This document shows positions 1 through 64,000 of a stretch of DNA of 64,000 nt, piece after piece. Source of the DNA: Fibrobacter sp. UWB11 (GTDB lineage: Bacteria > Fibrobacterota > Fibrobacteria > Fibrobacterales > Fibrobacteraceae); contig NZ_FSRT01000001.1 in assembly GCF_900143015.1 (NCBI RefSeq), forward strand, positions 930,001 to 994,000, written 5' to 3'. A program made the translations under genes and the position numbers. Under the pieces are notes generated by a model. It was not told the DNA's origin, made no database searches, and worked only from the letters and a program-made list of their open reading frames with translations. How positions within the stretch are numbered: the stretch's first letter is position 1; each line of letters starts with the position of its first letter.

Positions 1-1
1 A

Positions 2-517
2 ATGCTCGATACGCCGACTTCGGGCGAGATCTTGTTCAAGGGCAAGCCGCTTAGCAAGTTCAATAGCGAAGAACGCGATATGTACCACCGTTCGCATGTG
101 GGATTTGTGTTTCAGTTCCATCACTTGCTCACGGAATTTACGGCGCTCGAAAACGTTTGCGTGCCGGGACGCATTCTCGGAACTCCAGAAAAGGAATGTC
201 GCGAACGTGCTGAAATGCTTTTGGAAACGGTCGGACTTAAGGAACGCCTCAAGCACTTGCCGCGTGAACTTTCGGGCGGTGAACGCCAGCGAATTGCAAT
301 CGCGCGTGCGCTCATGAACAACCCGTCCCTCGTTTTTGCAGATGAACCGAGCGGTAATTTGGACGAAGCGAATTCGGCGAAATTGAACGAACTCTTTGGC
401 GAACTCAACGAAAAGTTCCATCAGGCGTTTTTGATTGTGACGCACGATGAAAAACTTGCGCAGTTTGCAAAACGCCGTGTGATTATGCATAATGGTGTTA
501 TTCAGAATGCGGAGTAG
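2..517 (+). CDS. lolD: LolD-like lipoprotein-export ABC transporter ATPase (5' partial)
   Basis: This is the C-terminal 171 residues of an ABC ATPase; the reading frame is open at the left edge, so the Walker A motif lies outside the window. Visible parts are the Q-loop region (FQFHHLL, about residues 38-43), the signature LSGGERQ (about 90-96), Walker B ending in DEPSGNLD (about 114-121) and the H-loop histidine in VTHDE. The stretch LDTPTSGEI followed by FQFHHLL is characteristic of LolD, which powers release of outer-membrane lipoproteins from the inner membrane. A LolC/E permease would be expected upstream but cannot be seen. clpC follows 14 bases later, probably on the same transcript. 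MacB-like ATPases are the main alternative. Confidence 0.85.
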   Translation: MLDTPTSGEILFKGKPLSKFNSEERDMYHRSHVGFVFQFHHLLTEFTALENVCVPGRILGTPEKECRERAEMLLETVGLKERLKHLPRELSGGERQRIAIARALMNNPSLVFADEPSGNLDEANSAKLNELFGELNEKFHQAFLIVTHDEKLAQFAKRRVIMHNGVIQNAE

Positions 518-531
518 GTGGAAGGAAAGTT

Positions 532-3045
532 ATGGCAGATATTAACGGTATTTTTTCAGCTAAGGCAAAAGCAGCGCTGCAGGCGGCACGTATTGCAGCC
601 CGCAATTTAGGGAGCGACTGCGTTACGGTAGAACACCTTTTGTTTGGTCTTGTTCGCGAGGATTCTGGTGTTGCCTCGGAAACGCTCAAGGCTTTGAAGG
701 TCAACCTCACGGAACTCAGCGAGACTATCCAGCGTGCGTTGAGTACAAATGGCGGCCTTATGACGGTCGGTGGCGATGCCCACGGCGGTCTTTTAACGTT
801 TACGGCACAATGCAAGGCGGTGCTTTACAATGCCGCAAAGATTGCTAAGGAAGAAGGGGTCCAGTTCATTGGCCCGGAACATTTAATGCTTGCTATTTTG
901 CAGCAGACGGATTCTCCGGCGGCAGCGACACTTTCGACGTACAATGTGACGTTTGAAAACTACCAGGAAATGCTGATGCAAATCAAGCGTCAGGCTGATG
1001 GTCAACCGTTGGATGATGGTCAGCCCGAAGATGAACCGCGTGAACGTTATACGCAAACTCGTCAGGCTTCTCCGTCTCGTTCCAAGACTCCGATTCTCGA
1101 ACATTTCGGTCGTGATTTGACGGCTATGGCTCGCGCAGGCAAGCTTGACCCGATTATCGGTCGTGAAGCTGAAATTGAACGCTTGATTCAGATTCTTTGC
1201 CGTCGCAAAAAGAATAATCCTGCGCTTATCGGTGAACCGGGCGTGGGTAAGACTGCAATTATCGAAGGCTTGGCTCTCAAGATTGTGCAGCGCAAGATTC
1301 CGGATCTCTTGGCGAACAAGCGCGTGGTAACGCTTGACGTTGCTGCAATGGTGGCTGGTACAAAGTATCGAGGTCAGTTTGAAGAACGTGTGAAGGGTCT
1401 CATCATGGAACTTCAGCGCGTTGGCAATTCTGTGATTCTCTTTATCGATGAACTCCATACGATTGTGGGCGCCGGCGGTTCTGAAGGCAGCCTCGATGCA
1501 TCGAACATCTTTAAGCCCGCTCTTGCTCGTGGCGAACTCCAGTGCATTGGTGCTACGACTTTTGATGAATACCGCAAGTACATCGAAAAGGATGCCGCTC
1601 TAGAACGCCGATTCCAGACGATTGTGGTGAATCCGCCGACGGTTGAAGATTCAATTCAAATTTTGGATGGTCTCCGCCCGAAGTATGAACAACATCATAA
1701 TGTTCGTTACACGCCGGATGCGGTGCGTGCTGCAGTTGAACTGAGTGAACGCTATATTAGCGAACGCTTCTTGCCGGACAAGGCGATTGACGTGCTCGAC
1801 GAAGCGGGCGCGCGAGTTCGTTTGAATTCCATCAAGATTCCGCAAGACCTGCAGAACATGGAAGACGAACTCGGTGATTGCCTCCAGAAGAAAGAAGAAG
1901 CTGTCGCCAATCAGGATTACGCCTCTGCGGCGGAATACCGCGCCCGCGAAGAAGAATTGCAGAACAGCATTGCAGAACGCAAAAAGCAATTGCAAAACGA
2001 AAATACGGAAACGCCGATTGTCGATGATAACGTTATTCGTGACGTGATTAGCAAGATGACGGGAATCCCGGTTCGTAGGCTTGGTGACGAAGAAGCTCAG
2101 AAGCTCATCCATCTTGGCGACGAAATCAAACAGCGCGTGATTGGTCAGGATCAAGCTGTCGATGCGATTGTAAAATCTATTCGCCGTAGTCGTGCCGGTA
2201 TCCGCAACAACAAGCGCCCGATGGGAAGTTTCCTCTTCTTGGGCCCGACGGGTGTGGGTAAGACGGAACTCGCGAAGGTGCTTTGCAAGGAACTTTTCGG
2301 TAGTGAAGATTCGCTTGTGCGTATCGACATGAGCGAATACATGGAAAAACATAGCGTGAGCCGCTTGATTGGCGCTCCTCCGGGATATGTGGGCTTTGAA
2401 GATGGCGGTGGCCAGCTCAGTGAAAAGGTGCGCAAGCATCCGTATTCTGTGGTACTTTTGGATGAAATCGAAAAGGCGCATCCGGACATTTACAACTTGC
2501 TCCTCCAGATTTTGGACGATGGTATCTTGACCGATAGCTATGGCCGCAAAATCAACTTCAAGAATACGATTATCATCATGACGAGTAACGCCGGTGCTCG
2601 TGAAGTCCGCCATAGCAGTGGCATGGGCTTTACCAAGATGGGCGAGACGGATGATTACGAACGCATGGAAACCGCTATTCGCGAAGAAGTCAAGCGTGTA
2701 TTTTCACCGGAATTTTTGAACCGCGTGGATGAACAGATTGTGTTCCGTGCGCTTTCTAAACATGACCTCGTTTCTGTTGTGGACATCCAGATGGGATTCT
2801 TGCAGAAGAATCTTTCTGATCGTGGAATCCTCTTGGAAATGAGTCAGGAAGCAAAGGAATTTGTCGTAAACCACAATTACGATTCTTCCCTTGGAGCACG
2901 CCCCATCCGCCGTTCTATCCAGAATCTCGTTGAAGACGAAATCGCCGAAGGCCTTTTGCTTGGCTTGATGACGGACTTCTCCACGATTACGGTGGATGTC
3001 GAAAACGGCAAACTCTCCTTCAAGTGCGAAAAGATTAAGTCTTAG
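532..3045 (+). CDS. clpC: ClpC-type AAA+ unfoldase of the Clp protease
   Basis: The 837-residue protein has the full ClpC architecture: a double Clp-N repeat (about 1-145), first AAA+ domain with Walker A GEPGVGKT near residue 234 and Walker B FIDELH, a middle region with a UVR-like motif ([14 protein letters not shown], about 462-475), and a second AAA+ domain with GPTGVGKT near 570. The tripeptide MGF after the second-domain Walker B matches the position of the ClpP-binding loop, which ClpB lacks, and the middle domain is short; both point to ClpC. It should unfold cytoplasmic substrates for ClpP. A GGAAGGAAAG ribosome site precedes the ATG. No clpP is in the window. Confidence 0.92.
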
Positions 3046-3051
3046 TTTTTC

Positions 3052-3059
3052 TATATTTG
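3052..3059 (+). promoter_or_regulatory. -10 element TATATTTG for adk
   Basis: TATATTTG lies directly after the clpC stop codon. Transcription should start near 3065, giving a leader of about 30 bases with a GAGG ribosome site before the adk ATG. Confidence 0.5.
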
Positions 3060-3095
3060 CCTCGGAATTTTAACAATCAACCTATGAGGTTATAA

Positions 3096-3692
3096 ATGTC
3101 TCAGATTTCTGCTGTTCTTATCTTCGGTGCTCCGGGTTCTGGCAAGGGCACAGTGGGTGCAAAGCTCGCTGCTACGACCGCTCTCAAGCACCTCTCCACG
3201 GGCGACATCTTCCGTGGCATCGCTCCGTCTAGCGAATCCGGCAAGCTCCTTGCTTCTTACTCCAGCAAGGGTCTCCTCGTCCCGGACGAAGCTACCGTTG
3301 AAATCTTCGGCCGCTTTGTTGAAGGTCTCGTGAACACGAACAAGCTCAACCCGGAAAAGGATACCCTCCTCCTCGATGGTATTCCTCGCACGGTTGCTCA
3401 GGTCGATCTCATCAAGCCGATCGTCGACGTGAAGCACATCTTCGTTCTCGATATCAAGGACGAAGCTACTATCGTTGCTCGCCTCCTCAACCGCGCCAAG
3501 ATCGAAGGCCGTAAGGACGACGCTGACGAAAACGTCATCAAGAACCGTCTCAAGGTTTACAAGGAATCCACCGCTAAGGTTCTCGAAAAGTACGATCCGA
3601 AGATCATCAGCCATATCGTTGGCGACAACACTCCGGACGAAGTCTTCCTCGATGTGCTCAAGGCATACGTGGACTTCACGAAGAACGCTTAA
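3096..3692 (+). CDS. adk: Adenylate kinase
   Basis: The protein is 198 residues long. It opens with the P-loop GAPGSGKGT (about residues 11-19), followed by the AMP-binding STGDIFR, the DGIPRT segment, and a short lid (GRKDDADENVIKNRL) without the zinc-finger insertion of long adenylate kinases. It interconverts ATP, AMP and ADP in the cytoplasm. UMP/CMP kinase is a sister family, but DGIPRT and STGDIFR favour Adk. The gene sits between its own promoter and a strong terminator, so it is probably monocistronic. Codon use is strongly biased (CTC, GCT, AAG), as expected of a highly expressed gene. Confidence 0.9.
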   Translation: MSQISAVLIFGAPGSGKGTVGAKLAATTALKHLSTGDIFRGIAPSSESGKLLASYSSKGLLVPDEATVEIFGRFVEGLVNTNKLNPEKDTLLLDGIPRTVAQVDLIKPIVDVKHIFVLDIKDEATIVARLLNRAKIEGRKDDADENVIKNRLKVYKESTAKVLEKYDPKIISHIVGDNTPDEVFLDVLKAYVDFTKNA

Positions 3693-3719
3693 TTCGTTCG
3701 CTGAACTTTATTCAGAATG

Positions 3720-3750
3720 CACCTTGCCTCGCGGCAGGGTGTTTTTTTTG
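3720..3750 (+). terminator. Rho-independent terminator after adk
   Basis: A 9-bp stem (CACCTTGCC with GGCAGGGTG, one G-U pair) closes a TCGC loop and is followed by eight T residues. Confidence 0.85.
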
Positions 3751-3774
3751 AACTGTTATGCCCGACTTTAGCAT

Positions 3775-3808
3775 GTCATTCCGGATTTATTTCGGAATCG
3801 CCTTCTTG
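3775..3808 (+). repeat. Interspersed palindrome, CCGGATTTATTCCGG family (diverged copy)
   Basis: GTCATTCCGGATTTATTTCGGAATCGCC resembles the palindromes at 10753, 27372 (inside rnhB) and 27766. Arms ATTCCG and CGGAAT flank a TTTA-type centre. Confidence 0.6.
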
Positions 3809-3912
3809 TATCGAAAAACACTATGCTGTGTCATATACGAAAATTCTTTAAATTTGACATTGAATTTTAACTAAAAATACGTATTTTGTGTCATAGTGGC
3901 ACGTGAATAGGG

Positions 3913-3920
3913 TATATTTG
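3913..3920 (+). promoter_or_regulatory. TATATTTG -10 element, 5 bases before the ATG (leaderless start)
   Basis: The element ends at 3920 and the ATG is at 3926, so the predicted transcription start falls on or next to the start codon. There is no Shine-Dalgarno. The 9-mer TGTGTCATA occurs upstream at 3827-3835 and 3887-3895; it could be an operator, but this is weak. Confidence 0.5.
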
Positions 3921-3925
3921 GTAAC

Positions 3926-4750
3926 ATGAAACCGATAACTGAATACAAAGATTACCATCCCTTGATCAAGGATTTCTACGAAGCGCAAAAGCGGACTTCG
4001 TACTTCTCCTGGCGGGAATTTGCGAAACTTGCGGGGTTTTCTTCACCGACTTACTTGCGACTTGTGAGCGAAGGCAAGAGCAATTTGAGCCGAGTGTCGA
4101 TGAACCGCATGATTTCGGCAATGGGGCTTGCGGGCTATGAAGCGAACTACTTCATTGCGCTCGTCAATTTTTGCAATGCCAAGGATGACGAAGCCAAAAA
4201 GCCGTATTGGAAAGAAATGCGCCAGATTGCTCTTGAATACAAAGTACGCATCGTTGATAAAGAGGCTGTCGAGTATTTCGATGGCTGGAAAAATCAGGTT
4301 GTTCGCGAACTTGCACCGATGATGAATGGGGCCACCCCAGGGCAGATGGCGAATACGTGCTGCAACGAAATCTCCGCTGCCGAAGTCAGCAAGTCGCTAG
4401 AGTTCCTGACGAAAGCGGGGTTCCTTAAAAAAGGTGCGGACGGCTCGTACCGTCAAACCGAAAAGAACGTGACTGCGTCAAAGGAAGGCTTGGCCTATGC
4501 AGTACATGCGATGCAGCACAAAATGTTGCAACTTGCCGATGAATCTATCGAACGCTATGAACCGCAAGATCGTAGCGTGTCGAGTGTGACTCTTACAGTC
4601 AACCGCGAATGCTACGAACGTATAGCGCAAGAAGTTGATGCGTTCCGGAAAAAAATTGCCGCAATGGCTTCGGAAACAGAAAAAGCTGATCAAATCTATC
4701 ATTTGAATATGCAACTGTTCCCGCTAACTTGGAAATTAAATAAAGATTAG
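3926..4750 (+). CDS. TIGR02147 family protein, probable DNA-binding regulator
   Basis: This 274-residue protein matches TIGR02147, a family I know mainly as a large paralogous set in Fibrobacter. It begins with the typical ITEYKDYHPLIKDFYEAQK segment, then FSWREFAKLAGFSSPTYLRLVSEGKSNLS (about 29-57), which looks like a helix-turn-helix, and the family core of FIALVNFCNAKDDEAKKPYWKEM. The C-terminal half (SAAEVSKSLEFLTKAGFLKK) resembles a winged helix. The molecular function is not established. The start is supported by a TATATTTG element 5 bases upstream. A lipoprotein gene follows after 10 bases, then a second one, suggesting an operon in which this protein controls surface lipoproteins. Confidence 0.85.
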   Translation: MKPITEYKDYHPLIKDFYEAQKRTSYFSWREFAKLAGFSSPTYLRLVSEGKSNLSRVSMNRMISAMGLAGYEANYFIALVNFCNAKDDEAKKPYWKEMRQIALEYKVRIVDKEAVEYFDGWKNQVVRELAPMMNGATPGQMANTCCNEISAAEVSKSLEFLTKAGFLKKGADGSYRQTEKNVTASKEGLAYAVHAMQHKMLQLADESIERYEPQDRSVSSVTLTVNRECYERIAQEVDAFRKKIAAMASETEKADQIYHLNMQLFPLTWKLNKD

Positions 4751-4760
4751 GAGGCTTAGT

Positions 4761-6068
4761 ATGAAAAAACTTTATAGTTTGTTTGCTCTTGGGGCTGTTT
4801 TGTTTGCCGCATGCTCCGACAATGCATCACCTGTTTCGGGCTCGACGAGTGTCCCGAATATGGGTAATAATTTAACGCCGAATTCGCCTGTGCTGTGCAG
4901 TGTGATGGGCGTGACGGATTCCTTGGAAGCTCTGGAAAAAGGTTGCATCTGGTCTCCTGAAATGTGGGGCCCAACAACGGGTTATCGCGTGCGCACCGGT
5001 TACGATAACGGGACGAATACTTCGGGTATCTGGACCGTGAGTACATTCCCTCAAGAAAATGCTTATGTTGATATGGTATGGCCTGGGAATGCGACTACAG
5101 AATATGATTCCATGGCACTTGCCGATGTTATAGACAAGTGTGGTGGAAACTTGTGCGGAAAAGTACTCTTTAAGGGCGGAAATAATATTCCTGCAAGTGA
5201 TTTTCATCCTAATACCCGTAGAGAAGTTTATTTTGATTTTTATCTAGCTGGTAAAGATGCTTCTGGAAAGTTTGAAAGCGTTGATGCCCGCGATATGGAT
5301 GGCATTTGCGTTTCGTTCTCGGGGCCTTTTTACATGTTACAACTTATACCTGATGATTCGTTGGCTGCGTTGATGGCTCCTGCCGTTTACGATTACTATT
5401 TGATGGGTACGCCTTCTAAGACCGATTCGAGTGTTAGGGAAAATTGCTATCCGAGAAATGCTTTTACGTTAAACGTAAATTACGGAAGGAATCCAAATTA
5501 TGTTTACCCATCGGTCGAAGAAATTTGGGCTCATTTAAAGGGTTTCCGTTTTGTGTTAGATGGTTATTTCTCTGTTGGAGATGATTATGAGCCCGAGTTT
5601 AAAATTGTTGGGGTAAGCCGCTATAATACTCCTAGAGTTTCTACGGATAACCTTCATCCGGTCAGGACGGATTGCGAACCTGTTTCTGTTGCGAGTTCTT
5701 TCTGTGAATGCGATTATTCGGATGATAGAGTAGAGATCATGAAAGGATATGCTGTTCTTGATAGTTTATTATCAAAATATCCAATGAATGGAGATGTCTA
5801 TGCATCGCTTTCGGATCCTGTGAAGGCTTGTGTTTATAATACTATACAAAGTTTGTCTCCTTTCTTTAATCAAATGATGGATATGACGAGGGAGAAAAAG
5901 CCTTGCGATAATCTGCTTCCAGAATATATTAAGTGTACTGACGGTTCTGTAAGTGAATCGGTTGAGTATATGGAAGTCAAGACGGAATTTGATGATAAAG
6001 TGGCCACCCAAGATGCTCGTGCTATTGCGGATTCACTTTCCAACTATTGCATGTCGTTAAATAATTGA
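4761..6068 (+). CDS. Hypothetical lipoprotein downstream of the TIGR02147 gene
   Basis: The 435-residue product begins MKKLYSLFALGAVLFAAC, a lipoprotein signal with lipobox FAAC and the acylated cysteine at residue 18; the next residue is Ser, which suits outer-membrane sorting. The mature part has several pairs of cysteines (for example CGGNLCG and CECDY) that may form disulfides. I recognise no domain. A strong AGGAGG ribosome site lies 7 bases before the ATG, and the gene is probably transcribed with the TIGR02147 gene and the next lipoprotein gene. Confidence 0.8.
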   Translation: MKKLYSLFALGAVLFAACSDNASPVSGSTSVPNMGNNLTPNSPVLCSVMGVTDSLEALEKGCIWSPEMWGPTTGYRVRTGYDNGTNTSGIWTVSTFPQENAYVDMVWPGNATTEYDSMALADVIDKCGGNLCGKVLFKGGNNIPASDFHPNTRREVYFDFYLAGKDASGKFESVDARDMDGICVSFSGPFYMLQLIPDDSLAALMAPAVYDYYLMGTPSKTDSSVRENCYPRNAFTLNVNYGRNPNYVYPSVEEIWAHLKGFRFVLDGYFSVGDDYEPEFKIVGVSRYNTPRVSTDNLHPVRTDCEPVSVASSFCECDYSDDRVEIMKGYAVLDSLLSKYPMNGDVYASLSDPVKACVYNTIQSLSPFFNQMMDMTREKKPCDNLLPEYIKCTDGSVSESVEYMEVKTEFDDKVATQDARAIADSLSNYCMSLNN

Positions 6069-6105
6069 ATCGTAATTGAATCATAAAAATGAGTTGGGGT
6101 GAAAT

Positions 6106-6987
6106 ATGGTTGTTTCTAAAATTGCTTATGCAATGTTGATGGCTGTTGCGTTGACGGCTTGCTCGGATGTTGGTGATTCGGTGACGGATCCCGCCCTGAA
6201 TGAACAGGATAATCGCATCGCTCTTGACAATATCACGGTTGAAGGCCATGCCTCGCGTCATCTATCTGCATCAGCTGCTGCAAATTCGGCGGTGTTGCGA
6301 CGTGTGGCGGATGCGGGTACCATTGTAAGGATGGCGGAACTGGATTCCGTTACCTTGGATACAACAGGAGTGGTGTTCTATAGTCGCTGCGATGGCTCTA
6401 CAGGTGAGTTTGCGTTTGATCATGTCTCGCTGCGTGGCCCGTATGTGAAAATTGAACTCGCTCCGTATGCGGAAAGCGATTCTTGGCAATGGAACGGTTC
6501 CTGGTCTTTTGATTTGTATGATCACGAAAGAGACCGCTTTGTAGCGACGTATAGCGTGATTGTTGATTTGAGAAAGTCAAGGACCGTTGATATAAACGCA
6601 ATGACATTTTTGGAAACTTTTCGTTTGCACCGTTTAGTCCGCTTGGGCTACAGTTTGGTCGATGCCAAAGAACGTGCCGATAAAGAAATCATGAGTGCAG
6701 TTGGGCTTTCTGGCGAAACTTTTGATTTTGACAAAAGAGAATATGTTCGTAACCGTGGCCACTTGATTGTCAATAATCTTTTAGAGGACTTGATTATTGA
6801 GTGGTCATCCTATGCATCGCCATTGCAGGTTGCAAATGCTTTTGGCAATAAGGGCTCGCTTTCAACGAATACTCCGATTAGGGAATTCTTTGTTGATGAA
6901 CTAAACGTGTGGAAAGAACAAAAATCTAATAGCGATAGCGCCATTGATTTTATAAAAAGGTTTATAGAGGCTCTTCAAGAAAAATAA
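6106..6987 (+). CDS. Hypothetical lipoprotein
   Basis: The 293-residue product begins MVVSKIAYAMLMAVALTAC, a lipoprotein signal with lipobox LTAC (cysteine at 19) followed by Ser-Asp. The mature region is mostly polar with no cysteine pairs like those of its neighbour, and I recognise no domain. A GGGGTGA ribosome site precedes the ATG. It follows the 4761 lipoprotein by 37 bases and is closed by a terminator, so it looks like the last gene of the TIGR02147 operon. Confidence 0.78.
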   Translation: MVVSKIAYAMLMAVALTACSDVGDSVTDPALNEQDNRIALDNITVEGHASRHLSASAAANSAVLRRVADAGTIVRMAELDSVTLDTTGVVFYSRCDGSTGEFAFDHVSLRGPYVKIELAPYAESDSWQWNGSWSFDLYDHERDRFVATYSVIVDLRKSRTVDINAMTFLETFRLHRLVRLGYSLVDAKERADKEIMSAVGLSGETFDFDKREYVRNRGHLIVNNLLEDLIIEWSSYASPLQVANAFGNKGSLSTNTPIREFFVDELNVWKEQKSNSDSAIDFIKRFIEALQEK

Positions 6988-6999
6988 AATCGATAGGAG

Positions 7000-7040
7000 G
7001 AAAAAAAGGCGGCCGGAGAAATCCGGTCGCTTTTCCTTTA
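7000..7040 (+). terminator. Terminator after the TIGR02147/lipoprotein operon
   Basis: GCGGCCGGA and TCCGGTCGC form a 9-bp stem with one G-U pair around a GAAA tetraloop, followed by TTTTCCTTTA. Confidence 0.8.
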
Positions 7041-7049
7041 AAGAAGGGA

Positions 7050-7152
7050 GATTCCCGGTCAAGCCGGGAATGACGCAGGAGCCGAGAGTAGCGCGAAAGC
7101 TTGCTTTCGCATTACCGAGGCGAACAAGTCAAGCCCCGTAGGGGAATGACAA
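7050..7152. repeat. Intergenic repeat mosaic with three palindromes
   Basis: Between two convergent genes lie ATTCCCGG/CCGGGAAT (7051-7072), a perfect GCGAAAGC-TT-GCTTTCGC hairpin (about 7095-7112) flanked by GCCGAGAGTAGC and ATTACCGAGGC, and CCCC-GTAG-GGG followed by AATGAC (7132-7150). The hairpin and its flanks resemble the variable-stem family at 38732, 55940, 56957 and 63772. Confidence 0.6.
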
Positions 7153-7157
7153 TGTCA

Positions 7158-8279
<1,122 letters not shown>

Positions 8280-8329
8280 TTAAAAATAGTAAATTGTAAG
8301 GTGTTCAAGTTTTTTCTTCGAGGTCTGAA

Positions 8330-9505
8330 GTGTTTTTTAGAATGTTAATTCTTGGTGTTTTGATGGTTTTTGTTGGCTGTGGTACAAATGAGAACCCAAA
8401 GCCTGTATCCGTTACGACTTATAGTGTTTTAGATTCAGTTCTTTTTAAAAAGTTTTTTGATGACAGAAACGCCGAGTTTGGTAATGAAATTAGTAAAATA
8501 TTTGAAGATATTGAAAAGCTCAATGTAAGGCAAAAGTCTGATAGTGCAAAACAGCAATGTACTTATAAGGTTTGCTTTTCAGACGTTGACGGAGTCATAA
8601 CTCGTCATCCTTGTTCCTTAGATTCTGCACTGCTTGTGAATGTGGTGAAGAAAATGAATGGTGAAGACTCTCTGAAGGGACTTCGTTTTAAACTGCAATC
8701 CATAAGCTACGCGCAATCTGTCATTGAAGACTTTCCGACAATGTCAAAAATAATTCTCAATGAGGATGGTTCTCTTGAAGCGACCTGTGCTTCAAAAGAA
8801 GGAAAGACTTGCAATCATCTTTATGCTCAAGTGGTTGTATCCAAGAAGTTTTCAATAGAGCGATTCCTAGAAGAAGAAGGTTCGACTTGGGTGCCGGAAA
8901 GTTACTATGTTAGCATCGATGAAAATAATTTCGCCAAAGATTTTGAAATGGCTTTACTGCTGGCCTCTATTTTTGAAAGGAGTCTTAAGCACTTCTATAG
9001 GGGAAATGAGGTTGATTCCTTGATTCCCTTTGAAATGTGTTATGAAAATGGTTTTGCGGTTCCCTGCGGATTGTCCCCAAAGGAGCGTGATATTGTGAAG
9101 AAAACAGTTGAGAATTATGGGGATACTTTAATTGCTGTTACTTACCAAAAAAGTCTAACAATGAATGCTTTTGCTTATGATGGAATGACTAGCAAGCATT
9201 TTTGCAAATCCCAGGACGGAATTCATTGCAGTGAATTGTATGCGCTAGTGAGGGAGAAAAATGAAGAATTAGAGAAGTTCTGTAAAATGCTTGAAGAAAA
9301 AAATGTAAAACATACATGTGCCGGAGCGATGGATTTGTGTTACGCTGTAGGTTCTAGAATGGCTTTGTATCGCTTTAGCACGAAGGATTTATATGCGGCA
9401 AAAGAAGAACTGTCGCATGGAGATATAATGCCGAGCAGCGATGGGATGTTGTACAAAAAAGACGGAACATACCTAGGTTTCGAAAAAAACTCATCGCTGA
9501 TGTGA
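8330..9505 (+). CDS. Hypothetical lipoprotein with cysteine pairs
   Basis: The product is 391 residues long with a lipoprotein signal ending in VFVGC (cysteine at 17). I chose the GTG at 8330 because GAGG lies 6 bases before it; the ATG at 8342 gives a shorter but still usable signal. The body contains a recurring pattern of Cys-x(3-5)-Cys segments (CTYKVC, CASKEGKTC, CKSQDGIHC), suggesting internal duplication and disulfides. It ends with IMPSSDGMLYKKDGTYLGFEK, and a decayed second copy of that ending lies just downstream (9576-9734). No known domain is recognised. Confidence 0.75.
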   Translation: MFFRMLILGVLMVFVGCGTNENPKPVSVTTYSVLDSVLFKKFFDDRNAEFGNEISKIFEDIEKLNVRQKSDSAKQQCTYKVCFSDVDGVITRHPCSLDSALLVNVVKKMNGEDSLKGLRFKLQSISYAQSVIEDFPTMSKIILNEDGSLEATCASKEGKTCNHLYAQVVVSKKFSIERFLEEEGSTWVPESYYVSIDENNFAKDFEMALLLASIFERSLKHFYRGNEVDSLIPFEMCYENGFAVPCGLSPKERDIVKKTVENYGDTLIAVTYQKSLTMNAFAYDGMTSKHFCKSQDGIHCSELYALVREKNEELEKFCKMLEEKNVKHTCAGAMDLCYAVGSRMALYRFSTKDLYAAKEELSHGDIMPSSDGMLYKKDGTYLGFEKNSSLM

Positions 9506-9575
9506 CAATGCCGCTTCCCGCGGGTGGAACTGCCGGTGTTCCTGCTTGATGAATTCTTTATCAATATGCGTATAA

Positions 9576-9734
9576 ATTTGCGTCGTACTTGGTAAAATCG
9601 TAATTGCCCCGATCCTTTTCGACTTGGGCCACGAAGACTTGATGCCTGAAAGTGAACATGACTTGTATCGAAAAGACGGCACAATTGTTGGTCGGGAAAA
9701 GATTTTTACAACTCCAATTCAGTTTGCTCGCTGA
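9576..9734 (+). pseudogene. Decayed 3' remnant of a paralogue of the 8330 lipoprotein gene
   Basis: Reading forward in one frame to the TGA at 9732, the translation contains GHEDLMPESEHDLYRKDGT and VGREK, which matches the C-terminal SHGDIMPSSDGMLYKKDGT and LGFEK of the neighbouring lipoprotein. An in-frame stop lies at 9573-9575 and there is no start codon. The last 29 bases overlap the 3' end of ruvB on the other strand and are not homologous. The remnant points to an old tandem duplication of the lipoprotein gene, later mostly deleted. Confidence 0.65.
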
Positions 9735-10743
9735 ACATCGACTTTGGGATAGGCTTGTGGAGCATCCTGTACGCATTCTGCGTGGCGATGCGGCCGCGCG
9801 GAGTTCTCGAAATAAGCCCCTTTTGGAGCAGATAGGGTTCGTAGACTTCTTCAAGAGTGTCTGGTTCTTCGCCCATGGCCGCGCTGATAGTACCGAGTCC
9901 GACGGGCCCACCGCCAAACTTGTCTATCATCATGGCGAGAATCTTGCGGTCGGTCGGGTCTAGCCCTTCACTGTCGATGCCGAGCATCTCAAGTGTTTTG
10001 AGTGCTGCGCGTTCATCGATGATTCCGCTGCCGCGAACTTGTGCGACATCCCTACAACGCCTGAGTACGCGGTTTGCCACGCGTGGCGTTCCACGACAGC
10101 GGCCGCCGAGAATCTTGGCCGCCTCTTCTGAAAGTTCAACGCCCAAAATGCGGGCGCTACGCATTAAAATCTTGACGATATCCTTTTCGTTGTACAGTTC
10201 CAGACGGTATTGCAGGCCAAAACGGTCGCGGAGAGGTCCTGTCAAAAGCCCGCTGCGCGTTGTTGCGCCTACGAGTGTAAAATGCTTGAGGGGGAGGTTC
10301 ACGCTACGTGCTGCCGGGCCAGAATCGAGCATGATGTCGAGCCTGAAATCTTCCATAGCGGGGTAGAGATATTCCTCAACAACGCGGTTTAGGCGGTGAA
10401 TTTCGTCGATAAATAAAATATCGTTTTCTTGCAGGCTCGTGAGGAGCCCTGCAAGGTCGCTGGCTTTTTCGAGTACGGGACCGCTGGTAATATGGATATT
10501 CACGCCCATCTCTTTTGCGATAATGCTCGAAAGAGTCGTTTTTCCAAGACCCGGAGGACCCGCGAACAAACAATGGTCTAACGCGTCGCCGCGTTGCCTT
10601 GCAGCCTCGATGGCTATAGAGAGGCTTTCCTTGATATCATCTTGCCCTGTAAATTCGCTCAAACTAGGCGGACGCAAATTGCGGTCAGAATCGCCTTCGT
10701 CAAAAGAACATTTTTGCGGAGAAATTATACGCTGATCTTCCAT
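9706..10743 (-). CDS. ruvB: Holliday junction branch-migration ATPase RuvB
   Basis: The 345-residue protein is the AAA+ motor that, with RuvA, drives branch migration of Holliday junctions. Visible are LRPPSLSEFTGQ at the N terminus, Walker A GPPGLGKTTL (about 63-72), Walker B FIDEIHRLNR, the sensor region GATTRSGLLTGPLRDRFG with its arginine finger, and the C-terminal winged-helix signature ending RTPRGRIATQNAY. It lies downstream of ruvA with 44 bases between, which hold a palindromic repeat. No ruvC is in the window. Confidence 0.95.
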   Translation of the reverse strand: MEDQRIISPQKCSFDEGDSDRNLRPPSLSEFTGQDDIKESLSIAIEAARQRGDALDHCLFAGPPGLGKTTLSSIIAKEMGVNIHITSGPVLEKASDLAGLLTSLQENDILFIDEIHRLNRVVEEYLYPAMEDFRLDIMLDSGPAARSVNLPLKHFTLVGATTRSGLLTGPLRDRFGLQYRLELYNEKDIVKILMRSARILGVELSEEAAKILGGRCRGTPRVANRVLRRCRDVAQVRGSGIIDERAALKTLEMLGIDSEGLDPTDRKILAMMIDKFGGGPVGLGTISAAMGEEPDTLEEVYEPYLLQKGLISRTPRGRIATQNAYRMLHKPIPKSMFSEQTELEL

Positions 10744-10752
10744 ATTTTACCT

Positions 10753-10790
10753 GCGTTGTCACCCCGGATTTTTTCCGGGGCCGCCATTTA
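10753..10790 (-). repeat. Palindromic repeat between ruvA and ruvB
   Basis: CACCCCGGA-TTTTT-TCCGGGGCCGCC is a copy of the palindrome family also found at 27372 and 27766. In the ruvAB mRNA it would form a strong hairpin between the two genes. Confidence 0.65.
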
Positions 10791-11396
10791 TAGATACTTG
10801 AGAGCCTCCGGTATGAGTGCCGCGGCGTCCGCTGCATCGCCAAGGACCTCGACTGCCTTCACGACAGCCTTTTCTGCCGCTGGATCTTTTACGCCAAGCG
10901 TATGCAAGGCCAAAACCGCTTCCATCTTTGCACCTGTGAGAGCTCCCATGCCGGTAATGCCAGAACCCTCGACATCGCCCAAAGTTTGCAACATGGCGCC
11001 CGCTTTTTCCTTGAGCGTGAGCGTCATCTGCTCGCAAGTCTTTTTGCCAAGGCCCTTGATTTTACTCAATGAAGCCTTGTTGTCGCTTGCAATCATGTTC
11101 AAGAGGTCAGCCGGTGTACTGCCGCTCAAAATCCGTTGAGCCAACTTAGGCCCCACGCCGTTGACATCGAGCAGCATGATGAACGTATCTTTTTCAGTCT
11201 TGTCGGCAAAACCGAAAAGCGTCATGGAGTCCTCGCGCACAACGAGATTCGTGTGTAGAACGACCTCCGCCCCCTCTTCGGGCAGCTTGCCGGCCGTATA
11301 TGCCGAAATGTTGACCCCGTAACCGACCCCCGCACACTCCACGATTACGAAAGTGGGGGATTTCTGTACCAAAATGCCACGGATTCGTTCTATCAT
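10788..11396 (-). CDS. ruvA: Holliday junction DNA-binding protein RuvA
   Basis: The 202-residue protein has the RuvA layout: an N-terminal OB fold (MIERIRGILVQK to about 64), a middle region with two helix-hairpin-helix motifs (LLDVNGVGPKLAQRIL and LSKIKGLGKKTCEQM), a flexible linker and a C-terminal RuvB-contacting helical domain (about 150-202). It binds four-way junctions and loads RuvB. It is the first gene of a ruvA-ruvB unit, with a TACATTTG promoter element 35 bases before the start and GGAGAG as ribosome site. Confidence 0.95.
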   Translation of the reverse strand: MIERIRGILVQKSPTFVIVECAGVGYGVNISAYTAGKLPEEGAEVVLHTNLVVREDSMTLFGFADKTEKDTFIMLLDVNGVGPKLAQRILSGSTPADLLNMIASDNKASLSKIKGLGKKTCEQMTLTLKEKAGAMLQTLGDVEGSGITGMGALTGAKMEAVLALHTLGVKDPAAEKAVVKAVEVLGDAADAAALIPEALKYL

Positions 11397-11431
11397 AAAC
11401 TCTCCAAGAATTGCTCTTTTGTGCTACTGTT

Positions 11432-11439
11432 CAAATGTA
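11432..11439 (-). promoter_or_regulatory. -10 element TACATTTG for ruvAB
   Basis: TACATTTG on the minus strand would start transcription about 28 bases before the ruvA ATG, upstream of its GGAGAG site. Confidence 0.45.
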
Positions 11440-11708
11440 TATTTGTTTTGCCCGGTTGTCAAGAGGTTTTTGCGCGAAGTGTTCCTTGATATTGGAAAAT
11501 TTTGCGATTTTTTTCAAAAAAAAACAGGGACAAACCTCGAAAAAAAGCGTGTTAATAAATAGGGAATGATGCTATGTGTGCTGATAATCCTGACTAAATG
11601 TATTTAAGAATTACGAGTACAAATTTCCCCAAAAATACATAGCTTCAACGGGAGTCTTGTAGCGGGGCGTTTTTTGACGAAACACTAGTAATTACGTTAA
11701 TATTTTCT

Positions 11709-11716
11709 TATATTTA
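11709..11716 (+). promoter_or_regulatory. -10 element TATATTTA for the polysaccharide cluster
   Basis: TATATTTA predicts a start near 11722, giving a leader of about 40 bases that contains GAGG before the ATG at 11762. Confidence 0.4.
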
Positions 11717-11761
11717 CATAAACTGTTTAAAAACGATTTAACCTCGAGGTCATAGCCAAAA

Positions 11762-12328
11762 ATGGCGCAAGAGAACAACAACCTTTTGATTATTGGTGCT
11801 GGCCAATACGGGCTTGTTGCGCTTGAAATTGCGCAGGCTATGGGTTCCTTCGAAAAAATTGCATTTGTGGACGACTCTTATCCGAATGCTGAATCATTCG
11901 TTATTGGTTCCTCTCGTGATATTGAAAAATTCGCCCCTGATTTCCATTACGGTTTTGTGGCCATTGGTAATCCGAATGTCCGTCGCATGCTTTTAGAAAA
12001 GCTTCGCGATAATGGTATTGTCCCGGTGACCCTAATCCACCCGACGGCTTATGTGAGTCCGAGTGCGCAGCTCCAGCAGGGCTGTTGTGTCGAGCCTAAT
12101 GCAACCGTGCAAACCGGAGCGACCCTTGGAACAGCCGCTTTTGTTGCTAGTGGCGCTGTCATCCGCCATAATGCCTCAGTTGGCGATTTTTGCCATGTGG
12201 ATTGCAATGCTGTTGTGGAATCATCTGCCGTTGTACCGGCGGCGACCAAGGTCGAGTGCAATTCTGTTTTTAAGAAAGTTCAGGGGGTTGGCCTTGCTGG
12301 TCCTAGCTCCTTGGAGGGCAAAATCTAG
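11762..12328 (+). CDS. Sugar O-/N-acyltransferase, NeuD/PglD family
   Basis: The 188-residue protein has the two-part NeuD/PglD plan: an N-terminal Rossmann-like domain starting LLIIGAGQYGLVALEIAQ, and a C-terminal left-handed beta-helix of hexapeptide repeats (SAQLQQGCCVEPNATVQTG onward). The His in VIRHNASVGDFCHVD fits the catalytic histidine region. Such enzymes acetylate an amino sugar or a sugar hydroxyl with acetyl-CoA, here presumably for the polysaccharide made by this cluster. Its stop codon TAG overlaps the GTG start of the sugar-phosphate transferase gene by one base, so the two are translationally coupled. Confidence 0.82.
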   Translation: MAQENNNLLIIGAGQYGLVALEIAQAMGSFEKIAFVDDSYPNAESFVIGSSRDIEKFAPDFHYGFVAIGNPNVRRMLLEKLRDNGIVPVTLIHPTAYVSPSAQLQQGCCVEPNATVQTGATLGTAAFVASGAVIRHNASVGDFCHVDCNAVVESSAVVPAATKVECNSVFKKVQGVGLAGPSSLEGKI

Positions 12329-13014
12329 TGTATAAGCATTTCTTCAAGCGTTTAATTGACATTGTTCTTTCTGGTATTGGCATTGTGGTGCTTGCATTCC
12401 CGATGCTCGTTATTGCTATCGCTATCAAACTTGACAGCAAGGGACCTGTGTTCTTTAAGCAAAAACGTGTGGGCATTCACAAAACTCACTTTTTCATCTA
12501 CAAGTTCCGCACCATGCGTACTGATACTCCGAAGGACGCTCCAACGCATGAGCTCAGCGACCCTAAAAAGTGGATTACGCGAGTTGGCGGATTCCTTCGC
12601 AAGACAAGCCTCGACGAACTTCCGCAGATGTTCAACATTTTTGGCGGCTCCATGAGCATTATCGGACCACGTCCTGCGCTTTGGAATCAGTACGACCTGA
12701 TTGCCGAACGTGATAAGTATGGTGCAAACGACGTGCCCGTGGGACTTACCGGCTGGGCGCAAATTAATGGCCGCGATGAACTCGAAATCCCCGTGAAGGC
12801 GGCCCTCGATGGCGAATATGTAAAGCGCCAGAGTTTCTTGTTTGATTGCAAGTGCTTTTTTGGCACCTTTATTAGTGTGCTCAAGAGCGAAGGCGTGGTC
12901 GAAGGCGGCACAGGTGAAATTCACAAGCATGAAGCCGAAGGTCATCACGAACAGTCCTCTCAGGCTCATCCTGAGCAAGCGAAGTCTGTCGAAGGATCCA
13001 AGGAGGCCTCATGA
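12328..13014 (+). CDS. Initiating sugar-phosphate transferase (PglC/WbaP catalytic-domain family)
   Basis: This 228-residue membrane enzyme would transfer a sugar phosphate to undecaprenyl phosphate, the first step of polysaccharide assembly. It has one N-terminal membrane segment ([24 protein letters not shown]), the KRVG and YKFRTM motifs, SLDELPQ with the catalytic Asp-Glu, and GPRPALW followed by [16 protein letters not shown], all typical of the small PglC-like class. It starts with GTG behind GGAGGG. The last 30 or so residues (from [14 protein letters not shown]) are not part of the family; bases 12965-12999 of this tail are a copy of an interspersed repeat (see findings). Confidence 0.9.
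12965..12999 (+). repeat. Interspersed repeat (TCATCCTGAGC family) read in frame
   Basis: The segment shares TCATCCTGAGC, GCGAAGTC and TCGAAGGATCC with the copy at 49347-49380. Here it encodes part of the C-terminal tail of the sugar transferase. Confidence 0.7.
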
Positions 13015-13889
13015 TAAAGATTTTAATTACCGGCGCGAAAAGCTATATCGGCACATCCTTTGCGGACTATCTTGCTCAGCCCGAATTTGCGGGGATGTAC
13101 CAAGTTGATACTCTCGACATGATTGGTGACGCATGGCGCAGCTACGATTTTAGCGGCTACGATGCCGTCTATCACGTGGCGGGGATTGCTCATAGCGACA
13201 ATGGTAAAATCAGCGAAGAACGCGCCAAGTTGTACTACGCCGTGAACACCGACCTTACGGTGGAATGTGCCAAGCGTGCAAAAGAAGCTGGCGTCAAGCA
13301 GTTCATCTTCATGAGCAGTGCAATTGTATATGGTGACAGCGCTCCCATTGGCAAGGAAAAACTGATTACTCGTGAAACTCCCGTGAACCCCGCCAACTGC
13401 TACGGCGACAGCAAAGTACAGGCCGAAAACGGCCTCCGCCCGCTGGACAGCGATTCATTCAAGGTGGTCATCCTCCGCCCGCCCATGATTTTTGGCAAGG
13501 GCAGCAAGGGAAACTTCCCGCTGTTGAGCAAGCTTGCTCGCAAGTTGCCCATTTTCCCGAAAGTCAAGAATTGTCGCAGCATGCTTTATATCGGGAACCT
13601 GGTGGAATTCGTGCGCCTCATGGTGGAAAACGGTGAACAAGGCACCTTCTGGCCGCAGAACCCGCAGTACAGCAATACCAGCGAAGTTATCGCTACAATC
13701 GCCAAAGCCCATGGCAAGCGCTGTGTGCTTATTCCTGGACTTGGCTGGGCGCTCAAGCTGCTCGCACTCGCAACAGGACTTGTAAACAAGGCCTTTGGTA
13801 ACCTTGCATACGACCAAGCAATGAGCGTGTACAAGGACCCCTACCAGAAATTCAGCCTGCAAGAAGCAATTGAAAGGACGGAAAGGTAA
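13011..13889 (+). CDS. NAD-dependent sugar epimerase/dehydratase family protein
   Basis: The 292-residue protein is an extended short-chain dehydrogenase acting on nucleotide sugars. It begins KILITGAKSYIGTSFADYL, a GxxxxxG NAD-binding turn, and has FMSSAIVYGDSAP followed by CYGDSKVQAE, giving the YxxxK-like catalytic site as Y-G-D-S-K. The exact reaction (4-epimerisation, or 4-keto reduction before the initiating transferase) cannot be decided from sequence. Its ATG overlaps the TGA of the sugar transferase (ATGA), and AAGGAGG lies inside the upstream gene's repeat-derived tail. Confidence 0.85.
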   Translation: MIKILITGAKSYIGTSFADYLAQPEFAGMYQVDTLDMIGDAWRSYDFSGYDAVYHVAGIAHSDNGKISEERAKLYYAVNTDLTVECAKRAKEAGVKQFIFMSSAIVYGDSAPIGKEKLITRETPVNPANCYGDSKVQAENGLRPLDSDSFKVVILRPPMIFGKGSKGNFPLLSKLARKLPIFPKVKNCRSMLYIGNLVEFVRLMVENGEQGTFWPQNPQYSNTSEVIATIAKAHGKRCVLIPGLGWALKLLALATGLVNKAFGNLAYDQAMSVYKDPYQKFSLQEAIERTER

Positions 13890-13890
13890 G

Positions 13891-14724
13891 ATGAATTCAG
13901 GTATTTTAAATGATAAATACTCTGTCCTTATGTCGGTGTATAGAAATGATGACCCGAATTTTCTTACCGTTGCGATAGAATCTATGTTGAACCAAACCAT
14001 CCCTCCGGAACAGTTTGTGATTGTTGAGGATGGAATTGTTGGTGATGAAATAGAAGAAGTTGTAAGTAAATATGAGAAAAATTCAAGTCTTTTCTCTATT
14101 GTTCGATTGGAAAAAAATGGCGGTTTGGGAAATGCTTTAAATCATGGGCTAAAGGTTTGCCGTAATGATTTAGTTGCAAGAATGGATGCTGATGATGTTT
14201 CTGTTCCTGAAAGGTGTGAAAAACAATTAAAGGCTTTTGCTAAAAATCCTGATTTGAAAATTTTGGGGACTCAGATAAAAGAATTTGTTGGGGATACTTC
14301 AAATGTTATCTCAACAAGGCGTGTGCCTACTTCATTTGAAGAAATAAAAAAATTTGCTCGTCGGAGAAGCCCATTTAATCATCCAACGGTAATGTATAAA
14401 AAAGAGGCTATTGAAAAGTTAGGTGGATATCCTATATTGAATCGCAAAGAGGATTTAGGTTTATTTATTAGTGCTGTCAATAATGCATATTATTCAGAGA
14501 ATCTTGATGAATCGTTACTTTTTTATAGAACTAGTGTGGAAAATCAAAAACGCAGAAAAACTTGGGTAAATTGCAAGGAATATATTGAGGTTATGTATGC
14601 TTTCTTTAAAAAGAAACAAATTGGATTAGCTGATTTGGCTTATGTAGTATTTGGGCAGCTAATGATGTATATAGCTCCTTCGTGTATAACAACTAAATTA
14701 AGCAAAAAATTTTTAAGAACGTGA
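13891..14724 (+). CDS. Family 2 glycosyltransferase
   Basis: The protein (277 residues from the ATG at 13891, preceded by GGAAAGGTAAG) has a GT-A fold start, YSVLMSVYRNDDPNFLTVAIESMLNQT, and the metal-binding motif ARMDADDVS (about residue 92). It should add one sugar to the growing repeat unit on the cytoplasmic face of the membrane. A start at TTG 13870 is possible but would overlap the epimerase gene. This is the first clearly AT-rich gene of the cluster, in contrast to the three genes before it. Confidence 0.88.
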   Translation: MNSGILNDKYSVLMSVYRNDDPNFLTVAIESMLNQTIPPEQFVIVEDGIVGDEIEEVVSKYEKNSSLFSIVRLEKNGGLGNALNHGLKVCRNDLVARMDADDVSVPERCEKQLKAFAKNPDLKILGTQIKEFVGDTSNVISTRRVPTSFEEIKKFARRRSPFNHPTVMYKKEAIEKLGGYPILNRKEDLGLFISAVNNAYYSENLDESLLFYRTSVENQKRRKTWVNCKEYIEVMYAFFKKKQIGLADLAYVVFGQLMMYIAPSCITTKLSKKFLRT

Positions 14725-14804
14725 AAAAAGACGTATTTTTCAATATTAGCAGTAATTTAATTGTTTAAAATGATAATTTCGACTATTTCATAAGGATTTT
14801 GAAC

Positions 14805-15662
14805 ATGATTTGTGCGTTAGTGACATTGTATTATCCCAAAGCAGCTCACATCGATAATCTTAGAGCTTTGTTGCCGCAGGTGGATAAGGTTATAATTTGT
14901 GATAATAGTCCTAATGATAATTCTAGTTTTGTTCCTAGTGAGTGTGTTTATACATCGGTTCGCAAAAATCTTGGATTGTCGGCTGCTTTTAACAGAGTCT
15001 TAAAAGACGAAAAGTATAAATGGACCCCTGATGATATGATCATTTTTTTTGATCAGGATTCCAGAATTGTTGAAAATCATGTAAGGAAACTTATTGAATC
15101 TTACGAAGATTGTGTTACGAATAATTGCAAAGTTGGTTGTATTGGTCCCTTTTTTTACAACTCAAGTAATAACACTGTTGAAATTCCACGTGATAAAAAA
15201 GAGATAACATCTAATGTTTATGAAGTAAAAAGTATTATTACTTCATCTATGATGTGTAAATATAAGGATTTGCAAGAAATTGGTTTTTGGAACGAAGAAA
15301 TTTTTTTAGATATGGCTGACTGGGATTTATGTTGGCGATTTATGCAAAAAGGGTACAAATGCTGTATGACTTCAAGAGTTTCTCTTTTGCATGCTGTTGG
15401 TACTGGCGAAAAAAAATTAGGTTTTATTAGGATGAGAGTTGGTGCACCGATAAGAGAATATTATGAAATAAGAGATTGCCTATATTTGATGAGAAAAAAG
15501 TATACACCATTGAAGTTTAAGGTGCGTTTTTTAGCTATGTTGACTCTGAGAAGTTTTATTCACGTGATATGCTATGATGAAAAAAAGAAACGTCTGAATT
15601 ACATTATTCGTGGTGTAAAAGATTTTGTAAACGACATCCATGGTGAATTAAAAAACTCTTAG
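14805..15662 (+). CDS. Family 2 glycosyltransferase, rhamnosyltransferase-like
   Basis: The 285-residue protein starts MICALVTLYYP and continues with the GT2 core: VDKVIICDNSPND, NLGLSAAFNRVL and IIFFDQDSRI, where DQDS replaces the usual DxD; this variant is typical of rhamnosyltransferase-like GT2 enzymes. Later DMADWDLCWRFMQKG matches the acceptor-side motif (usually ED/WDLCWR). The ATG at 14805 has AAGGAT upstream; a TTG two codons earlier is a less likely start. The donor sugar cannot be named from sequence alone. Confidence 0.85.
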   Translation: MICALVTLYYPKAAHIDNLRALLPQVDKVIICDNSPNDNSSFVPSECVYTSVRKNLGLSAAFNRVLKDEKYKWTPDDMIIFFDQDSRIVENHVRKLIESYEDCVTNNCKVGCIGPFFYNSSNNTVEIPRDKKEITSNVYEVKSIITSSMMCKYKDLQEIGFWNEEIFLDMADWDLCWRFMQKGYKCCMTSRVSLLHAVGTGEKKLGFIRMRVGAPIREYYEIRDCLYLMRKKYTPLKFKVRFLAMLTLRSFIHVICYDEKKKRLNYIIRGVKDFVNDIHGELKNS

Positions 15663-15675
15663 AGAGGTTTTGCTA

Positions 15676-16599
15676 ATGGATGATATAAATCAAATTGAAA
15701 TGATTAGAGCCATTGAAGATTTAAATAGAGAAAAGATATCTTTGATAAATGATTCTACAACGGTAGAAAATGAAAGAAAGTCAAGGTTGTTAAATGAGAT
15801 AAGACATTTTCAGATTAATAAATTGATATCACATATTGCGGTACGATTAAGGCCTAAAATTTCAGTTGCTCCGTCAAATTGTAATATGCCAAAAGAAAAA
15901 GAGTATTCTTTGGCAAAACTAGGGGACCCGTCTTTAAAAGTCGCTGTTTATACATGTATTACAGGGAATTATGATTCTCCCAAATCGCCTTATGTTCATT
16001 TTCCCAATTGTGAATACTATATAGTTTCTGATTGTGTAAAACCAAATGGATGGAAATTGCTTGATATTGACAAAGAATTGATAACTAAGTATGGCGCTTC
16101 TTTGGCAAATCGATATGTTAAATTTCATCCTGATGAATTTTTTTCGAAATCATATGACTATGCCATATATTTAGACGGTAATATTACACCGGTCTCAGAT
16201 TTGTCTGTGTTAACGGAGTTGATTGATAAGGATATTGGATTGGCCTTCCATAAACATTGCTCGAGAAATAAATTATCAGAAGAATATATAGCTTGCATAA
16301 ATCAACACAAGGGTAATCCAAATAGATTAAAATCTCAAATAGAACTCTTTAAAAAAGAAGGCTTGCCTGATGATTTCGGGTTGATAGAAGGAAATTTTTA
16401 TATCTGTGATCTTAAAAATTCCAAAGCAATATCTTTGTTGCATCAATGTTGGGATTTGTTGTTGAAGACAGAAGGCGGAAGAGATCAGATTATTTGGCCG
16501 TATGTTTTATGGAAAAACAACATAAATTTCGATAGTGTTGCAACATTGGGATCGAATGTTTGGAAGAATGTTAAAATATCCGTTGGCAAACACAACTAA
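15676..16599 (+). CDS. DUF616-type glycosyltransferase domain protein
   Basis: The 307-residue protein has a charged, helical N-terminal region (about 1-85) and then KVAVYTCITGNYDSPKSP, the hallmark of the DUF616 family, which resembles GT-A glycosyltransferases. YAIYLDGNITPVSD looks like the DxD-bearing strand (D-G-N), and EGGRDQIIWPYVLWKN is the typical C-terminal motif. The family is common in surface-polysaccharide clusters but its reactions are poorly defined. It follows the preceding glycosyltransferase by 13 bases, with GAGAGG upstream of the ATG. Confidence 0.75.
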   Translation: MDDINQIEMIRAIEDLNREKISLINDSTTVENERKSRLLNEIRHFQINKLISHIAVRLRPKISVAPSNCNMPKEKEYSLAKLGDPSLKVAVYTCITGNYDSPKSPYVHFPNCEYYIVSDCVKPNGWKLLDIDKELITKYGASLANRYVKFHPDEFFSKSYDYAIYLDGNITPVSDLSVLTELIDKDIGLAFHKHCSRNKLSEEYIACINQHKGNPNRLKSQIELFKKEGLPDDFGLIEGNFYICDLKNSKAISLLHQCWDLLLKTEGGRDQIIWPYVLWKNNINFDSVATLGSNVWKNVKISVGKHN

Positions 16600-16614
16600 T
16601 ACTAGTGATATTGT

Positions 16615-17769
16615 ATGATTAGCGATGCTTCAAATGTGTATTCAAATGTCCTATATTTAGTAGGTATATTAGGAAGTTTTTTAGTGGCTTATTTTTTCCA
16701 GAAGCTAACTCCTAATAAAATAAAAATAGCTCAGATATTTAAGTCTTTTCTTATAGCAAGTCCTATGTCTATTGTATTAGGACTTAGATCAATATCTGTT
16801 GGTTATGATACCTACATGTATTCGCATTATTTCTTTGGTAAACTAGAAGCTTTGCCCAAAACAGAATTTCTATTTTCGCAATCGATGGTTTTACTAAATA
16901 GAATGTTTGGGTCTGATAATTATACAATAATGCTTCTGTTTTTTTCATATGCAACAGTATTCTTTGCCTTTTATGCAATTGAAAAATTTAATACAAATAA
17001 TAGTAGGGCTGTTTATGTTTTAAGTTATTGCTTGATTTTTGGATTATGTATAACAGACCAATTTCGTCAGTTGTTAGGATGTTCGTTGTTTTTAATGGCC
17101 ATTGCATATTTTTCTAATGAAAAAAGAATAAGAGGAATATTATATGTAATCATTGGAACTTTTACTCATTCGACTGTTCTTGTCGTTGCCTTAGTGTATT
17201 TAGTTTGTGGGTTGATAGAGAAAAGTGAATTTGGAAATGTTAGAGTTCAATTTTCAAAAGAAAATTCTATGGGTTTTACCCTTAATCCGAAGGCTTTGAT
17301 TTTTTTTGGCTTTGTTATAGTTGTATTGATTTTATTTTTTACAAGTTCTTCATTCTTAGATTTTTTAATAAATATAGTCCCTATAAATTACTCTCAATAT
17401 TTTACAACGCGTCTTAATCAAGAAAGCGTAGGGTTTGGATTGGTTCTTGATTCAATGATTATTATTCCTATGATCTTTCTTCATAAGTATTGCACAACAC
17501 ATCATGAAAGAACGATTTTTTTATTTGGACTATTTGTGCCTGTATTTAGACTTTGTGGATATATGAGCTATTTTTTGTATAGAATGCTTTACTACCCAGA
17601 ATTGGCTGTCCTTATGTTATATGGGGTTTTGCTAAGGAAGCAAAATGTTCCTAATTATATGAAAGTGATTGTTATTTTGATTTGTGCTTTGTTTTATTAC
17701 ATTAATTACATGTATTTGAATAATCATGGTGCTTTCCCATATGAGTTTTATTTCGAAAAAAGGGGTTGA
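16615..17769 (+). CDS. EpsG/Wzy-type polysaccharide polymerase
   Basis: The 384-residue protein is highly hydrophobic with about ten membrane segments. It begins with a helix at 9-28, then LGLRSISVGYDTYMYSHYF, the conserved RS/VGxDT region of EpsG-family polymerases, and later DQFRQLLGCSLFLMAIAYF (RQ-hydrophobic motif) and GTFTHSTVLVV (a conserved H-S). It should polymerise the lipid-linked repeat unit at the outer face of the inner membrane. As usual for Wzy proteins, identification rests on topology and short motifs. Confidence 0.82.
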   Translation: MISDASNVYSNVLYLVGILGSFLVAYFFQKLTPNKIKIAQIFKSFLIASPMSIVLGLRSISVGYDTYMYSHYFFGKLEALPKTEFLFSQSMVLLNRMFGSDNYTIMLLFFSYATVFFAFYAIEKFNTNNSRAVYVLSYCLIFGLCITDQFRQLLGCSLFLMAIAYFSNEKRIRGILYVIIGTFTHSTVLVVALVYLVCGLIEKSEFGNVRVQFSKENSMGFTLNPKALIFFGFVIVVLILFFTSSSFLDFLINIVPINYSQYFTTRLNQESVGFGLVLDSMIIIPMIFLHKYCTTHHERTIFLFGLFVPVFRLCGYMSYFLYRMLYYPELAVLMLYGVLLRKQNVPNYMKVIVILICALFYYINYMYLNNHGAFPYEFYFEKRG

Positions 17770-17776
17770 GTCTATT

Positions 17777-18640
17777 ATGAACATTAAACATGAACTTCTC
17801 AAATTAATACCAGATTCTATATATTTGAAAAATGCATATAAGAAGATAATGGGAAAAAATTTGAATTTAAGAACTCCTAAAACATTCAATGAAAAATTGC
17901 AATGGTTAAAACTTCATAATAGGAATCCTCTTTACACAACACTCGTAGATAAATATGCTGTAAAAAATTGGGCTGCTAGACAAATTGGCGATTCGTATAT
18001 TATACCGACTTTAGGCGTATGGGATAAATTCGAGGAAATTGATTTTGAAAAATTACCAAATCAATTTGTGTTAAAATGTACCCATGATTCTGGTAGTTAT
18101 TTCATTTGCAAAGATAAATCAAAATTGGATAAGATCGAGGCTCAAAAGAGATTCACCAAGGCGTTAAAACGGAATTTTTTCTATAGTGGTCGAGAATGGC
18201 CCTATAAAAATGTACATCCTCGCATCATTGCTGAACAATATATGGAAGATCGCAATGGTGCTTTTGTTGATTATAAATTCTCTTGTTTCAATGGGGTCGT
18301 TGATTGTGTGATGGTTTGCCTTGATCGTCATCTGAATGATGTTAAATTTTACTTTTTCGATAAAGATTGGAATTTAAAACGGTTAAATGTCCGCGGAAAA
18401 AATGCACCTGATGATTTTACCATACCAAAACCCCCCTGTATGGATGAAATGTTCGAGATTGCAGCAAAACTATCTAAAGATATTCCGTTTGTTCGTGTTG
18501 ATTTATTTGAATGTGATGGAAAAATTTATTTTGGTGAGATGACTTTTTATCCCGACAGCGGATTTGACGCAAACCTTTTGCCAGAAACAGATGCGTATTT
18601 CGGTCAGAAGATAGATTTAAGTAAAATTACAAGGAGATAG
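17777..18640 (+). CDS. TupA-like ATP-grasp ligase
   Basis: The 287-residue protein belongs to the TupA-like ATP-grasp family, named after a teichuronopeptide biosynthesis protein. It has the family opening RTPKTFNEKLQWLKLHNRNPLYTTLVDKYAVKNW, the nucleotide-binding VLKCTHDSGSYFICKDK, RIIAEQYMED, YKFSCFNG and, near the C terminus, FVRVDLFECDGKIYFGEMTFYPDSGF with the metal-binding Glu. ATP-grasp enzymes join a carboxylate to an amine or thiol, so an amide link between a sugar acid and an amino acid is plausible. I chose the ATG at 17777 because the upstream frame overlaps the polymerase gene. Confidence 0.85.
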   Translation: MNIKHELLKLIPDSIYLKNAYKKIMGKNLNLRTPKTFNEKLQWLKLHNRNPLYTTLVDKYAVKNWAARQIGDSYIIPTLGVWDKFEEIDFEKLPNQFVLKCTHDSGSYFICKDKSKLDKIEAQKRFTKALKRNFFYSGREWPYKNVHPRIIAEQYMEDRNGAFVDYKFSCFNGVVDCVMVCLDRHLNDVKFYFFDKDWNLKRLNVRGKNAPDDFTIPKPPCMDEMFEIAAKLSKDIPFVRVDLFECDGKIYFGEMTFYPDSGFDANLLPETDAYFGQKIDLSKITRR

Positions 18641-18643
18641 AAA

Positions 18644-19600
18644 ATGAAAACTGTTGGTTTCCCGATTAGCCACAAGGAAAACGAAAAACGCCGTGCCATA
18701 GTTCCCGAAGATTTGAAAAAAATGGCTCATCCTGAGTTGATTTATATTGAATCTGGTTTTGGTGATGTTCTTGGATTGACTGATTCTGATTTTAAGTCTA
18801 TAGGTTGTCAGATCGTATCACATGAAGAAGTTCTTAAGGCTGATATTATTTGTGACCCTAAAATTGGTGACGCCGATTATCTTGAAAAACTAAATAAAGG
18901 GCAAACGATATTTGGTTGGGTCCATGCAACACAAAATCGTGATATTACTGATAAAATTATTGCTTCGGGATTAACTGCTTTTGCTTGGGAACACATGTTT
19001 GAAAATGGACGGCATACTTTTTGGTTCAATAATGAACTTGCTGGAGAATCCGCTGTTATTCATGCGTTCCAATGCTATGGTCGCTTACCTTTCGGTTTGA
19101 AGGTTGCTGTTATTGGTAATGGTAATACCGCAAGAGGTGCAGTTCGCGTTTTGAATATGCTTGGTGCTCATGTTATGCAATATGGACGTAAGACTGAACA
19201 ATTGTTGCGTGATGAAATCGGCAATTATGATGTCGTTGTGAACTGTATTCTTTGGGATGTAAATCGCAAGGATCACGTTGTTTCGAAAAACGATCTTAAT
19301 CGGATGAAACGTGGATCCATGATTATTGACGTAAGTTGTGATAGACATGGCGGAATTGAAACAAGTGTGCCGACTACAATTGAGAAACCTACGTATGTTG
19401 TAGATGGAGTAGTTCATTATGCCGTTGACCACACTCCATCGTTATTCTACAAAACTTTTTCGTATAATAATTCCAAGATTATTTATCCTTATATTGAGGA
19501 ATTAATGAGTGGAAATATTGGTAAGGTTTTGAAAGATTCCATGATTTTTGAAAATGGTGCAATTATTGATCAGGAAATTGTTAAATATCAAAATCGATAA
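18644..19600 (+). CDS. N5-(carboxyethyl)ornithine synthase-like dehydrogenase (opine type)
   Basis: The 318-residue protein belongs to the alanine dehydrogenase/PNT superfamily and is closest in size and layout to N5-(carboxyethyl)ornithine synthase, which reductively joins pyruvate to an amino acid with NADPH. It starts KTVGFPISHKENEKRRAIVPEDL, has FGWVHATQNRDIT, the NAD(P)-binding AVIGNGNTARGAVRVLNMLG (about 150-168), and the catalytic-side IDVSCDRHGGIETSVPTT and HYAVDHTPSLFYKTFS. The clean AAGGAGATAG site and the 3-base gap after the ATP-grasp gene indicate tight coupling. Its presence here suggests synthesis of a carboxyethyl amino acid for the polysaccharide. Confidence 0.8.
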   Translation: MKTVGFPISHKENEKRRAIVPEDLKKMAHPELIYIESGFGDVLGLTDSDFKSIGCQIVSHEEVLKADIICDPKIGDADYLEKLNKGQTIFGWVHATQNRDITDKIIASGLTAFAWEHMFENGRHTFWFNNELAGESAVIHAFQCYGRLPFGLKVAVIGNGNTARGAVRVLNMLGAHVMQYGRKTEQLLRDEIGNYDVVVNCILWDVNRKDHVVSKNDLNRMKRGSMIIDVSCDRHGGIETSVPTTIEKPTYVVDGVVHYAVDHTPSLFYKTFSYNNSKIIYPYIEELMSGNIGKVLKDSMIFENGAIIDQEIVKYQNR

Positions 19601-19617
19601 ATAGAAAAGGTTTAATA

Positions 19618-20742
19618 ATGTCTATTATTATTGGCGCTGACATTGTTCCTACGGAAAGAAATAGTTCTTATTTTGAAAAAGAAAATATAGAGTATCTTGT
19701 TGGAAGTGATCTTATCCAAATTTTTAAAGATACTGATTATCGCGTTTTTAATCTTGAAACTCCGTTGACGAATGATGTTGCTCCAATAGACAAGTGTGGC
19801 CCTGCTTTACGAGCAGATTGTTCTACTATATTGGGAATTAAAAAGCTAGGCGTTGATCTTTTTACCTTGGCGAATAATCATATAATGGATCAAGGTGAAA
19901 CGGGTCTTACTTCGACTATTAACTTGCTAAAAAAGAACGAAATATCTTACCTTGGTGCTGGTGAAAATTTAGAACAAGCTCGAAAGCCTTTTGTAAAAAA
20001 TATAAAAGGGAAACGTATTGGCTTTTATGCTTGTGCGGAACATGAGTTTTCTATTGCAAGTGAAAATAATGCTGGGGGCAATCCATTTGATGCATTAGAG
20101 TCTTTTGACCATGTTGTTGCTTTAAAGGCTGAATGTGATTTTGTAGTTGTCCTTTATCATGGCGGAAAAGAGTATTATCAATATCCATCGCCGATGTTGC
20201 AGAAGGTCTGTCGTAAGTTTGTTGAAAAAGGTGCCGATTTGGTTGTTTGCCAGCATAGTCACTGTATAGGTTGTGAAGAAAAGTATGCTGAAGGCACAAT
20301 CGTGTATGGACAAGGAAATTTTTTATTCGATGATTGTGTCAACCCATTTGCAGAACACAGTCTTTTAATAAAGATAGAAGATGATTTTTCTATAAATTAT
20401 TTGCCTTTAGTTAAATTTGAAAATGGTGTTCGCCTTGCTACTGGTGATGATGCTGAGAAAATTATTGATGCGTTCAAAATTCGTAGCGAACAAATAAAAG
20501 AAGACGGTTTTATTCTAAAAGAATTTGCAAAATTCGCTCCATCCATGTTGCAAAATTATTTGATTGTTTGCTCTGGTTTTAGACATAGAATAATATGTAG
20601 AATATTGAATCGCCTAACACATGGTAGGATTGTAAAAAAATTGACAAGTGCGTATAGTAAAGACGAGTTGCTCGCACTTCGAAATTTCATTGAATGTGAA
20701 GCTCATCGAGAGCTTTGGATAGAAGGCTTATTGAAAAAATAA
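19618..20742 (+). CDS. CapA-family metallophosphoesterase-like protein
   Basis: The 374-residue protein has the CapA (PGA_cap) fold: IIIGADIVPTERN (altered from the usual GDI/GDV start), VFNLETPLTNDVAP, TLANNHIMDQGETGL, VVLYHGGKEYYQYPSP and ADLVVCQHSHCIGCEEKYAEG ending YGQGNFLFDD. CapA proteins are needed for poly-gamma-glutamate production and attachment, and relatives occur in polysaccharide clusters. Unlike many CapA proteins it has no N-terminal membrane anchor or signal peptide, so it is probably cytoplasmic. It follows the opine-type synthase by 17 bases with AAAGG as ribosome site. Confidence 0.85.
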   Translation: MSIIIGADIVPTERNSSYFEKENIEYLVGSDLIQIFKDTDYRVFNLETPLTNDVAPIDKCGPALRADCSTILGIKKLGVDLFTLANNHIMDQGETGLTSTINLLKKNEISYLGAGENLEQARKPFVKNIKGKRIGFYACAEHEFSIASENNAGGNPFDALESFDHVVALKAECDFVVVLYHGGKEYYQYPSPMLQKVCRKFVEKGADLVVCQHSHCIGCEEKYAEGTIVYGQGNFLFDDCVNPFAEHSLLIKIEDDFSINYLPLVKFENGVRLATGDDAEKIIDAFKIRSEQIKEDGFILKEFAKFAPSMLQNYLIVCSGFRHRIICRILNRLTHGRIVKKLTSAYSKDELLALRNFIECEAHRELWIEGLLKK

Positions 20743-20744
20743 TT

Positions 20745-22220
20745 ATGGCTCAAGATTTAAAAAAACAAATGTTAACGGCTGTTAAATGGTCTACAATTGC
20801 TGAAATTGTTTCGAAATTAGTCGTTCCTATATCAACTGTTGTTCTTGCTCGATTGTTGACGCCTGAAGCTTTTGGCATTCTTGTAACAGCAACAATGATA
20901 ATTTCTTTTGCCGAAATATTCTCTGATGCTGGTTTTCATAAATATTTGATTCAACATGAATTTCCTTCAGATGAAGAAAAATACAAGGCTGTTTCTGTTG
21001 CTTTTGTTTGCAATCTATTATTGTCTCTTGTGATATGGGGATTAATTTGTCTTTTTTCAAAGAAAATTTCTTTATTAGTGGGATGCCCAGGAAAAGAATT
21101 AGTTGTTATTGTTTCTTGTATTTGTATTCCTATATCGTCCTTTTTCAGTATACAGTCGGCGATATTTAAAAGACATTTTGATTTTAAAACTTTATTTGTT
21201 GTTCGCTTTGTAGGAACGTTGATTCCATTAGTTATAACGATACCGTTAGCTTTTTTTACTCGTAGCTATTGGGCTTTAATTATAGGAATGATTGCTCAGA
21301 GTTTCTCTAATGCTTTGATTTTGACAATAAAATCACCATGGAAACCTAAATTGTATTTTAATATGACTTGCTTAAAGGAAATGTTTTCTTTTAGCATGTG
21401 GTCCATGTTTGAATCTGTAAGTATTTGGTTGACTGGATATATCGATATTTTTATTGTTGGCTCTGTTTTGAATCAACATTTTTTGGGGGTGTATAGGACC
21501 TCTATGACGACAGTAGGTCAAATAATGGGATTAATTACATCCGCAACAACTCCGATTTTATATTCGTCTTTATCTCGTTTACAAAATGATGATGAGGAAT
21601 TCAAGAAAGTCTTTTTTTCATTCCAAAAAATTGTGGGGTTATTGGTAATCCCTTTAGGTTTTGGAATTTTTCTTTTTAAGGATTTGGTGGTTAAAGTTCT
21701 TTTAGGAAATCAATGGCACGATGCAATTCTTTTTGTTGGACTTTGGGGGTTGATGAGCTCTATAACTATTATTTTATCTCATTATAGTAGTGAAGTATAT
21801 CGAGCAAAAGGAAAACCCAAATTATCGGTTTTTGCGCAGTGTTTACATATTGCTGTTTTATTGCCCGTTGTTTTGGTCTTTGTTCACCATGATTTTGATG
21901 TGTTGTGCATGGCCCGTTCATTAGTTCGATTTGAACTCATTTTAGTTAATATGCTTCTAATGCTTTTCTTTATAAAAATCAGTCCTCAAAAGATGCTTTT
22001 TAATGTTTTTCCAGCATTTTTTTCTTCAATCGTAATGAGTCTTATAATTTACTTTTTACCTAAGAACGAAAGCTATTTTTTGAGTTTCGTGTATATTTTT
22101 GTGGGTGTTTTAATTTATACAGGCGTGGTTTGTGTATTTAAAGAAGAACGAGCGCTTGTGAAAAATGGCTTAAGTAAAATTAGATCGATTATTACGAGTT
22201 TCCTCCATAGCCGTTTATAA
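20745..22220 (+). CDS. Wzx-type polysaccharide flippase
   Basis: The 491-residue protein has about 14 hydrophobic segments and the family opening LTAVKWSTIAEIVSKLVVPISTVVLARLLTPEAFGILVTATMI, typical of the MOP/polysaccharide transport superfamily (RfbX/WzxC-like). It would flip undecaprenyl-linked repeat units to the outer face for the Wzy-type polymerase. The ATG at 20745 lies two bases after the CapA stop codon; the longer frame from 20715 would overlap that gene. It is the last gene of the cluster and is followed by a hairpin at 22236. Confidence 0.88.
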   Translation: MAQDLKKQMLTAVKWSTIAEIVSKLVVPISTVVLARLLTPEAFGILVTATMIISFAEIFSDAGFHKYLIQHEFPSDEEKYKAVSVAFVCNLLLSLVIWGLICLFSKKISLLVGCPGKELVVIVSCICIPISSFFSIQSAIFKRHFDFKTLFVVRFVGTLIPLVITIPLAFFTRSYWALIIGMIAQSFSNALILTIKSPWKPKLYFNMTCLKEMFSFSMWSMFESVSIWLTGYIDIFIVGSVLNQHFLGVYRTSMTTVGQIMGLITSATTPILYSSLSRLQNDDEEFKKVFFSFQKIVGLLVIPLGFGIFLFKDLVVKVLLGNQWHDAILFVGLWGLMSSITIILSHYSSEVYRAKGKPKLSVFAQCLHIAVLLPVVLVFVHHDFDVLCMARSLVRFELILVNMLLMLFFIKISPQKMLFNVFPAFFSSIVMSLIIYFLPKNESYFLSFVYIFVGVLIYTGVVCVFKEERALVKNGLSKIRSIITSFLHSRL

Positions 22221-22235
22221 TGTAATATGAAAAAA

Positions 22236-22262
22236 GCGCAGGCCATTTGACCTGCGCAAATT
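22236..22262 (+). terminator. Terminator of the polysaccharide cluster
   Basis: GCGCAGG and CCTGCGC form a 7-bp stem with an 8-base loop. The T-rich tail is weak (AAATTTGTTTT). Confidence 0.6.
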
Positions 22263-22280
22263 TGTTTTGGCAAATTGCTA

Positions 22281-22427
22281 AGCGCCCTCGCAAAAACGGC
22301 GCTTACAAGTAATTGGGTTAACCTTGGCGAAGGTCTTCAATTGCTAAGCGAACAATCGTTGGTCGAAGACCAAGGTCTTGTTCGCGTGCAATTTGTAGAC
22401 CGAAGCCTAGACGTTTTCCTTACTTGT
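22281..22427 (+). ncRNA. Structured repeat element, copy 1 (RNA-like, strand uncertain)
   Basis: A first hairpin (AGCGCC with GGCGCT, loop CTCGCAAAAAC) is followed by ACAAGTAA (22305-22312), which pairs with TTACTTGT (22420-22427). Inside lies a long stem: GGTCT/AGACC, AATTGC/GCAATT, GCGAACAA/TTGTTCGC and an apical TTGGTC-GAA-GACCAA. Copy 2 keeps the same plan with different stem sequence. Both strands can form the fold, so the transcribed strand is open; the GH116 terminator lies between the two copies. Confidence 0.5.
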
Positions 22428-22434
22428 TGTGTGC

Positions 22435-22463
22435 AAAAAAACGCCCGGTATTAACCGGGCGTT
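22435..22463 (-). terminator. Terminator of the GH116 gene
   Basis: On the minus strand AACGCCCGG-TTAATA-CCGGGCGTT is a perfect 9-bp stem followed by seven T residues. It lies 200 bases beyond the GH116 stop codon, leaving a long 3' untranslated region that includes element copy 2. Confidence 0.85.
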
Positions 22464-22533
22464 GTTGCGAGAGCGAGGCGAAGACGGAGGTTCTATATTG
22501 CGATAGAGCCGAGCGGTCTTCTTAGTAAAGCAG

Positions 22534-22670
22534 AGCGCCCTCGCAAAAACGGTGCTTACAAGTAATTGCATTAAAGCGTAAGAGAATAAGTCGCTAAGCG
22601 AACAATTCGCAGCCGAAGGCGAGGACCTGTGAGCGTGCGAGCTTATTCTCTAGAGCTTGCTTTTACTTGT
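22534..22670 (+). ncRNA. Structured repeat element, copy 2 (in the 3' region of the GH116 gene)
   Basis: It shares 34 of 35 opening bases with copy 1 (AGCGCC hairpin, then ACAAGTAA at 22558-22565). The long stem is rebuilt with other bases: AGAGAATAAG pairs perfectly with CTTATTCTCT, TCGC pairs with GCGA, and the apical stem is GCC-GAA-GGC. The closing TTACTTGT (22663-22670) overlaps the last two codons of the GH116 gene on the other strand. Confidence 0.5.
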
Positions 22671-25600
22671 AAAGCAGTGCGAACACCATGCCCGGACGGA
22701 AGTACTTACCAGCGGTGTACTTGAGTGCCGTGCTGTGGAGCAGCGTGAAGAGCTCGTTCACATCGACCTTGTTGCTCTTGGCAATGGCGCCGAAAGCCTT
22801 CGTGAAGGCGGCGAGATTGCGCGGGAGCTTCGGGCTGATGCGGGAGTCGGCGAGGAGAGCGCCCTTCTTCAGGAGTTCCTTGTGCATTTTGTCGGCGGCA
22901 GTTGCGCTGAGGCCGAACTTTGCGACGAGTGCTTCCGGGTGGAGGCGGCAAGAACCGTTGAATCCTTCCGGTGCTGCAAACGGAACGCGAGCTTCGTCAT
23001 AGAGGTTTCCGATCATGGAATCGGCGAGCACGGAGGCTTCCTTTTCCAAACCGTGGAACATCATGGCGGTCATGATGCTGTACTGAATACCAATCCAAAC
23101 GTCGTGTGCCTGGAAGTTGAATTCGTCGAGCGGAGAACCGTCCTTACGAACAAGGTTTGCGGCACCGATGAGCGGGCTGTTGGCCTTATAGTTCGTATTG
23201 AAAATTCTGAGCAAGTTAGACTTTGCCTTTGCGCTGTCGGTAATCGGTTCGAGGTCGAGCAAGCGGAGGTAAGTGTCTGCAAGCATCGTATCGGCGAACA
23301 CATCGTCGCAGTCGTTAGCAATCTTTGCTTCCCAGCTCTTGGTGAAGGCTTCCTTGCACTGGGCCGTAATCCAAGCCTTCTTGAGGCCGCGGAGTTCGTT
23401 CTTGGAAAGGTCTTCGCCGTCCGGGATTTCGCCTGCGCAGAGCCATTCGTTGATGGCCTTCACGCCAGCGTTCGGATCTTCCGGGAGTTCCAAAGAAACC
23501 TTCACAGCTTCGCGGAGTTCGGCATACTTTTCGACGTTCAAGTCCTTCATTTCCATCGGAGTCACGAAGAAGCGGAAGTAGCCTTCGTTTTCGTCCCACA
23601 GAGATTCCGTGAATTCCTTGTTTGCTGCTTCAGACTTGGCGTTCCACTTGGCAGCTTGTTCGTTATCGCCGAGGAGTTCTGCAATCTTTGCTGCAGCGCG
23701 GAGGCCTGCAATCCAGAGGGAACCGCAGTAAACGGAAATGCCGTAGCTGCAGAGGTTGTCGAACGTGTCGTCGGTACCGTGCGTGAGCGGGAAGTTTTCG
23801 CCCGGGTTCACCATCTTTTCGAGGTATTCCATAGCGGCGTAAACGGCTTCCTTGCAATCGGCGAGGCACTGCATGTCCTTCGTCTTGTGGTAGTGACGGT
23901 AGACCATGAGCACGTATTTCGGAGCGAGGTCCTTCCATTCCTTAACGTTGTGCCAGTCGTAGGCATCCGGTTCGGCGTCGAAGGGGCTTCCGAGGTCGTG
24001 AATCACTGCGCCACGCACAGCGCGCGGGCCTTCAAGCTTCGGGTCCGGGAGGTCGGCGTAGGGGAGGTTCACAAATTCGTGGTGGCGGCGACGGTTGTCG
24101 TTCACGGCGAGAATGGCATCGCCAAAGCGCTTCATCACAACGCCATCGAGGCGCGGCATGAGGGCGAGCAAGCTAAAGCTGCCGTAGAAGTAAACGTCGA
24201 GAGAGTTGAAGAACGGATAGTCGGCACATTCGCGAACGAGGAAGCGGTCTTCCTTGTCCCACACGGTGGCTTCGGCGAGGAAGCTGAGCGTGTTGATGGC
24301 GAGGCTCTTGAATTCTGCCTGCTTGGCGGCAGTCTTGTAGAGCTTTGCAACCGGCTTCTTCGGAACAAGGTTTTCAAATGCCTTGAGGCGATCGTCAAAA
24401 GTCTTGTCGGCAGCGAGAGCTTCCGTAAGGAGGGCGACCACGCGGCCGTATGCTTCCGGATAGAATGCGGTGTACTTCTTGGCGGAGGTGAGCTTGTTCA
24501 GCTTGATTTCCGGGAAGTCGAGCACCATGTTGAACTGGAAACTGACCTTCTGCTTCGGCTTGAGGACTGCAGTCACGGCAATGGCGCCTGCAATCGTTTC
24601 ACGGCCGCTGTAAACGTTCTTGACCCAGGAACCGGCAACGCGACCGCTCTGGAGTGCGGCCTTCAAAACGCTCTTCGCGTCGTCCTGATAGAACATCGGC
24701 TTCACGGAAACGTTGAGGTTGTCCTTCTTGTTCCAAGCCACGCTCACGCCCATGCAACCGTTGAAGTCGCTTTCGGCAAGAGCCTTTTCGTTATAAAATT
24801 CGATACCGCGAACAGAGCGGCCATCTTCGAGTTCCTTGTCGAACTGCACGCCCTTCGGGAAACGTGCGGCCGGAACGAGAACAAAGCTAGAGTCCTGAAC
24901 GCCCTGGCGGTCCTTCTTGGCCATGTAGCCCGTGATGCTGTCCTGAATTTGGACGATCGTCACTTCGCGGGTTTCCTTGGTGTTGTTTTCGAGCGTAAAG
25001 ACGGTGGCGTTCACCGGGAGGCTGGAGAGGCGTTCGTCGCCCGGAGTCACGTAGCTGGACTGCGTCTTGGTGATGGCGACTCCCTTGCCTTCGTAAACGG
25101 TTTCACTGACCGGATAGAGGGCTGTGTACTTCATCTTGGCGGCGTCATAACCCGGCTGGCCGAGGAATTCGGAGTCGTTTGTCCAAGCAGCGGTGAGGGC
25201 GCCTTCGCGGGCGGCCTTTTCGCCAACCATGCCGTCGAAGAAGTCGATGAGCACGGCGCGGTTGATGGCGGCGGTGTCCTTGCCTGCGGCGATCAAAGCT
25301 TGGGTGCGGTCGCTGAACTGGATGTGCCAGCGTTCAAATGCGGCCTTGTTCGTTTCGAGGAAAGTCTTGTCGGCGAGAACCTTGTTGAGCTTGGCTTCGG
25401 CCTTCTTCTGGTCCTTCATGTCGGCGTCGCCGAAAACGCGTTCGCCCTTGGCGTCGAGGAGCGGGAAGTTGTTGTTGTAGATGCCGAATGCGGCGAAGTT
25501 GCCAATCACGAGCGCAGCCTTTGCGCTGAGCACAGCTTCCTTGAAGAAGAAGTTGTTGAAGCGGAGGTCAGACGGCTTTTCGGTGCGAACCTGGACGCCC

Positions 25601-25806
25601 GGCATCACGTTCATCACGGGAGTCGTGCCTGCAGGCGTTGCGGTAAACGTAGAACCGATACCGCCCACGGCAATACCCGTGGTGGAAGGAGTTGTAGAAA
25701 GCGGGGTGTACCACGGCTGAATGAATTCCACAGCGAGACCCGGGGTCATCAGCTTCTGGACAGAGCCGGACATTTTTGCACCGGCAAGATATTCTTTAAT
25801 GCTCAT
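22663..25806 (-). CDS. GH116-family glycosidase (GBA2-like beta-glucosidase/xylosidase), cytoplasmic
   Basis: The 1047-residue protein matches GH116 (bile-acid beta-glucosidase/GBA2 type). The N-terminal domain has GIAVGGIGSTF (family GGIGxG-like). The catalytic part has VRECADYPFFNSLDVYFYGSFSLL, where E526 aligns with the GBA2 nucleophile region, VIHDLGSPFDAEPDAYDWHNVKEWKDLAPKYVLMVYRHY, and HGTDDTFDNLCSYGISVYCGSLWIAGL, where D679 aligns with the acid/base. There is no signal peptide, so it probably acts on imported or internal beta-glucosides. It is monocistronic with its own terminator. GH94 phosphorylases were considered, but these motifs fit GH116. Confidence 0.8.
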   Translation of the reverse strand: MSIKEYLAGAKMSGSVQKLMTPGLAVEFIQPWYTPLSTTPSTTGIAVGGIGSTFTATPAGTTPVMNVMPGVQVRTEKPSDLRFNNFFFKEAVLSAKAALVIGNFAAFGIYNNNFPLLDAKGERVFGDADMKDQKKAEAKLNKVLADKTFLETNKAAFERWHIQFSDRTQALIAAGKDTAAINRAVLIDFFDGMVGEKAAREGALTAAWTNDSEFLGQPGYDAAKMKYTALYPVSETVYEGKGVAITKTQSSYVTPGDERLSSLPVNATVFTLENNTKETREVTIVQIQDSITGYMAKKDRQGVQDSSFVLVPAARFPKGVQFDKELEDGRSVRGIEFYNEKALAESDFNGCMGVSVAWNKKDNLNVSVKPMFYQDDAKSVLKAALQSGRVAGSWVKNVYSGRETIAGAIAVTAVLKPKQKVSFQFNMVLDFPEIKLNKLTSAKKYTAFYPEAYGRVVALLTEALAADKTFDDRLKAFENLVPKKPVAKLYKTAAKQAEFKSLAINTLSFLAEATVWDKEDRFLVRECADYPFFNSLDVYFYGSFSLLALMPRLDGVVMKRFGDAILAVNDNRRRHHEFVNLPYADLPDPKLEGPRAVRGAVIHDLGSPFDAEPDAYDWHNVKEWKDLAPKYVLMVYRHYHKTKDMQCLADCKEAVYAAMEYLEKMVNPGENFPLTHGTDDTFDNLCSYGISVYCGSLWIAGLRAAAKIAELLGDNEQAAKWNAKSEAANKEFTESLWDENEGYFRFFVTPMEMKDLNVEKYAELREAVKVSLELPEDPNAGVKAINEWLCAGEIPDGEDLSKNELRGLKKAWITAQCKEAFTKSWEAKIANDCDDVFADTMLADTYLRLLDLEPITDSAKAKSNLLRIFNTNYKANSPLIGAANLVRKDGSPLDEFNFQAHDVWIGIQYSIMTAMMFHGLEKEASVLADSMIGNLYDEARVPFAAPEGFNGSCRLHPEALVAKFGLSATAADKMHKELLKKGALLADSRISPKLPRNLAAFTKAFGAIAKSNKVDVNELFTLLHSTALKYTAGKYFRPGMVFALLYK

Positions 25807-25840
25807 AATGAGATCCGATATTTAAAGGTTTATACGGGGG

Positions 25841-25848
25841 GAAAGATA
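25841..25848 (-). promoter_or_regulatory. -10 element TATCTTTC for the GH116 gene
   Basis: On the minus strand TATCTTTC lies 34 bases before the start codon, with a TTTG 21 bases upstream of it, resembling the two-part Bacteroidota promoter. Confidence 0.4.
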
Positions 25849-25902
25849 GTAATTAGACTCTTCTTTTTTCAAACTATTTACATCAATTACGTTTGATTGA
25901 TG

Positions 25903-25910
25903 TATCTTTA
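25903..25910 (+). promoter_or_regulatory. TATCTTTA -10 element, 4 bases before an ATG (leaderless start)
   Basis: The element ends at 25910 and the ATG is at 25915, with no ribosome site between. This favours the 25915 start over the ATG at 25897, which lies upstream of the promoter element. Confidence 0.45.
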
Positions 25911-25914
25911 TAGT

Positions 25915-26115
25915 ATGACAAAACTAATCGCACACTTGTTCCCCGGTGTTTTCCTCATCGTTGTGTTTTCCTTGTTGAAAGCATACGTAATTCCTGCCCA
26001 CGTGACTTTTGAATCGTGGTTTGTTTACGTCAATTTCTTTGTATGGGTTGTATGCATCGTGGTGCCGTGCCTTATTTATTACCTCCGCACTCCACCTGGA
26101 ATCGATCATAAGTAG
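25915..26115 (+). CDS. Small membrane protein, hypothetical
   Basis: The 66-residue product has two predicted membrane helices (LFPGVFLIVVFSLLKAYVI and FVYVNFFVWVVCIVVPCLIYYL) and a short polar tail. I recognise no family. It diverges from the GH116 gene across a 108-base region and precedes a pair of inverted heptamer repeats. Being short, it could be spurious, but the promoter element spaced exactly as at other leaderless genes supports it. Confidence 0.55.
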   Translation: MTKLIAHLFPGVFLIVVFSLLKAYVIPAHVTFESWFVYVNFFVWVVCIVVPCLIYYLRTPPGIDHK

Positions 26116-26123
26116 ATTGTTTT

Positions 26124-26160
26124 TTAGTCTTTGGCCAATAGTCATTAGTTGTTGTAGTTG
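26124..26160 (+). repeat. Degenerate 7-bp tandem repeat (TTAGTCA-like)
   Basis: About five consecutive heptamers of the type TTAGTCT, TTGGCCA, ATAGTCA, TTAGTTG. It is the inverted partner of the tract at 26241-26275. Confidence 0.7.
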
Positions 26161-26240
26161 TAAAAAAGTAAAAAAATTACAACAAACTAATAATTTCGCC
26201 TGAGTATGGAGTTGCTGGACCTTTTTATCATGCAAATTTC

Positions 26241-26275
26241 TAATGACTAAAGACTAATAACTAATAACTAAACTA
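26241..26275 (+). repeat. Degenerate 7-bp tandem repeat (TAATAAC-like)
   Basis: Five consecutive heptamers (TAATGAC, TAAAGAC, TAATAAC twice, TAAACTA) run directly into the purN -10 element. Confidence 0.75.
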
Positions 26276-26281
26276 TATTTG
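26274..26281 (+). promoter_or_regulatory. TATATTTG -10 element, 4 bases before purN (leaderless start)
   Basis: TATATTTG is followed by GCGC and then the ATG at 26286, with no Shine-Dalgarno. Confidence 0.55.
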
Positions 26282-26285
26282 GCGC

Positions 26286-26876
26286 ATGTTTAAAATTGGC
26301 GTCATGGCTTCCGGCGGTGGAAGCAACTTCAAAGCGATTATTGAACGCATTGGCGAGGGTGACCTCGAAGCCCAGTGCAAGTTTTTGATTACGAACAACG
26401 CGGGTTGTGGTGCTGTGCATCATGCCGAAGAATTCGGAATCCCGGTGCATCATATTTCGGGTAAGACTCATCCCGATCAGGCTGCGTACGAAGCAGCTAT
26501 GCTTGAAGTTCTCGACAAGTACGATGTGGACCTTTTGATTTTGGCGGGGTACATGAAGGCGCTCCCGCTTTGCATGCTCCAGCGTATGCCGGACCGCATT
26601 TTGAATATTCACCCGTCTCTGTTGCCGAAATTTGGCGGTAAGGGCTTCTTTGGACATCACGTTCACGAAGCTGTGCTTGCCGCTCATGAAACGGAATCTG
26701 GCCCGACGGTGCATCTCGTAAGTGAAGAAATCGATCGCGGTCGCATCTTGGCGCAGACCAAAGTTCCTGTTTTGCCGGATGACACGCCCGACACGCTTGC
26801 CGCCCGCGTCCTCGTGCAAGAACACGCTTTGTACTGGAAGACTATTAAGGAATACGCGGCCTCGCTTGGTCTATGA
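26286..26876 (+). CDS. purN: Phosphoribosylglycinamide formyltransferase
   Basis: This 196-residue enzyme of purine synthesis transfers a formyl group from 10-formyl-tetrahydrofolate to GAR. It starts KIGVMASGGGSNFKAII (phosphate-binding loop), has the catalytic NIHPSLLPKFGGKGFFG (Asn and His) and the later Asp in VSEEIDRGRILAQ. The length is typical for PurN. It is the first gene of a two-gene unit with rnhB; its TGA overlaps the rnhB ATG (ATGA). Other purine genes are not in the window. Confidence 0.95.
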   Translation: MFKIGVMASGGGSNFKAIIERIGEGDLEAQCKFLITNNAGCGAVHHAEEFGIPVHHISGKTHPDQAAYEAAMLEVLDKYDVDLLILAGYMKALPLCMLQRMPDRILNIHPSLLPKFGGKGFFGHHVHEAVLAAHETESGPTVHLVSEEIDRGRILAQTKVPVLPDDTPDTLAARVLVQEHALYWKTIKEYAASLGL

Positions 26877-27694
26877 AATTCAAACTGCCCGCATTTTTGG
26901 AAAACATTGAATCCCCGGTAGAAGGGGAGGTGGCGCTGCGCAAGTATGCCGCAAATCCGTTGGCATATAGCGGCGATGGTACGCTGGACTTGTTTTCGTC
27001 TGCGGGGAATGTTGCTGGTAACAGCTCCGCAATTGTAGTCGGCATTGACGAAGTCGGGCGTGGACCGCTCGCGGGTCCTGTTGTCGCTTGTGCAGCAGTG
27101 CTCAAAACTCCCGATGCGCTCTTGACGCTGAATGATTCCAAAAAGCTTTCTCGCCTCAAACGTGAAGCGATGTTTGATGCGGTAAAGGATGCTTGTGCAT
27201 GCTATGCGATTGCTAGCGCGAGTGTCGAAGAAATTGACGAGATCAACATTCTCGAAGCGGACTTCTTGGCAATGCGTCGTGCTTTGCAAGCTCTTGGATT
27301 CCCGGGCTTGAACGAATCCGCTCCTGAAATCCCCATCGAAGTTAAAGGCTCTTTTGCTGAAGTTGCACAGACTTGTCGCCCCGGATTTATTCCGGGGTCG
27401 CCATCTTGTCCTAAAATTTTAATCGCCGTCGACGGCAATCTTAAAATCGACAAAATGCCGCAAAACATCCAGATGCCCATCGTCAAAGGCGATGGACGAA
27501 TTGCGAGTATCTCTGCTGCATCGATTCTCGCGAAAGTCTTCCGTGACCGATATATGGATAAATTAGAAGAACTTTATCCAGGATACGGCTTCGACAAGCA
27601 TGCCGGTTATGGCACCAAAGCTCACCTCGACGCCATCCGCCGCCAAGGCTTCACGCCTGCCCACCGTAAAAGCTTCCATCCCAAAAGCTTGTAG
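26873..27694 (+). CDS. rnhB: Ribonuclease HII with an in-frame repeat insertion
   Basis: The protein is 273 residues, clearly longer than the usual 200-220. The catalytic core is intact: VVGIDEVGRGPLAGPVVACAAVL (Asp-Glu pair, about 60-82), LNDSKKLSRLKREAMF, ASVEEIDEINILEADFLAM and the later IAVDGN. It removes RNA from RNA-DNA hybrids. The extra length comes from an N-terminal extension of about 55 residues and a loop before IAVDGN. That loop includes residues 167-180, encoded by bases 27372-27411, a copy of the intergenic CCCCGGATTTATTCCGGGG palindrome. The start codon overlaps purN. Confidence 0.92.
   Translation: MKFKLPAFLENIESPVEGEVALRKYAANPLAYSGDGTLDLFSSAGNVAGNSSAIVVGIDEVGRGPLAGPVVACAAVLKTPDALLTLNDSKKLSRLKREAMFDAVKDACACYAIASASVEEIDEINILEADFLAMRRALQALGFPGLNESAPEIPIEVKGSFAEVAQTCRPGFIPGSPSCPKILIAVDGNLKIDKMPQNIQMPIVKGDGRIASISAASILAKVFRDRYMDKLEELYPGYGFDKHAGYGTKAHLDAIRRQGFTPAHRKSFHPKSL
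27372..27411 (+). repeat. Palindromic repeat inside rnhB
   Basis: GTCGCCCCGGATTTATTCCG and the bases after it match the intergenic copy at 27766-27800 almost base for base. It is read as CRPGFIPGSPSC without breaking the frame. Confidence 0.85.
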
Positions 27695-27702
27695 CGTTTT
27701 CT

Positions 27703-27903
27703 ATTGCGTCATTCTGAGGGTGTACCCATTACGTCATTCTGACGTTGTCACCTTGGCCTGCTTACTGTCTCCCCGGATTTATTCCGGGGTCACCTTCTTG
27801 AGAGAACTTGGCGTTTACAATCATTTATGAAAAGAACATACAAAAACAGGTGATTCCGGCATCCTTCGACTTTCGCTCAGGACGGGCTCCGGCCGGAATG
27901 ACA
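27703..27903. repeat. Intergenic palindromic repeats downstream of rnhB
   Basis: The stretch contains GTCATTCTGA twice (about 27706 and 27734), the CCCCGGATTTATTCCGGGG palindrome with GTCACCTTCTTG (27766-27800), and a longer inverted repeat GATTCCGGC...GCCGGAATGAC (27850-27903) around TCCTTCGACTTTCGCTCAGG. No gene is visible. Confidence 0.7.
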
Positions 27904-27992
27904 TTGTAATAGGTGCAGTTCTTGCATTCCCCCTAGCATTCCCGGCGCATTCTTCGCGTTCTCAGCGTGTTTTCCTGCGGCGTATAAAAACA

Positions 27993-28022
27993 GAAAAGGC
28001 CAGTCTTTCGACTGACCTTTTC
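27993..28022 (-). terminator. Terminator of the tRNA gene
   Basis: AAAAGGCCAGTC-TTTC-GACTGACCTTTT is a 12-bp stem with one G-U/A-C irregularity. On the minus strand it lies directly downstream of the tRNA and is followed by TTTTTA. Confidence 0.75.
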
Positions 28023-28025
28023 TTC

Positions 28026-28099
<74 letters not shown>

Positions 28100-28128
28100 G
28101 TTTTGTTGTCTTCTCTCGTTGACGGGCA

Positions 28129-28158
28129 CAAATATAGATTAATCAAAAATAATGTCAA
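28129..28158 (-). promoter_or_regulatory. Promoter of tRNA-Arg: TTGACA, 16 bases, TATATTTG
   Basis: On the minus strand a perfect -35 TTGACA (28153-28158) is 16 bases from TATATTTG (28129-28136). Transcription would start about 25 bases before the tRNA. This ties the TATATTTG element to housekeeping transcription. Confidence 0.75.
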
Positions 28159-28202
28159 GGGTAAAGGGCAAAAAAAATGAAATTTTTTGAAAAAAGTTTC
28201 GC

Positions 28203-28244
28203 GCATTCCCATTTTGACCGTTTGCATTCTCGTTTTGACCATTC
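28203..28244 (+). repeat. Two 21-bp tandem repeats upstream of the PBP1A gene
   Basis: GCATTCCCATTTTGACCGTT and the next base are followed immediately by a second 21-mer with four substitutions. The rest of the region from 28100 to 28345 is AT-rich and holds only the two promoters. Confidence 0.6.
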
Positions 28245-28315
28245 GCAATCGCTTATACCCCCTATTTAACCCCTAATTGCGATCCCCTATAATTGAATAG
28301 ATTTCGTTCTTTAGC

Positions 28316-28323
28316 TATTTTTG
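28316..28323 (+). promoter_or_regulatory. -10 element TATTTTTG for the PBP1A gene
   Basis: TATTTTTG predicts a start near 28329, leaving a leader of about 17 bases before the ATG at 28346. Confidence 0.4.
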
Positions 28324-28345
28324 TCCCCAAACTTTTTTAGTGTTG

Positions 28346-30742
28346 ATGAAAATGAATAAGTTCAAAGCTTTCATGAAGATTTTAGGCTCGGCCATCAAGA
28401 AGTATGGTTCCATTGCTTGGCAGAAAATTTGGAACGTATTGAAAATTGCGTTCGCAAACAAGGTTTTCCGCTGGTTCTTTATTCTGATGTGCCCAATTAT
28501 TTTGGCCTTTATTGCTGCTCTTATCGTCTATATCCATTACTCGCCGGAACTGCCGTCGCTCTCGCAGTTGGAACAGATCAATCCGCGCCTTGTGACGAAT
28601 ATCTATGATAAGGATGGTCAAATTGCTCACGAATATTTCGTGGAACGCCGTGAATGGACTTCAATCGATTCGATTCCGCAAAAGGCAATCCAAGCCGTAA
28701 TGGCGACCGAAGACCGCGCTTTCTATAAGCATTGGGGCATGAACGTTTGGGCGATTCCTTCGGCAATTATCGAAAGTGCCGTGTCTGGCAATAAACTTCG
28801 CGGTGCATCGACCTTGACGCAGCAGCTCACCAAGCTTCTGTTCCTCACGCCGGAACGTTCCCTTTCCCGTAAGATCAAGGAAATGATGACGGCTATTCGA
28901 ATTGAACAGACCTACACGAAGGAAGAAATTCTCGAGTTCTACATGAACGAAGTTTACCTCGCAGGCGGTAATTACGGTTTCCAGGCTGCAGGCAAGTACT
29001 ACTTTGGCAAGCCGCTCGATAGTCTTTCTATCCCGGAATATGCTGTGCTCGCCGGTATGTTGCAGCGCCCTGAAACGTATCGTCCGGACCGTCATCCAAA
29101 GAATTCTCTCCGTCGTCGTAACACTGTTCTTTTCGCCATGTACGATGCAGGCTATATCACTCGCGATGAATACCACAAGTATGTGAGTACTCCGATTGAA
29201 CTAGCCAAGAAGGAAGAAGTTACCGGGAATGGTCTTTATTTCTTCGAAGAAATACGCAAGTATATGGAGAAGAAGTACGGCGAAAACTCGCTCTATGCTG
29301 ATGGTGTGTCCGTCTACAGTACGATTGATCCGGATATCCAGGCATTCCTCGATAGCGTAGCCTATGCTCAGGTCGAAAGGGTCCGTCGCCGTATCAAGTA
29401 CCGCGCTACCCGCAGGCTCCAGCTTACCAAGAAGTATGGCATGCCTGAAGATAGCGTTGTCGCTCATTTCGATAGTGTCTATACCCTCTTTAAGAAGGAA
29501 TACCTTTCTGCAGATACAGTGAAAAATAGACGCGGTCAGTTTACCCGTTTCCCGGACAGTATCCGTTATCATCATGCAGAAGTTGCTGCTATTATCATTG
29601 AAAACGAGACGGGTGCAATTCGAGCCATGGTGGGCGGAAGTGACTTTAACAAGTCCAAGTGGAACCGCGCTGTGCAGTCTTTGCGCCAGCCGGGTTCTTC
29701 GTTCAAGCCGATTGTTTACTCGACCGCCATGGACAACGGTGCTAGCCCGTGCGACTCCGTGAATGACCAGCCGGTGACAATCCCGGATCCGGATGACAAG
29801 AACCCGAACAAGGTTTGGCGCCCGGGTAACTTTGAACATGATTTCGAAGGAATGATGACGCTCCGTCGTGCTCTTTACAAGTCCAAGAACTTGCCTGCCA
29901 TTTTGACCGGCATGAAGTATGGTCTCAGCAACGTGGTGAACTATGCCCGCAAGTTCGGCATCAAACGTGCTCCGTTGCAGGCTGTTCCGAGCTTGGCTCT
30001 CGGTTCTGTGGGTGCAACGCTCATGGAAATGACTTCTGCTTACACGGTATTCCCGAACGGCGGTAACCGCATCGAACCGTACATGATTGAATCTATCGTG
30101 GACCGTAATGGTGAAGTTCTCGAAAAGAATTCAAAGGTTGAACACGAAGTGTTGCGGCCGGCATCGGCTTACTTGATGGTCGATATGCTTAAGGACGTGA
30201 ACGTTCGTGGTACGGCTGGCCGTGTCTGGGCTTCTGGTTTCCGCCATCCGAGCGGTGGTAAGACCGGTACGACCAACGACTACACGGATACTTGGTACAT
30301 CGGCTTTACCAAACAGTACACGATGGGTGTCTGGGTGGGGTCCGATACTCCGGGGACCATGGGTGCCGGTCATACGGGTACCGAAGACGCTCTTCCGATT
30401 TGGATGGCTACGATGGCTAGGTTACACAAGGATTTGCCGAAGCTTCCGTTCCCGGTCCCGCCTGGCGTGATTAGCCGTGGCATTTGTAATCATACGGGTC
30501 TTGTTGCGGGCGAGTTCTGCTCTGAAAAGTCTTACTGCCTTTATACGGCGGGGTATGGTCCGACGGAACGTTGCGATGGTAACCACTTCAGTTCTCAGAC
30601 AAAGTCTGCTGATAACGCTACTTTGTTCAGCAACAAGGGTGTTGTCGAAAACAACCGCTACGAAGCTCCGCAGCCCAAGAAAAAGAAGGGTAAGAAGGAA
30701 CCTGAGCCGCAGCCCAAGCGCAATACAAGAAAGATGTTCTAA
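28346..30742 (+). CDS. mrcA: Class A penicillin-binding protein 1A
   Basis: This bifunctional peptidoglycan synthase is about 798 residues long. A membrane anchor near residues 36-60 precedes the GT51 glycosyltransferase domain, with ATEDRAFYKHWG (catalytic Glu about 122), RGASTLTQQLTKLLFL and RKIKEMMTAIRIEQTYTKEEILEFYMNEVYLAGGNYG. The transpeptidase domain has SxxK in PGSSFKPIVY (Ser about 451), SxN in KSKNLPA and KTGTT (about 639). The C terminus is a Lys-rich tail (PKKKKGKKE). Starts at GTG 28340, ATG 28346 and ATG 28352 are all possible; none has a good ribosome site. The gene is followed by a terminator. Confidence 0.93.
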   Translation: MKMNKFKAFMKILGSAIKKYGSIAWQKIWNVLKIAFANKVFRWFFILMCPIILAFIAALIVYIHYSPELPSLSQLEQINPRLVTNIYDKDGQIAHEYFVERREWTSIDSIPQKAIQAVMATEDRAFYKHWGMNVWAIPSAIIESAVSGNKLRGASTLTQQLTKLLFLTPERSLSRKIKEMMTAIRIEQTYTKEEILEFYMNEVYLAGGNYGFQAAGKYYFGKPLDSLSIPEYAVLAGMLQRPETYRPDRHPKNSLRRRNTVLFAMYDAGYITRDEYHKYVSTPIELAKKEEVTGNGLYFFEEIRKYMEKKYGENSLYADGVSVYSTIDPDIQAFLDSVAYAQVERVRRRIKYRATRRLQLTKKYGMPEDSVVAHFDSVYTLFKKEYLSADTVKNRRGQFTRFPDSIRYHHAEVAAIIIENETGAIRAMVGGSDFNKSKWNRAVQSLRQPGSSFKPIVYSTAMDNGASPCDSVNDQPVTIPDPDDKNPNKVWRPGNFEHDFEGMMTLRRALYKSKNLPAILTGMKYGLSNVVNYARKFGIKRAPLQAVPSLALGSVGATLMEMTSAYTVFPNGGNRIEPYMIESIVDRNGEVLEKNSKVEHEVLRPASAYLMVDMLKDVNVRGTAGRVWASGFRHPSGGKTGTTNDYTDTWYIGFTKQYTMGVWVGSDTPGTMGAGHTGTEDALPIWMATMARLHKDLPKLPFPVPPGVISRGICNHTGLVAGEFCSEKSYCLYTAGYGPTERCDGNHFSSQTKSADNATLFSNKGVVENNRYEAPQPKKKKGKKEPEPQPKRNTRKMF

Positions 30743-30744
30743 TT

Positions 30745-30779
30745 GAGTTACTAGTTATTAGTTGCTAGTTACTAGTCAA
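30745..30779 (+). repeat. Degenerate 7-bp tandem repeat (TAGTTAC)
   Basis: Five consecutive heptamers: GAGTTAC, TAGTTAT, TAGTTGC, TAGTTAC, TAGTCAA. They lie directly after the PBP1A stop codon. Confidence 0.8.
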
Positions 30780-30786
30780 GATTTGA

Positions 30787-30811
30787 AGGAGCCTGTGCGG
30801 CTCCTTTTTTT
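30787..30811 (+). terminator. Terminator of the PBP1A gene
   Basis: AGGAGCC-TGTGC-GGCTCCT is a 7-bp stem followed by nine T residues. Confidence 0.9.
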
Positions 30812-30895
30812 TTGTGTGCGTGATATTATGCGGGACCGTCGTTGCGGGCGGTCTATTTGTTTTGCATTGTCATCCGCATCTTCCATGAAAACACA

Positions 30896-30928
30896 AAAAA
30901 TCCCGAGCTCGTGAGAGTCGGGATTTTA
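30896..30928 (-). terminator. Terminator of groESL
   Basis: On the minus strand AATCCCGA and TCGGGATT pair and are followed by TTTTTT. A second GC-only hairpin (GCGCGC arms, 30955-30975) lies between it and the groEL stop codon. Confidence 0.85.
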
Positions 30929-30981
30929 GTGGAGTTAGAATATGAAATTCTAGGCCGCGCGCAGTTTCGCGCGCGTTTATA

Positions 30982-32631
<1,650 letters not shown>

Positions 32632-32641
32632 TTAAAATTCT

Positions 32642-32676
32642 TTGGTTGTTGGTCATTAGTCATTGGTCATCGGACC
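32642..32676 (-). repeat. Degenerate 7-bp tandem repeat between groES and groEL, arm 1
   Basis: Five heptamers of the TTGGTCA/TTAGTCA type. The tract is roughly complementary to arm 2 at 32707-32741. Confidence 0.75.
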
Positions 32677-32706
32677 TTGTAATCGCGGCTTTGCCACCTA
32701 ACTGAA

Positions 32707-32741
32707 ACTAGTGACTATTGACCATTGACTAGCTACTACAG
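32707..32741 (-). repeat. Degenerate 7-bp tandem repeat between groES and groEL, arm 2
   Basis: Five heptamers: ACTAGTG, ACTATTG, ACCATTG, ACTAGCT, ACTACAG. They reach into the last codons and stop of groES. With arm 1 they could form a hairpin in the groESL mRNA. Confidence 0.75.
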
Positions 32742-33017
32742 AGTAGCGATAACGTCGGATTCCTTAACGATGAGGAAGTTTTCTCCGTCGACGGTGACTT
32801 CAGTACCACTGTACTTGCCATAAAGCACCACGTCGCCAACCTTGACTTCCATGGCAACGACTTCGCCCTTGTCGTTCTTGCGACCCGGACCTACGGCCAC
32901 GACCTTACCCTGCATCGGCTTTTCCTTTGCATTATCCGGAATGAAGAGACCGGAGGAGGTCTTCTGTTCGGCTTCAGCCGGCTTGACAACGATTCGATCT
33001 GCTAAAGGCTTGATCAT
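32736..33017 (-). CDS. groES: Co-chaperonin GroES (10 kDa)
   Basis: From the ATG at 33017 the product is 93 residues: [43 protein letters not shown], the mobile loop falling in [12 protein letters not shown], then [17 protein letters not shown]. It caps the GroEL ring. GAGGATAAAAATA precedes this ATG; the longer open frame back to 33119 has no ribosome site and no similarity. It is the first gene of groES-groEL. No CIRCE-type inverted repeat (TTAGCACTC) is present. Confidence 0.96.
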
Positions 33018-33399
33018 TATTTTTATCCTCTTTTGGGCTTTTGCCCAGTTAAATTGCTTGGCCCAATTGATTGTTGGAGTTGTTCCAAATTGGACCATCT
33101 TTTTTGTTTCGCCCCTCATGAAGCAATTTCCGTGCCAAAAACCAAATCATATATATTAGGGGTATTCGTGGGTGAGATTCTCACTGAAGTGTCTATTTTT
33201 GAAACGGGATTGGTTTTACAAGATATGGATGTTTAAAAATGAAACTGGAAGCTGTGTTTTTGCCATAGAACGAATTTTGTAATAAAAACGGCTGATTGTT
33301 TGTCTAGAATGATGTGAATCGTGTTTTTTTTTTACGTTTTTTTTATCTTTTGCTTCTACGTAAGGGTGTTTGAATACACTAAAAAAAAAGGTTTTTTGA
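33018..33399. promoter_or_regulatory. Divergent control region of groESL and the 33400 gene
   Basis: This 382-base region holds a perfect 13-base palindrome GTGAGATTCTCAC at 33172-33184, some 30 bases upstream (minus strand) of an AT-rich TATATATGATTTG stretch (about 33146-33158) that may be the groES -10 region. Smaller inverted repeats (TTGGGCTTTTGCCCA near 33035; TTGGCCCAATTG near 33059) lie in the groES leader. On the plus strand TATCTTTT at 33344-33351 may drive the nucleotidyltransferase gene. Confidence 0.4.
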
Positions 33400-34320
33400 A
33401 TGAAAATTGTTCTTCCTGTTGCTGGCAATGGCGTACGCCTTCGTCCATATACGGAAAATCTTCCTAAGTGCTTGCTTCCTGTAGCTGGTAAGACGATCTT
33501 GGATTGGATTGTCGATGATACTCTTTTTTTAAAGCCATCCGAAACGATTTTTATAACGGGATATAAAGCTCCGGTTGTTGATGAATTTTTGAAGCAGAAA
33601 ACCTCATGGGGTGCTGTTCGTACGGTGATTCAATCCAATCCTCAGGGCTTGGGTGAAGCTATCAGCCTTGCGCTTCCGTATGTGAATGACGATGAACCTC
33701 TTTTGATTATTCTTGGTGATACGCTTTTTGAGGCTGACTTGTCTATTCTCGAAAAGGCGACGGAAAATATTCTCTATACGTTCAAGGTCGAAGATCCTAA
33801 GCGTTTTGGAGTCGCCGTAACGAATGGAGACGGGCTTATTGAACGTCTCGTGGAAAAGCCGCAGGAATTCGTTTCGGACGAAGCTATAGTTGGAATTTAT
33901 TACATCAAGGATGTCAAGGTGCTCAAGGAAGCTTTGGGATACCTCATGCAGAATGATATCCGCACCAAGGGCGAATTCCAGTTGACGGATGCGCTTGAAC
34001 GCATGATTGAGGGCGGCTGCAAGTTCCGTACCGCTCCGGTTCAAAAGTGGCTGGATTGTGGCCTTGTTGAAACCTTGCTTTCTACGAATGCGCACATTCT
34101 TAAACGTAGTGCAGAAAAGATTCCGCAGTTCGAAGGGTCTGAAATTATCGAACCGTGCCACATCGGCAAGAACGTAGTTATCAAGAATTCCAAGGTCGGT
34201 CCTGATGTGTCGGTTGGGGATAATTGCATCATCGAAAATTCTGAAGTCAGCAATGCCATTCTTTGGGATGGTGTGAATGTTACAAACCAGAAAGTTGCGG
34301 GTACTGTAATTCACGAATAA
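33400..34320 (+). CDS. Sugar-1-phosphate nucleotidyltransferase
   Basis: The 306-residue protein has the nucleotidyltransferase opening VLPVAGNGVRLRPYTENLPKCLLPVAGKTILDWIVDD (GxGxRLxPxT and PKxLLPVxxK), the metal-binding ILGDTLFEADL, VEKPQE, and the DCG motif in QKWLDCGLVETLL. The C-terminal 60 residues are hexapeptide-like repeats (CHIGKNVVIKNSKVGPDVSVGDNCII). It makes an NDP-sugar, most likely from glucose-1-phosphate; dTTP, UTP and ATP users cannot be told apart here. It is transcribed alone and ends at a terminator. The N-terminal GNG replaces the more usual GxG(T/S)R context. Confidence 0.88.
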   Translation: MKIVLPVAGNGVRLRPYTENLPKCLLPVAGKTILDWIVDDTLFLKPSETIFITGYKAPVVDEFLKQKTSWGAVRTVIQSNPQGLGEAISLALPYVNDDEPLLIILGDTLFEADLSILEKATENILYTFKVEDPKRFGVAVTNGDGLIERLVEKPQEFVSDEAIVGIYYIKDVKVLKEALGYLMQNDIRTKGEFQLTDALERMIEGGCKFRTAPVQKWLDCGLVETLLSTNAHILKRSAEKIPQFEGSEIIEPCHIGKNVVIKNSKVGPDVSVGDNCIIENSEVSNAILWDGVNVTNQKVAGTVIHE

Positions 34321-34377
34321 TTTTTGAAAGAGCATCGCGCAAGATTGCGCGGCTCGCTCAATTTGCAATTAAAAAAA

Positions 34378-34405
34378 GGACATCGCTTAGCGATGCCCTT
34401 TTTCT
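34378..34405 (+). terminator. Terminator after the nucleotidyltransferase gene
   Basis: GGACATCGC and GCGATGCCC form a stem closed by TTA and followed by TTTTT. An additional hairpin CGCGCAA-GA-TTGCGCG lies just upstream (34336-34352). Confidence 0.8.
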
Positions 34406-34437
34406 CTAGTAACTATTAACTCCGTAACTAGTAACTG
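34405..34437 (+). repeat. Degenerate 7-bp tandem repeat (AGTAACT)
   Basis: Heptamers AGTAACT, ATTAACT, (C)CGTAACT and AGTAACT lie between the terminator and the end of the AsmA-like gene. Confidence 0.7.
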
Positions 34438-34448
34438 TGCCTCCGGCG

Positions 34449-36833
34449 CTACTGCACGTCTACAGTGACCTTGTACATCGGCTTGTCCTTGTAGTTGCGG
34501 AGCGCATCTCTCGGGGCCGTGATGACTTTCAGGTTCTTCTTGGTGATGCCTGGCTGTGCACGCAAGACCTTGAGCAAGTCAGCGTTGCGCTGGGAGGCCA
34601 TCTTCGGGAGAACCTTCATCATGTAGTTCTTGTCGATTTCGGCAGAATGTTCCTTGACGTAAGCCTTGAACTCCTTGTCCTTTTCTTCAATTTCTTCGAT
34701 AGCTCTATAGTCAAGTTCGTTCAGTTCGGTCTTGTTGCTCTTTTGTTTGTAGAAATCGATCTTGAGCTGTTTGACCTTGTATTCCTTAGCTGTCTTTCTC
34801 GGGTTGTAGTACTGAGTGAATGTCAGCATGAGGTTCGGGTCTTTTTGGATCATTTCTGTCATCTTGATTGCCTTGGCGTACTGTTCGCTAGTGAACGTTT
34901 CGGTGTTGGCATCAATCAGCACTTCATCGTTCTTGCCGAGGTCAAAGCCGAGGGCGCTGGCGCCTGCCATGGCGAGGTTTCCGACGAGTCTAAACGGCGA
35001 CACGGCGACCTTCACGAGCAGGTTTACAACGGTCTTCCAGATAATCTTTCCGTAGGAGAATTCCGGGTCATCGAGGTTACCTTTAACTGGTACGTCGAAT
35101 TGAATCTTGTCGTCCTTGTCCTTCAAAATGTAGAGACCGATTTTCATCGGGACGGTGTATTCCGGGTCGATGTCGTCGACCTTGTTCCCTACGGTGATGT
35201 TATAAATGTCGATGGTGTTCTTGCTATCGAGGTTGCGGTCTACAATCTTGTTTTCGCTAGCGAATGCGAGTGTGCCGGCCTTGATGGGGTAGGCGGTGTA
35301 GTGGAGTGAGTAATTCGAGAAATGCTTGAGCACAAGGTTCTTGACGCTGATGTAAATGTCCATCGTGTTCAGGTTGCTGAGGGCGCCGTGGTACTTGAGC
35401 GAGAGGCTTCCGCCTTCGGGGAAGCTTGCGGCAACGTTAACATTGCAAGGCGTGTCGTAATTGATGTTTTGGCCTGTGACAGTAATGGCGCTCACCTTGT
35501 AGTTGAACGGACGGATAATCGTGTGGTCGGTAATTGTTATGTAAGTGTTCTTGACGAGAAGCTTGTTGATTTTTGCCTTGAGCTTCTTTGCCTTGGCGGG
35601 CTTCTGGTCTGCAGCTTTGGCTACACTTGTTGTGTCGCTTGTGGCTTTGCTTGTTGTGTCTGCAACGGGTTCAGCCTTAGGTTCAGCTTTCGGTTCGGGT
35701 TTAGGTTCAGCCTTTGGAGCTGCTTCTGCTGTGACTGTCGAATCGGTAGTTGCGGTAGAATCCGTTACCTTTGCGGCACCCTTGTTCATCGGGGTGAGGA
35801 GCACGTCAAAGTTTGTCTTGCCGTCCTTGTACAAATCGATATGTGCAAATGCGCCATCCACAATGACGGAGTCGATGAGGTATTCGTTGTCGGTCAGGTT
35901 TGCTTTGCCAATTCCGACTGTAACGTTTTCTGCACCCATCTTGCTTCCGCTCTTTTCGGTGAGGTCAATTTTGTCGAGTATGACTTTGCCCTTGACGTTG
36001 GAAGAAAGTATGCTGTTGATGTTGCCGCTGATGGTGATATTTGCCGAGAGAAAGCCCGAGAAGTCCTTGTACGTGATGGAATCGTTCAGGTACGGCTTGA
36101 TGCAGGCGAGTGCGAATCTATGCAGGTTCAAATAAATATTGAAATCGTACGTGGCCATGTTGGCATCGACTTTAACGCTCAGGTCACCACCATCTGCAAA
36201 CTTGAGACTTACATCAACACCTGTAGCATTGTCTTCGAGGTAGATTGCCGGAATGTTGATGGAGAAATCCTTGAGATGGAACTTGGAACCGACTTTGGTG
36301 TCTTGGTAAATGATGTTACCCTTTTCAAAGACGATGTTCCTAAGGCTGAGTTTGACCGGAAGGCCGGCTGCGATTTCTGCAGCGCTCTTGCTTTCGTTAT
36401 CTTGGGCTTTCTTTTCTTCAGGATGTTCGGCGTAGTAGATGCTGTCTTTTTGCGCCAAGAAATCCAAAATGTCGCTGAAGTTGAAGCGCTCTCCGTGCTG
36501 CGTGGTGCGAACGTAGAGGGCTTTCATGTAGATGTCGCTGATATCCAATGTTCTCGTGATGAGCTTCAGCGGGTTGATGTTCATGCTGAACTTGTCGAAT
36601 GCGACGAATTTGGTCTTGTCGTCAGCTTCCAGGATGGCGAGCGTATCGACATCGAGAACGTACGTGAACGGGTTCAGGCTGATGTCCTTGATGGTGATGC
36701 TTCGACCAATCATCTCCTTGGAATGTTCTTCGATGTAGCTGCGGGCGATTTTTGGGGCCACGAGGAGCGCAACGAAGTAGAGTACGATGAGTGATCCCAG
36801 AACAATGAGGGTGATTTTGACTGGCTTTTTCAT
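34449..36833 (-). CDS. AsmA-like / DUF748 envelope protein
   Basis: The 794-residue protein is anchored by one N-terminal helix (KITLIVLGSLIVLYFVALLVAP, about 5-26) and has a large periplasmic part with the DUF748 features: RSITIKDISLNPFTYVLDVDTLAI near the start and repeated beta-rich modules, the last including FNYKVSAITVTGQNI and HYTAYPIKAGTLAFASEN. Such proteins belong to the AsmA/TamB-like group thought to bridge the envelope for lipid transport or maintenance. A Pro/Lys/Glu/Ala/Thr-rich linker (about 375-425) separates two halves. I chose the ATG at 36833 because AAGGA precedes it; ATG 36863 would add ten residues. Confidence 0.8.
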   Translation of the reverse strand: MKKPVKITLIVLGSLIVLYFVALLVAPKIARSYIEEHSKEMIGRSITIKDISLNPFTYVLDVDTLAILEADDKTKFVAFDKFSMNINPLKLITRTLDISDIYMKALYVRTTQHGERFNFSDILDFLAQKDSIYYAEHPEEKKAQDNESKSAAEIAAGLPVKLSLRNIVFEKGNIIYQDTKVGSKFHLKDFSINIPAIYLEDNATGVDVSLKFADGGDLSVKVDANMATYDFNIYLNLHRFALACIKPYLNDSITYKDFSGFLSANITISGNINSILSSNVKGKVILDKIDLTEKSGSKMGAENVTVGIGKANLTDNEYLIDSVIVDGAFAHIDLYKDGKTNFDVLLTPMNKGAAKVTDSTATTDSTVTAEAAPKAEPKPEPKAEPKAEPVADTTSKATSDTTSVAKAADQKPAKAKKLKAKINKLLVKNTYITITDHTIIRPFNYKVSAITVTGQNINYDTPCNVNVAASFPEGGSLSLKYHGALSNLNTMDIYISVKNLVLKHFSNYSLHYTAYPIKAGTLAFASENKIVDRNLDSKNTIDIYNITVGNKVDDIDPEYTVPMKIGLYILKDKDDKIQFDVPVKGNLDDPEFSYGKIIWKTVVNLLVKVAVSPFRLVGNLAMAGASALGFDLGKNDEVLIDANTETFTSEQYAKAIKMTEMIQKDPNLMLTFTQYYNPRKTAKEYKVKQLKIDFYKQKSNKTELNELDYRAIEEIEEKDKEFKAYVKEHSAEIDKNYMMKVLPKMASQRNADLLKVLRAQPGITKKNLKVITAPRDALRNYKDKPMYKVTVDVQ

Positions 36834-36995
36834 GGTTGTATAATCCTTGGCTGACGATGCCATGGTTGAATTTTCAACATAAAATAAAATAGCAAAATTG
36901 TAATTTTTGGCATCATGTTGATTTTTATTGCATGTTGTTTACTGTAATAAACAATAAAGAGGCTTTTTTTTAATAATGTCCTAGACTAAAAAAGT

Positions 36996-37003
36996 TATTC
37001 TTA
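36996..37003 (+). promoter_or_regulatory. TATTCTTA -10-like element, 4 bases before the GH9 ATG
   Basis: The element matches TAnnxTTx only loosely but has the same 4-base distance to the ATG (37008) as the other leaderless candidates. Confidence 0.3.
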
Positions 37004-37007
37004 GGGT

Positions 37008-38669
37008 ATGGACGCGAAATTACATTATTGTGAACCGGGTTACGCCCCTTCATCTTCCAAGACTTTCCTGATTGCCTTTTCGGAGGATGTTTCTTCTGCA
37101 TCGCTCAAGTTCAAAATTTTGGACGCCTCGTCAAATTGCGTATTTGAGGGCGTTGCCGAAAAATTGGGCCGTTGCGATTATACGGGCGAGTTCCTTTACA
37201 AAGGGGACTTCTCTTCGGTAACGGCTTTGGGGCTGTATCGAATTGTTCTTGAAGGCTTGAATGTAACTTCGCATGAATTTCAAATTTCTGGAGAATGGCT
37301 TGCTCGCGAGACTCGTGCGAATATCAAGTCGTTCTATTATCAGCGGAGCGGCATGGAATTGCCTGCAAAATTTGCGGGAGAGTGGGCTCGCCCTGCAGCG
37401 CATTTGGATTCCGCGTTGGAATTTCATCCGACCATGAATCGTTCCGGAGTTTGGAATGCCCATGGTGGCTGGTATGATGCCGGCGATTATGGAAAGTATA
37501 TTGTGAATGGTGGCGTGAGCGTTGCTACGTTGATGCTTGCTTGCGAACTGCGAAAAAATTCGGAATTTGTGGGTGGTGCCGCTTTTAAAGAATCGTTTGA
37601 ACAGCCGGTAAGTTTGCTCGATGAAATCCGTTTTGAACTTGAATTTTTCTTGCGCATGCAAGATGATGATGGCGGCGTTTTCTTCAAGGTGACTCCTTAC
37701 CGTTGGGATGGCTTTGTGACTCCGGCGGAATCGGATGCTTCGCAAAAGCGTTATATTCTTGGAAAGTCGACTTCGTCTACATTGAACTTTGTGGGCGCCT
37801 TGGCGCAAGCGTATTGCTTATATACGGATGTCGATGCTGACTTTGCGGCTGATTGTTTAAAGGCTAGCGTCCGTGCTTATTTGTGGGCCGAGCAAAATCC
37901 CGAAGTCGATTGGCCGCATAATACGGAAGGTAGTGGCGGATATGGGGACCCGGATTTAGGCGATGACTTTTTCTGGGCGCGTGCAATGCTTTACCGCGCA
38001 CTTGTTGCAGAAAATGCAGATAAAATTGTTGGCGGTGTTGCCGCGGAATTGATTGAACGGATTGAAAAGCAGCTCCCTGCGGATATGGAAGCGTTTTTGC
38101 CGACGTATGGATTGCAATGGCGCTCGACGCAGAACTTGGCTTGGTTTGCGCTTGCAACAATGGATTGCAAGTGGACTGAAAAAGCTCGAAAGGCTTTTAT
38201 GTACACGGCTGAAGAAATCCTCAAGTTGCAAAATGAAGACCCGTATAGCTTATCGATCCGCAAGTTTATTTGGGGCAGTAACGGTGATATTGCAAACCAT
38301 GCGCTGACTTTGTATTTGGCGTATGAATGGTTTAAAGAACCGAAATATTGCAAGGCTGCAATGGAACAAATTGAGTTTATCTATGGCAGGAATCCCGTGG
38401 ACGTGAGTTTTGTAACGGGTTCTTCCTGGAATTCTCCGAAATTCCCGCATCACCGCATTAGTCATTCTGATGGTGTTGTGGAACCTGTGCCTGGGCTTGT
38501 TGTCGGAGGGATCAACGTGGATCGTCAGGATGCTCACCGCAATCCGCATTATCTTGGGGATGCTCCGGGAATGTCTTATGCGGATGAACAGTGTTCGTTT
38601 GCAAGTAACGAAGTTGCAATTAACTGGAGCGCGCCTTTGACTGCTGCACTGTTATTGCTGAGTGCTTAA
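37008..38669 (+). CDS. GH9 endoglucanase/cellodextrinase without signal peptide
   Basis: The 553-residue protein has an N-terminal Ig-like domain of the CelD_N type (about 1-95) followed by a GH9 (alpha/alpha)6 catalytic domain. Key motifs are WNAHGGWYDAGDYGKYIVNGG with the water-activating Asp pair D157/D160, HRISHSDGVVEPVPGLVVGGIN in the substrate-binding region, and SNEVAINWSAPLTAALLLL with the proton donor E535. The N terminus (MDAKLHYCEPGYAPSSSK) is not a signal peptide, and the promoter position supports this start, so the enzyme should hydrolyse beta-1,4-glucan oligosaccharides in the cytoplasm. It has no carbohydrate-binding module. The gene stands alone. Confidence 0.9.
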   Translation: MDAKLHYCEPGYAPSSSKTFLIAFSEDVSSASLKFKILDASSNCVFEGVAEKLGRCDYTGEFLYKGDFSSVTALGLYRIVLEGLNVTSHEFQISGEWLARETRANIKSFYYQRSGMELPAKFAGEWARPAAHLDSALEFHPTMNRSGVWNAHGGWYDAGDYGKYIVNGGVSVATLMLACELRKNSEFVGGAAFKESFEQPVSLLDEIRFELEFFLRMQDDDGGVFFKVTPYRWDGFVTPAESDASQKRYILGKSTSSTLNFVGALAQAYCLYTDVDADFAADCLKASVRAYLWAEQNPEVDWPHNTEGSGGYGDPDLGDDFFWARAMLYRALVAENADKIVGGVAAELIERIEKQLPADMEAFLPTYGLQWRSTQNLAWFALATMDCKWTEKARKAFMYTAEEILKLQNEDPYSLSIRKFIWGSNGDIANHALTLYLAYEWFKEPKYCKAAMEQIEFIYGRNPVDVSFVTGSSWNSPKFPHHRISHSDGVVEPVPGLVVGGINVDRQDAHRNPHYLGDAPGMSYADEQCSFASNEVAINWSAPLTAALLLLSA

Positions 38670-38696
38670 TTGTTGCTTTAGTGAAATGCTCTGCAT

Positions 38697-38815
38697 CTCC
38701 GTCATCCTGAGCGAAGCGAAAACAACCTCAGAAGGCGAGCGTTGCAGCCATGCTTGCATGGATATAACCGAGCCAAAGAGGTTGGGGCTTCGCCATCAGA
38801 ATGACGTAATAGTGT
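38697..38815 (+). repeat. Composite intergenic repeat
   Basis: GTCATCCTGAGCGAAGCGAA opens the tract and CAGAATGACG closes it; these match repeat ends elsewhere in the window. The middle (38732-38774) is a copy of the variable-stem hairpin family: AAGGCGAGCGTTGCAG, then CCATGC-TT-GCATGG, then ATAACCGAGCC. Confidence 0.7.
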
Positions 38816-38819
38816 TTCG

Positions 38820-39761
38820 TTATTTTCGTTTCTTAACGTCAGCCTTCTTTTCGGAAGCCTTTTCTTTGGCTTTTTCTTTCGGCTGGTCCTTCGTTTGCGT
38901 TTTGGACTGCTCTTTCGGCGTTTCTTTAGTTTCTTTGACTTGAACTTTTTCAGACGCCTTTATAGAATCTTTGGCCGCTTCTTTTTCCGATTCCGCTTTT
39001 ATCTTGTCTTCAATTTTCGGCAAGAGCTTTTGCAAGTTGACATTCGGGTTTATTTCGCGCTTGTATTCGGCATAAGATTTAACTGGCTTGTAATAAGATG
39101 AATCAACAGCTTCGAGCGTGTCGGTATTGAATAAATCGAAATACGATGCAAATAAAGCGGCCCAGCTGCGGAGCCAATTTTTACGTGATTCTCTATTGCT
39201 GTACCAGCAAGAAGGGTTATATGTGACGTGCTTGATGTCTTTGGTCAAGTAAACAGGGCTGTTTCCGGAAAGCTTTTGGAAAATTCTTTTGACGCGGTAT
39301 GTCGATGCCGCATCGGTTATAAGAAGAACGGTGTCTGCGTTGTGCTTTTTTAACCAAGGAATGAGTGAATAGGCTTCGCTAATGGTGGAAGGATCGTTGT
39401 GCGGCACGAGAAAAACTGCGTTTTTGTCGAAGTCACCGAGCTTCATGAAATCTTCGGCGTAAAATTCTGCATTGCTACGATCGCGGTAAATTCGACGGCC
39501 AAGAATCAGCACGGAATCCGCTTTGCCTTCTCTTACGAGTTCTGCTGCAAAATCGTTGCGTTCTAAGTCCGCTGTTTGCCCGTCGAGTATGGTAACCCAT
39601 TTAACGTGCTCAAAATTATCGTCTTGAACAAGCCAATGACCGCTTTTTTCAAAGGTAATATAGATGATGATGGCTATGGCAAGCAAAACAAGCAGCGCAA
39701 TTCCTACGCTGAAATTTTTTTTCTTACGATCGTTTTTATCGGACTTTAGAATATTTGACAA
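38820..39761 (-). CDS. Membrane-anchored DUF218/YdcF-like protein with charged tail
   Basis: The 313-residue protein has one N-terminal helix (VGIALLVLLAIAIIIYITF, about 19-37) and a domain resembling DUF218 (YdcF/SanA): WVTILDGQTADLERNDFAAELVREGKADSVLILG, PSTISEAYSLIPWLKKHNADTVLLITDAASTYRVKRIF. The role of the family is not settled; envelope integrity is suggested for some members. The last 85 residues are a Lys/Glu/Thr-rich low-complexity tail. The start appears to be a TTG (39761), as no ATG precedes the membrane helix. It is the last gene of ddl-tsaB-rimI, 30 bases downstream of rimI. Confidence 0.7.
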   Translation of the reverse strand: MSNILKSDKNDRKKKNFSVGIALLVLLAIAIIIYITFEKSGHWLVQDDNFEHVKWVTILDGQTADLERNDFAAELVREGKADSVLILGRRIYRDRSNAEFYAEDFMKLGDFDKNAVFLVPHNDPSTISEAYSLIPWLKKHNADTVLLITDAASTYRVKRIFQKLSGNSPVYLTKDIKHVTYNPSCWYSNRESRKNWLRSWAALFASYFDLFNTDTLEAVDSSYYKPVKSYAEYKREINPNVNLQKLLPKIEDKIKAESEKEAAKDSIKASEKVQVKETKETPKEQSKTQTKDQPKEKAKEKASEKKADVKKRK

Positions 39762-39791
39762 AGTAATTACCTGCTTAGATTGTCTTGCCTG

Positions 39792-40259
39792 TTATGCTAT
39801 GGGCGCGTTCTTGAAAACATACAAAATAGCATCTTCGCCATCGGAATAGTAATTTTTGCGGACGTTGTATTGCTTAAAACCATGCTTTTCGTAAAAGGCG
39901 CGGGCCTTGACGTTTCCTTTGCGGACTTCCAAAAAGCATTGATCATCGCTTTCGGTTAGTTTATTCAAGCCGGCTTTCAAAAGTTGGCTGCCGATGCCCT
40001 TGCGCTGTTCTGAAGTGCGGGTGGCAATACTCAACAGTTCGGAATCGGAACCGAGCAAATGGAATATGGCATAACCTAAGAGTGCGCGGCTTGTGTCGCC
40101 ATTTGGACTGCCGCCATCATCCTCGCAAACAACGCAGTACGCATATCTTGCGCGGATTTCCGACAGAAACTGCTTTTCATTCCAATCCTGAAATGCCAGT
40201 TCCCGTTGCAATTCGAGAACTGGAGGCAAATCATTTTCGGTCATTTCGCGCAGTTGCAT
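39792..40259 (-). CDS. rimI: GNAT N-acetyltransferase, RimI-like
   Basis: The 155-residue protein is a GNAT acetyltransferase. It has the acetyl-CoA-binding pattern in ELLSIATRTSEQRKGIGSQLLKAGL (R-x-x-G-x-G/S) and the C-terminal ECLEVRKGNVKARAFYEKHGFKQYNVRKNYY-type ending (here FLEVRKGNVKARAFYEKHGF), close to RimI, which acetylates the N-terminal Ala of ribosomal protein S18. Its position directly after tsaB (5 bases) is a classic arrangement and supports the name. Confidence 0.88.
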   Translation of the reverse strand: MQLREMTENDLPPVLELQRELAFQDWNEKQFLSEIRARYAYCVVCEDDGGSPNGDTSRALLGYAIFHLLGSDSELLSIATRTSEQRKGIGSQLLKAGLNKLTESDDQCFLEVRKGNVKARAFYEKHGFKQYNVRKNYYSDGEDAILYVFKNAPIA

Positions 40260-40264
40260 GGCGA

Positions 40265-40897
40265 TTACACCTTCAACTTCTCGAAGTACGAGGGCTGGAT
40301 GTAGTTGGCTTCTTGAATAAGTGAAGGCTTTACCGTTTCAAAAAGCGGAGACCACATGCTAAGTGGCTTGCCTGTATCGAGTGTTGTTGAAATACCTTGT
40401 TCTGCAAAAACAGTCGAAAGCGCTTCGTCGGCGAGGGCCGCCTGGTCTACAACAGCGGTCTTTACGGAACTTGACTGGAGTCGTGTAACAACATCGGCGG
40501 TTTCGATAAAGCTTTCTTCGTTGTTCAATCGCAAGTACCAGAACCCATTGCGTGCGCGAATTACGACTGCAACAGATTCATCGGGGGCGCCAGCAAAGCA
40601 GGCGAGAGCCTGCAATGTCGTCACACCGTACAAATTGCGTTTGCCGCTAAAGCAAAGCCCTTGGCAGAATGCGACGCCCGTGCGCAGTCCGCTGAACGAA
40701 CCAGGTCCAACTGTCACCATGACCCGCTTCACGTCATCGAGCGTAGCGCCGACTTTCGCAAGCAGAGAATCTAGGCTTGCACTCAAGACTTCGCCTTTGC
40801 CAGCCGGGTCTACGATTTCTTCGTAAATCGAGCCTGCATACAGCGCCATCGAAATTCCCTTGCGGGATGTATCTACTATTAAGTCGTAGTTAGTCAT
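40265..40897 (-). CDS. tsaB: tRNA t6A biosynthesis protein TsaB
   Basis: The 210-residue protein is the TsaB subunit needed by TsaD to make N6-threonylcarbamoyladenosine at tRNA position 37. It starts NYDLIVDTSRKGISMALYAG, with the ASKHA-type phosphate loop, and has the diagnostic VTVGPGSFSGLRTGVAFCQGL (about 60-80). It lies between ddl and rimI, 17 bases after the ddl stop. Its first codons and leader coincide with a heptamer repeat (40890-40917), so repeat sequence sets the spacing before the ATG. Confidence 0.9.
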   Translation of the reverse strand: MTNYDLIVDTSRKGISMALYAGSIYEEIVDPAGKGEVLSASLDSLLAKVGATLDDVKRVMVTVGPGSFSGLRTGVAFCQGLCFSGKRNLYGVTTLQALACFAGAPDESVAVVIRARNGFWYLRLNNEESFIETADVVTRLQSSSVKTAVVDQAALADEALSTVFAEQGISTTLDTGKPLSMWSPLFETVKPSLIQEANYIQPSYFEKLKV

Positions 40898-40917
40898 TGG
40901 TCAATAGCCGTTAGTTA
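40890..40917 (-). repeat. Degenerate 7-bp tandem repeat over the tsaB start
   Basis: Heptamers TTAGTCA, TTGGTCA, ATAGCCG, TTAGTTA (plus strand) fill the ddl-tsaB gap and include the tsaB start codon. Confidence 0.65.
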
Positions 40918-41949
40918 GCGCTTGATCTCCAAGCTCTTGTCGATGATGAGGTCGATTAGCTGGCTGTATGTGATGCCATTGCATGCGGCCTGTTGCGGCA
41001 GTAGAGACGTTGGCGTCATGCCTGGGAGGGTGTTCGTTTCGATGGCGAAAAGTTCGCCATCCTTTGTAATGCGGACGTCTGTGCGGCTGTAGCCTGCGCC
41101 ACCCAAAGCGTAGTGAGCGTTCTTTACAAGTTCCTGGATGCGAGCGGTGAGTTCCGGTGCGAATTCGGCCGGCGTCACTTCCTTACATTCGCCATTGTAC
41201 TTGGCTTCGTAGTCGAAGTATTCGCGAGTGGTCATACGCATTTCAGTTGGCGGCAAGGGCTTTTCGCCTTCGATGTAACCGCAGCTGGCTTCGCCACCGG
41301 CGATGAACTTTTCGCAGAGCAAACGGTTGGAGTCCTTGAACAAGTCCTGAGCAATCTTGCCGGCTTCGTCAAGATCCTTTGCAATGCCAATGCCGATGGA
41401 AGAACCTCCCAGCGGGTCTTTGATGACGAGCGGGAATCCAAGTTCGTCGGCAACGCTCACGAGCGTGTCACCGGTGAAGTCGTGCTTCCAGATGACGCGG
41501 TAGGGCGGTGTCGGGATGTTGTTTGCTCGATAAATTTCTTTGGACTTGATTTTGTCCATGGCAAGAGCCGATGCCAAAAGGCCGCAACCCGTGTAAGGAA
41601 TACCCCAGTTTTCAAGCAATGCCTGGATGTGTCCGTCTTCGCCCCATTTGCCGTGGAGGGCAAGGAATGCGATGTCGGCAGACGGAAGTTCCGAAAGGGC
41701 CGGAGACTTTTTCTTGTTTGCGGCCGAGCCTTCGAGGCTATAGAAATAGTTTGCAGAGAAGTTTGCTTTTTGGTACGGAGAAAGTTCGCGGGAAGACCAG
41801 TGCCAGGTGCCGTCTTTGTCTATGAGCACCGGGTGTATGTTATACTTTTCCGGATCCATGGCACGCACGACGCCGGTGCCGCTGACGACTGAAACATCAT
41901 GTTCTGTAGATGGACCGCCCATCAAAACCAAAACGCGTAAACGGGACAT
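40915..41949 (-). CDS. ddl: D-alanine--D-alanine ligase
   Basis: The 344-residue ATP-grasp enzyme makes the D-Ala-D-Ala dipeptide for peptidoglycan. It starts RLRVLVLMGGPSTEHDVSVVSG, has FLALHGKWGEDGHIQALLENWGIPYTGCG, LVIKDPLGGSSIGIG (where Lys-Asp replaces the usual Lys-Pro), AGGEASCGYIEG in place of a typical EVEV(A/G)VLG stretch, and the C-terminal ETNTLPGMTPTSLLPQQAACNGITY with the metal-binding Glu/Asn. It is the first gene of the ddl-tsaB-rimI-DUF218 operon. Confidence 0.92.
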   Translation of the reverse strand: MSRLRVLVLMGGPSTEHDVSVVSGTGVVRAMDPEKYNIHPVLIDKDGTWHWSSRELSPYQKANFSANYFYSLEGSAANKKKSPALSELPSADIAFLALHGKWGEDGHIQALLENWGIPYTGCGLLASALAMDKIKSKEIYRANNIPTPPYRVIWKHDFTGDTLVSVADELGFPLVIKDPLGGSSIGIGIAKDLDEAGKIAQDLFKDSNRLLCEKFIAGGEASCGYIEGEKPLPPTEMRMTTREYFDYEAKYNGECKEVTPAEFAPELTARIQELVKNAHYALGGAGYSRTDVRITKDGELFAIETNTLPGMTPTSLLPQQAACNGITYSQLIDLIIDKSLEIKR

Positions 41950-41982
41950 AAAAACCTCACTAAAAATCTTTGCGATTTAATC

Positions 41983-42018
41983 TAGTAAATTAGTTGATAG
42001 TTACTAGTTACTAGAATG
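41983..42018 (+). repeat. Degenerate 7-bp tandem repeat (TAGTTAC)
   Basis: TAGTAAA, (T)TAGTTGA, TAGTTAC, TAGTTAC and TAGAATG lie upstream of ddl, in the divergent region before the 42191 gene. Confidence 0.7.
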
Positions 42019-42130
42019 TGTTGTTGCTTGAATGTGCCGTATCAAAATTTTTAAGAAACTTGGGAAAAACTAAATAAGTCTGTTTTTACGTGAAAAAGCT
42101 CTAAAAACAATAAATATACGCCTATAAATC

Positions 42131-42162
42131 TTGCCGGATTGAACCGACATAATCTATATTAA
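42131..42162 (+). promoter_or_regulatory. Promoter of the 42191 gene: TTGCCG, 18 bases, TATATTAA
   Basis: The -10 element TATATTAA (42155-42162) predicts a start near 42169, with AAGGAAG as ribosome site before the ATG. Confidence 0.45.
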
Positions 42163-42190
42163 AAAAGATAGGTGTCAAAAAGGAAGTCGT

Positions 42191-43111
42191 ATGAGAGTTT
42201 TTGTAACGGGTGGAACTGGGTTTATTGGCCATTATGTAGTTAAGGCTCTTTTGGAAAAAGGGCATGAAGTAGTCGTTGCTACACGCCATCCGAACAAGGT
42301 GCCAACCTTAAGGTCGAATCCGAATGTTTCTTTTGTCGAAGCAGCTTTGACAGATTTCGAAAAAATGGGTGAGGGCCTGATTGGCTGTGACGCTTGTATT
42401 CATGTAGCTCTTGGCTGGGGTGATACCCCGAGCGCCATGCTCATGAACGATACCCGTGCAACTGTTGCTCTTTTGGAAATGTCCGCTCGTGCAGGATGCG
42501 AAAAGTTTATCATGACGAGCAGCACCTCTGCTATGGGCCGTGTCCGTTCCGAAATGCGAGAGACGACTAGCAGCATGCCTATCGATTTGTATGGTGCGAC
42601 CAAAGCTGCTGGCGAAGCCTACGTGCTTGGTTTTAGCCATGGTTACGGGAGCCAGTTCCCTGAAGTCAAGATGAAGCGCAATATCATCCGTCCGGGTTAT
42701 ACGTTTGGCAATCCGGCATTCCCCGATGGATGCTCGCAGCCGGACCGCCGCTTCTTTGAAATGGCTTACGCCGTCAAGGAAAACCGCGATATTCATATTA
42801 TCAAGAATGACGGAACGCAGTTTATCCATGCTTCCCAGCAGGCTCAGATTTATATGAAGTTGCTTGAATCGGACCTCAATGAAGAAATCTTCCTCGGTCT
42901 AGGTTCCGAATGGATCAGCTGGAAAGAAATTGCTGAAAAGATGATTGCTCTTAAGCCTGATTGCACTTCTAAAATCGTGGAAACCGACATGGGCTGGGGC
43001 GATGAACCGATGCTCTATGATGTTCAAAAAATCAAGGACACCTTTGGACTTGTGTTTGATGCCCATGACTTCTTGGACGAACACATCCGCTGGACCTTTG
43101 AAAACGCTTAA
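42191..43111 (+). CDS. NAD(P)-dependent epimerase/reductase family protein
   Basis: The 306-residue protein is an extended short-chain dehydrogenase: VFVTGGTGFIGHYVVKALLEKGHEVVVATRHP (NAD(P)-binding GxxGxxG), MTSSTSAMG, and the catalytic YGATKAAGE (Tyr-x3-Lys). C-terminal features (FIHASQQAQIYMKLLES, WISWKEIAEKM) fit sugar- or flavonol-type reductases of the NAD-dependent epimerase family. The substrate is unknown. It is transcribed alone from its own promoter and shares a bidirectional terminator with the convergent prenyltransferase gene. Confidence 0.83.
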   Translation: MRVFVTGGTGFIGHYVVKALLEKGHEVVVATRHPNKVPTLRSNPNVSFVEAALTDFEKMGEGLIGCDACIHVALGWGDTPSAMLMNDTRATVALLEMSARAGCEKFIMTSSTSAMGRVRSEMRETTSSMPIDLYGATKAAGEAYVLGFSHGYGSQFPEVKMKRNIIRPGYTFGNPAFPDGCSQPDRRFFEMAYAVKENRDIHIIKNDGTQFIHASQQAQIYMKLLESDLNEEIFLGLGSEWISWKEIAEKMIALKPDCTSKIVETDMGWGDEPMLYDVQKIKDTFGLVFDAHDFLDEHIRWTFENA

Positions 43112-43148
43112 TAAAACTTAATCGTATAAAATACGATGCCATATAAAA

Positions 43149-43175
43149 AGCCGCTTTTGAAAGCGGCTCTTTTCA
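43149..43175. terminator. Bidirectional terminator
   Basis: AGCCGCTT-TTGA-AAGCGGCT is an 8-bp stem with a T-rich tail on the plus strand (CTTTTCATTTTT) and AAAA/TTTT on the other. It serves the convergent genes at 42191 and 43179. Confidence 0.8.
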
Positions 43176-43178
43176 TTT

Positions 43179-44147
43179 TTAGTTGGCGGCATACTTGCTG
43201 ATGAATAGTGCAAGTAAACCTATGACCATTGCAACTTTTAAGACGTTCTGTGCAAGATGGTATTTATGTCGCCATGCTTTGATAAGAGTGTAGATAAAGC
43301 AGGGAGTGAGTGTTATTCCTGTAATGATAAGGAACAGCGGCGGATAATTGTTGTTATAGGCTTCTTCCATGAAGAATACAGGGACGGGGAGCAATAACCA
43401 GGTAATGCCAATAATTATACCGGCGAGGACTCGAGCGGCCTTTGCACCTGCGATAAGCGGGAATGTCTTGATACCGACCTTAAGGTCACCTGTTTCGTCT
43501 TGGAGGTCCTTGTAAATTTCACGAGCGGTTGTAATCAAAAATGTAAGTGGAATGGCTGGGATGATTGCCCACGTTTCATTTACGGGGCTTTCGTAATTTG
43601 CAAAGTTAAAGTAGTGCTGCACCGCATATAGCAAAGGAGTTGTGCAGAGGAATGCGACTGTTATGTTCTTGACGAGCGGGGTGTGCTTTATTCTGCGGTT
43701 ATATGCCGTGAGCAGTGCGATAAGAAGAACGAAAAACCACAAAGGGAATGTCAGGATGATAGCACCTTCTATGCCAAATGCCGCTGCATGTTCCCAGTCT
43801 TTGACGACGTTCATGAACTTCACGCATTGTATAATAGTATCGCCAAGTCCGCAGAGAATTGCGAGTATTGCAAGAGCTATCCACGCCTTTTTGGCGGATT
43901 TGATGGTGACCATGCCAGTCACGAGCGGACGTTCTGGACGGTTCAGCTTGTCGCTTTTCTTGTCGATAATATCGTTATGGATGTTTGCAAACCCGAGTGC
44001 AGATGCAAACCCGAGAATCTGCAAAAGCAGAACGTAAATGGGTGGGTAGTGCTCTAGTAACCCATAGCCGATTAATAGCGTGATTATTGCAATCACGATA
44101 TTTGCTGGACGTACCATCTTGAAAAGCGTGTATAGTGTCGATTTCAT
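43179..44147 (-). CDS. UbiA-family prenyltransferase
   Basis: The 322-residue protein has about nine membrane segments and both Asp-rich prenyl-diphosphate sites of UbiA enzymes: ANIHNDIIDKKSDKLNRPERPLVTG (NDxxD, about 60-66) and LITTAREIYKDLQDETGDLKVGIKTFP (DxxxD). It attaches an isoprenoid chain to an aromatic or other acceptor, in lipid or quinone synthesis. The acceptor cannot be decided and no quinone genes are nearby. I chose the ATG at 44147, five bases after TATATTAA, over the longer frame from 44174, which would start upstream of that promoter element. Confidence 0.85.
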   Translation of the reverse strand: MKSTLYTLFKMVRPANIVIAIITLLIGYGLLEHYPPIYVLLLQILGFASALGFANIHNDIIDKKSDKLNRPERPLVTGMVTIKSAKKAWIALAILAILCGLGDTIIQCVKFMNVVKDWEHAAAFGIEGAIILTFPLWFFVLLIALLTAYNRRIKHTPLVKNITVAFLCTTPLLYAVQHYFNFANYESPVNETWAIIPAIPLTFLITTAREIYKDLQDETGDLKVGIKTFPLIAGAKAARVLAGIIIGITWLLLPVPVFFMEEAYNNNYPPLFLIITGITLTPCFIYTLIKAWRHKYHLAQNVLKVAMVIGLLALFISKYAAN

Positions 44148-44152
44148 GTTTT

Positions 44153-44160
44153 TTAATATA
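44153..44160 (-). promoter_or_regulatory. TATATTAA -10 element, 5 bases before the UbiA-family ATG
   Basis: On the minus strand TATATTAA is followed by AAAAC and the ATG. There is no Shine-Dalgarno. Confidence 0.4.
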
Positions 44161-44261
44161 TATAAAAGTTTCAAAAGTTTACAAAAAAATGCAATTTGAG
44201 CGCAGAAAATAGAACTTAGAGCAATATATCAATCAAAAATTCCTGATATTCACTAAAATAC

Positions 44262-44269
44262 TATCTTTA
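44262..44269 (+). promoter_or_regulatory. TATCTTTA -10 element, 4 bases before an ATG (leaderless start)
   Basis: TATCTTTA is followed by TATC and the ATG at 44274, with no ribosome site. Confidence 0.5.
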
Positions 44270-44273
44270 TATC

Positions 44274-44561
44274 ATGGCTTTTTTCACCAAAAGTAATCTG
44301 GAAGATCTAAGAAAGGAAGCGGACCAGCTTTCTATTTGTGTTGAACATTTTCTGTATGCCGCTGAACATATTCCCGAAAGTGACTGGAAAACGAAGGGTT
44401 TTTACGATAATTGCATTGAAAAGTGCAATGGCCGGTTGAAAGCAATTCATTTTTTGATGGAATCTATTAGGCGCGGACGTCCGGTAACTGAAGAGGAACT
44501 GGAAGAATCTAGAGAGCTCGAAGACGAAAAACTTTCTAAATTGACTAAAAATGCGAAATAA
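44274..44561 (+). CDS. Small helical protein upstream of rsgA, hypothetical
   Basis: The 95-residue protein is acidic and predicted to be almost all alpha-helical, with a Lys/Glu-rich C terminus (TEEELEESRELEDEKLSKL) of coiled-coil character. It has no signal peptide or membrane segment, and I recognise no family. Its last 11 bases overlap the start of rsgA, so the two are translationally coupled, which suggests a ribosome-linked or merely co-regulated role. The leaderless promoter fixes the start. Confidence 0.7.
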   Translation: MAFFTKSNLEDLRKEADQLSICVEHFLYAAEHIPESDWKTKGFYDNCIEKCNGRLKAIHFLMESIRRGRPVTEEELEESRELEDEKLSKLTKNAK

Positions 44562-45735
44562 CGATTTTGATTCTGTCGAAAATGAAGATGCTCCGTTGAA
44601 GAGTGTTCGTACGTCGCGGCGAGAACACAGAAGTCGCCGTATTGACGTGATGCGAGAATTAGAATCGGGTGTTGTGGATGAACGGCCTATAAAGGAGCGC
44701 TTTAGCCGCGAATTTAAAAAGGCGAAAATCAAGCGCATCAAGAATCCTGTCGAAAATATCGGTGAAGAAAATTGTGTAGAAGGCCTTGTGCTCGAAGTGC
44801 ATCGCCGTACCTGTGAAGTGCGACTAGACAATATTCCTAATTCTGAATCCCAAATTCCGAATACCACTGTTACCGCCATGTACCGCGCTACAACCTCCAA
44901 GACGCTCGGGGAATTCCCAGCTGTTGGGGACCGAGTTTTGCTTGGTCTTGTGAATGACGGCGATGACGAGGGCGATGGTGTTGGTTCACAAAAATATTGT
45001 GTTGTCCGCGTACTTCCGCGCAGGAGCGAACTGAAACGCCCGGGTCCACGAGATAGCTTTTACAAGCAGCAGACGCTTGCCGCAAATATTGACCAGGTTG
45101 TCATTGTGGCTAGCGTGACGCAGCCGGACTTCAATTACGGCTTCATGGACCGTTTTTTGCTTGCTGCAAATTTGAATGACCTGCCGTTTGTACTTGTGCT
45201 CACGAAGATGGACTTGCTCCCGAATGGCGAAGCTGACCTTTCAAGCGATATCCGCGATTTCTTGAAAATAGTCGACAAGGTGATTCCCGTGAGTGTTAAA
45301 AGTGGTGAAGGCCTCGAGGTCTTGCGCAACGAACTGGTCGGAAAGTCATCGGTCTTTAGTGGTATGAGCGGGGTCGGCAAGTCGACGCTTATCAATGAAC
45401 TTGTTCCGCATGCCGAACTGCGTACGGGAGATGTCCGTGAACGTGATGGCAAGGGAAGGCATACGACGACTTCTTCAAGCCTGTTCGATTTCCCCGGTGG
45501 CGGCTATGTTATCGACACGCCGGGTATCCGAAGCATTGGTCTCATGGACTTGGAACCGGAAACGCTTGCCAAGATTTTCCCGGGCTTTTTTGATGATGAC
45601 CATTTTACTTGCAAGTTTAGTAACTGCAAACATCTCAAGGAACCGGGATGCGCGGTACGTGCTGCTGTTGAATCGGGTAAATTGTCCGAAGCTCGGTATG
45701 CTAGTTATGTGCGAATTTTAAATTCAGGAAAGTAA
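44551..45735 (+). CDS. rsgA: Ribosome small-subunit GTPase RsgA
   Basis: The 394-residue protein is a circularly permuted GTPase that helps mature the 30S subunit. It has an OB-fold domain (about 75-165), the permuted G motifs VLTKMDLL (G4), SGMSGVGKSTLINEL (G1, about 270-284), the RDGKGRHTTT switch and DTPGI (G3), and the C-terminal zinc knuckle C-x5-C-x-H-x5-C (CKFSNCKHLKEPGC). The first 70 residues are a charged extension rich in Arg/Glu/Lys. A loop of the OB domain (NIPNSESQIPNTT) is encoded by a 7-bp periodic tract (44831-44866). It overlaps the upstream small gene by 11 bases. Confidence 0.93.
   Translation: MRNNDFDSVENEDAPLKSVRTSRREHRSRRIDVMRELESGVVDERPIKERFSREFKKAKIKRIKNPVENIGEENCVEGLVLEVHRRTCEVRLDNIPNSESQIPNTTVTAMYRATTSKTLGEFPAVGDRVLLGLVNDGDDEGDGVGSQKYCVVRVLPRRSELKRPGPRDSFYKQQTLAANIDQVVIVASVTQPDFNYGFMDRFLLAANLNDLPFVLVLTKMDLLPNGEADLSSDIRDFLKIVDKVIPVSVKSGEGLEVLRNELVGKSSVFSGMSGVGKSTLINELVPHAELRTGDVRERDGKGRHTTTSSSLFDFPGGGYVIDTPGIRSIGLMDLEPETLAKIFPGFFDDDHFTCKFSNCKHLKEPGCAVRAAVESGKLSEARYASYVRILNSGK
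44831..44866 (+). repeat. Degenerate 7-bp tandem repeat inside rsgA
   Basis: ATATTCC(T), AATTCTG, AATCCCA, AATTCCG and AATACCA run in 7-base steps. They are read as NIPNSESQIPNTT in a loop of the OB domain. Confidence 0.6.
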
Positions 45736-45738
45736 TTC

Positions 45739-46149
45739 ATGTCTGACGTTGTAGTTAAAATAGCCCTTATCGCATCGATTGTATTGATGGGGTATAACAT
45801 TTCTGAGTTTTCCGCCAGCTTCAAGACGGTGAGCGATAAGATTGGTGAATTCCTGAATATAGCGAAAGAAAATTCGGCTTCGGATTCCGTTTTGCGTTTA
45901 ACCAATATCTTATCTTCTTGCCTTTTGTCCATTGGCTATGTGGTTCTCGTTTATTTCTCGGATATTGTTTGTTGGATTGTAGCCTTGGTTGTTGTTAAAT
46001 TGCTTTTGACATTGTTTGTCTCGGATAAATTTTTGATTCAGGTTTTGCGTGATGGATGCCTATCCAAAAAGGGCTATCTCGTCCTGAAATTTGATGCGCT
46101 GTTTAATGCTGTTATGGGCTTTGCTTTCGCTGTAATATTGGTACTCTAA
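45739..46149 (+). CDS. Small integral membrane protein, hypothetical
   Basis: The 136-residue protein has about four hydrophobic helices (VKIALIASIVLMGYNISEF, ILSSCLLSIGYVVLVYF, IVCWIVALVVVKLLLTLFV, FNAVMGFAFAVILVL). No family is recognised. It starts three bases after rsgA and stops one base before the next gene, so it is inside an operon. The pairing with an exported protein gene suggests an envelope role, but that is inference. Confidence 0.65.
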   Translation: MSDVVVKIALIASIVLMGYNISEFSASFKTVSDKIGEFLNIAKENSASDSVLRLTNILSSCLLSIGYVVLVYFSDIVCWIVALVVVKLLLTLFVSDKFLIQVLRDGCLSKKGYLVLKFDALFNAVMGFAFAVILVL

Positions 46150-46150
46150 G

Positions 46151-46789
46151 ATGAAAAAAATGAACGCTGTTTTCTCGAAAATGTTTATGCGCGTAATGGT
46201 TGTCATTGCGTTTGCTCTTGCCACTGCTACATCGTCTTTTGCTCAGGGCGGGGCTACTTCTTCGGGCGTGTTTAATCCGCTTGGTCAATCGTCTGCAGGG
46301 GGTGCTGGAATGGGTATGCGCCTTCCGTTGATTGTTGGCGGTTCCTTTGGCATTGGCTCTGGGGCTGGTGTTGGCAATGGTAGCGATGTTGGCCTTTGCT
46401 GTGTCCGACCGATGATTGGTGCGTGGATTCCGGGAATAGCATTCTTGCGTTTGGGTTATGGCTTTTCGAGTTACGAAGAACAGGATGACGATAAGAAGAA
46501 TGAAGTTGAAACGTCGAGCTTTAGCGTTGATTTGGGCACCCATCTTTTTAGCGAGTTTTACTTGACGGGCTCTTATTCTCGCGTGAGTGCGTTGAGTGCA
46601 AATGGCGATATTGCATGGAATGAATGGAGCGTTGGTTTTGGCACATTCTGGTTTGTTTTCTCACGTACTTTGCTGACGCTAGATTTCGGTTATCACTGGG
46701 TTCGAAAGCATTATGACCCGTTTGTAGATAGAGATGTTTCGGGCGGACGCATGCAAATGAATATAGGCTTTGCAGTCTTTGTTTATTAG
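46151..46789 (+). CDS. Exported, probable outer-membrane beta-barrel protein
   Basis: The 212-residue protein begins with a long signal peptide (hydrophobic VMVVIAFALATATSSFAQ, cleavage after FAQ about residue 30). The mature part is Gly-rich and then shows alternating hydrophobic strands ending in Phe/Tyr (SFSVDLGTHLFSEFYLTGSYS, WSVGFGTFWFVFSRTLLTLDFGYHWV), with a final strand IGFAVFVY that ends in an aromatic, as outer-membrane barrels do. Eight strands are plausible. No family is recognised. It abuts the preceding membrane protein gene. Confidence 0.65.
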   Translation: MKKMNAVFSKMFMRVMVVIAFALATATSSFAQGGATSSGVFNPLGQSSAGGAGMGMRLPLIVGGSFGIGSGAGVGNGSDVGLCCVRPMIGAWIPGIAFLRLGYGFSSYEEQDDDKKNEVETSSFSVDLGTHLFSEFYLTGSYSRVSALSANGDIAWNEWSVGFGTFWFVFSRTLLTLDFGYHWVRKHYDPFVDRDVSGGRMQMNIGFAVFVY

Positions 46790-46816
46790 TTTGTAAAAGT
46801 TTTAATGAGTTGATTG

Positions 46817-47446
46817 ATGAAGAATGTTGCTGTTTTAGGTGGTGCTTTTGATCCGGTCCATAAAGATCACATGCGTGTGGCTAGAACTTGTCTGGATCGT
46901 GGATTTTGTGATGAAGTTTGGTTTATGCCGAGTCCCGATCGTTGGGACAAGACGCTGAATGCAAGCCCCGAAGACCGCTTTGCTATGCTTGAACTTGCTT
47001 TTTCGGGCGATAAGCGCTTGGTGCTTTCGGACTTGGAAATTCAGCAAGGCGATTACCGTGGTTCTTACGTTTTTTTGATGAGTCTCAGGGAAAAATTCCC
47101 GGATATCAATTTCCGCTTGCTGACCGGTGCCGATACCTACGAAGGTATTCCGCATTGGCGCGATCCCTTGAATTTTTACGGAACGAACTACAACGGACAT
47201 TTACTGCTTCGCGATATTGAACTGATTGTGTTTGCTCGCAATGGCTATCCGCAACCGGATATGGAACAACATAATCGTAAAGGCTATGCTCCGCTTTATT
47301 GGCTTGGTCCGGAACAAGGTTTTAATGGCGTTTATTCGAGTACCGCTATTCGTAGGGAACTTTTGCTGAATCGTAGCGTTTGTCCGCAAGGACTGGAACC
47401 CTCGGTTTACGATTACATTATCAAGCACGATTTGTACAGGGAATAA
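46817..47446 (+). CDS. nadD: Nicotinate-nucleotide adenylyltransferase with altered active-site motif
   Basis: The 209-residue protein fits NadD, which makes deamido-NAD from nicotinate mononucleotide and ATP. It starts KNVAVLGGAFDPVHKDHMRVAR and has the C-terminal GVYSSTAIRREL (the SSTxIR motif) and KHDLYRE ending. The nucleotide-binding motif, usually HxGH, reads HKDH, so the conserved Gly is replaced by Asp. The enzyme may still work or may have another substrate. It is followed immediately by an rluA-like gene. The ATG at 46817 is preferred to the TTG three bases earlier. Confidence 0.82.
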   Translation: MKNVAVLGGAFDPVHKDHMRVARTCLDRGFCDEVWFMPSPDRWDKTLNASPEDRFAMLELAFSGDKRLVLSDLEIQQGDYRGSYVFLMSLREKFPDINFRLLTGADTYEGIPHWRDPLNFYGTNYNGHLLLRDIELIVFARNGYPQPDMEQHNRKGYAPLYWLGPEQGFNGVYSSTAIRRELLLNRSVCPQGLEPSVYDYIIKHDLYRE

Positions 47447-47447
47447 A

Positions 47448-48413
47448 ATGGGCAAAGCTCCTTCTGATATGTTCTTCGAGAGCGAAGTGCGCCCGGAATA
47501 CGAAGGTCGCCTTTTGCTCGATTCCCTCAGTGACCGCTTTACGTACCACAGCCGCGAAGATTGGATTGACCGTTTGACGCGTGGTCTTGTGACGATTAAC
47601 GGGGTGGTGGCGAACGTGGAAACGATTGCGCATCGCGGCGACAAGGTCGTGTACCACGTTGAAAATTATAGCGAGCCCGAAGTTCCGATGGATTTCGAGA
47701 CCGTCTTTGAAGATGATGAATTTATTCTAGTTGCAAAGCCTGCGGGTGTTCCTGTGCACCATACGGGCCGCATTTTCTACAACACGTTTGCAGCAATTAT
47801 CCGTCGTGAATTTGATTCTGAAACGGCAACGCCGATGCACCGATTGGACCGTGATACCGGTGGACTTATCTTGTTTGCAAGATATGGTGAAACGGCTGCG
47901 CGTTTCCAAAAAAATCTCGACCGCATTTTGCTCCGCAAGTTCTATCTTGCCGTGGTGCGAGGTAAGTTCCCCGAAGGTGAAGTCGAGTGCAAAATGCCGT
48001 TGCGCGAAGACCCGGAAGACCCGATTCGCTTGCGCATGCATCACCGTGCGGATGGCAAGGAATGTTTTACGCGCTTTAAGCTCGTGCGCCATTTAAATTG
48101 CCCCGAAATTGCACCGGAACTTTCGCTTGTCGAGGCGGAACTCATCACGGGGCGTAAACATCAAATTCGTGCTCATCTTGCTGAGATGGGTTTCCCGATT
48201 GTGGGCGACCGCTTGTACTATCGTGATGGCGAGTATTACCAGAAACTTGCGCAGGGTGGCGAACTCACAGATGACGATATCAAGGTGCTTGGAGCCCATA
48301 ACCAAATGCTTTTTGCGTATAAGGTCGAACTCCAACTCCCGTATTGGAACGAACCCCGTACATTCGAAAGCCACGCGTACCCCGCTGATATGGCAAAACT
48401 CCTCGCAGAATAA
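47448..48413 (+). CDS. RluA-family pseudouridine synthase
   Basis: The 321-residue protein modifies uridines in rRNA or tRNA. It has a short S4-like N-terminal domain (about 15-75, with DWIDRLTRGLVTINGVV) and the RluA catalytic domain with AKPAGVPVHHTG and the active-site MHRLDRDTGGLILFAR (catalytic Asp about residue 131). The ITGRKHQIRAHLAEMGFPIVGDRLY ending is also diagnostic. RluA, RluC and RluD types cannot be separated safely. It starts one base after the nadD stop codon. Confidence 0.9.
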   Translation: MGKAPSDMFFESEVRPEYEGRLLLDSLSDRFTYHSREDWIDRLTRGLVTINGVVANVETIAHRGDKVVYHVENYSEPEVPMDFETVFEDDEFILVAKPAGVPVHHTGRIFYNTFAAIIRREFDSETATPMHRLDRDTGGLILFARYGETAARFQKNLDRILLRKFYLAVVRGKFPEGEVECKMPLREDPEDPIRLRMHHRADGKECFTRFKLVRHLNCPEIAPELSLVEAELITGRKHQIRAHLAEMGFPIVGDRLYYRDGEYYQKLAQGGELTDDDIKVLGAHNQMLFAYKVELQLPYWNEPRTFESHAYPADMAKLLAE

Positions 48414-48497
48414 CGCAAAAACGCGAAAAAATGCGTTTTTTGCACCGTTTTTACATAAAAATTGAATCAGTGCGTGAATTTTTGGCGCACTTCTTTG

Positions 48498-48505
48498 TAT
48501 CTTAT
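48498..48505 (+). promoter_or_regulatory. TATCTTAT -10 element, 5 bases before the ATG of the Ton operon
   Basis: TATCTTAT is followed by TGCAC and the ATG at 48511. It would drive the six-gene Ton cluster with a leaderless first gene. Confidence 0.4.
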
Positions 48506-48510
48506 TGCAC

Positions 48511-49302
48511 ATGAATTTTTCATTCCTTCCTAAAGTATTGTTGTGTCTTGGACTTACAGGCGTAATTGCCCAGGCCCAAGAAACGGTCGAAAGCGTTCGC
48601 CGCCAAATTAAGGCTGTTGAAGCCGAAACGGCCCGCGAAAAATCAATGCACGATGCCGAAAAAAAGCGTCATGCCGAATTCGTCGAAGTCGGTCGCAAAA
48701 AAGTGCAGAACCTCTCGGCGCAGAATAAATCTCTAAAGGCAGAAATCGATTCGCTCAAGGTCGAACTCAAGAAGATTTCGAGTGCACGTGCCAAAACTAA
48801 TGGCTCGATCCGCTATTTTGAAGGCCGCAAGACGAAGTACGCAGACTCGCTTGCTACCGTTATCGATTCTCTTGTACCGTTCTTTGAATCGGATTTTCCG
48901 TACCGCACGGACGAAGCGGTCAAGAGCATTCAAGAAATTGCAAGTTTGCTTCATAAGGGACTTATCGAAACGGACGATGCTTTGAACCGTACGATGGAGG
49001 TTTTCTACGACCGCATCCGCCTGGGTTACACCACCGAAGTTTGGAAGGGCTTTTTGCAGGTGGATACTCGCAACGTGGCGGGAACGTATTTGCGTTACGG
49101 TGCAGTCGCTTCGATTTTCGTTGGTAACGATGGTAATGATGTCTTGTTCCTTACCAGAAACGGCTCCGGCTACGCATGGAAGAACGTTTCCGAAGACCTC
49201 ACGATGCGTACAATTCTCAAGGACGTGATGAAGGTTGCCGAAGGCAAAACAGCTCCAAGACTTGTAACTATACCGGTCTCTTTCCCGAAGGAGGCTAACT
49301 AA
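48511..49302 (+). CDS. DUF3450 periplasmic coiled-coil protein of a Ton cluster
   Basis: The 263-residue protein has a signal peptide (FLPKVLLCLGLTGVIAQAQ) and a long coiled coil (about 25-110), then the DUF3450 core with ESDFPYRTDEAVKSI (the family PF/F-P region), FYDRIRLGYTTEVWKG and TYLRYGAVASIFVGNDG. DUF3450 genes are regularly the first gene of TtpC-type Ton systems. Its molecular role is not established; a periplasmic link in energy transfer is plausible. The stop codon overlaps the next ATG (TAATG). The ATG at 48511 is favoured by the promoter spacing over the TTG at 48505. Confidence 0.88.
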   Translation: MNFSFLPKVLLCLGLTGVIAQAQETVESVRRQIKAVEAETAREKSMHDAEKKRHAEFVEVGRKKVQNLSAQNKSLKAEIDSLKVELKKISSARAKTNGSIRYFEGRKTKYADSLATVIDSLVPFFESDFPYRTDEAVKSIQEIASLLHKGLIETDDALNRTMEVFYDRIRLGYTTEVWKGFLQVDTRNVAGTYLRYGAVASIFVGNDGNDVLFLTRNGSGYAWKNVSEDLTMRTILKDVMKVAEGKTAPRLVTIPVSFPKEAN

Positions 49303-50864
49303 TGCTTTTTAGACGAAAGACGAGAGACGAGAGACGAGAGAATGGTTGTGTCATCCTGAGCGAAGTCGAAGGATCCAGGACGTTTTTCTTGTTGCCTTTG
49401 CTAATCGCAGCATTTGCCATTCTCGCACCGGCTTCTTACGCTCAGCAGAACGTGACTGTCGATGCCGTCAAGAAGCGTGCCGAACTCAATAGCGCAAAGG
49501 CTGACCTCGAAGAAGCACGCCGCAAGCGTGATATGGCTGTGGCTGCCCGCTGGAAGGACCGCGAAACGTTCAACAAGGAACGTGAACTGTTTAATGAAAA
49601 GTATCAGCTCGGCAAGGAACGCGTGGACGCCTTGATGTCTGAACGCACTCGCTTGCTCGAAGATGTGCGCGTGGCTCGCGAAGACTTGGCTCAGGTCAAG
49701 TTGCAGGCCGAAAAGGCTCGTGCTGAATACCTCACGCTTGCTCCGGGCCCGGAACGCTTGGAAATGCTTGCCAAGTTCCAGGAACAGGGCGTGCCGTTCA
49801 AGATGGCTGAACGTGTCGAAGCGCAGAACAAGGTCAAAAAGGAAATGTCCCTGTACAGGGATAATCCGCTCCGCATTGCGCAGGCGATGCTTGATGTCGC
49901 GAAGAAAGAAATGAAGTTCACTCGCGAAGCTCGTGTTGAAAAAGCTGACCTCATGTTCGGTAGTTCTGTTGCCGAAGGCGACCGTATGCGTTTGGGAGGT
50001 CTCTTTGCCATGCAGATGGCTAAAGTTACCGACGTGAACGGATTCCACCCGTCGGCTTTGATGCTCCCGGTCGCAGGTGAAAAGAAGCGCATTTATAGCT
50101 GGCAAGAAAATCTCACGCCCGAAATGCGCAAGGATGTGGCTAAGGCTTTCGCCGGTGCAAACGATTCCGCATTCGTGATGGTGCCGGTCGATGTGCTCCT
50201 CAGTACAGAACTTTCGAGCGAACTTGCAAACCATCAGGAAACAACGTGGAAAGAAGACTTTGCAGAATTCTTCCATAATGGCGGTATCTTGATGTACCCG
50301 ATTGCAACGCTCTTTATTCTCGGTATTATCATATTCCTCGTGCGTTTAGTGTGGCTCATTGTGCTTGGCTTTGGTGGTCGTAGCGCTCGAGCTGCAACAA
50401 AGGCGCTTGCTGTTGGCGATGTGAAACTTGCTACTGCTGAATCCGTGAAGGCCCGCGGCGAAGTGGGCAAGGTGTTGCGTTCTGTACTCGGCAAGAATTT
50501 CAAGGACCGCGCAAGTGCAGAAAAGTCTCTTGAAGTCTTGTTCGCTGGCGAAGTGCCGAAGCTCGAAATGGGTCTCAGCTGGATTTCCGTGTTTGCGGCA
50601 ACGGCTCCGCTCCTTGGTCTCTTGGGTACCGTTATGGGTATGATTGAACTCTTTAACGTGATTACCATGCATGGCACGAGCGACCCGAAGCTTTTGGCTG
50701 GCGGTATTTCCATTGCTCTTGTGACGACGGAAGCGGGCCTTATTGTTGCCATTCCGCTGCAACTTTTGCACACGCTCCTCGTGAACATTGCCGATTCTGT
50801 CCGTACCCGCATGGAAAAGACGGGCCTTGCAGTTCTTAACGCCATCTGGATTAAGGAAAAGTAA
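49302..50864 (+). CDS. TtpC-like MotA/TolQ/ExbB proton channel protein with periplasmic coiled coil
   Basis: The 520-residue protein has an N-terminal signal region, a periplasmic coiled-coil part (about 48-300) and a C-terminal MotA/TolQ/ExbB domain with three membrane segments, including FAATAPLLGLLGTVMGMIELF and GGISIALVTTEAGLIVAIPLQLLH. This is the TtpC layout of TonB2-type systems. The start is fixed by AAGGAGG seven bases upstream and the TAATG overlap. The stretch before the signal hydrophobic core (residues 4-27) is therefore real coding sequence although it consists of a 7-bp repeat tract and an intergenic-type repeat. Confidence 0.9.
   Translation: MLFRRKTRDERRENGCVILSEVEGSRTFFLLPLLIAAFAILAPASYAQQNVTVDAVKKRAELNSAKADLEEARRKRDMAVAARWKDRETFNKERELFNEKYQLGKERVDALMSERTRLLEDVRVAREDLAQVKLQAEKARAEYLTLAPGPERLEMLAKFQEQGVPFKMAERVEAQNKVKKEMSLYRDNPLRIAQAMLDVAKKEMKFTREARVEKADLMFGSSVAEGDRMRLGGLFAMQMAKVTDVNGFHPSALMLPVAGEKKRIYSWQENLTPEMRKDVAKAFAGANDSAFVMVPVDVLLSTELSSELANHQETTWKEDFAEFFHNGGILMYPIATLFILGIIIFLVRLVWLIVLGFGGRSARAATKALAVGDVKLATAESVKARGEVGKVLRSVLGKNFKDRASAEKSLEVLFAGEVPKLEMGLSWISVFAATAPLLGLLGTVMGMIELFNVITMHGTSDPKLLAGGISIALVTTEAGLIVAIPLQLLHTLLVNIADSVRTRMEKTGLAVLNAIWIKEK
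49311..49345 (+). repeat. 7-bp tandem repeat inside the ttpC-like gene
   Basis: AGACGAA is followed by three AGACGAG units and AGAATGG. The tract is read as RRKTRDERREN. Confidence 0.85.
49347..49380 (+). repeat. Interspersed repeat (TCATCCTGAGC family) inside the ttpC-like gene
   Basis: TGTCATCCTGAGCGAAGTCG and the following AAGGATCC match the tail repeat at 12965 and the ends of intergenic copies. It is read as CVILSEVEGSR just before the signal-peptide core. Confidence 0.85.
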
Positions 50865-51496
50865 TGGACGAATATTCCGTCATCGAAGCGACCATGAGCA
50901 TCCTGCTGCGCGGCGGCTGGGTGTTGCTCCCGTTGTTCCTCATCGGGTGGCTTGGTTGGTTTTTGATGTTTGAACGTTACGGCTATTATTTGATGCTTAA
51001 AGGGCGTTCGGCTTCGGCGTTCTTCAAGGATTTAGATGCTGTGGGCGAGGAGGCTGCTTTTGCCCGATTGAAAAAGCGTCGCTTTGGGTATTTCCTTGCG
51101 CTTGTCGAAAACGTGCGTGAGTACCGCAAAGATGGGCCGGTTGCCGTGCGTAATGCCATGCTTGCAACGCGTCATCAATTGGATGTGAGCCTTTCCAAGT
51201 CGCTCAAGACGATAGTGACATGTGCCTCGATTGCTCCCTTGCTTGGACTCTTGGGAACGGTCTCGGGCATGGTGCATACGTTCGAAACGATTCAAAAGTT
51301 CGGTTTTGGTAACCCGGTTTTGCTCGCGGATGGCATCTCCGAAGCTCTCCTCACGACGCAGGCTGGGCTTCTGGTGGCATTCCCGCTGATGCTTGTTTAC
51401 AACTATCTCGAAAGCCGAGTAGATTCTATTGGTGATTATGCCTGGGGCGAAGCGCTCAAGTACGAAGAACGCTGCTTTGCCAAGGAGGTTGAATGA
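50864..51496 (+). CDS. exbB: ExbB-type proton channel protein
   Basis: The 210-residue protein is a MotA/TolQ/ExbB family member with a first helix at about 17-38 (GGWVLLPLFLIGWLGWFLMF), and the conserved pair of helices TCASIAPLLGLLGTVSGMVHTF and GISEALLTTQAGLLVAFPLMLVYN. With ExbD it forms the proton channel that powers TonB. It overlaps the preceding ttpC-like gene by one base (TAATG) and the exbD start by four (ATGA). Confidence 0.92.
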   Translation: MDEYSVIEATMSILLRGGWVLLPLFLIGWLGWFLMFERYGYYLMLKGRSASAFFKDLDAVGEEAAFARLKKRRFGYFLALVENVREYRKDGPVAVRNAMLATRHQLDVSLSKSLKTIVTCASIAPLLGLLGTVSGMVHTFETIQKFGFGNPVLLADGISEALLTTQAGLLVAFPLMLVYNYLESRVDSIGDYAWGEALKYEERCFAKEVE

Positions 51497-51897
51497 GTTT
51501 TATACGCAAACGTTCGAGAAGCGGTGGTGGCATTGATGTGTCGCCGATGCTCGACATGGTGTTCATCCTTTTGATCTTCTTTATCGTGACTTCTACGTTT
51601 ACCCGCGAAACGGGTGTGGATGTGACGAAGCCGAAGGCAAGTTCTGCAAAGGAACTCGCTAAGGAAAGCATTTTGATTGGCGTAACTCGCCAGGGTACAA
51701 TCCACATCAACGAAACTCAGGTGAACCTCTCGACGCTCCAGACCGTGCTCCGCCAGATGATGGCCGAAGCGCCGGACCGTCCGGTGATTATCGTGAGCGA
51801 CCGCGATGCCCCCAACGGAGTTGTTGTTGACATCCTCGATGAATGTAATTTGGCGAAGGTGAGAAAAGTCTCCATCTCCGCGAATAAGGAGGAGTAG
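51493..51897 (+). CDS. exbD: ExbD/TolR-type protein
   Basis: The 134-residue protein has a single N-terminal helix, VSPMLDMVFILLIFFIVTSTF, with the conserved Asp (LDMVFI) used in proton conduction, and a periplasmic domain with ITRQGTIHINE-like strands. The length is normal for ExbD. It works with the two upstream ExbB-type proteins and the downstream TonB. The start overlaps exbB. Confidence 0.92.
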   Translation: MSFIRKRSRSGGGIDVSPMLDMVFILLIFFIVTSTFTRETGVDVTKPKASSAKELAKESILIGVTRQGTIHINETQVNLSTLQTVLRQMMAEAPDRPVIIVSDRDAPNGVVVDILDECNLAKVRKVSISANKEE

Positions 51898-51908
51898 CTC
51901 TCGCTCTC

Positions 51909-52550
51909 ATGCTTGACTTTTGTGCGAAATATTTCCGATTCCCGGTGGCGTTCGTGCTCTCGTTTGTCGTGGGCGCGGTGTTCTTCCTTGCGATTCCGGT
52001 CATCAATGTGTTGTTTTTTGACAAGGGCGTCAAGACGGAAAAGCCTTTGGAAACGGTAACCGAAGTCGAAGTGTTGGTGAGTGAAAAGAAGCAAGAAGTC
52101 AAGCAGAAGGTTATCCGCACGGTGACGAACCCGAATCCGTTCAAGGTCTCGGCGCACATGGGCGTTTCTCGCAGCCAGAATTTCCAAATGGATTTGTCGC
52201 TTGCTCGCGGTGCTGCTGGCGATGGCGTTGCCGTAGATGCTGGCTCGATGGAAAACGTAATTTACGAGGCTGGTGAAGTAGATGAACAGGCTCAAGTGTT
52301 GCGCGAAATCCAGCCGAAGTTCCCGGAACGCGCGAAGAAAATGGGCGTTTCGGGTTACGTGAAAGTGTTTATTGTGATTGATGTGAACGGCGATGTTTCG
52401 CAGGCGCAAGTGCTGACGCAAGACCCGGCGGGCTATGGCTTTGATATCGAAGCGCTCAAGGCTATTCGCCAGTGGAAGTTCTCTCCGGCGCAGTTACGCG
52501 GCTTCCCAGTAGCGCAAAAAGCTACAAAGGAGTTCCGTTTTGTTAAGTAA
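51909..52550 (+). CDS. tonB: TonB energy-transducing protein
   Basis: The 213-residue protein has an N-terminal membrane anchor (FPVAFVLSFVVGAVFFLAIPVINVLFF, about 10-36), a periplasmic linker and a C-terminal TonB domain (about 140-213): PKFPERAKKMGVSGYVKVFIVIDVNGDVSQAQVLTQDPAGYGFDIEALKAIRQWKF. The linker is short and lacks the Pro-Lys/Pro-Glu repeats of enteric TonB, as in TonB2 proteins. It would energise outer-membrane receptors encoded elsewhere. Confidence 0.92.
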   Translation: MLDFCAKYFRFPVAFVLSFVVGAVFFLAIPVINVLFFDKGVKTEKPLETVTEVEVLVSEKKQEVKQKVIRTVTNPNPFKVSAHMGVSRSQNFQMDLSLARGAAGDGVAVDAGSMENVIYEAGEVDEQAQVLREIQPKFPERAKKMGVSGYVKVFIVIDVNGDVSQAQVLTQDPAGYGFDIEALKAIRQWKFSPAQLRGFPVAQKATKEFRFVK

Positions 52551-52596
52551 TTTTAATTACAAATTTGGGAACTCTTTGAGTTATGCTACCCGCACC

Positions 52597-52680
52597 GCAT
52601 GCGGGCGGGGCCCCAGCTCGGAGTTGCGAAGGCCGCACGGGCCCCTCCCTGCACCCTCCCCATCCTTGGCCGACGCGAAT
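52597..52680 (+). repeat. GC-rich repeat between tonB and the TPR gene
   Basis: Twenty-five bases starting CATGCGGGCGGGGCCCC (52598-52622) are identical to 56893-56917. The tract is far more GC-rich than its surroundings and extends to about 52680. Confidence 0.7.
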
Positions 52681-52686
52681 GTAGTG

Positions 52687-53703
52687 ATGAAAAGTTTATC
52701 TCAGAAAGGAATGTTTTTTATTAAGAAACACATCTTTCTTTCTGTGCTTTGCTTCTTGCTGTTTTTGCCGTTGAATGTTTTTGCTGCAGATGATTTCTTC
52801 TTCAAGGCGAATGAACTTTACGATCAGGGGCGTTACAAGGAATCGGTGAAGTATTACCGTGCCGCGATTGACGATGGCCGTTACGAGCCGTTCGCATGGT
52901 TCAACTTGGGCAATGCCCTTGTGCAGCTCGGTAAAAAAGAAGTTGCGATGGTCGCTTACAAGCGCACTGTCGAACTCCTTCCGGACTTTGTGAAGGCTTG
53001 GATGCTCCTTGGCGATTTGTATTACCTCGCCGAATCTCCGAGCGATGCGATTGTTGCTTACAACCGCGCGATTGAACTCGGGACTGAAACGGACCACATC
53101 CATTTTGCACTTGCTGAATGTTATATGAAGGGTAGCGACTGGACGCTTGCGCAAAAGCATTTTGAACGTGCGCTGGCGCTAAACCCGGACCGCATGGATG
53201 CTTGGTATGGCCTTGCCGAAGTCTACGAAAAGCTTGGCGATTACGAATATGCGGTGAAGACGCTCAAGAATGCGCTCCAGATGACAGCGACTGCTGGCGC
53301 CGACGTACATTACACGCTCTCGTATTACTACCGCAGCATGGATTCTACGCGGCTCGCTCTCAATGAAATGGAAAACGGCATCATGATGGATCCTGAAAAC
53401 GTTTCCGCTCGCCGCTATCTCGCTCAGATGTACGTTAAGAACGAATCCCCGTGGATGGCGATTTTCACGCTGGAAGAAGGCCTCCGCCACAAAAAAGGCA
53501 TTGCGGACTTGAACCTTGATTTAGGGCAAATTTACTTTACGCAAAAACGTTACGACGAAGCGTTTGAATGTTACATGAAGGCTTGGCGTGCCGGTAATTC
53601 TCAGGGCCGCATTGGTGCCGAAAACGTCGGCCACATTTTCTCGAACGCCGGCGACACCGAAAAAGCCGAAGCCCTCTACGCCCGCATCCGCGACAAGAAG
53701 TAA
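52687..53703 (+). CDS. Exported TPR protein of the Ton cluster
   Basis: The product (338 residues from the ATG at 52687) has a signal peptide whose core is HIFLSVLCFLLFLPLNVFAAD and then about eight tetratricopeptide repeats, for example FFKANELYDQGRYKESVKYYRAAIDDG and AWYGLAEVYEKLGDYEYAVKTLKNAL. TPR proteins are the usual last gene of DUF3450-TtpC-ExbB-ExbD-TonB clusters and may act as periplasmic scaffolds. ATG 52711 is an alternative start, with AAAGGA directly against it. The open frame back to 52540 only crosses the GC-rich repeat. Confidence 0.88.
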   Translation: MKSLSQKGMFFIKKHIFLSVLCFLLFLPLNVFAADDFFFKANELYDQGRYKESVKYYRAAIDDGRYEPFAWFNLGNALVQLGKKEVAMVAYKRTVELLPDFVKAWMLLGDLYYLAESPSDAIVAYNRAIELGTETDHIHFALAECYMKGSDWTLAQKHFERALALNPDRMDAWYGLAEVYEKLGDYEYAVKTLKNALQMTATAGADVHYTLSYYYRSMDSTRLALNEMENGIMMDPENVSARRYLAQMYVKNESPWMAIFTLEEGLRHKKGIADLNLDLGQIYFTQKRYDEAFECYMKAWRAGNSQGRIGAENVGHIFSNAGDTEKAEALYARIRDKK

Positions 53704-53708
53704 CGTTT

Positions 53709-54125
53709 CTACTTTGTTGTCCCTAACAATTCATTCCAAAAATTTTTGTTGGATGTTGTATCAATGTAATTGTCGCGCTGCGGATAAATTTTGCCGCTGT
53801 ACACATCTATTTTAATTCGTCCGAATTTGTCGATGGTTACATCTTTTCGATGAATGTCATAGTGGTTTACTAATGTATGTACTCTATACAAATCATCGTC
53901 AATTTTCTCGATTGACTTTGCGGTGCGCATGAGTATACCTTTTGCAGATAAGATATATGCTATTAATAGAAAAAACGTAAAAAAGGCAAACGCATCATGA
54001 GCATTTTTGAAAGGGCTGTTAAAAACAACAATTGCCGTATAAGTTATTATTGAAATAAAAATTGTAGTCCATACGGCGAAAATAATCCATACGGTTTTCA
54101 GTACACCGGGCTTCAATTTTAACAT
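53709..54125 (-). CDS. Small membrane protein, hypothetical
   Basis: The 138-residue protein has two membrane helices (TVWIIFAVWTTIFISIITYTAIVVF and AFAFFTFFLLIAYILSAKGIL) and a C-terminal soluble part of about 70 residues (DDLYRVHTLVNHYDIHRKDVTIDKFGRIKIDVYSG). No family is recognised. It follows the U32 peptidase gene by six bases on the same strand, so it is probably cotranscribed. It is more AT-rich than its neighbours. Confidence 0.65.
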   Translation of the reverse strand: MLKLKPGVLKTVWIIFAVWTTIFISIITYTAIVVFNSPFKNAHDAFAFFTFFLLIAYILSAKGILMRTAKSIEKIDDDLYRVHTLVNHYDIHRKDVTIDKFGRIKIDVYSGKIYPQRDNYIDTTSNKNFWNELLGTTK

Positions 54126-54131
54126 AAAATA

Positions 54132-56825
54132 TTACCCTTTCTTGCGGTCTTGCCAGACGCTTTGGTTGAACAATTGGCCTTCGGAGAGTCCGTACTTTTC
54201 TTCGACGCCTGCTTTTGAAATGGCTGTGTCGATGTCGAGCTTGCCGCGGATGGCTTGCGTATAAATGTCAATTTTGCGGCGGACAGATTCGGGCTCTTCA
54301 TCCAAGAGTTCTAGGCGGTAGCTGCTTACGTTTTGGGCGATGAGCCTTGGCAATAGCTTGAGGGCGGATTGCGGCTTGCCGACAAAGAGCGTGTTGCGGC
54401 ATTCGGCATCGGATTGCAAGAAATGGCGTTCGCCCTTGTGGTCCAAGATTTCGACTTTGTGCTGTGTGCAAATCTTTTTGCATTCGGGGAAGCGACGGCC
54501 GGTCGTGAGGGCGCGTGCGAAGGCGCAGTATTCCGAGTGGAATGCGGGCATGTACTGGTGCAGGGCGAGTTCGAGTTTGCTTCCGTCAATGTTCTTGAGC
54601 AAGTCAAAAAGCTGAGTGCTGTTGAGGTCCCACGACGGGTGTAATTTTTCAAGGCCTTGAGCCAAGAGCCAATCGTAGCTTGCGCTGTTGGTGGCGTTCA
54701 AGCTGTAGTCGCCGAGCATCGGAATTCCGGAATCCTTGAGGAGCGCGAGCGAACCGAGGTTACGCACCAATGCAAATTCCGGCATGAGCGTGAGAATTTG
54801 TTTGATGTAATGGTTCTCGCTGGGCTTATGGATGCGGAGCGTGGCGATGCCTGCTTCAAAACCGAGCTTGTGGATGCGCTCGAGCGGTTCGTCGTATTTC
54901 ACGCCCCAGTCAAAGTCCATGACGACTTTATCGATGTCGAGGCCTTGCAATGCGTCGATTTGTTCGGGACGGCGGACGAGGACGGTAATTGTGCGACGAT
55001 TCTTGGAAGTGCTCGCTGTCGAATTTGTCATTCCCGCGGAAGCGGGAATCTCCTTCACCGAAACATTCTGCAAAAATTCTCGACCCGCGTTTGCTGAAGG
55101 TGCAAGTTCTTTCCACTGCAAGCGTTTTTCGTCAAATGCTTGTACAGCTTCTTGACGGAGCGTGCGCAAAACTTTGCCGGGAAGGAATGCGTTTGCTGGC
55201 AATTTAATTTCGATCTTGTCGAGAACGTAAGCGGTTGCTGAAAGTCCGGAAAGTTCTTTCTTGGCAATGGCTTGGATTGCATCGGGAGAGACTTCATTGC
55301 GTGAGGCTTCGAGGATGGCGCCTTCAACGGTGACCGCGCGCGTTTCGTCTGCGGCGGCATTCGAGCTTTCGCAAATCGTGAGCTTGAGCGGGTCACCGAT
55401 TTTACCTTCGAGCGTCATGCAAATAGGGATGTGCTTGGCGAAACTCTTGTCGGTAAAAGTCTTGTGGAGTTCTTTTTCGAGGGCGGGGGAGTCGTTGCGG
55501 TAGGCTTTCATGCCGTAGGTGACTTTGCGCAAGTTGAATTCGCGACCGAATTCCAGACGGACTTGCAACTTCCCGGCGCGGTTGGCGAATGTTGCCTTGT
55601 ATAGTCGGCTTCCCGTTTGGCGCGGCTCGGGCTCTGCCCTATATTCCTCAAATAAAATCCCGTCGCCCGGCAATAAAGTGCAAGGAACAGGCTTGTCTTC
55701 AAGTTCTACAATCACGCCGTTGCGGTCTACTTGAACGACGGTTCCGATAAATTCACCATGATGGTTCGAAAACGATCCGTCGACGAGTTCCTGATGGTTC
55801 ACGCCATCGAGCCAACCTGTGTTGAGGCCGCGGGAGAACAATACTTCGAGCGGTTCCAAGTCCTGCGCGGTAAGGCCTAAATCAGTCGCATCGTTTTGAT
55901 GGATTGCTTCGTCGCCTTCGGCTTCTCGCAATGACGTACAAGGCGAATGCCGCGACAGGCTGCTTGCAGACTGGCATGGCTGAGCCGCAGAGTCATGCAC
56001 GGAGTGCAATGACGTATTATTTTCACTTAATGTTTCTAATGCCTTGCGGTAGGCGTGCGAGACGGCGGCCACATATTCCGGGCTTTTCAAACGCCCTTCG
56101 ACCTTGAGTGATTCCACGCCGATTTCCTTGAGTTCTTCAAGTTTCGGGAGCGCACAAAGGTCTCGTGTGCTGAACAAGTAACGCGCCTTCGGGTCTTTCC
56201 ATTCTTTGCCGTCCACAAAAATGCGGTAGGGGAGGCGACAGCTTTGGGCGCACTGTCCACGGTTTGCGCTGCGCCCGCCAAAGTTTTCGCTGGTGAGGCA
56301 CTGGCCCGAGTACGAGACGCAAAGCGCCCCGTGGATGAAAACTTCCAGTTCCAGGTCGGTAAGGCTCTTGATTTGTGCAATCTGCTTTGCTGAAAGTTCG
56401 CGAGCCAAAACGGCTCTTGAAAATCCGATGTCCTTGACCAAGTTTACGGCTTCGGAACTCGCGAGTGTCATTTGCGTACTTGCATGGATTTCCTGTTCCG
56501 GGCTAATTGCCTTGATGAGCCGTGCTAGCCCGATGTCCTGGATTATGAACGCGTCCGGCTTTAACGCAATCAATCGTTCCAAAAATTCCGGCAATTCCTG
56601 AATTTCACGCTCGAAGATGAGAATGTTCATCGCGAGGTACGTCTTGACGCCACGAAGCCTTGCGTAGCGGATCATTTCTTCGACATCTTCAAATGAAAAA
56701 TCTTCGGTTCGACCGCGTGCGTTCCAATGCGGCACTCCATAGTAAACCGCGTCCGCTCCGTTGTTGATGGCGGATTCCAGCATGTCGCGCGTACCGACAG
56801 GCAAAAGAAGTTCAGGATTGCTCAT
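54132..56825 (-). CDS. U32-family peptidase-like protein (RlhA/YhbU type) with two repeat insertions
   Basis: The 897-residue protein opens with the U32 pattern ELLLPVGTRDMLESAINNGADAVYYGV and has the family signature around EVFIHGALCVSYSGQCLTSENFGGRSANRGQCAQSCR, with clustered cysteines; a later region (PEFALVRNLGSLALL onward) looks like a second U32-type part with ECKKICTQHK. RlhA-type members act in rRNA hydroxylation. Two segments are foreign: about residues 267-310 (55896-56024) and 589-600 (55026-55058), both made of intergenic-type repeats. The frame stays open through both. The start has TATTTTTG five bases before the ATG. Confidence 0.85.
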   Translation of the reverse strand: MSNPELLLPVGTRDMLESAINNGADAVYYGVPHWNARGRTEDFSFEDVEEMIRYARLRGVKTYLAMNILIFEREIQELPEFLERLIALKPDAFIIQDIGLARLIKAISPEQEIHASTQMTLASSEAVNLVKDIGFSRAVLARELSAKQIAQIKSLTDLELEVFIHGALCVSYSGQCLTSENFGGRSANRGQCAQSCRLPYRIFVDGKEWKDPKARYLFSTRDLCALPKLEELKEIGVESLKVEGRLKSPEYVAAVSHAYRKALETLSENNTSLHSVHDSAAQPCQSASSLSRHSPCTSLREAEGDEAIHQNDATDLGLTAQDLEPLEVLFSRGLNTGWLDGVNHQELVDGSFSNHHGEFIGTVVQVDRNGVIVELEDKPVPCTLLPGDGILFEEYRAEPEPRQTGSRLYKATFANRAGKLQVRLEFGREFNLRKVTYGMKAYRNDSPALEKELHKTFTDKSFAKHIPICMTLEGKIGDPLKLTICESSNAAADETRAVTVEGAILEASRNEVSPDAIQAIAKKELSGLSATAYVLDKIEIKLPANAFLPGKVLRTLRQEAVQAFDEKRLQWKELAPSANAGREFLQNVSVKEIPASAGMTNSTASTSKNRRTITVLVRRPEQIDALQGLDIDKVVMDFDWGVKYDEPLERIHKLGFEAGIATLRIHKPSENHYIKQILTLMPEFALVRNLGSLALLKDSGIPMLGDYSLNATNSASYDWLLAQGLEKLHPSWDLNSTQLFDLLKNIDGSKLELALHQYMPAFHSEYCAFARALTTGRRFPECKKICTQHKVEILDHKGERHFLQSDAECRNTLFVGKPQSALKLLPRLIAQNVSSYRLELLDEEPESVRRKIDIYTQAIRGKLDIDTAISKAGVEEKYGLSEGQLFNQSVWQDRKKG
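55026..55058 (-). repeat. Palindromic repeat inside the U32 gene
   Basis: GTCATTCCCGC-GGAA-GCGGGAATCTCC is an 8-bp palindrome of the ATTCCCGC/GCGGGAAT type, read on the minus strand as KEIPASAGMT. Confidence 0.85.
55896..56024 (-). repeat. Composite repeat inside the U32 gene
   Basis: It joins a GATTGCTTCG...CGCAATGACG repeat, seen again at 63889, to a variable-stem hairpin copy (55940-55986: AAGGCGA, CAGGCTGC-TT-GCAGACTG, TGAGCC). The minus-strand reading is an open, low-complexity Ser/His/Ala-rich segment. Confidence 0.8.
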
Positions 56826-56830
56826 ACCTG

Positions 56831-56838
56831 CAAAAATA
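56831..56838 (-). promoter_or_regulatory. TATTTTTG -10 element, 5 bases before the U32 gene ATG
   Basis: On the minus strand TATTTTTG is followed by CAGGT and the ATG at 56825. Confidence 0.5.
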
Positions 56839-56892
56839 GAATTTATTGAATGACTTTAAAAAAGTCTGAAGAATAACTTTAGAAAAGTACGT

Positions 56893-57003
56893 CATGCGGG
56901 CGGGGCCCCAGCTCGGAAAAATCTAAAACCCATCCTGGCGCAAGCGCCAACCTTACGGCTCGACCATGACCATACAAGTATGGTCGCGGCACTCGCCTTT
57001 AAA
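56893..57003. repeat. Intergenic repeats upstream of the U32 gene
   Basis: A 25-base exact copy of 52598-52622 (56893-56917) is followed by a GGCGCAAGCGCC hairpin (about 56937-56948) and a minus-strand copy of the variable-stem hairpin family (56957-56999; stem CATAC-TT-GTATG). No gene is seen between 56826 and 57091. Confidence 0.7.
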
Positions 57004-57091
57004 GGTTGTGACCGACGCTTTTATTCTCTCGACGAAATTATATGCGTTACAATTGTTTTTTTGTCACGCTGTTTTCATTAGGAAATGTTAA

Positions 57092-57442
57092 TTAAATGTC
57101 TTCTAGCTTGTAGCCGAATTGCACAATGGCGCCGGTATTGGCTTCGCGGAAAATGCGCTGGTGGGCGAGCCCTTCTAAAATGGCGTTGTCGAGAGCATCT
57201 TGATTTGCTTGAAAATTGTCGTCAAGCGCAATGGATGCAACGGACTCTGAAGATCCTTTGAATCCCTCGTGGATGACCTTCACATAAGTGTATTCCGGGT
57301 CCATTTCAAGAACTGCATCGTGGATATGCTTGTCGTTGTATTCAGGATCGCTATTGAATTCGATTCCCGAAGATGTTCGGATAGAAACGGAACCGCAATA
57401 ACCGTCTTTTTTGAATTTCAACCATTTCTGTCCGTGATGCAT
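57092..57442 (-). CDS. Hypothetical protein
   Basis: The 116-residue protein has no signal peptide or membrane segment and is acidic (DPEYNDKHIHDAVLEMDPEYTYVKVIHEG). I recognise no family. TATTTTTG (57464-57471, minus strand) lies 21 bases before the ATG, with GAGG as ribosome site. It diverges from the small lipoprotein gene at 57488 through a 45-base shared promoter region. Confidence 0.6.
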   Translation of the reverse strand: MHHGQKWLKFKKDGYCGSVSIRTSSGIEFNSDPEYNDKHIHDAVLEMDPEYTYVKVIHEGFKGSSESVASIALDDNFQANQDALDNAILEGLAHQRIFREANTGAIVQFGYKLEDI

Positions 57443-57463
57443 AAAACCTCAATTATTCATTGC

Positions 57464-57483
57464 CAAAAATAATTCTAATTTTG
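57464..57483. promoter_or_regulatory. Compact divergent promoters (TATTTTTG minus, TAATTTTG plus)
   Basis: The minus element at 57464-57471 serves the 57092 gene. The plus element TAATTTTG at 57476-57483 is four bases before the ATG at 57488. The two elements are only four bases apart. Confidence 0.5.
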
Positions 57484-57487
57484 CGAT

Positions 57488-57706
57488 ATGTTCAAGAAAT
57501 CCCTTATTTTGTCGTCTTTAGTTTGCATTTCAATGTTTGGTTTCTCGGGCTGCTCCAACCAGGAGGCTGAGTTTAAAATTGCAACACTTACGGAAGAAAA
57601 CTCCCGTCTGGCACGTCAAGTCCAAGTTCTCAAGGCTACTTTGGATTCATTGAACGCCCATAACCAGGCGATGGAACATTCCCTCAAGTCCTTGGACATG
57701 AAATAA
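57488..57706 (+). CDS. Small Lpp-like coiled-coil lipoprotein
   Basis: The 72-residue product has a lipoprotein signal ending FSGC (cysteine at 22, followed by Ser-Asn) and a mature part of about 50 residues with a heptad pattern (IATLTEENSRLARQVQVLKATLDSL), like a short Braun-type lipoprotein. The C terminus is DMK, ending in Lys as in Lpp, so attachment to peptidoglycan is conceivable. The gene has a leaderless-type promoter and stands alone. Similar small lipoproteins occur in many Gram-negative genomes without known function. Confidence 0.75.
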   Translation: MFKKSLILSSLVCISMFGFSGCSNQEAEFKIATLTEENSRLARQVQVLKATLDSLNAHNQAMEHSLKSLDMK

Positions 57707-57794
57707 GAGAACCTTTGGGCGCATGTGCTCAAAAAAACATACAATTTTCTCTCATTTTCTTACAATAAACCGATTTTCTGCAAGAAAAATTTGT

Positions 57795-57802
57795 TAAATT
57801 TG
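57795..57802 (+). promoter_or_regulatory. -10 element TAAATTTG of a structured leader RNA
   Basis: TAAATTTG predicts transcription from about 57808, exactly where the GTGACTGG strand of the leader's closing stem begins. Confidence 0.5.
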
Positions 57803-57807
57803 CGCTC

Positions 57808-57998
57808 GTGACTGGCCCCGGTTTGTCGCCACGGCGAAAACCTTATTTGCTTCCCACGTGAAGCCCCGCGACCGTCAAGTCTCCAAGGAGGCGCTAGTAA
57901 GATGGTCTTTAATTAACCCACACATTCCAGTCACCCCGCCTGCAGGTTATTTTCCAGCCTGCTCGTGTGGTTCAACCCTTACTTTATGAGGTGCCCGA
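57808..57998 (+). ncRNA. Structured 5' leader or small RNA upstream of the 57999 gene
   Basis: No open frame is present in these 190 bases. GTGACTGG at 57808-57815 pairs perfectly with CCAGTCAC at 57927-57934 and would close a domain of 127 bases that begins at the predicted transcription start. Inside lies TCGC-CACG-GCGA (57826-57837). Downstream is a second hairpin GCAGGTT-ATTTTCC-AGCCTGC (57942-57962), then the ribosome site GAGG before the ATG. I could not match it to a known riboswitch, 6S, SRP or ribosomal leader RNA. Confidence 0.45.
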
Positions 57999-58640
57999 AT
58001 GGAATACATCGCTCTCGCACTTTCACTTGTTGCAGTGATTTTGTGCATTGTTATCCTGACTAAGGTGAACAAACTCCTTACCATGCTTCGTACCCCGATT
58101 TTCAAGAAGCTCACCCCGGACATGAACTTGAAGCCGTCCGCTCGTCGCCCGATCAGCGCACAGGAAATGGCTCAGCGCGGTGAACGCAATAACAAGGAAA
58201 ATCGTCAGAACAAGGAACGTCCGGCTAACAACAATAATAAGGATAATCGCAACCAGCAGGCTGCTCAGGCTCCTGCAACACGCGATCGCAACGAACAACA
58301 TCAGCGTCCGGAACGTGGCCCGCGCCGCGAACGCCGTCCGGAACGCCCGCATCGTGAAGCTAACGCTGAAGCTCCTGCTGCTTCTGCTGAACAGGCTGCT
58401 GCTCCGGTCGCTCCGGTTGCACCGGCTGCTGAAGCCCCGGTCGCCGAAGCTCGTCGTCCGCTCGCTCCGCGTATTCCGGTTGAAACTCCGGCTGCTCCGG
58501 CTGTCGAAGCCGCCCCGGTCGCACCGGTTGCTGAAGCTCCGGCTGAAGCTGCTGCTGAAACCGTTTTTGATCCGTCCAAGGTCCGCTATGGCCGCCGCAA
58601 CGTGATCAAGAAGGCTCCGGAACTCTCCGAAGAAGCTTAA
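57999..58640 (+). CDS. Membrane-anchored Ala/Pro/Arg-rich low-complexity protein
   Basis: The 213-residue protein has one N-terminal helix (MEYIALALSLVAVILCIVILTKVNKLL), then a region rich in Asn, Arg, Gln and Glu (about 55-120: NKENRQNKERPANNNNKDN, RPERGPRRERRPERPHRE) and an Ala/Pro/Val/Glu-rich stretch (about 125-195) of irregular EAPA/APVA repeats, ending with SKVRYGRRNVIKKAPELSEEA. No family is recognised; the basic middle part could bind RNA or anionic polymers. It has a long structured leader and a strong terminator, and codon use suggests good expression. Confidence 0.7.
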   Translation: MEYIALALSLVAVILCIVILTKVNKLLTMLRTPIFKKLTPDMNLKPSARRPISAQEMAQRGERNNKENRQNKERPANNNNKDNRNQQAAQAPATRDRNEQHQRPERGPRRERRPERPHREANAEAPAASAEQAAAPVAPVAPAAEAPVAEARRPLAPRIPVETPAAPAVEAAPVAPVAEAPAEAAAETVFDPSKVRYGRRNVIKKAPELSEEA

Positions 58641-58668
58641 TTCTCACGAGAATTGCTATTTGCAAAAA

Positions 58669-58701
58669 AATCCCCAGTCCATTCGGATTGGGGATTTTTT
58701 A
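58669..58701 (+). terminator. Terminator of the 57999 gene
   Basis: AATCCCCAGTCC-ATTC-GGATTGGGGATT is a 12-bp stem with one G-U pair, followed by TTTTTAT. Confidence 0.9.
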
Positions 58702-58719
58702 TAAAGACAAAATAACAAA

Positions 58720-58752
58720 AAACAAACCCCATCGTTTGATGGGGCTTTGTTT
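58720..58752 (-). terminator. Terminator of slyD-rpiA
   Basis: On the minus strand CCCCATC-AAAC-GATGGGG is followed by TTTGTTTTTTG. Confidence 0.8.
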
Positions 58753-58838
58753 TGTGCGACACCAAATTGCGGCGCGGTTCTTGTTACAGTTGATGCTTTT
58801 TCAACCGGCGGCGCAGTCTTATTGCATTGACGCGATTT

Positions 58839-59528
58839 TTAGAACTCGATGAGTCCCTTAGCTTCGTCAGCGAGGATGACCTTCGTTGCCATACCGATGA
58901 ACAAGCCGTGTCCAACGATACCCACGATGTGTTCGAGGTCGCGGGCGAGCTTGTCCGGGTCTGCAATGGGAGCGAACTTCGCATCGGCGATGAGGTTGCC
59001 AGAATCGCTAATCACCGGACCGTCCTTGCCTGGAGCGCCCATGCGAACCTTGACTTCGCCACCGAGCTTTTTCACGCGTTCGGTTACGACGGCGATGGCG
59101 CCCGGGATGATTTCGAGAGGTACGGCAAACTTGGTGCCGAGCTGCTGCACGGCCTTGCCGCTATCTGCGATAATCACGTAGTTGTCCGTCATGGAGGCGA
59201 CAATCTTTTCGAGGAGGTGAGCTGCACCGCGGCCCTTGATGAGGTTACGGTTCGGGTCGATTTCGTCGGCACCGTCGATAACCATGTCGAGATGGCTGAC
59301 TTCGCCCATTTCCTTGAGTGGGATGCCGAGGCTACGGCATTGGAGTGTCGTGCTCCAGCTGGTCGAAACGCCCGTCACATGGATGCCTTCAGTCTTGATG
59401 CGTTCGGCAAGGCGGTTCACCATGTGAGCTGCCGTACTGCCAGTGCCGAGACCGACAATCATTCCGTCCTTGATCATGTCTGCGGCGCGAACGCCTGCAG
59501 CCTTCTTGAGTTCGTCCATCGATGCCAT
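58839..59528 (-). CDS. rpiA: Ribose-5-phosphate isomerase A
   Basis: The 229-residue enzyme interconverts ribose-5-phosphate and ribulose-5-phosphate. It has MIVGLGTGSTAAHMVNRLAER (phosphate loop), MVIDGADEIDPNRNLIKGRGAAHLLEKIVA (catalytic Asp and Lys region) and the C-terminal GIVGHGLFIGMATKVILA. The ATG at 59528 is chosen because AAAGGAG lies nine bases upstream and it shares a base with the slyD stop (TAATG); the ATG at 59537 would sit directly against that site. It is coupled to slyD. Confidence 0.93.
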   Translation of the reverse strand: MASMDELKKAAGVRAADMIKDGMIVGLGTGSTAAHMVNRLAERIKTEGIHVTGVSTSWSTTLQCRSLGIPLKEMGEVSHLDMVIDGADEIDPNRNLIKGRGAAHLLEKIVASMTDNYVIIADSGKAVQQLGTKFAVPLEIIPGAIAVVTERVKKLGGEVKVRMGAPGKDGPVISDSGNLIADAKFAPIADPDKLARDLEHIVGIVGHGLFIGMATKVILADEAKGLIEF

Positions 59529-60157
59529 TAGCGCCATCTCCTTTCGTTTGAATCAAAATTGTCGTCGCCCATGCGATTGTCGTAACTGTCGTAGTTATCG
59601 TAGCCGTCGTAATCATCTTCGTCCGGGAATCCGGATTCCTGTTCGGTAAAGCTTGCTTCTACGATGTCTACAATTTCGACGTTGAATGTCAAATTCTTGC
59701 CTGCAAACGGGTGGTTCCCATCTACAATTACAGTGTCTTCGAGAATTTCCTTGATGGTGTAAATGCCATCGCATTGTTCGTCGTCATCGTCCAAGTTTAG
59801 GTCGTTCACGAATTCTTCGGCGGTATCCGGCAATTGGAACTCACGGATATCATTGTCTTGGAACATTTCGAGCTCCATGCCAATCCAGAGTTCTCCGACT
59901 TCGCTGAGTTCTTCCTTGGGAACTGTAAGAATGAGGTCCTGGCGGTATTCACCATAACCCAAATTTGCAGGAATGTTCACGGTGAACTTTTCACCCAGAC
60001 GGCGTCCCGCCAGTGCGTCTTCGAGTCCAGGAATGATGTTATTGTATCCGTGGATGTACACGAACGGGTGGGAGGCGGGGACTTCTTCAAGAATCCTTTT
60101 GCCTTCTCTGAGGGTGTAGGCTATGCTCACCTTCATCTTGTCTTGAATGACTACCAT
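59528..60157 (-). CDS. slyD: SlyD-type FKBP peptidyl-prolyl isomerase with acidic Tyr/Asp tail
   Basis: The 209-residue protein has a split FKBP domain: DKMKVSIAYTLREGKRILEE and HPFVYIHGYNNIIPGLEDALAGRRLGEKFTVNIPANLGYGEY, then the insert-in-flap chaperone domain, then GNHPFAGKNLTFNVEIVDIVEAS. It catalyses proline isomerisation and acts as a folding helper. The tail of about 40 residues replaces the His-rich metal tail of enteric SlyD with an Asp/Tyr/Asn repeat (DGYDNYDSYDN). The ATG at 60157 is supported by TACATTTG six bases upstream. It is first in the slyD-rpiA pair. Confidence 0.88.
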   Translation of the reverse strand: MVVIQDKMKVSIAYTLREGKRILEEVPASHPFVYIHGYNNIIPGLEDALAGRRLGEKFTVNIPANLGYGEYRQDLILTVPKEELSEVGELWIGMELEMFQDNDIREFQLPDTAEEFVNDLNLDDDDEQCDGIYTIKEILEDTVIVDGNHPFAGKNLTFNVEIVDIVEASFTEQESGFPDEDDYDGYDNYDSYDNRMGDDNFDSNERRWR

Positions 60158-60163
60158 ACACCG

Positions 60164-60171
60164 CAAATGTA
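60164..60171 (-). promoter_or_regulatory. TACATTTG -10 element, 6 bases before slyD
   Basis: On the minus strand TACATTTG is followed by CGGTGT and the ATG, with no ribosome site. Confidence 0.5.
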
Positions 60172-60225
60172 GTAAATTTGCCTAATTTCGCCACTTATAT
60201 TAAATTGTTTTTCTAAATTGCAAGT

Positions 60226-60954
60226 ATGCTTTACGGTATTTGTTCTGATATCCATTCCAATGCCACCGCGTTTAAGGCCGTTTTGGAGTCGATGCGCGAT
60301 AATGGCGTGGAACGGAAGGTTTGCCTTGGGGATATTGTTGGTTATGGTGTCGATACGGATGAATGTGTCGACTTAGTTCGTGAAAACATGGATTTTTGCC
60401 TGATCGGAAACCACGACAGCGTGGCGGTCAAGAACGAATCGAGCGAGGGGTTCAACCCTTATGCAAAACAGGCAATTGAATGGACACAAAAGCATCTGTC
60501 CAAGGAATCCATTTCGTACATCCGTTCGCTTCCGTACATTCACGAAGAAAATGATATTTGCTTTGTGCATGCGTCTCCGCTATCTCCGGCAGATTGGGTC
60601 TATGTGACCGACCTCGAAGATGCGTTGAACGCCTTTGACCATTTCTCGGAACGTTACTGTTTTGTGGGTCATACGCACAGCCCAGTCATCATTGCTAGCC
60701 GTCCTTTGGCAATTCCAAAAATTCTCGACGAGTACGAATACGTGATTGCCAATACCGAACGCCTGTTGGTGAACGTCGGTAGTGTGGGGCAACCCCGCGA
60801 CCGCGACCCGCGTGCCTGCTGGTGCATGCTCGACACCGAGACCAAGTGCGTGCGACTCATCCGCGTGGATTACGATATCCGTGAAACGCAAAACCGCATG
60901 AAAAAGCAGGGGATGCCCTCGTTTTTGATTGATCGACTATCGGTGGGGCGTTAA
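60226..60954 (+). CDS. Metallophosphoesterase of the YfcE-like family
   Basis: The 242-residue protein has all calcineurin-like phosphoesterase motifs: CSDIHSNATAF, CLGDIVGYGVD, IGNHDSVAV, FVHASP and FVGHTHSPVI. It should be a two-metal phosphodiesterase or protein phosphatase in the cytoplasm; the substrate is unknown. A TAAATTGC element lies four bases before the ATG and there is no ribosome site, so it may be leaderless. It abuts rlmH directly (stop codon TAA, then ATG), and folA follows, so the three form an operon. Confidence 0.85.
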   Translation: MLYGICSDIHSNATAFKAVLESMRDNGVERKVCLGDIVGYGVDTDECVDLVRENMDFCLIGNHDSVAVKNESSEGFNPYAKQAIEWTQKHLSKESISYIRSLPYIHEENDICFVHASPLSPADWVYVTDLEDALNAFDHFSERYCFVGHTHSPVIIASRPLAIPKILDEYEYVIANTERLLVNVGSVGQPRDRDPRACWCMLDTETKCVRLIRVDYDIRETQNRMKKQGMPSFLIDRLSVGR

Positions 60955-61416
60955 ATGAAATGGGTGTTGGCGGTGTTTGGCAAGGCTGGCTCTCCGTTAA
61001 TTGCGGAAGAGGTTGAAAAGTACGTAAAGCGTTTGCGCGGTTCTGCAAAGCCGCTTGAAGTGGTGGAGCTCAAGGAATCCAAGCTGGACGACCATGCCCA
61101 GGCGCTCGCTCAAGAGGCCGCGCTGTTTGAGAAAAAGTTCCCGCGCAACGAGTTCCGCCGCGTGATTCTTACCGAAGAAGGCAAACTCTTTGACACTGTA
61201 AAGCTTGCCGATACGCTTTCGGCCCGTTTCCCTGGAAATATCGTGTTCTTGATTGGCTCGGCGTACGGTATCGATGAAAACTTGAAAAAGTCCGCGGACT
61301 TGCTTTTGAGCCTTTCTCCATTGACATTTACCCACGATCACGCTCGGATGATTACGGCAGAGCAACTCTACCGCGTCCAGATGGTCATGCAAAATCACCC
61401 GTATCATCACAGGTAG
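60955..61416 (+). CDS. rlmH: 23S rRNA pseudouridine-1915 N3-methyltransferase
   Basis: The 153-residue SPOUT methyltransferase modifies pseudouridine 1915 in helix 69 of 23S rRNA. It has the C-terminal knot motifs VFLIGSAYGIDENL (usually IGGxxG; here IGSAYG), LSLSPLTFTHDHARMITAEQLYRVQMVMQNHPYHHR, the last residues being diagnostic. The length matches the family. It starts at the base after the phosphoesterase stop codon. Confidence 0.93.
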   Translation: MKWVLAVFGKAGSPLIAEEVEKYVKRLRGSAKPLEVVELKESKLDDHAQALAQEAALFEKKFPRNEFRRVILTEEGKLFDTVKLADTLSARFPGNIVFLIGSAYGIDENLKKSADLLLSLSPLTFTHDHARMITAEQLYRVQMVMQNHPYHHR

Positions 61417-61424
61417 TTGGCCTT

Positions 61425-61916
61425 ATGTTGATTTCCGCAATTGTAGCTGTTTCAGAAAACAATGTCATCGGGCGCGATGGACACTTGCCGTGGCACCTGT
61501 CTGCCGACCTCAAGCGCTTCAAGGCGATTACCACGGGGCATGCCATTATTCTTGGTCGCAAGAATTACGATGATATCGGACGTCCGCTCCCGAACCGCAC
61601 GAACTACGTGCTCACCCGCAACAAGGACTTTCAGGCTCCGGGCTGCATTGTCTGTTCTTCGCTCGGTGAAGCTATCGAGGCTGCCCGCGCTGCAGGCGAG
61701 ACGGAATGTTTTATCATTGGCGGTGCTGCTGTTTATCGCGAGGCGATGCCTCTGGTCGAAAAACTCTATTTGACTAGAGTCCTGTCGCACGTGGAAGGTG
61801 ATGTTTACTTCCCGGAATGGAACGATAAGTTCCAGAAAGAGAGCGAAGAATCGTTCCCGGCAGACGAAAAAAACGACTTTCCGACGGCCTTTGAAATTTG
61901 GGTACGAAAAAAATAA
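61425..61916 (+). CDS. folA: Dihydrofolate reductase
   Basis: The 163-residue enzyme reduces dihydrofolate to tetrahydrofolate with NADPH. It starts LISAIVAVSENNVIGRDGHLPWHLSADLKRFKAITTG, with the active-site LPWxLxxDLxxF pattern, then AIILGRKNYDDIGRPLPNRTNYVLTRN and the NADPH-binding CFIIGGAAVYREAMPLVEKLYLTRV. It is the last gene of the phosphoesterase-rlmH-folA unit, eight bases after rlmH. thyA is not in the window. Confidence 0.95.
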   Translation: MLISAIVAVSENNVIGRDGHLPWHLSADLKRFKAITTGHAIILGRKNYDDIGRPLPNRTNYVLTRNKDFQAPGCIVCSSLGEAIEAARAAGETECFIIGGAAVYREAMPLVEKLYLTRVLSHVEGDVYFPEWNDKFQKESEESFPADEKNDFPTAFEIWVRKK

Positions 61917-61955
61917 GGTTCCATAGCCCCTAGAATTACTTATTATATAACTGAG

Positions 61956-63653
61956 ATGTTGTTGAGGAATGGAAAGAGACTTTTAAAACTGCTAGTGGCG
62001 GCTTTTGCCGCTCTGGTCGTTTTATTCTTTGTAGTCAGCTTTGATGGTGCGTGCCGTCATGGCCTGTGCGACAATGTCATTAAGCTTAACGATGGATGGT
62101 CTATTTCATTTTCTGATGTCCATCTCCCGGCTTTGGAACATGTCTCCGATTTTCGCGTCCCCTCGAATATTCAACCGGGCGATACGATTATCTATGAACG
62201 AGACATGAGTGGCGATTCAATCCCATTGGCGACGACACTTCGATTCCATGCTTACCATGTGGCCGTGGCTGTTTATGTAGACAGTGTCTGTTATTATCGA
62301 TATGGCTTTGATCGCTTTGAAAAAGGCAATTTGGTGGGTAGCGGTATCCATAATGTGAACATGCCTGCGCACCTTGAACGCCATAAAATTCGCGTGGTAA
62401 CTATAGTTACAGAAAGTGCAGCCGCAAAATCTGTAGCCTCCATTGAACTTTTACGTTCGGGCAGCATGACGGACTATTTTGCGAAAAATTCCGAATCCAT
62501 TGTCATTGGCATTTTCCTCATGTTTTTCGGGATGATAGCCTTTGTGACGGGGGCTTGCGCTGTCGGGTTTGACAGGGCTTATTACCGCCTTATTTTGATT
62601 GGTGTGTTTGCGTTCTTGATGGGGCTTTGGACTCTGAACTATGCAAAGGGTATCCAAATTTTCTCCATGAACTACGCTCTGGATACAACGCTAGAGTACG
62701 TCTCGCTTTATCTTTCGGCAATCCCGTTTGGACTTCTGATCATCAATATGCGCTCGGGTAAGATTGCAAATTGGAAACTGAATGTGCTTAAGGGAATTGT
62801 TACTTTGGGCGCGGTGTTCTTTGTCGTGACGACTATTTTGCATTTCACGAATATTGCGCACTACCCGAAGTATTTGGTTGTTTACCACATTTACATTCTC
62901 GTATCGTTCCTGTTCATGGTGTTTTTCAAGGTCTTTTATGATCGTGGTGCCGGTTTGCAAGAAAAAATCCTCACTTCGGGAACGGTTGTCTTTGTCTTGT
63001 TTGGAATTGCGGATATTTTCCGTTACAACATCCAGAACCTGTTTGGAATGGAAAAGTCGTTCTTGGATTCAACCTGCTTGCCGTTTGGAACGCTGTTGTT
63101 TATTATCCTTTTGATGGTGGGCTATCTCGTCTACATGTACGAAGAACTGATGGACAAGACCGAAAAAGAAGTCCTCCGCCAGATTGCTTACAGGGATGCT
63201 TTGACCGGCATTTATAACCGTGCTAAGTGCGAACACATTTTTGAAGTCCTGAATCGCGACGACAACGATTACGCTATTGTTAGTATCGATGTCAATGGGC
63301 TTAAGTATGTGAATGACACGTTTGGACATTCTGCAGGCGATAAGCTCTTGTGCGCCTTTGCCGATGTGTTCAAGAATGCGTTTAATGGCATCGGAACGAC
63401 AATCCGCATGGGCGGTGACGAATTTGTGGCTATTGTTCGAGCTGAACACCTTTCTGACCTGAATACCGCCTTAAAGACGATGGTCCTTCTGGAAAAAGAT
63501 GCCAAGTTGCCGATCGCGGTTACGCTGAATGTTGCTTACGGTTACTCTGTACGCCGCCGTGGTGACGCAGTGACTGCAATGGACGTTTATCGCATGGCCG
63601 ATGCCAACATGTACGCCATGAAACTCGCCTCCAAGCAACAGCGAATCGCGTAG
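61956..63653 (+). CDS. Membrane diguanylate cyclase (7TM sensor plus GGDEF)
   Basis: The 565-residue protein has a first helix (about 10-30), a periplasmic part of about 150 residues, seven membrane helices (about 180-400) resembling the 7TMR-DISM type, and a C-terminal GGDEF domain. The catalytic motif GGDEF is intact (residues 486-490), with AYRDALTGIYNRAKCEHIF opening the domain. No RxxD inhibitory site is visible before GGDEF, so product feedback may be absent. It should make cyclic di-GMP in response to an envelope signal. TATATAAC lies four bases before the ATG and there is no ribosome site. Confidence 0.88.
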   Translation: MLLRNGKRLLKLLVAAFAALVVLFFVVSFDGACRHGLCDNVIKLNDGWSISFSDVHLPALEHVSDFRVPSNIQPGDTIIYERDMSGDSIPLATTLRFHAYHVAVAVYVDSVCYYRYGFDRFEKGNLVGSGIHNVNMPAHLERHKIRVVTIVTESAAAKSVASIELLRSGSMTDYFAKNSESIVIGIFLMFFGMIAFVTGACAVGFDRAYYRLILIGVFAFLMGLWTLNYAKGIQIFSMNYALDTTLEYVSLYLSAIPFGLLIINMRSGKIANWKLNVLKGIVTLGAVFFVVTTILHFTNIAHYPKYLVVYHIYILVSFLFMVFFKVFYDRGAGLQEKILTSGTVVFVLFGIADIFRYNIQNLFGMEKSFLDSTCLPFGTLLFIILLMVGYLVYMYEELMDKTEKEVLRQIAYRDALTGIYNRAKCEHIFEVLNRDDNDYAIVSIDVNGLKYVNDTFGHSAGDKLLCAFADVFKNAFNGIGTTIRMGGDEFVAIVRAEHLSDLNTALKTMVLLEKDAKLPIAVTLNVAYGYSVRRRGDAVTAMDVYRMADANMYAMKLASKQQRIA

Positions 63654-64000
63654 GTGAGTTACTAGTTACTAGCATGTCACCCCGTACTTGTTACGGGGTC
63701 GACTTTTTTATACGAGAAGGCGATGCCGTCCCCATACGTGGATCATGACCACGTAAGAACTAGTTGCATTCAAGGCGAGTGTCGCAACAGGCTGCTTGCA
63801 GACTGTCATGATTGAGCCGAAGATGCTGACGCAAAGCGTCAAAGTTCTAAGTGGTCAAAGAGAACGGAGTCCGGCATGACAAGCCATCGTCATTGCGAGC
63901 GGAGCGAAGCAATCTATTCTGTAATGTGTATGGATTCCCTCCTTCGCGGTGCACAGTCGAGAATGACAGTTCTAAAAACTAATAACTCATAACCAATTTT
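63654..64000. repeat. Intergenic repeat mosaic at the right edge
   Basis: No gene is seen. It contains heptamers GAGTTAC, TAGTTAC, TAGCATG (63656-63676), a CACCCCGTA-CTTGT-TACGGGGTCG palindrome (63677-63702), a variable-stem hairpin copy (63772-63818), a CGTCATTGCGAGCGGAGCGA repeat (63889-63915) with a GAGAATGAC end near 63960, and heptamers ACTAATA, ACTCATA, ACCAATT (63978-63998). Confidence 0.75.

Follow-up and report, generated by a model that had tools for sequence, protein, structure and literature searches.

Two nested hairpins at the 3′ end of a Fibrobacter GH116 gene as probable copies of a mobile palindromic repeat

The BOX elements of pneumococcus are repeats with a modular build. 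Rickettsia palindromic elements (RPE) are dispersed palindromes of ~100-150 nt, found between genes and also in frame inside unrelated genes, where the peptide is tolerated (PMC10969869; PMC2229807). Template switching, described in yeast for short repeats, homogenises the arms of inverted repeats and inverts their spacers (PMC8604942). Here we describe two nested hairpins in a window of 64,000 nucleotides (the whole stretch of DNA analysed) from Fibrobacter sp. UWB11. We put at about three in four the probability that both belong to a mobile, non-autonomous palindromic repeat specific to Fibrobacter, whose closest known life style, by analogy, appears to be that of the RPE.

Two hairpins at the GH116 site

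The features of the site, in window coordinates, are the following.

22281-22429: copy 1 as a whole, with its small hairpin
22281-22303, + strand: small hairpin AGCGCC..GGCGCT at the distal end of copy 1
22304-22429, + strand: long nested hairpin of copy 1, closing stem 22305-22312/22420-22427, z -6.36
22321-22412, + strand: core of copy 1, covariance model R1, 74.9 bits
22437-22522, - strand: Y, a second palindromic element between the copies, comprising a variable hairpin (22480-22522) and the terminator on the GH116 side (stem 22463-22440, T tail)
22534-22672: copy 2 as a whole, with its small hairpin
22534-22556, + strand: small hairpin AGCGCC..GGTGCT at the distal end of copy 2
22557-22672, + strand: long nested hairpin of copy 2, in the GH116 3′ region, closing stem 22558-22565/22663-22670, z -4.82
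22571-22662, + strand: core of copy 2, covariance model R1, 57.6 bits
22663-22665, - strand: GH116 stop codon TAA, in the closing stem of copy 2
22663-25806, - strand: GH116 gene, hosting copy 2 in its 3′ region (PF04685 1e-67, PF12215 2e-28)

A sequence-only reading of this DNA had singled out the two copies as a structured element with compensatory stem changes, and its coordinates and bases were right. The copies have a common start (22281-22321 and 22534-22574, 93% identical over 41 nt, with one change in the first 35), a small hairpin and the same closing pair, ACAAGTAA/TTACTTGT. The inner stems differ and are nonetheless paired, being GGTCT/AGACC plus AATTGC/GCAATT in copy 1 and AGAGAATAAG/CTTATTCTCT plus TCGC/GCGA in copy 2; the apical pair around GAA changes from T-A in copy 1 to C-G in copy 2. 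Both folds exceed chance: the MFE was -61.6 kcal/mol for copy 1 and -54.6 kcal/mol for copy 2, and equally good shuffles numbered 0/200 in each case. It was also correctly seen that the adjacent gene encodes a GH116 protein, a real one by its two domain matches, and that its stop codon falls within copy 2. The codon lies in the far arm of the closing stem. The small hairpin of copy 1 is the reverse complement of a tail, GCnCCGTTTTTGCGG, found after the far arm at GH116 sites.

In 16 loci, the two arms of the closing stem at the 3′ end of GH116 matched exactly (9/9 nt), with several different sequences, among them TTACAAGTA/TACTTGTAA (L134), TATTAGTAT/ATACTAATA (L154), TTTACTAGT/ACTAGTAAA (L177) and TATAAATAA/TTATTTATA (L188). 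The closing stem thus changes together with the last codons of GH116 in relatives. Copy 2 is probably part of the GH116 mRNA, given its position before the GH116 terminator, and may have a secondary role as a 3′-UTR that protects or tunes the end of this mRNA. Copy 1 is flanked by this terminator (stem 22463-22440, minus strand) and by another at 22257-22236.

The Y element reads GACCGCTCG..CGCTCTCGCAAC..terminator..TTGCTCAC and has a variable hairpin of its own. It was also found behind GH116 in relatives (L138, L141, L152, L160, L167), often directly at the stop codon, and in tandem in L167. G073 and G001 have the same downstream terminator; Y and X elements lie between this terminator and the GH116 stop in G001, not in G073. 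In G066 (L193), the place directly after GH116 that palindromes take up in other genomes is occupied by an IS200-type transposase gene.

In several relatives (L187-L189, L185, L191, L192), the repeated units include ~20 nt from the tail of GH116, and in the tandem arrays of L187, L188 and L189 the last ~20 nt of the gene (TTCGCTTTGTTGTATAAGTA) recur with each hairpin unit. The order copy 2, Y element, copy 1 in the window looks like such gene-tail arrays. Tandem units that repeat a gene tail, and imperfect palindromes of variable length at gene ends, would also be compatible with integron-like attC sites, that is, folded recombination sites for which the GH116 tail repeats would be cassette boundaries. 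However, an integron integrase scored above cut-off in 0/80 genomes, GTTRRRY/RYYYAAC core boxes were not seen, and the copies are dispersed and also lie inside ORFs, so that this origin is largely refuted.

A dispersed and modular family

In BLAST with copy 1, the apical part (GCTAAGCGAACA...GAGCGTGC) proved dispersed across related genomes. A covariance model of the ~90-nt core (R1) was built from 15 aligned copies. It matched homologous elements in 51 of 80 same-genus genomes (best E-value 6e-26), including 31 of the 40 most complete ones; many complete genomes are without the family. Copy numbers reached at least 25 in G094, 23 in G005 and 18 in G067, all lower bounds, few candidates having been scored per genome. 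The genome of the window (G000) has three confident copies, two at GH116 and the third 300 kb away. With outer stems, the elements measure 100-200 nt. The two copies are thus two members of a genus-wide dispersed, modular palindromic repeat. Unrelated palindromes arisen by chance, or ordinary terminators, would agree with the presence of terminators beside the copies, but this explanation is refuted by the folding z-scores and by a family present in 51 genomes with E-values to 6e-26.

When 84,980 species were scanned with an exact DNA pattern, 14 stretches matched, all in Fibrobacter/Fibrobacterales records, and the same kind of scan gave 0 matches in viral contigs; by this pattern, the family is Fibrobacter-specific among the species scanned. 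No description of such a repeat in Fibrobacter was found in the literature searched, where absence is not proof.

Intergenic hairpin repeats at gene tails could be of the REP/RAYT type and owe their spread to a Y1 (TnpA_REP-like) transposase, and Y1 genes are indeed present in 27 of the 80 genomes. However, G000 has no Y1 gene, nor do G094, G067 and G068, which contain 16-25 copies, and the present elements are longer and nested. Across the 80 genomes, Y1_Tnp, the only transposase family searched, did not correlate with copy number. We consider it very improbable that these elements are of the REP/RAYT type.

The copies are mosaics. Outer types A and B both carry apex classes a, c and f, and type G also carries class c; the same apex modules are thus found on different outer stems, and vice versa. 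It follows that much of the difference between copies 1 and 2 is module exchange: the stem differences that had been called compensatory are indeed paired, but many represent replacement of a whole stem or apex module and not stepwise compensation. The apices of L022/L145 (G001) and, from a different clade, L148/L178 contain an inserted hairpin module of ~50 nt. Inversion was also detected. Compared with L166, from a GH116 site, the inner part of L198 is 81% identical inverted and 65% direct, and that of L196 74% inverted and 63% direct, while in both the outer arm and the GCnCCGTTTTT tail keep their orientation despite the inverted inner part. The nested copies suggest that new units may lodge preferentially in loops and gene tails.

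Other sequences were observed in or next to the elements. L190 (G061) and L194 (G060) have enlarged apices at the GH116 3′ end, where a further palindrome of ~80 nt (CGACGCAAGCCGAGG..), distinct from the ~50-nt module, is inserted. In several type-A copies (L093, L099, L101, L080, L045 and L046), the core comes ~20-100 nt after a short recurrent ORF whose end reads YKIESLEPRLMMDA* or a variant of it; this resembles the LEPR motif at the N-terminus of large surface proteins, as though the truncated start of a gene travelled with the repeat. The cores of L076, L078 and L085 are preceded by sequence reading SVRCV.D, which may be how Fibrobacter major paralogous domain proteins end.

Copies were also found inside coding genes. 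Protein-family checks of host ORFs were made for TruB, PriA and MiaB only, as the ORF-context script overcalls ORFs. In TruB (TIGR00431) of G005 and G095, the core forms a ~96-bp in-frame insertion between VVAQDER and LKSVLPRF, and TruB of G010 is without it. In PriA of G020, the linker that precedes the helicase domain contains the core in frame; the linkers of G094, G005 and G052 have only sequence matching the outer hairpin of the element, and PriA of G068 and G071 has neither outer hairpin nor core. This series (none, outer hairpin, outer hairpin plus core) was counted as nesting. In both TruB and PriA, the core strand is antisense to the host gene. For MiaB, the element is not in the MiaB domain but in what looks like a 5′ extension.

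TruB of G020 (L020, 737-1903) carries further interspersed in-frame repeats (KVPEFVEGPKD, VILSEEPEARSRRIQ) in the same loop, which marks this loop as an insertion hotspot. The PriA linker before the helicase domain (L256-L267) is different in most genomes, both in length and in sequence, and consists for the most part of repeat sequence.

Conserved pairing and its possible origin

Pairing conserved with covariation was present in the family, and such pairing is not specific to RNA. In 83 distinct aligned copies, 94% of cells pair and double changes occur at 11 of 16 pairs, so the pairing is kept in related copies and the sequence-only reading withstands the refuting test that it had set itself. 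The covariation score of these copies was 0.235, compared with 0.103 +/- 0.006 for shuffled and at most 0.047 for slid alignments, an effect size biased towards the model, to which the alignment was fitted.

With an RNA-level fold, G.U is expected above A.C on the transcribed strand. On the core strand, the G.U to A.C ratio in free hairpin alignments was 109:60 overall, 68:27 outside GH116 sites and 41:33 at GH116 sites, and in fixed core columns it was 29:27. These counts are not independent, mismatches being common to related copies, and the result of this test is therefore mixed. A terminator-like hairpin closes many type-A copies on one strand, the core strand, as it would a transcript. 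A scan of the window region with Rfam 15 gave sub-threshold matches only (at E<=5), and a scan of seven loci found tRNAs only and no family for the element.

The sequence-only reading had proposed a selected RNA or hairpin DNA. A selected RNA structure, acting within 3′ UTRs or as a small RNA in mRNA 3′-end protection, termination or regulation, with compensatory mutations kept by selection, would account for the strong covariation, the folding z-scores, the exact stop-codon stems of several sequences in the 16 loci, the terminator-like 3′ hairpins in many copies and the excess of G.U outside GH116 sites. However, there was no such excess in core columns or at GH116 sites, both core orientations occur at one site, copies in coding genes lie on the antisense strand, and copy 1 sits between two terminators; furthermore, modules are swapped, the family is missing from many complete genomes and no Rfam family matches it. 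The conserved pairing is real, but a single selected RNA is not supported by these observations and we consider it unlikely; hairpin DNA is nearer the evidence.

For a mobile palindromic repeat, the genomes compared offer dispersed copies, orthologous positions filled in some genomes and empty in others (TruB, PriA, 3′ end of GH116), in-frame carriage, nesting, module exchange and an inverted core in a fixed outer stem. We propose that such copies spread as hairpin DNA by putative machinery acting in trans, and that gene tails and the loops of hairpins are the main places where new units settle; at GH116, units would also form short arrays repeating the last ~20 nt of the gene. DNA-polymerase template switching between the arms would keep them complementary and invert the spacer. 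In this way, paired changes in the stems, also those tracking the GH116 stop codon, would arise without RNA selection, and the inverted cores would be explained too. As an account of the pairing and of the inverted spacers, arm homogenisation by template switching is thus at least as good as RNA selection. Mobility is here read from genome comparison, and some absences could result from deletion. No clean short target-site duplication was found at TruB or PriA, and only the ~20-nt gene-tail repeats at GH116.

A more specific scheme is put forward tentatively, as its probability seems to us well below even. Palindromes would transpose preferentially into the loops of other hairpins through a putative loop-specific (single-strand-specific) enzyme, so growing nested hairpins at gene tails and in ORFs, and template switching would pair every layer, including that of the stop codon. 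The nested, module-swapping copies and the PriA presence/absence series make such growth at hairpin tips directly testable.

Comparison with known systems

Like the RPE, the Fibrobacter element is a ~100-150-nt palindrome with a long stem-loop, is multi-copy and dispersed (up to 25 per genome) and lies in frame in unrelated genes (TruB, PriA). It differs from them in apex exchange, nested hairpins, gene-tail arrays and a stop codon in the closing stem, and no sequence relation was seen, judging by the core pattern, which matched only Fibrobacter among the 84,980 species. The RPE way of life, with palindromes in frame in housekeeping proteins, would thus have an independent example outside Rickettsia, in a free-living gut/rumen lineage.

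With MITE and BOX elements, it has in common that it is a short, structured, modular and non-autonomous-looking repeat; it has inverted arms, but neither terminal repeats of a known IS nor a cognate transposase was identified (Y1_Tnp searched). REP and BIME are likewise hairpin repeats favouring gene 3′ ends, whereas the present element is longer, nested and not tied to a RAYT-type transposase. The equal arms and inverted spacers predicted for template-switched inverted repeats (PMC8604942) are those seen at GH116, although that system concerns short repeats in yeast and this one a multi-copy bacterial element. One caution follows for paralogous copies in general: textbook-looking compensatory pairs can stem from mobile palindromes with arm homogenisation, and not from a selected RNA. 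In conclusion, these comparisons point to a probable mobile palindromic repeat that is distinct from the RPE by its sequence, its nested modular build, its gene-tail arrays and the stop codon in its stem.
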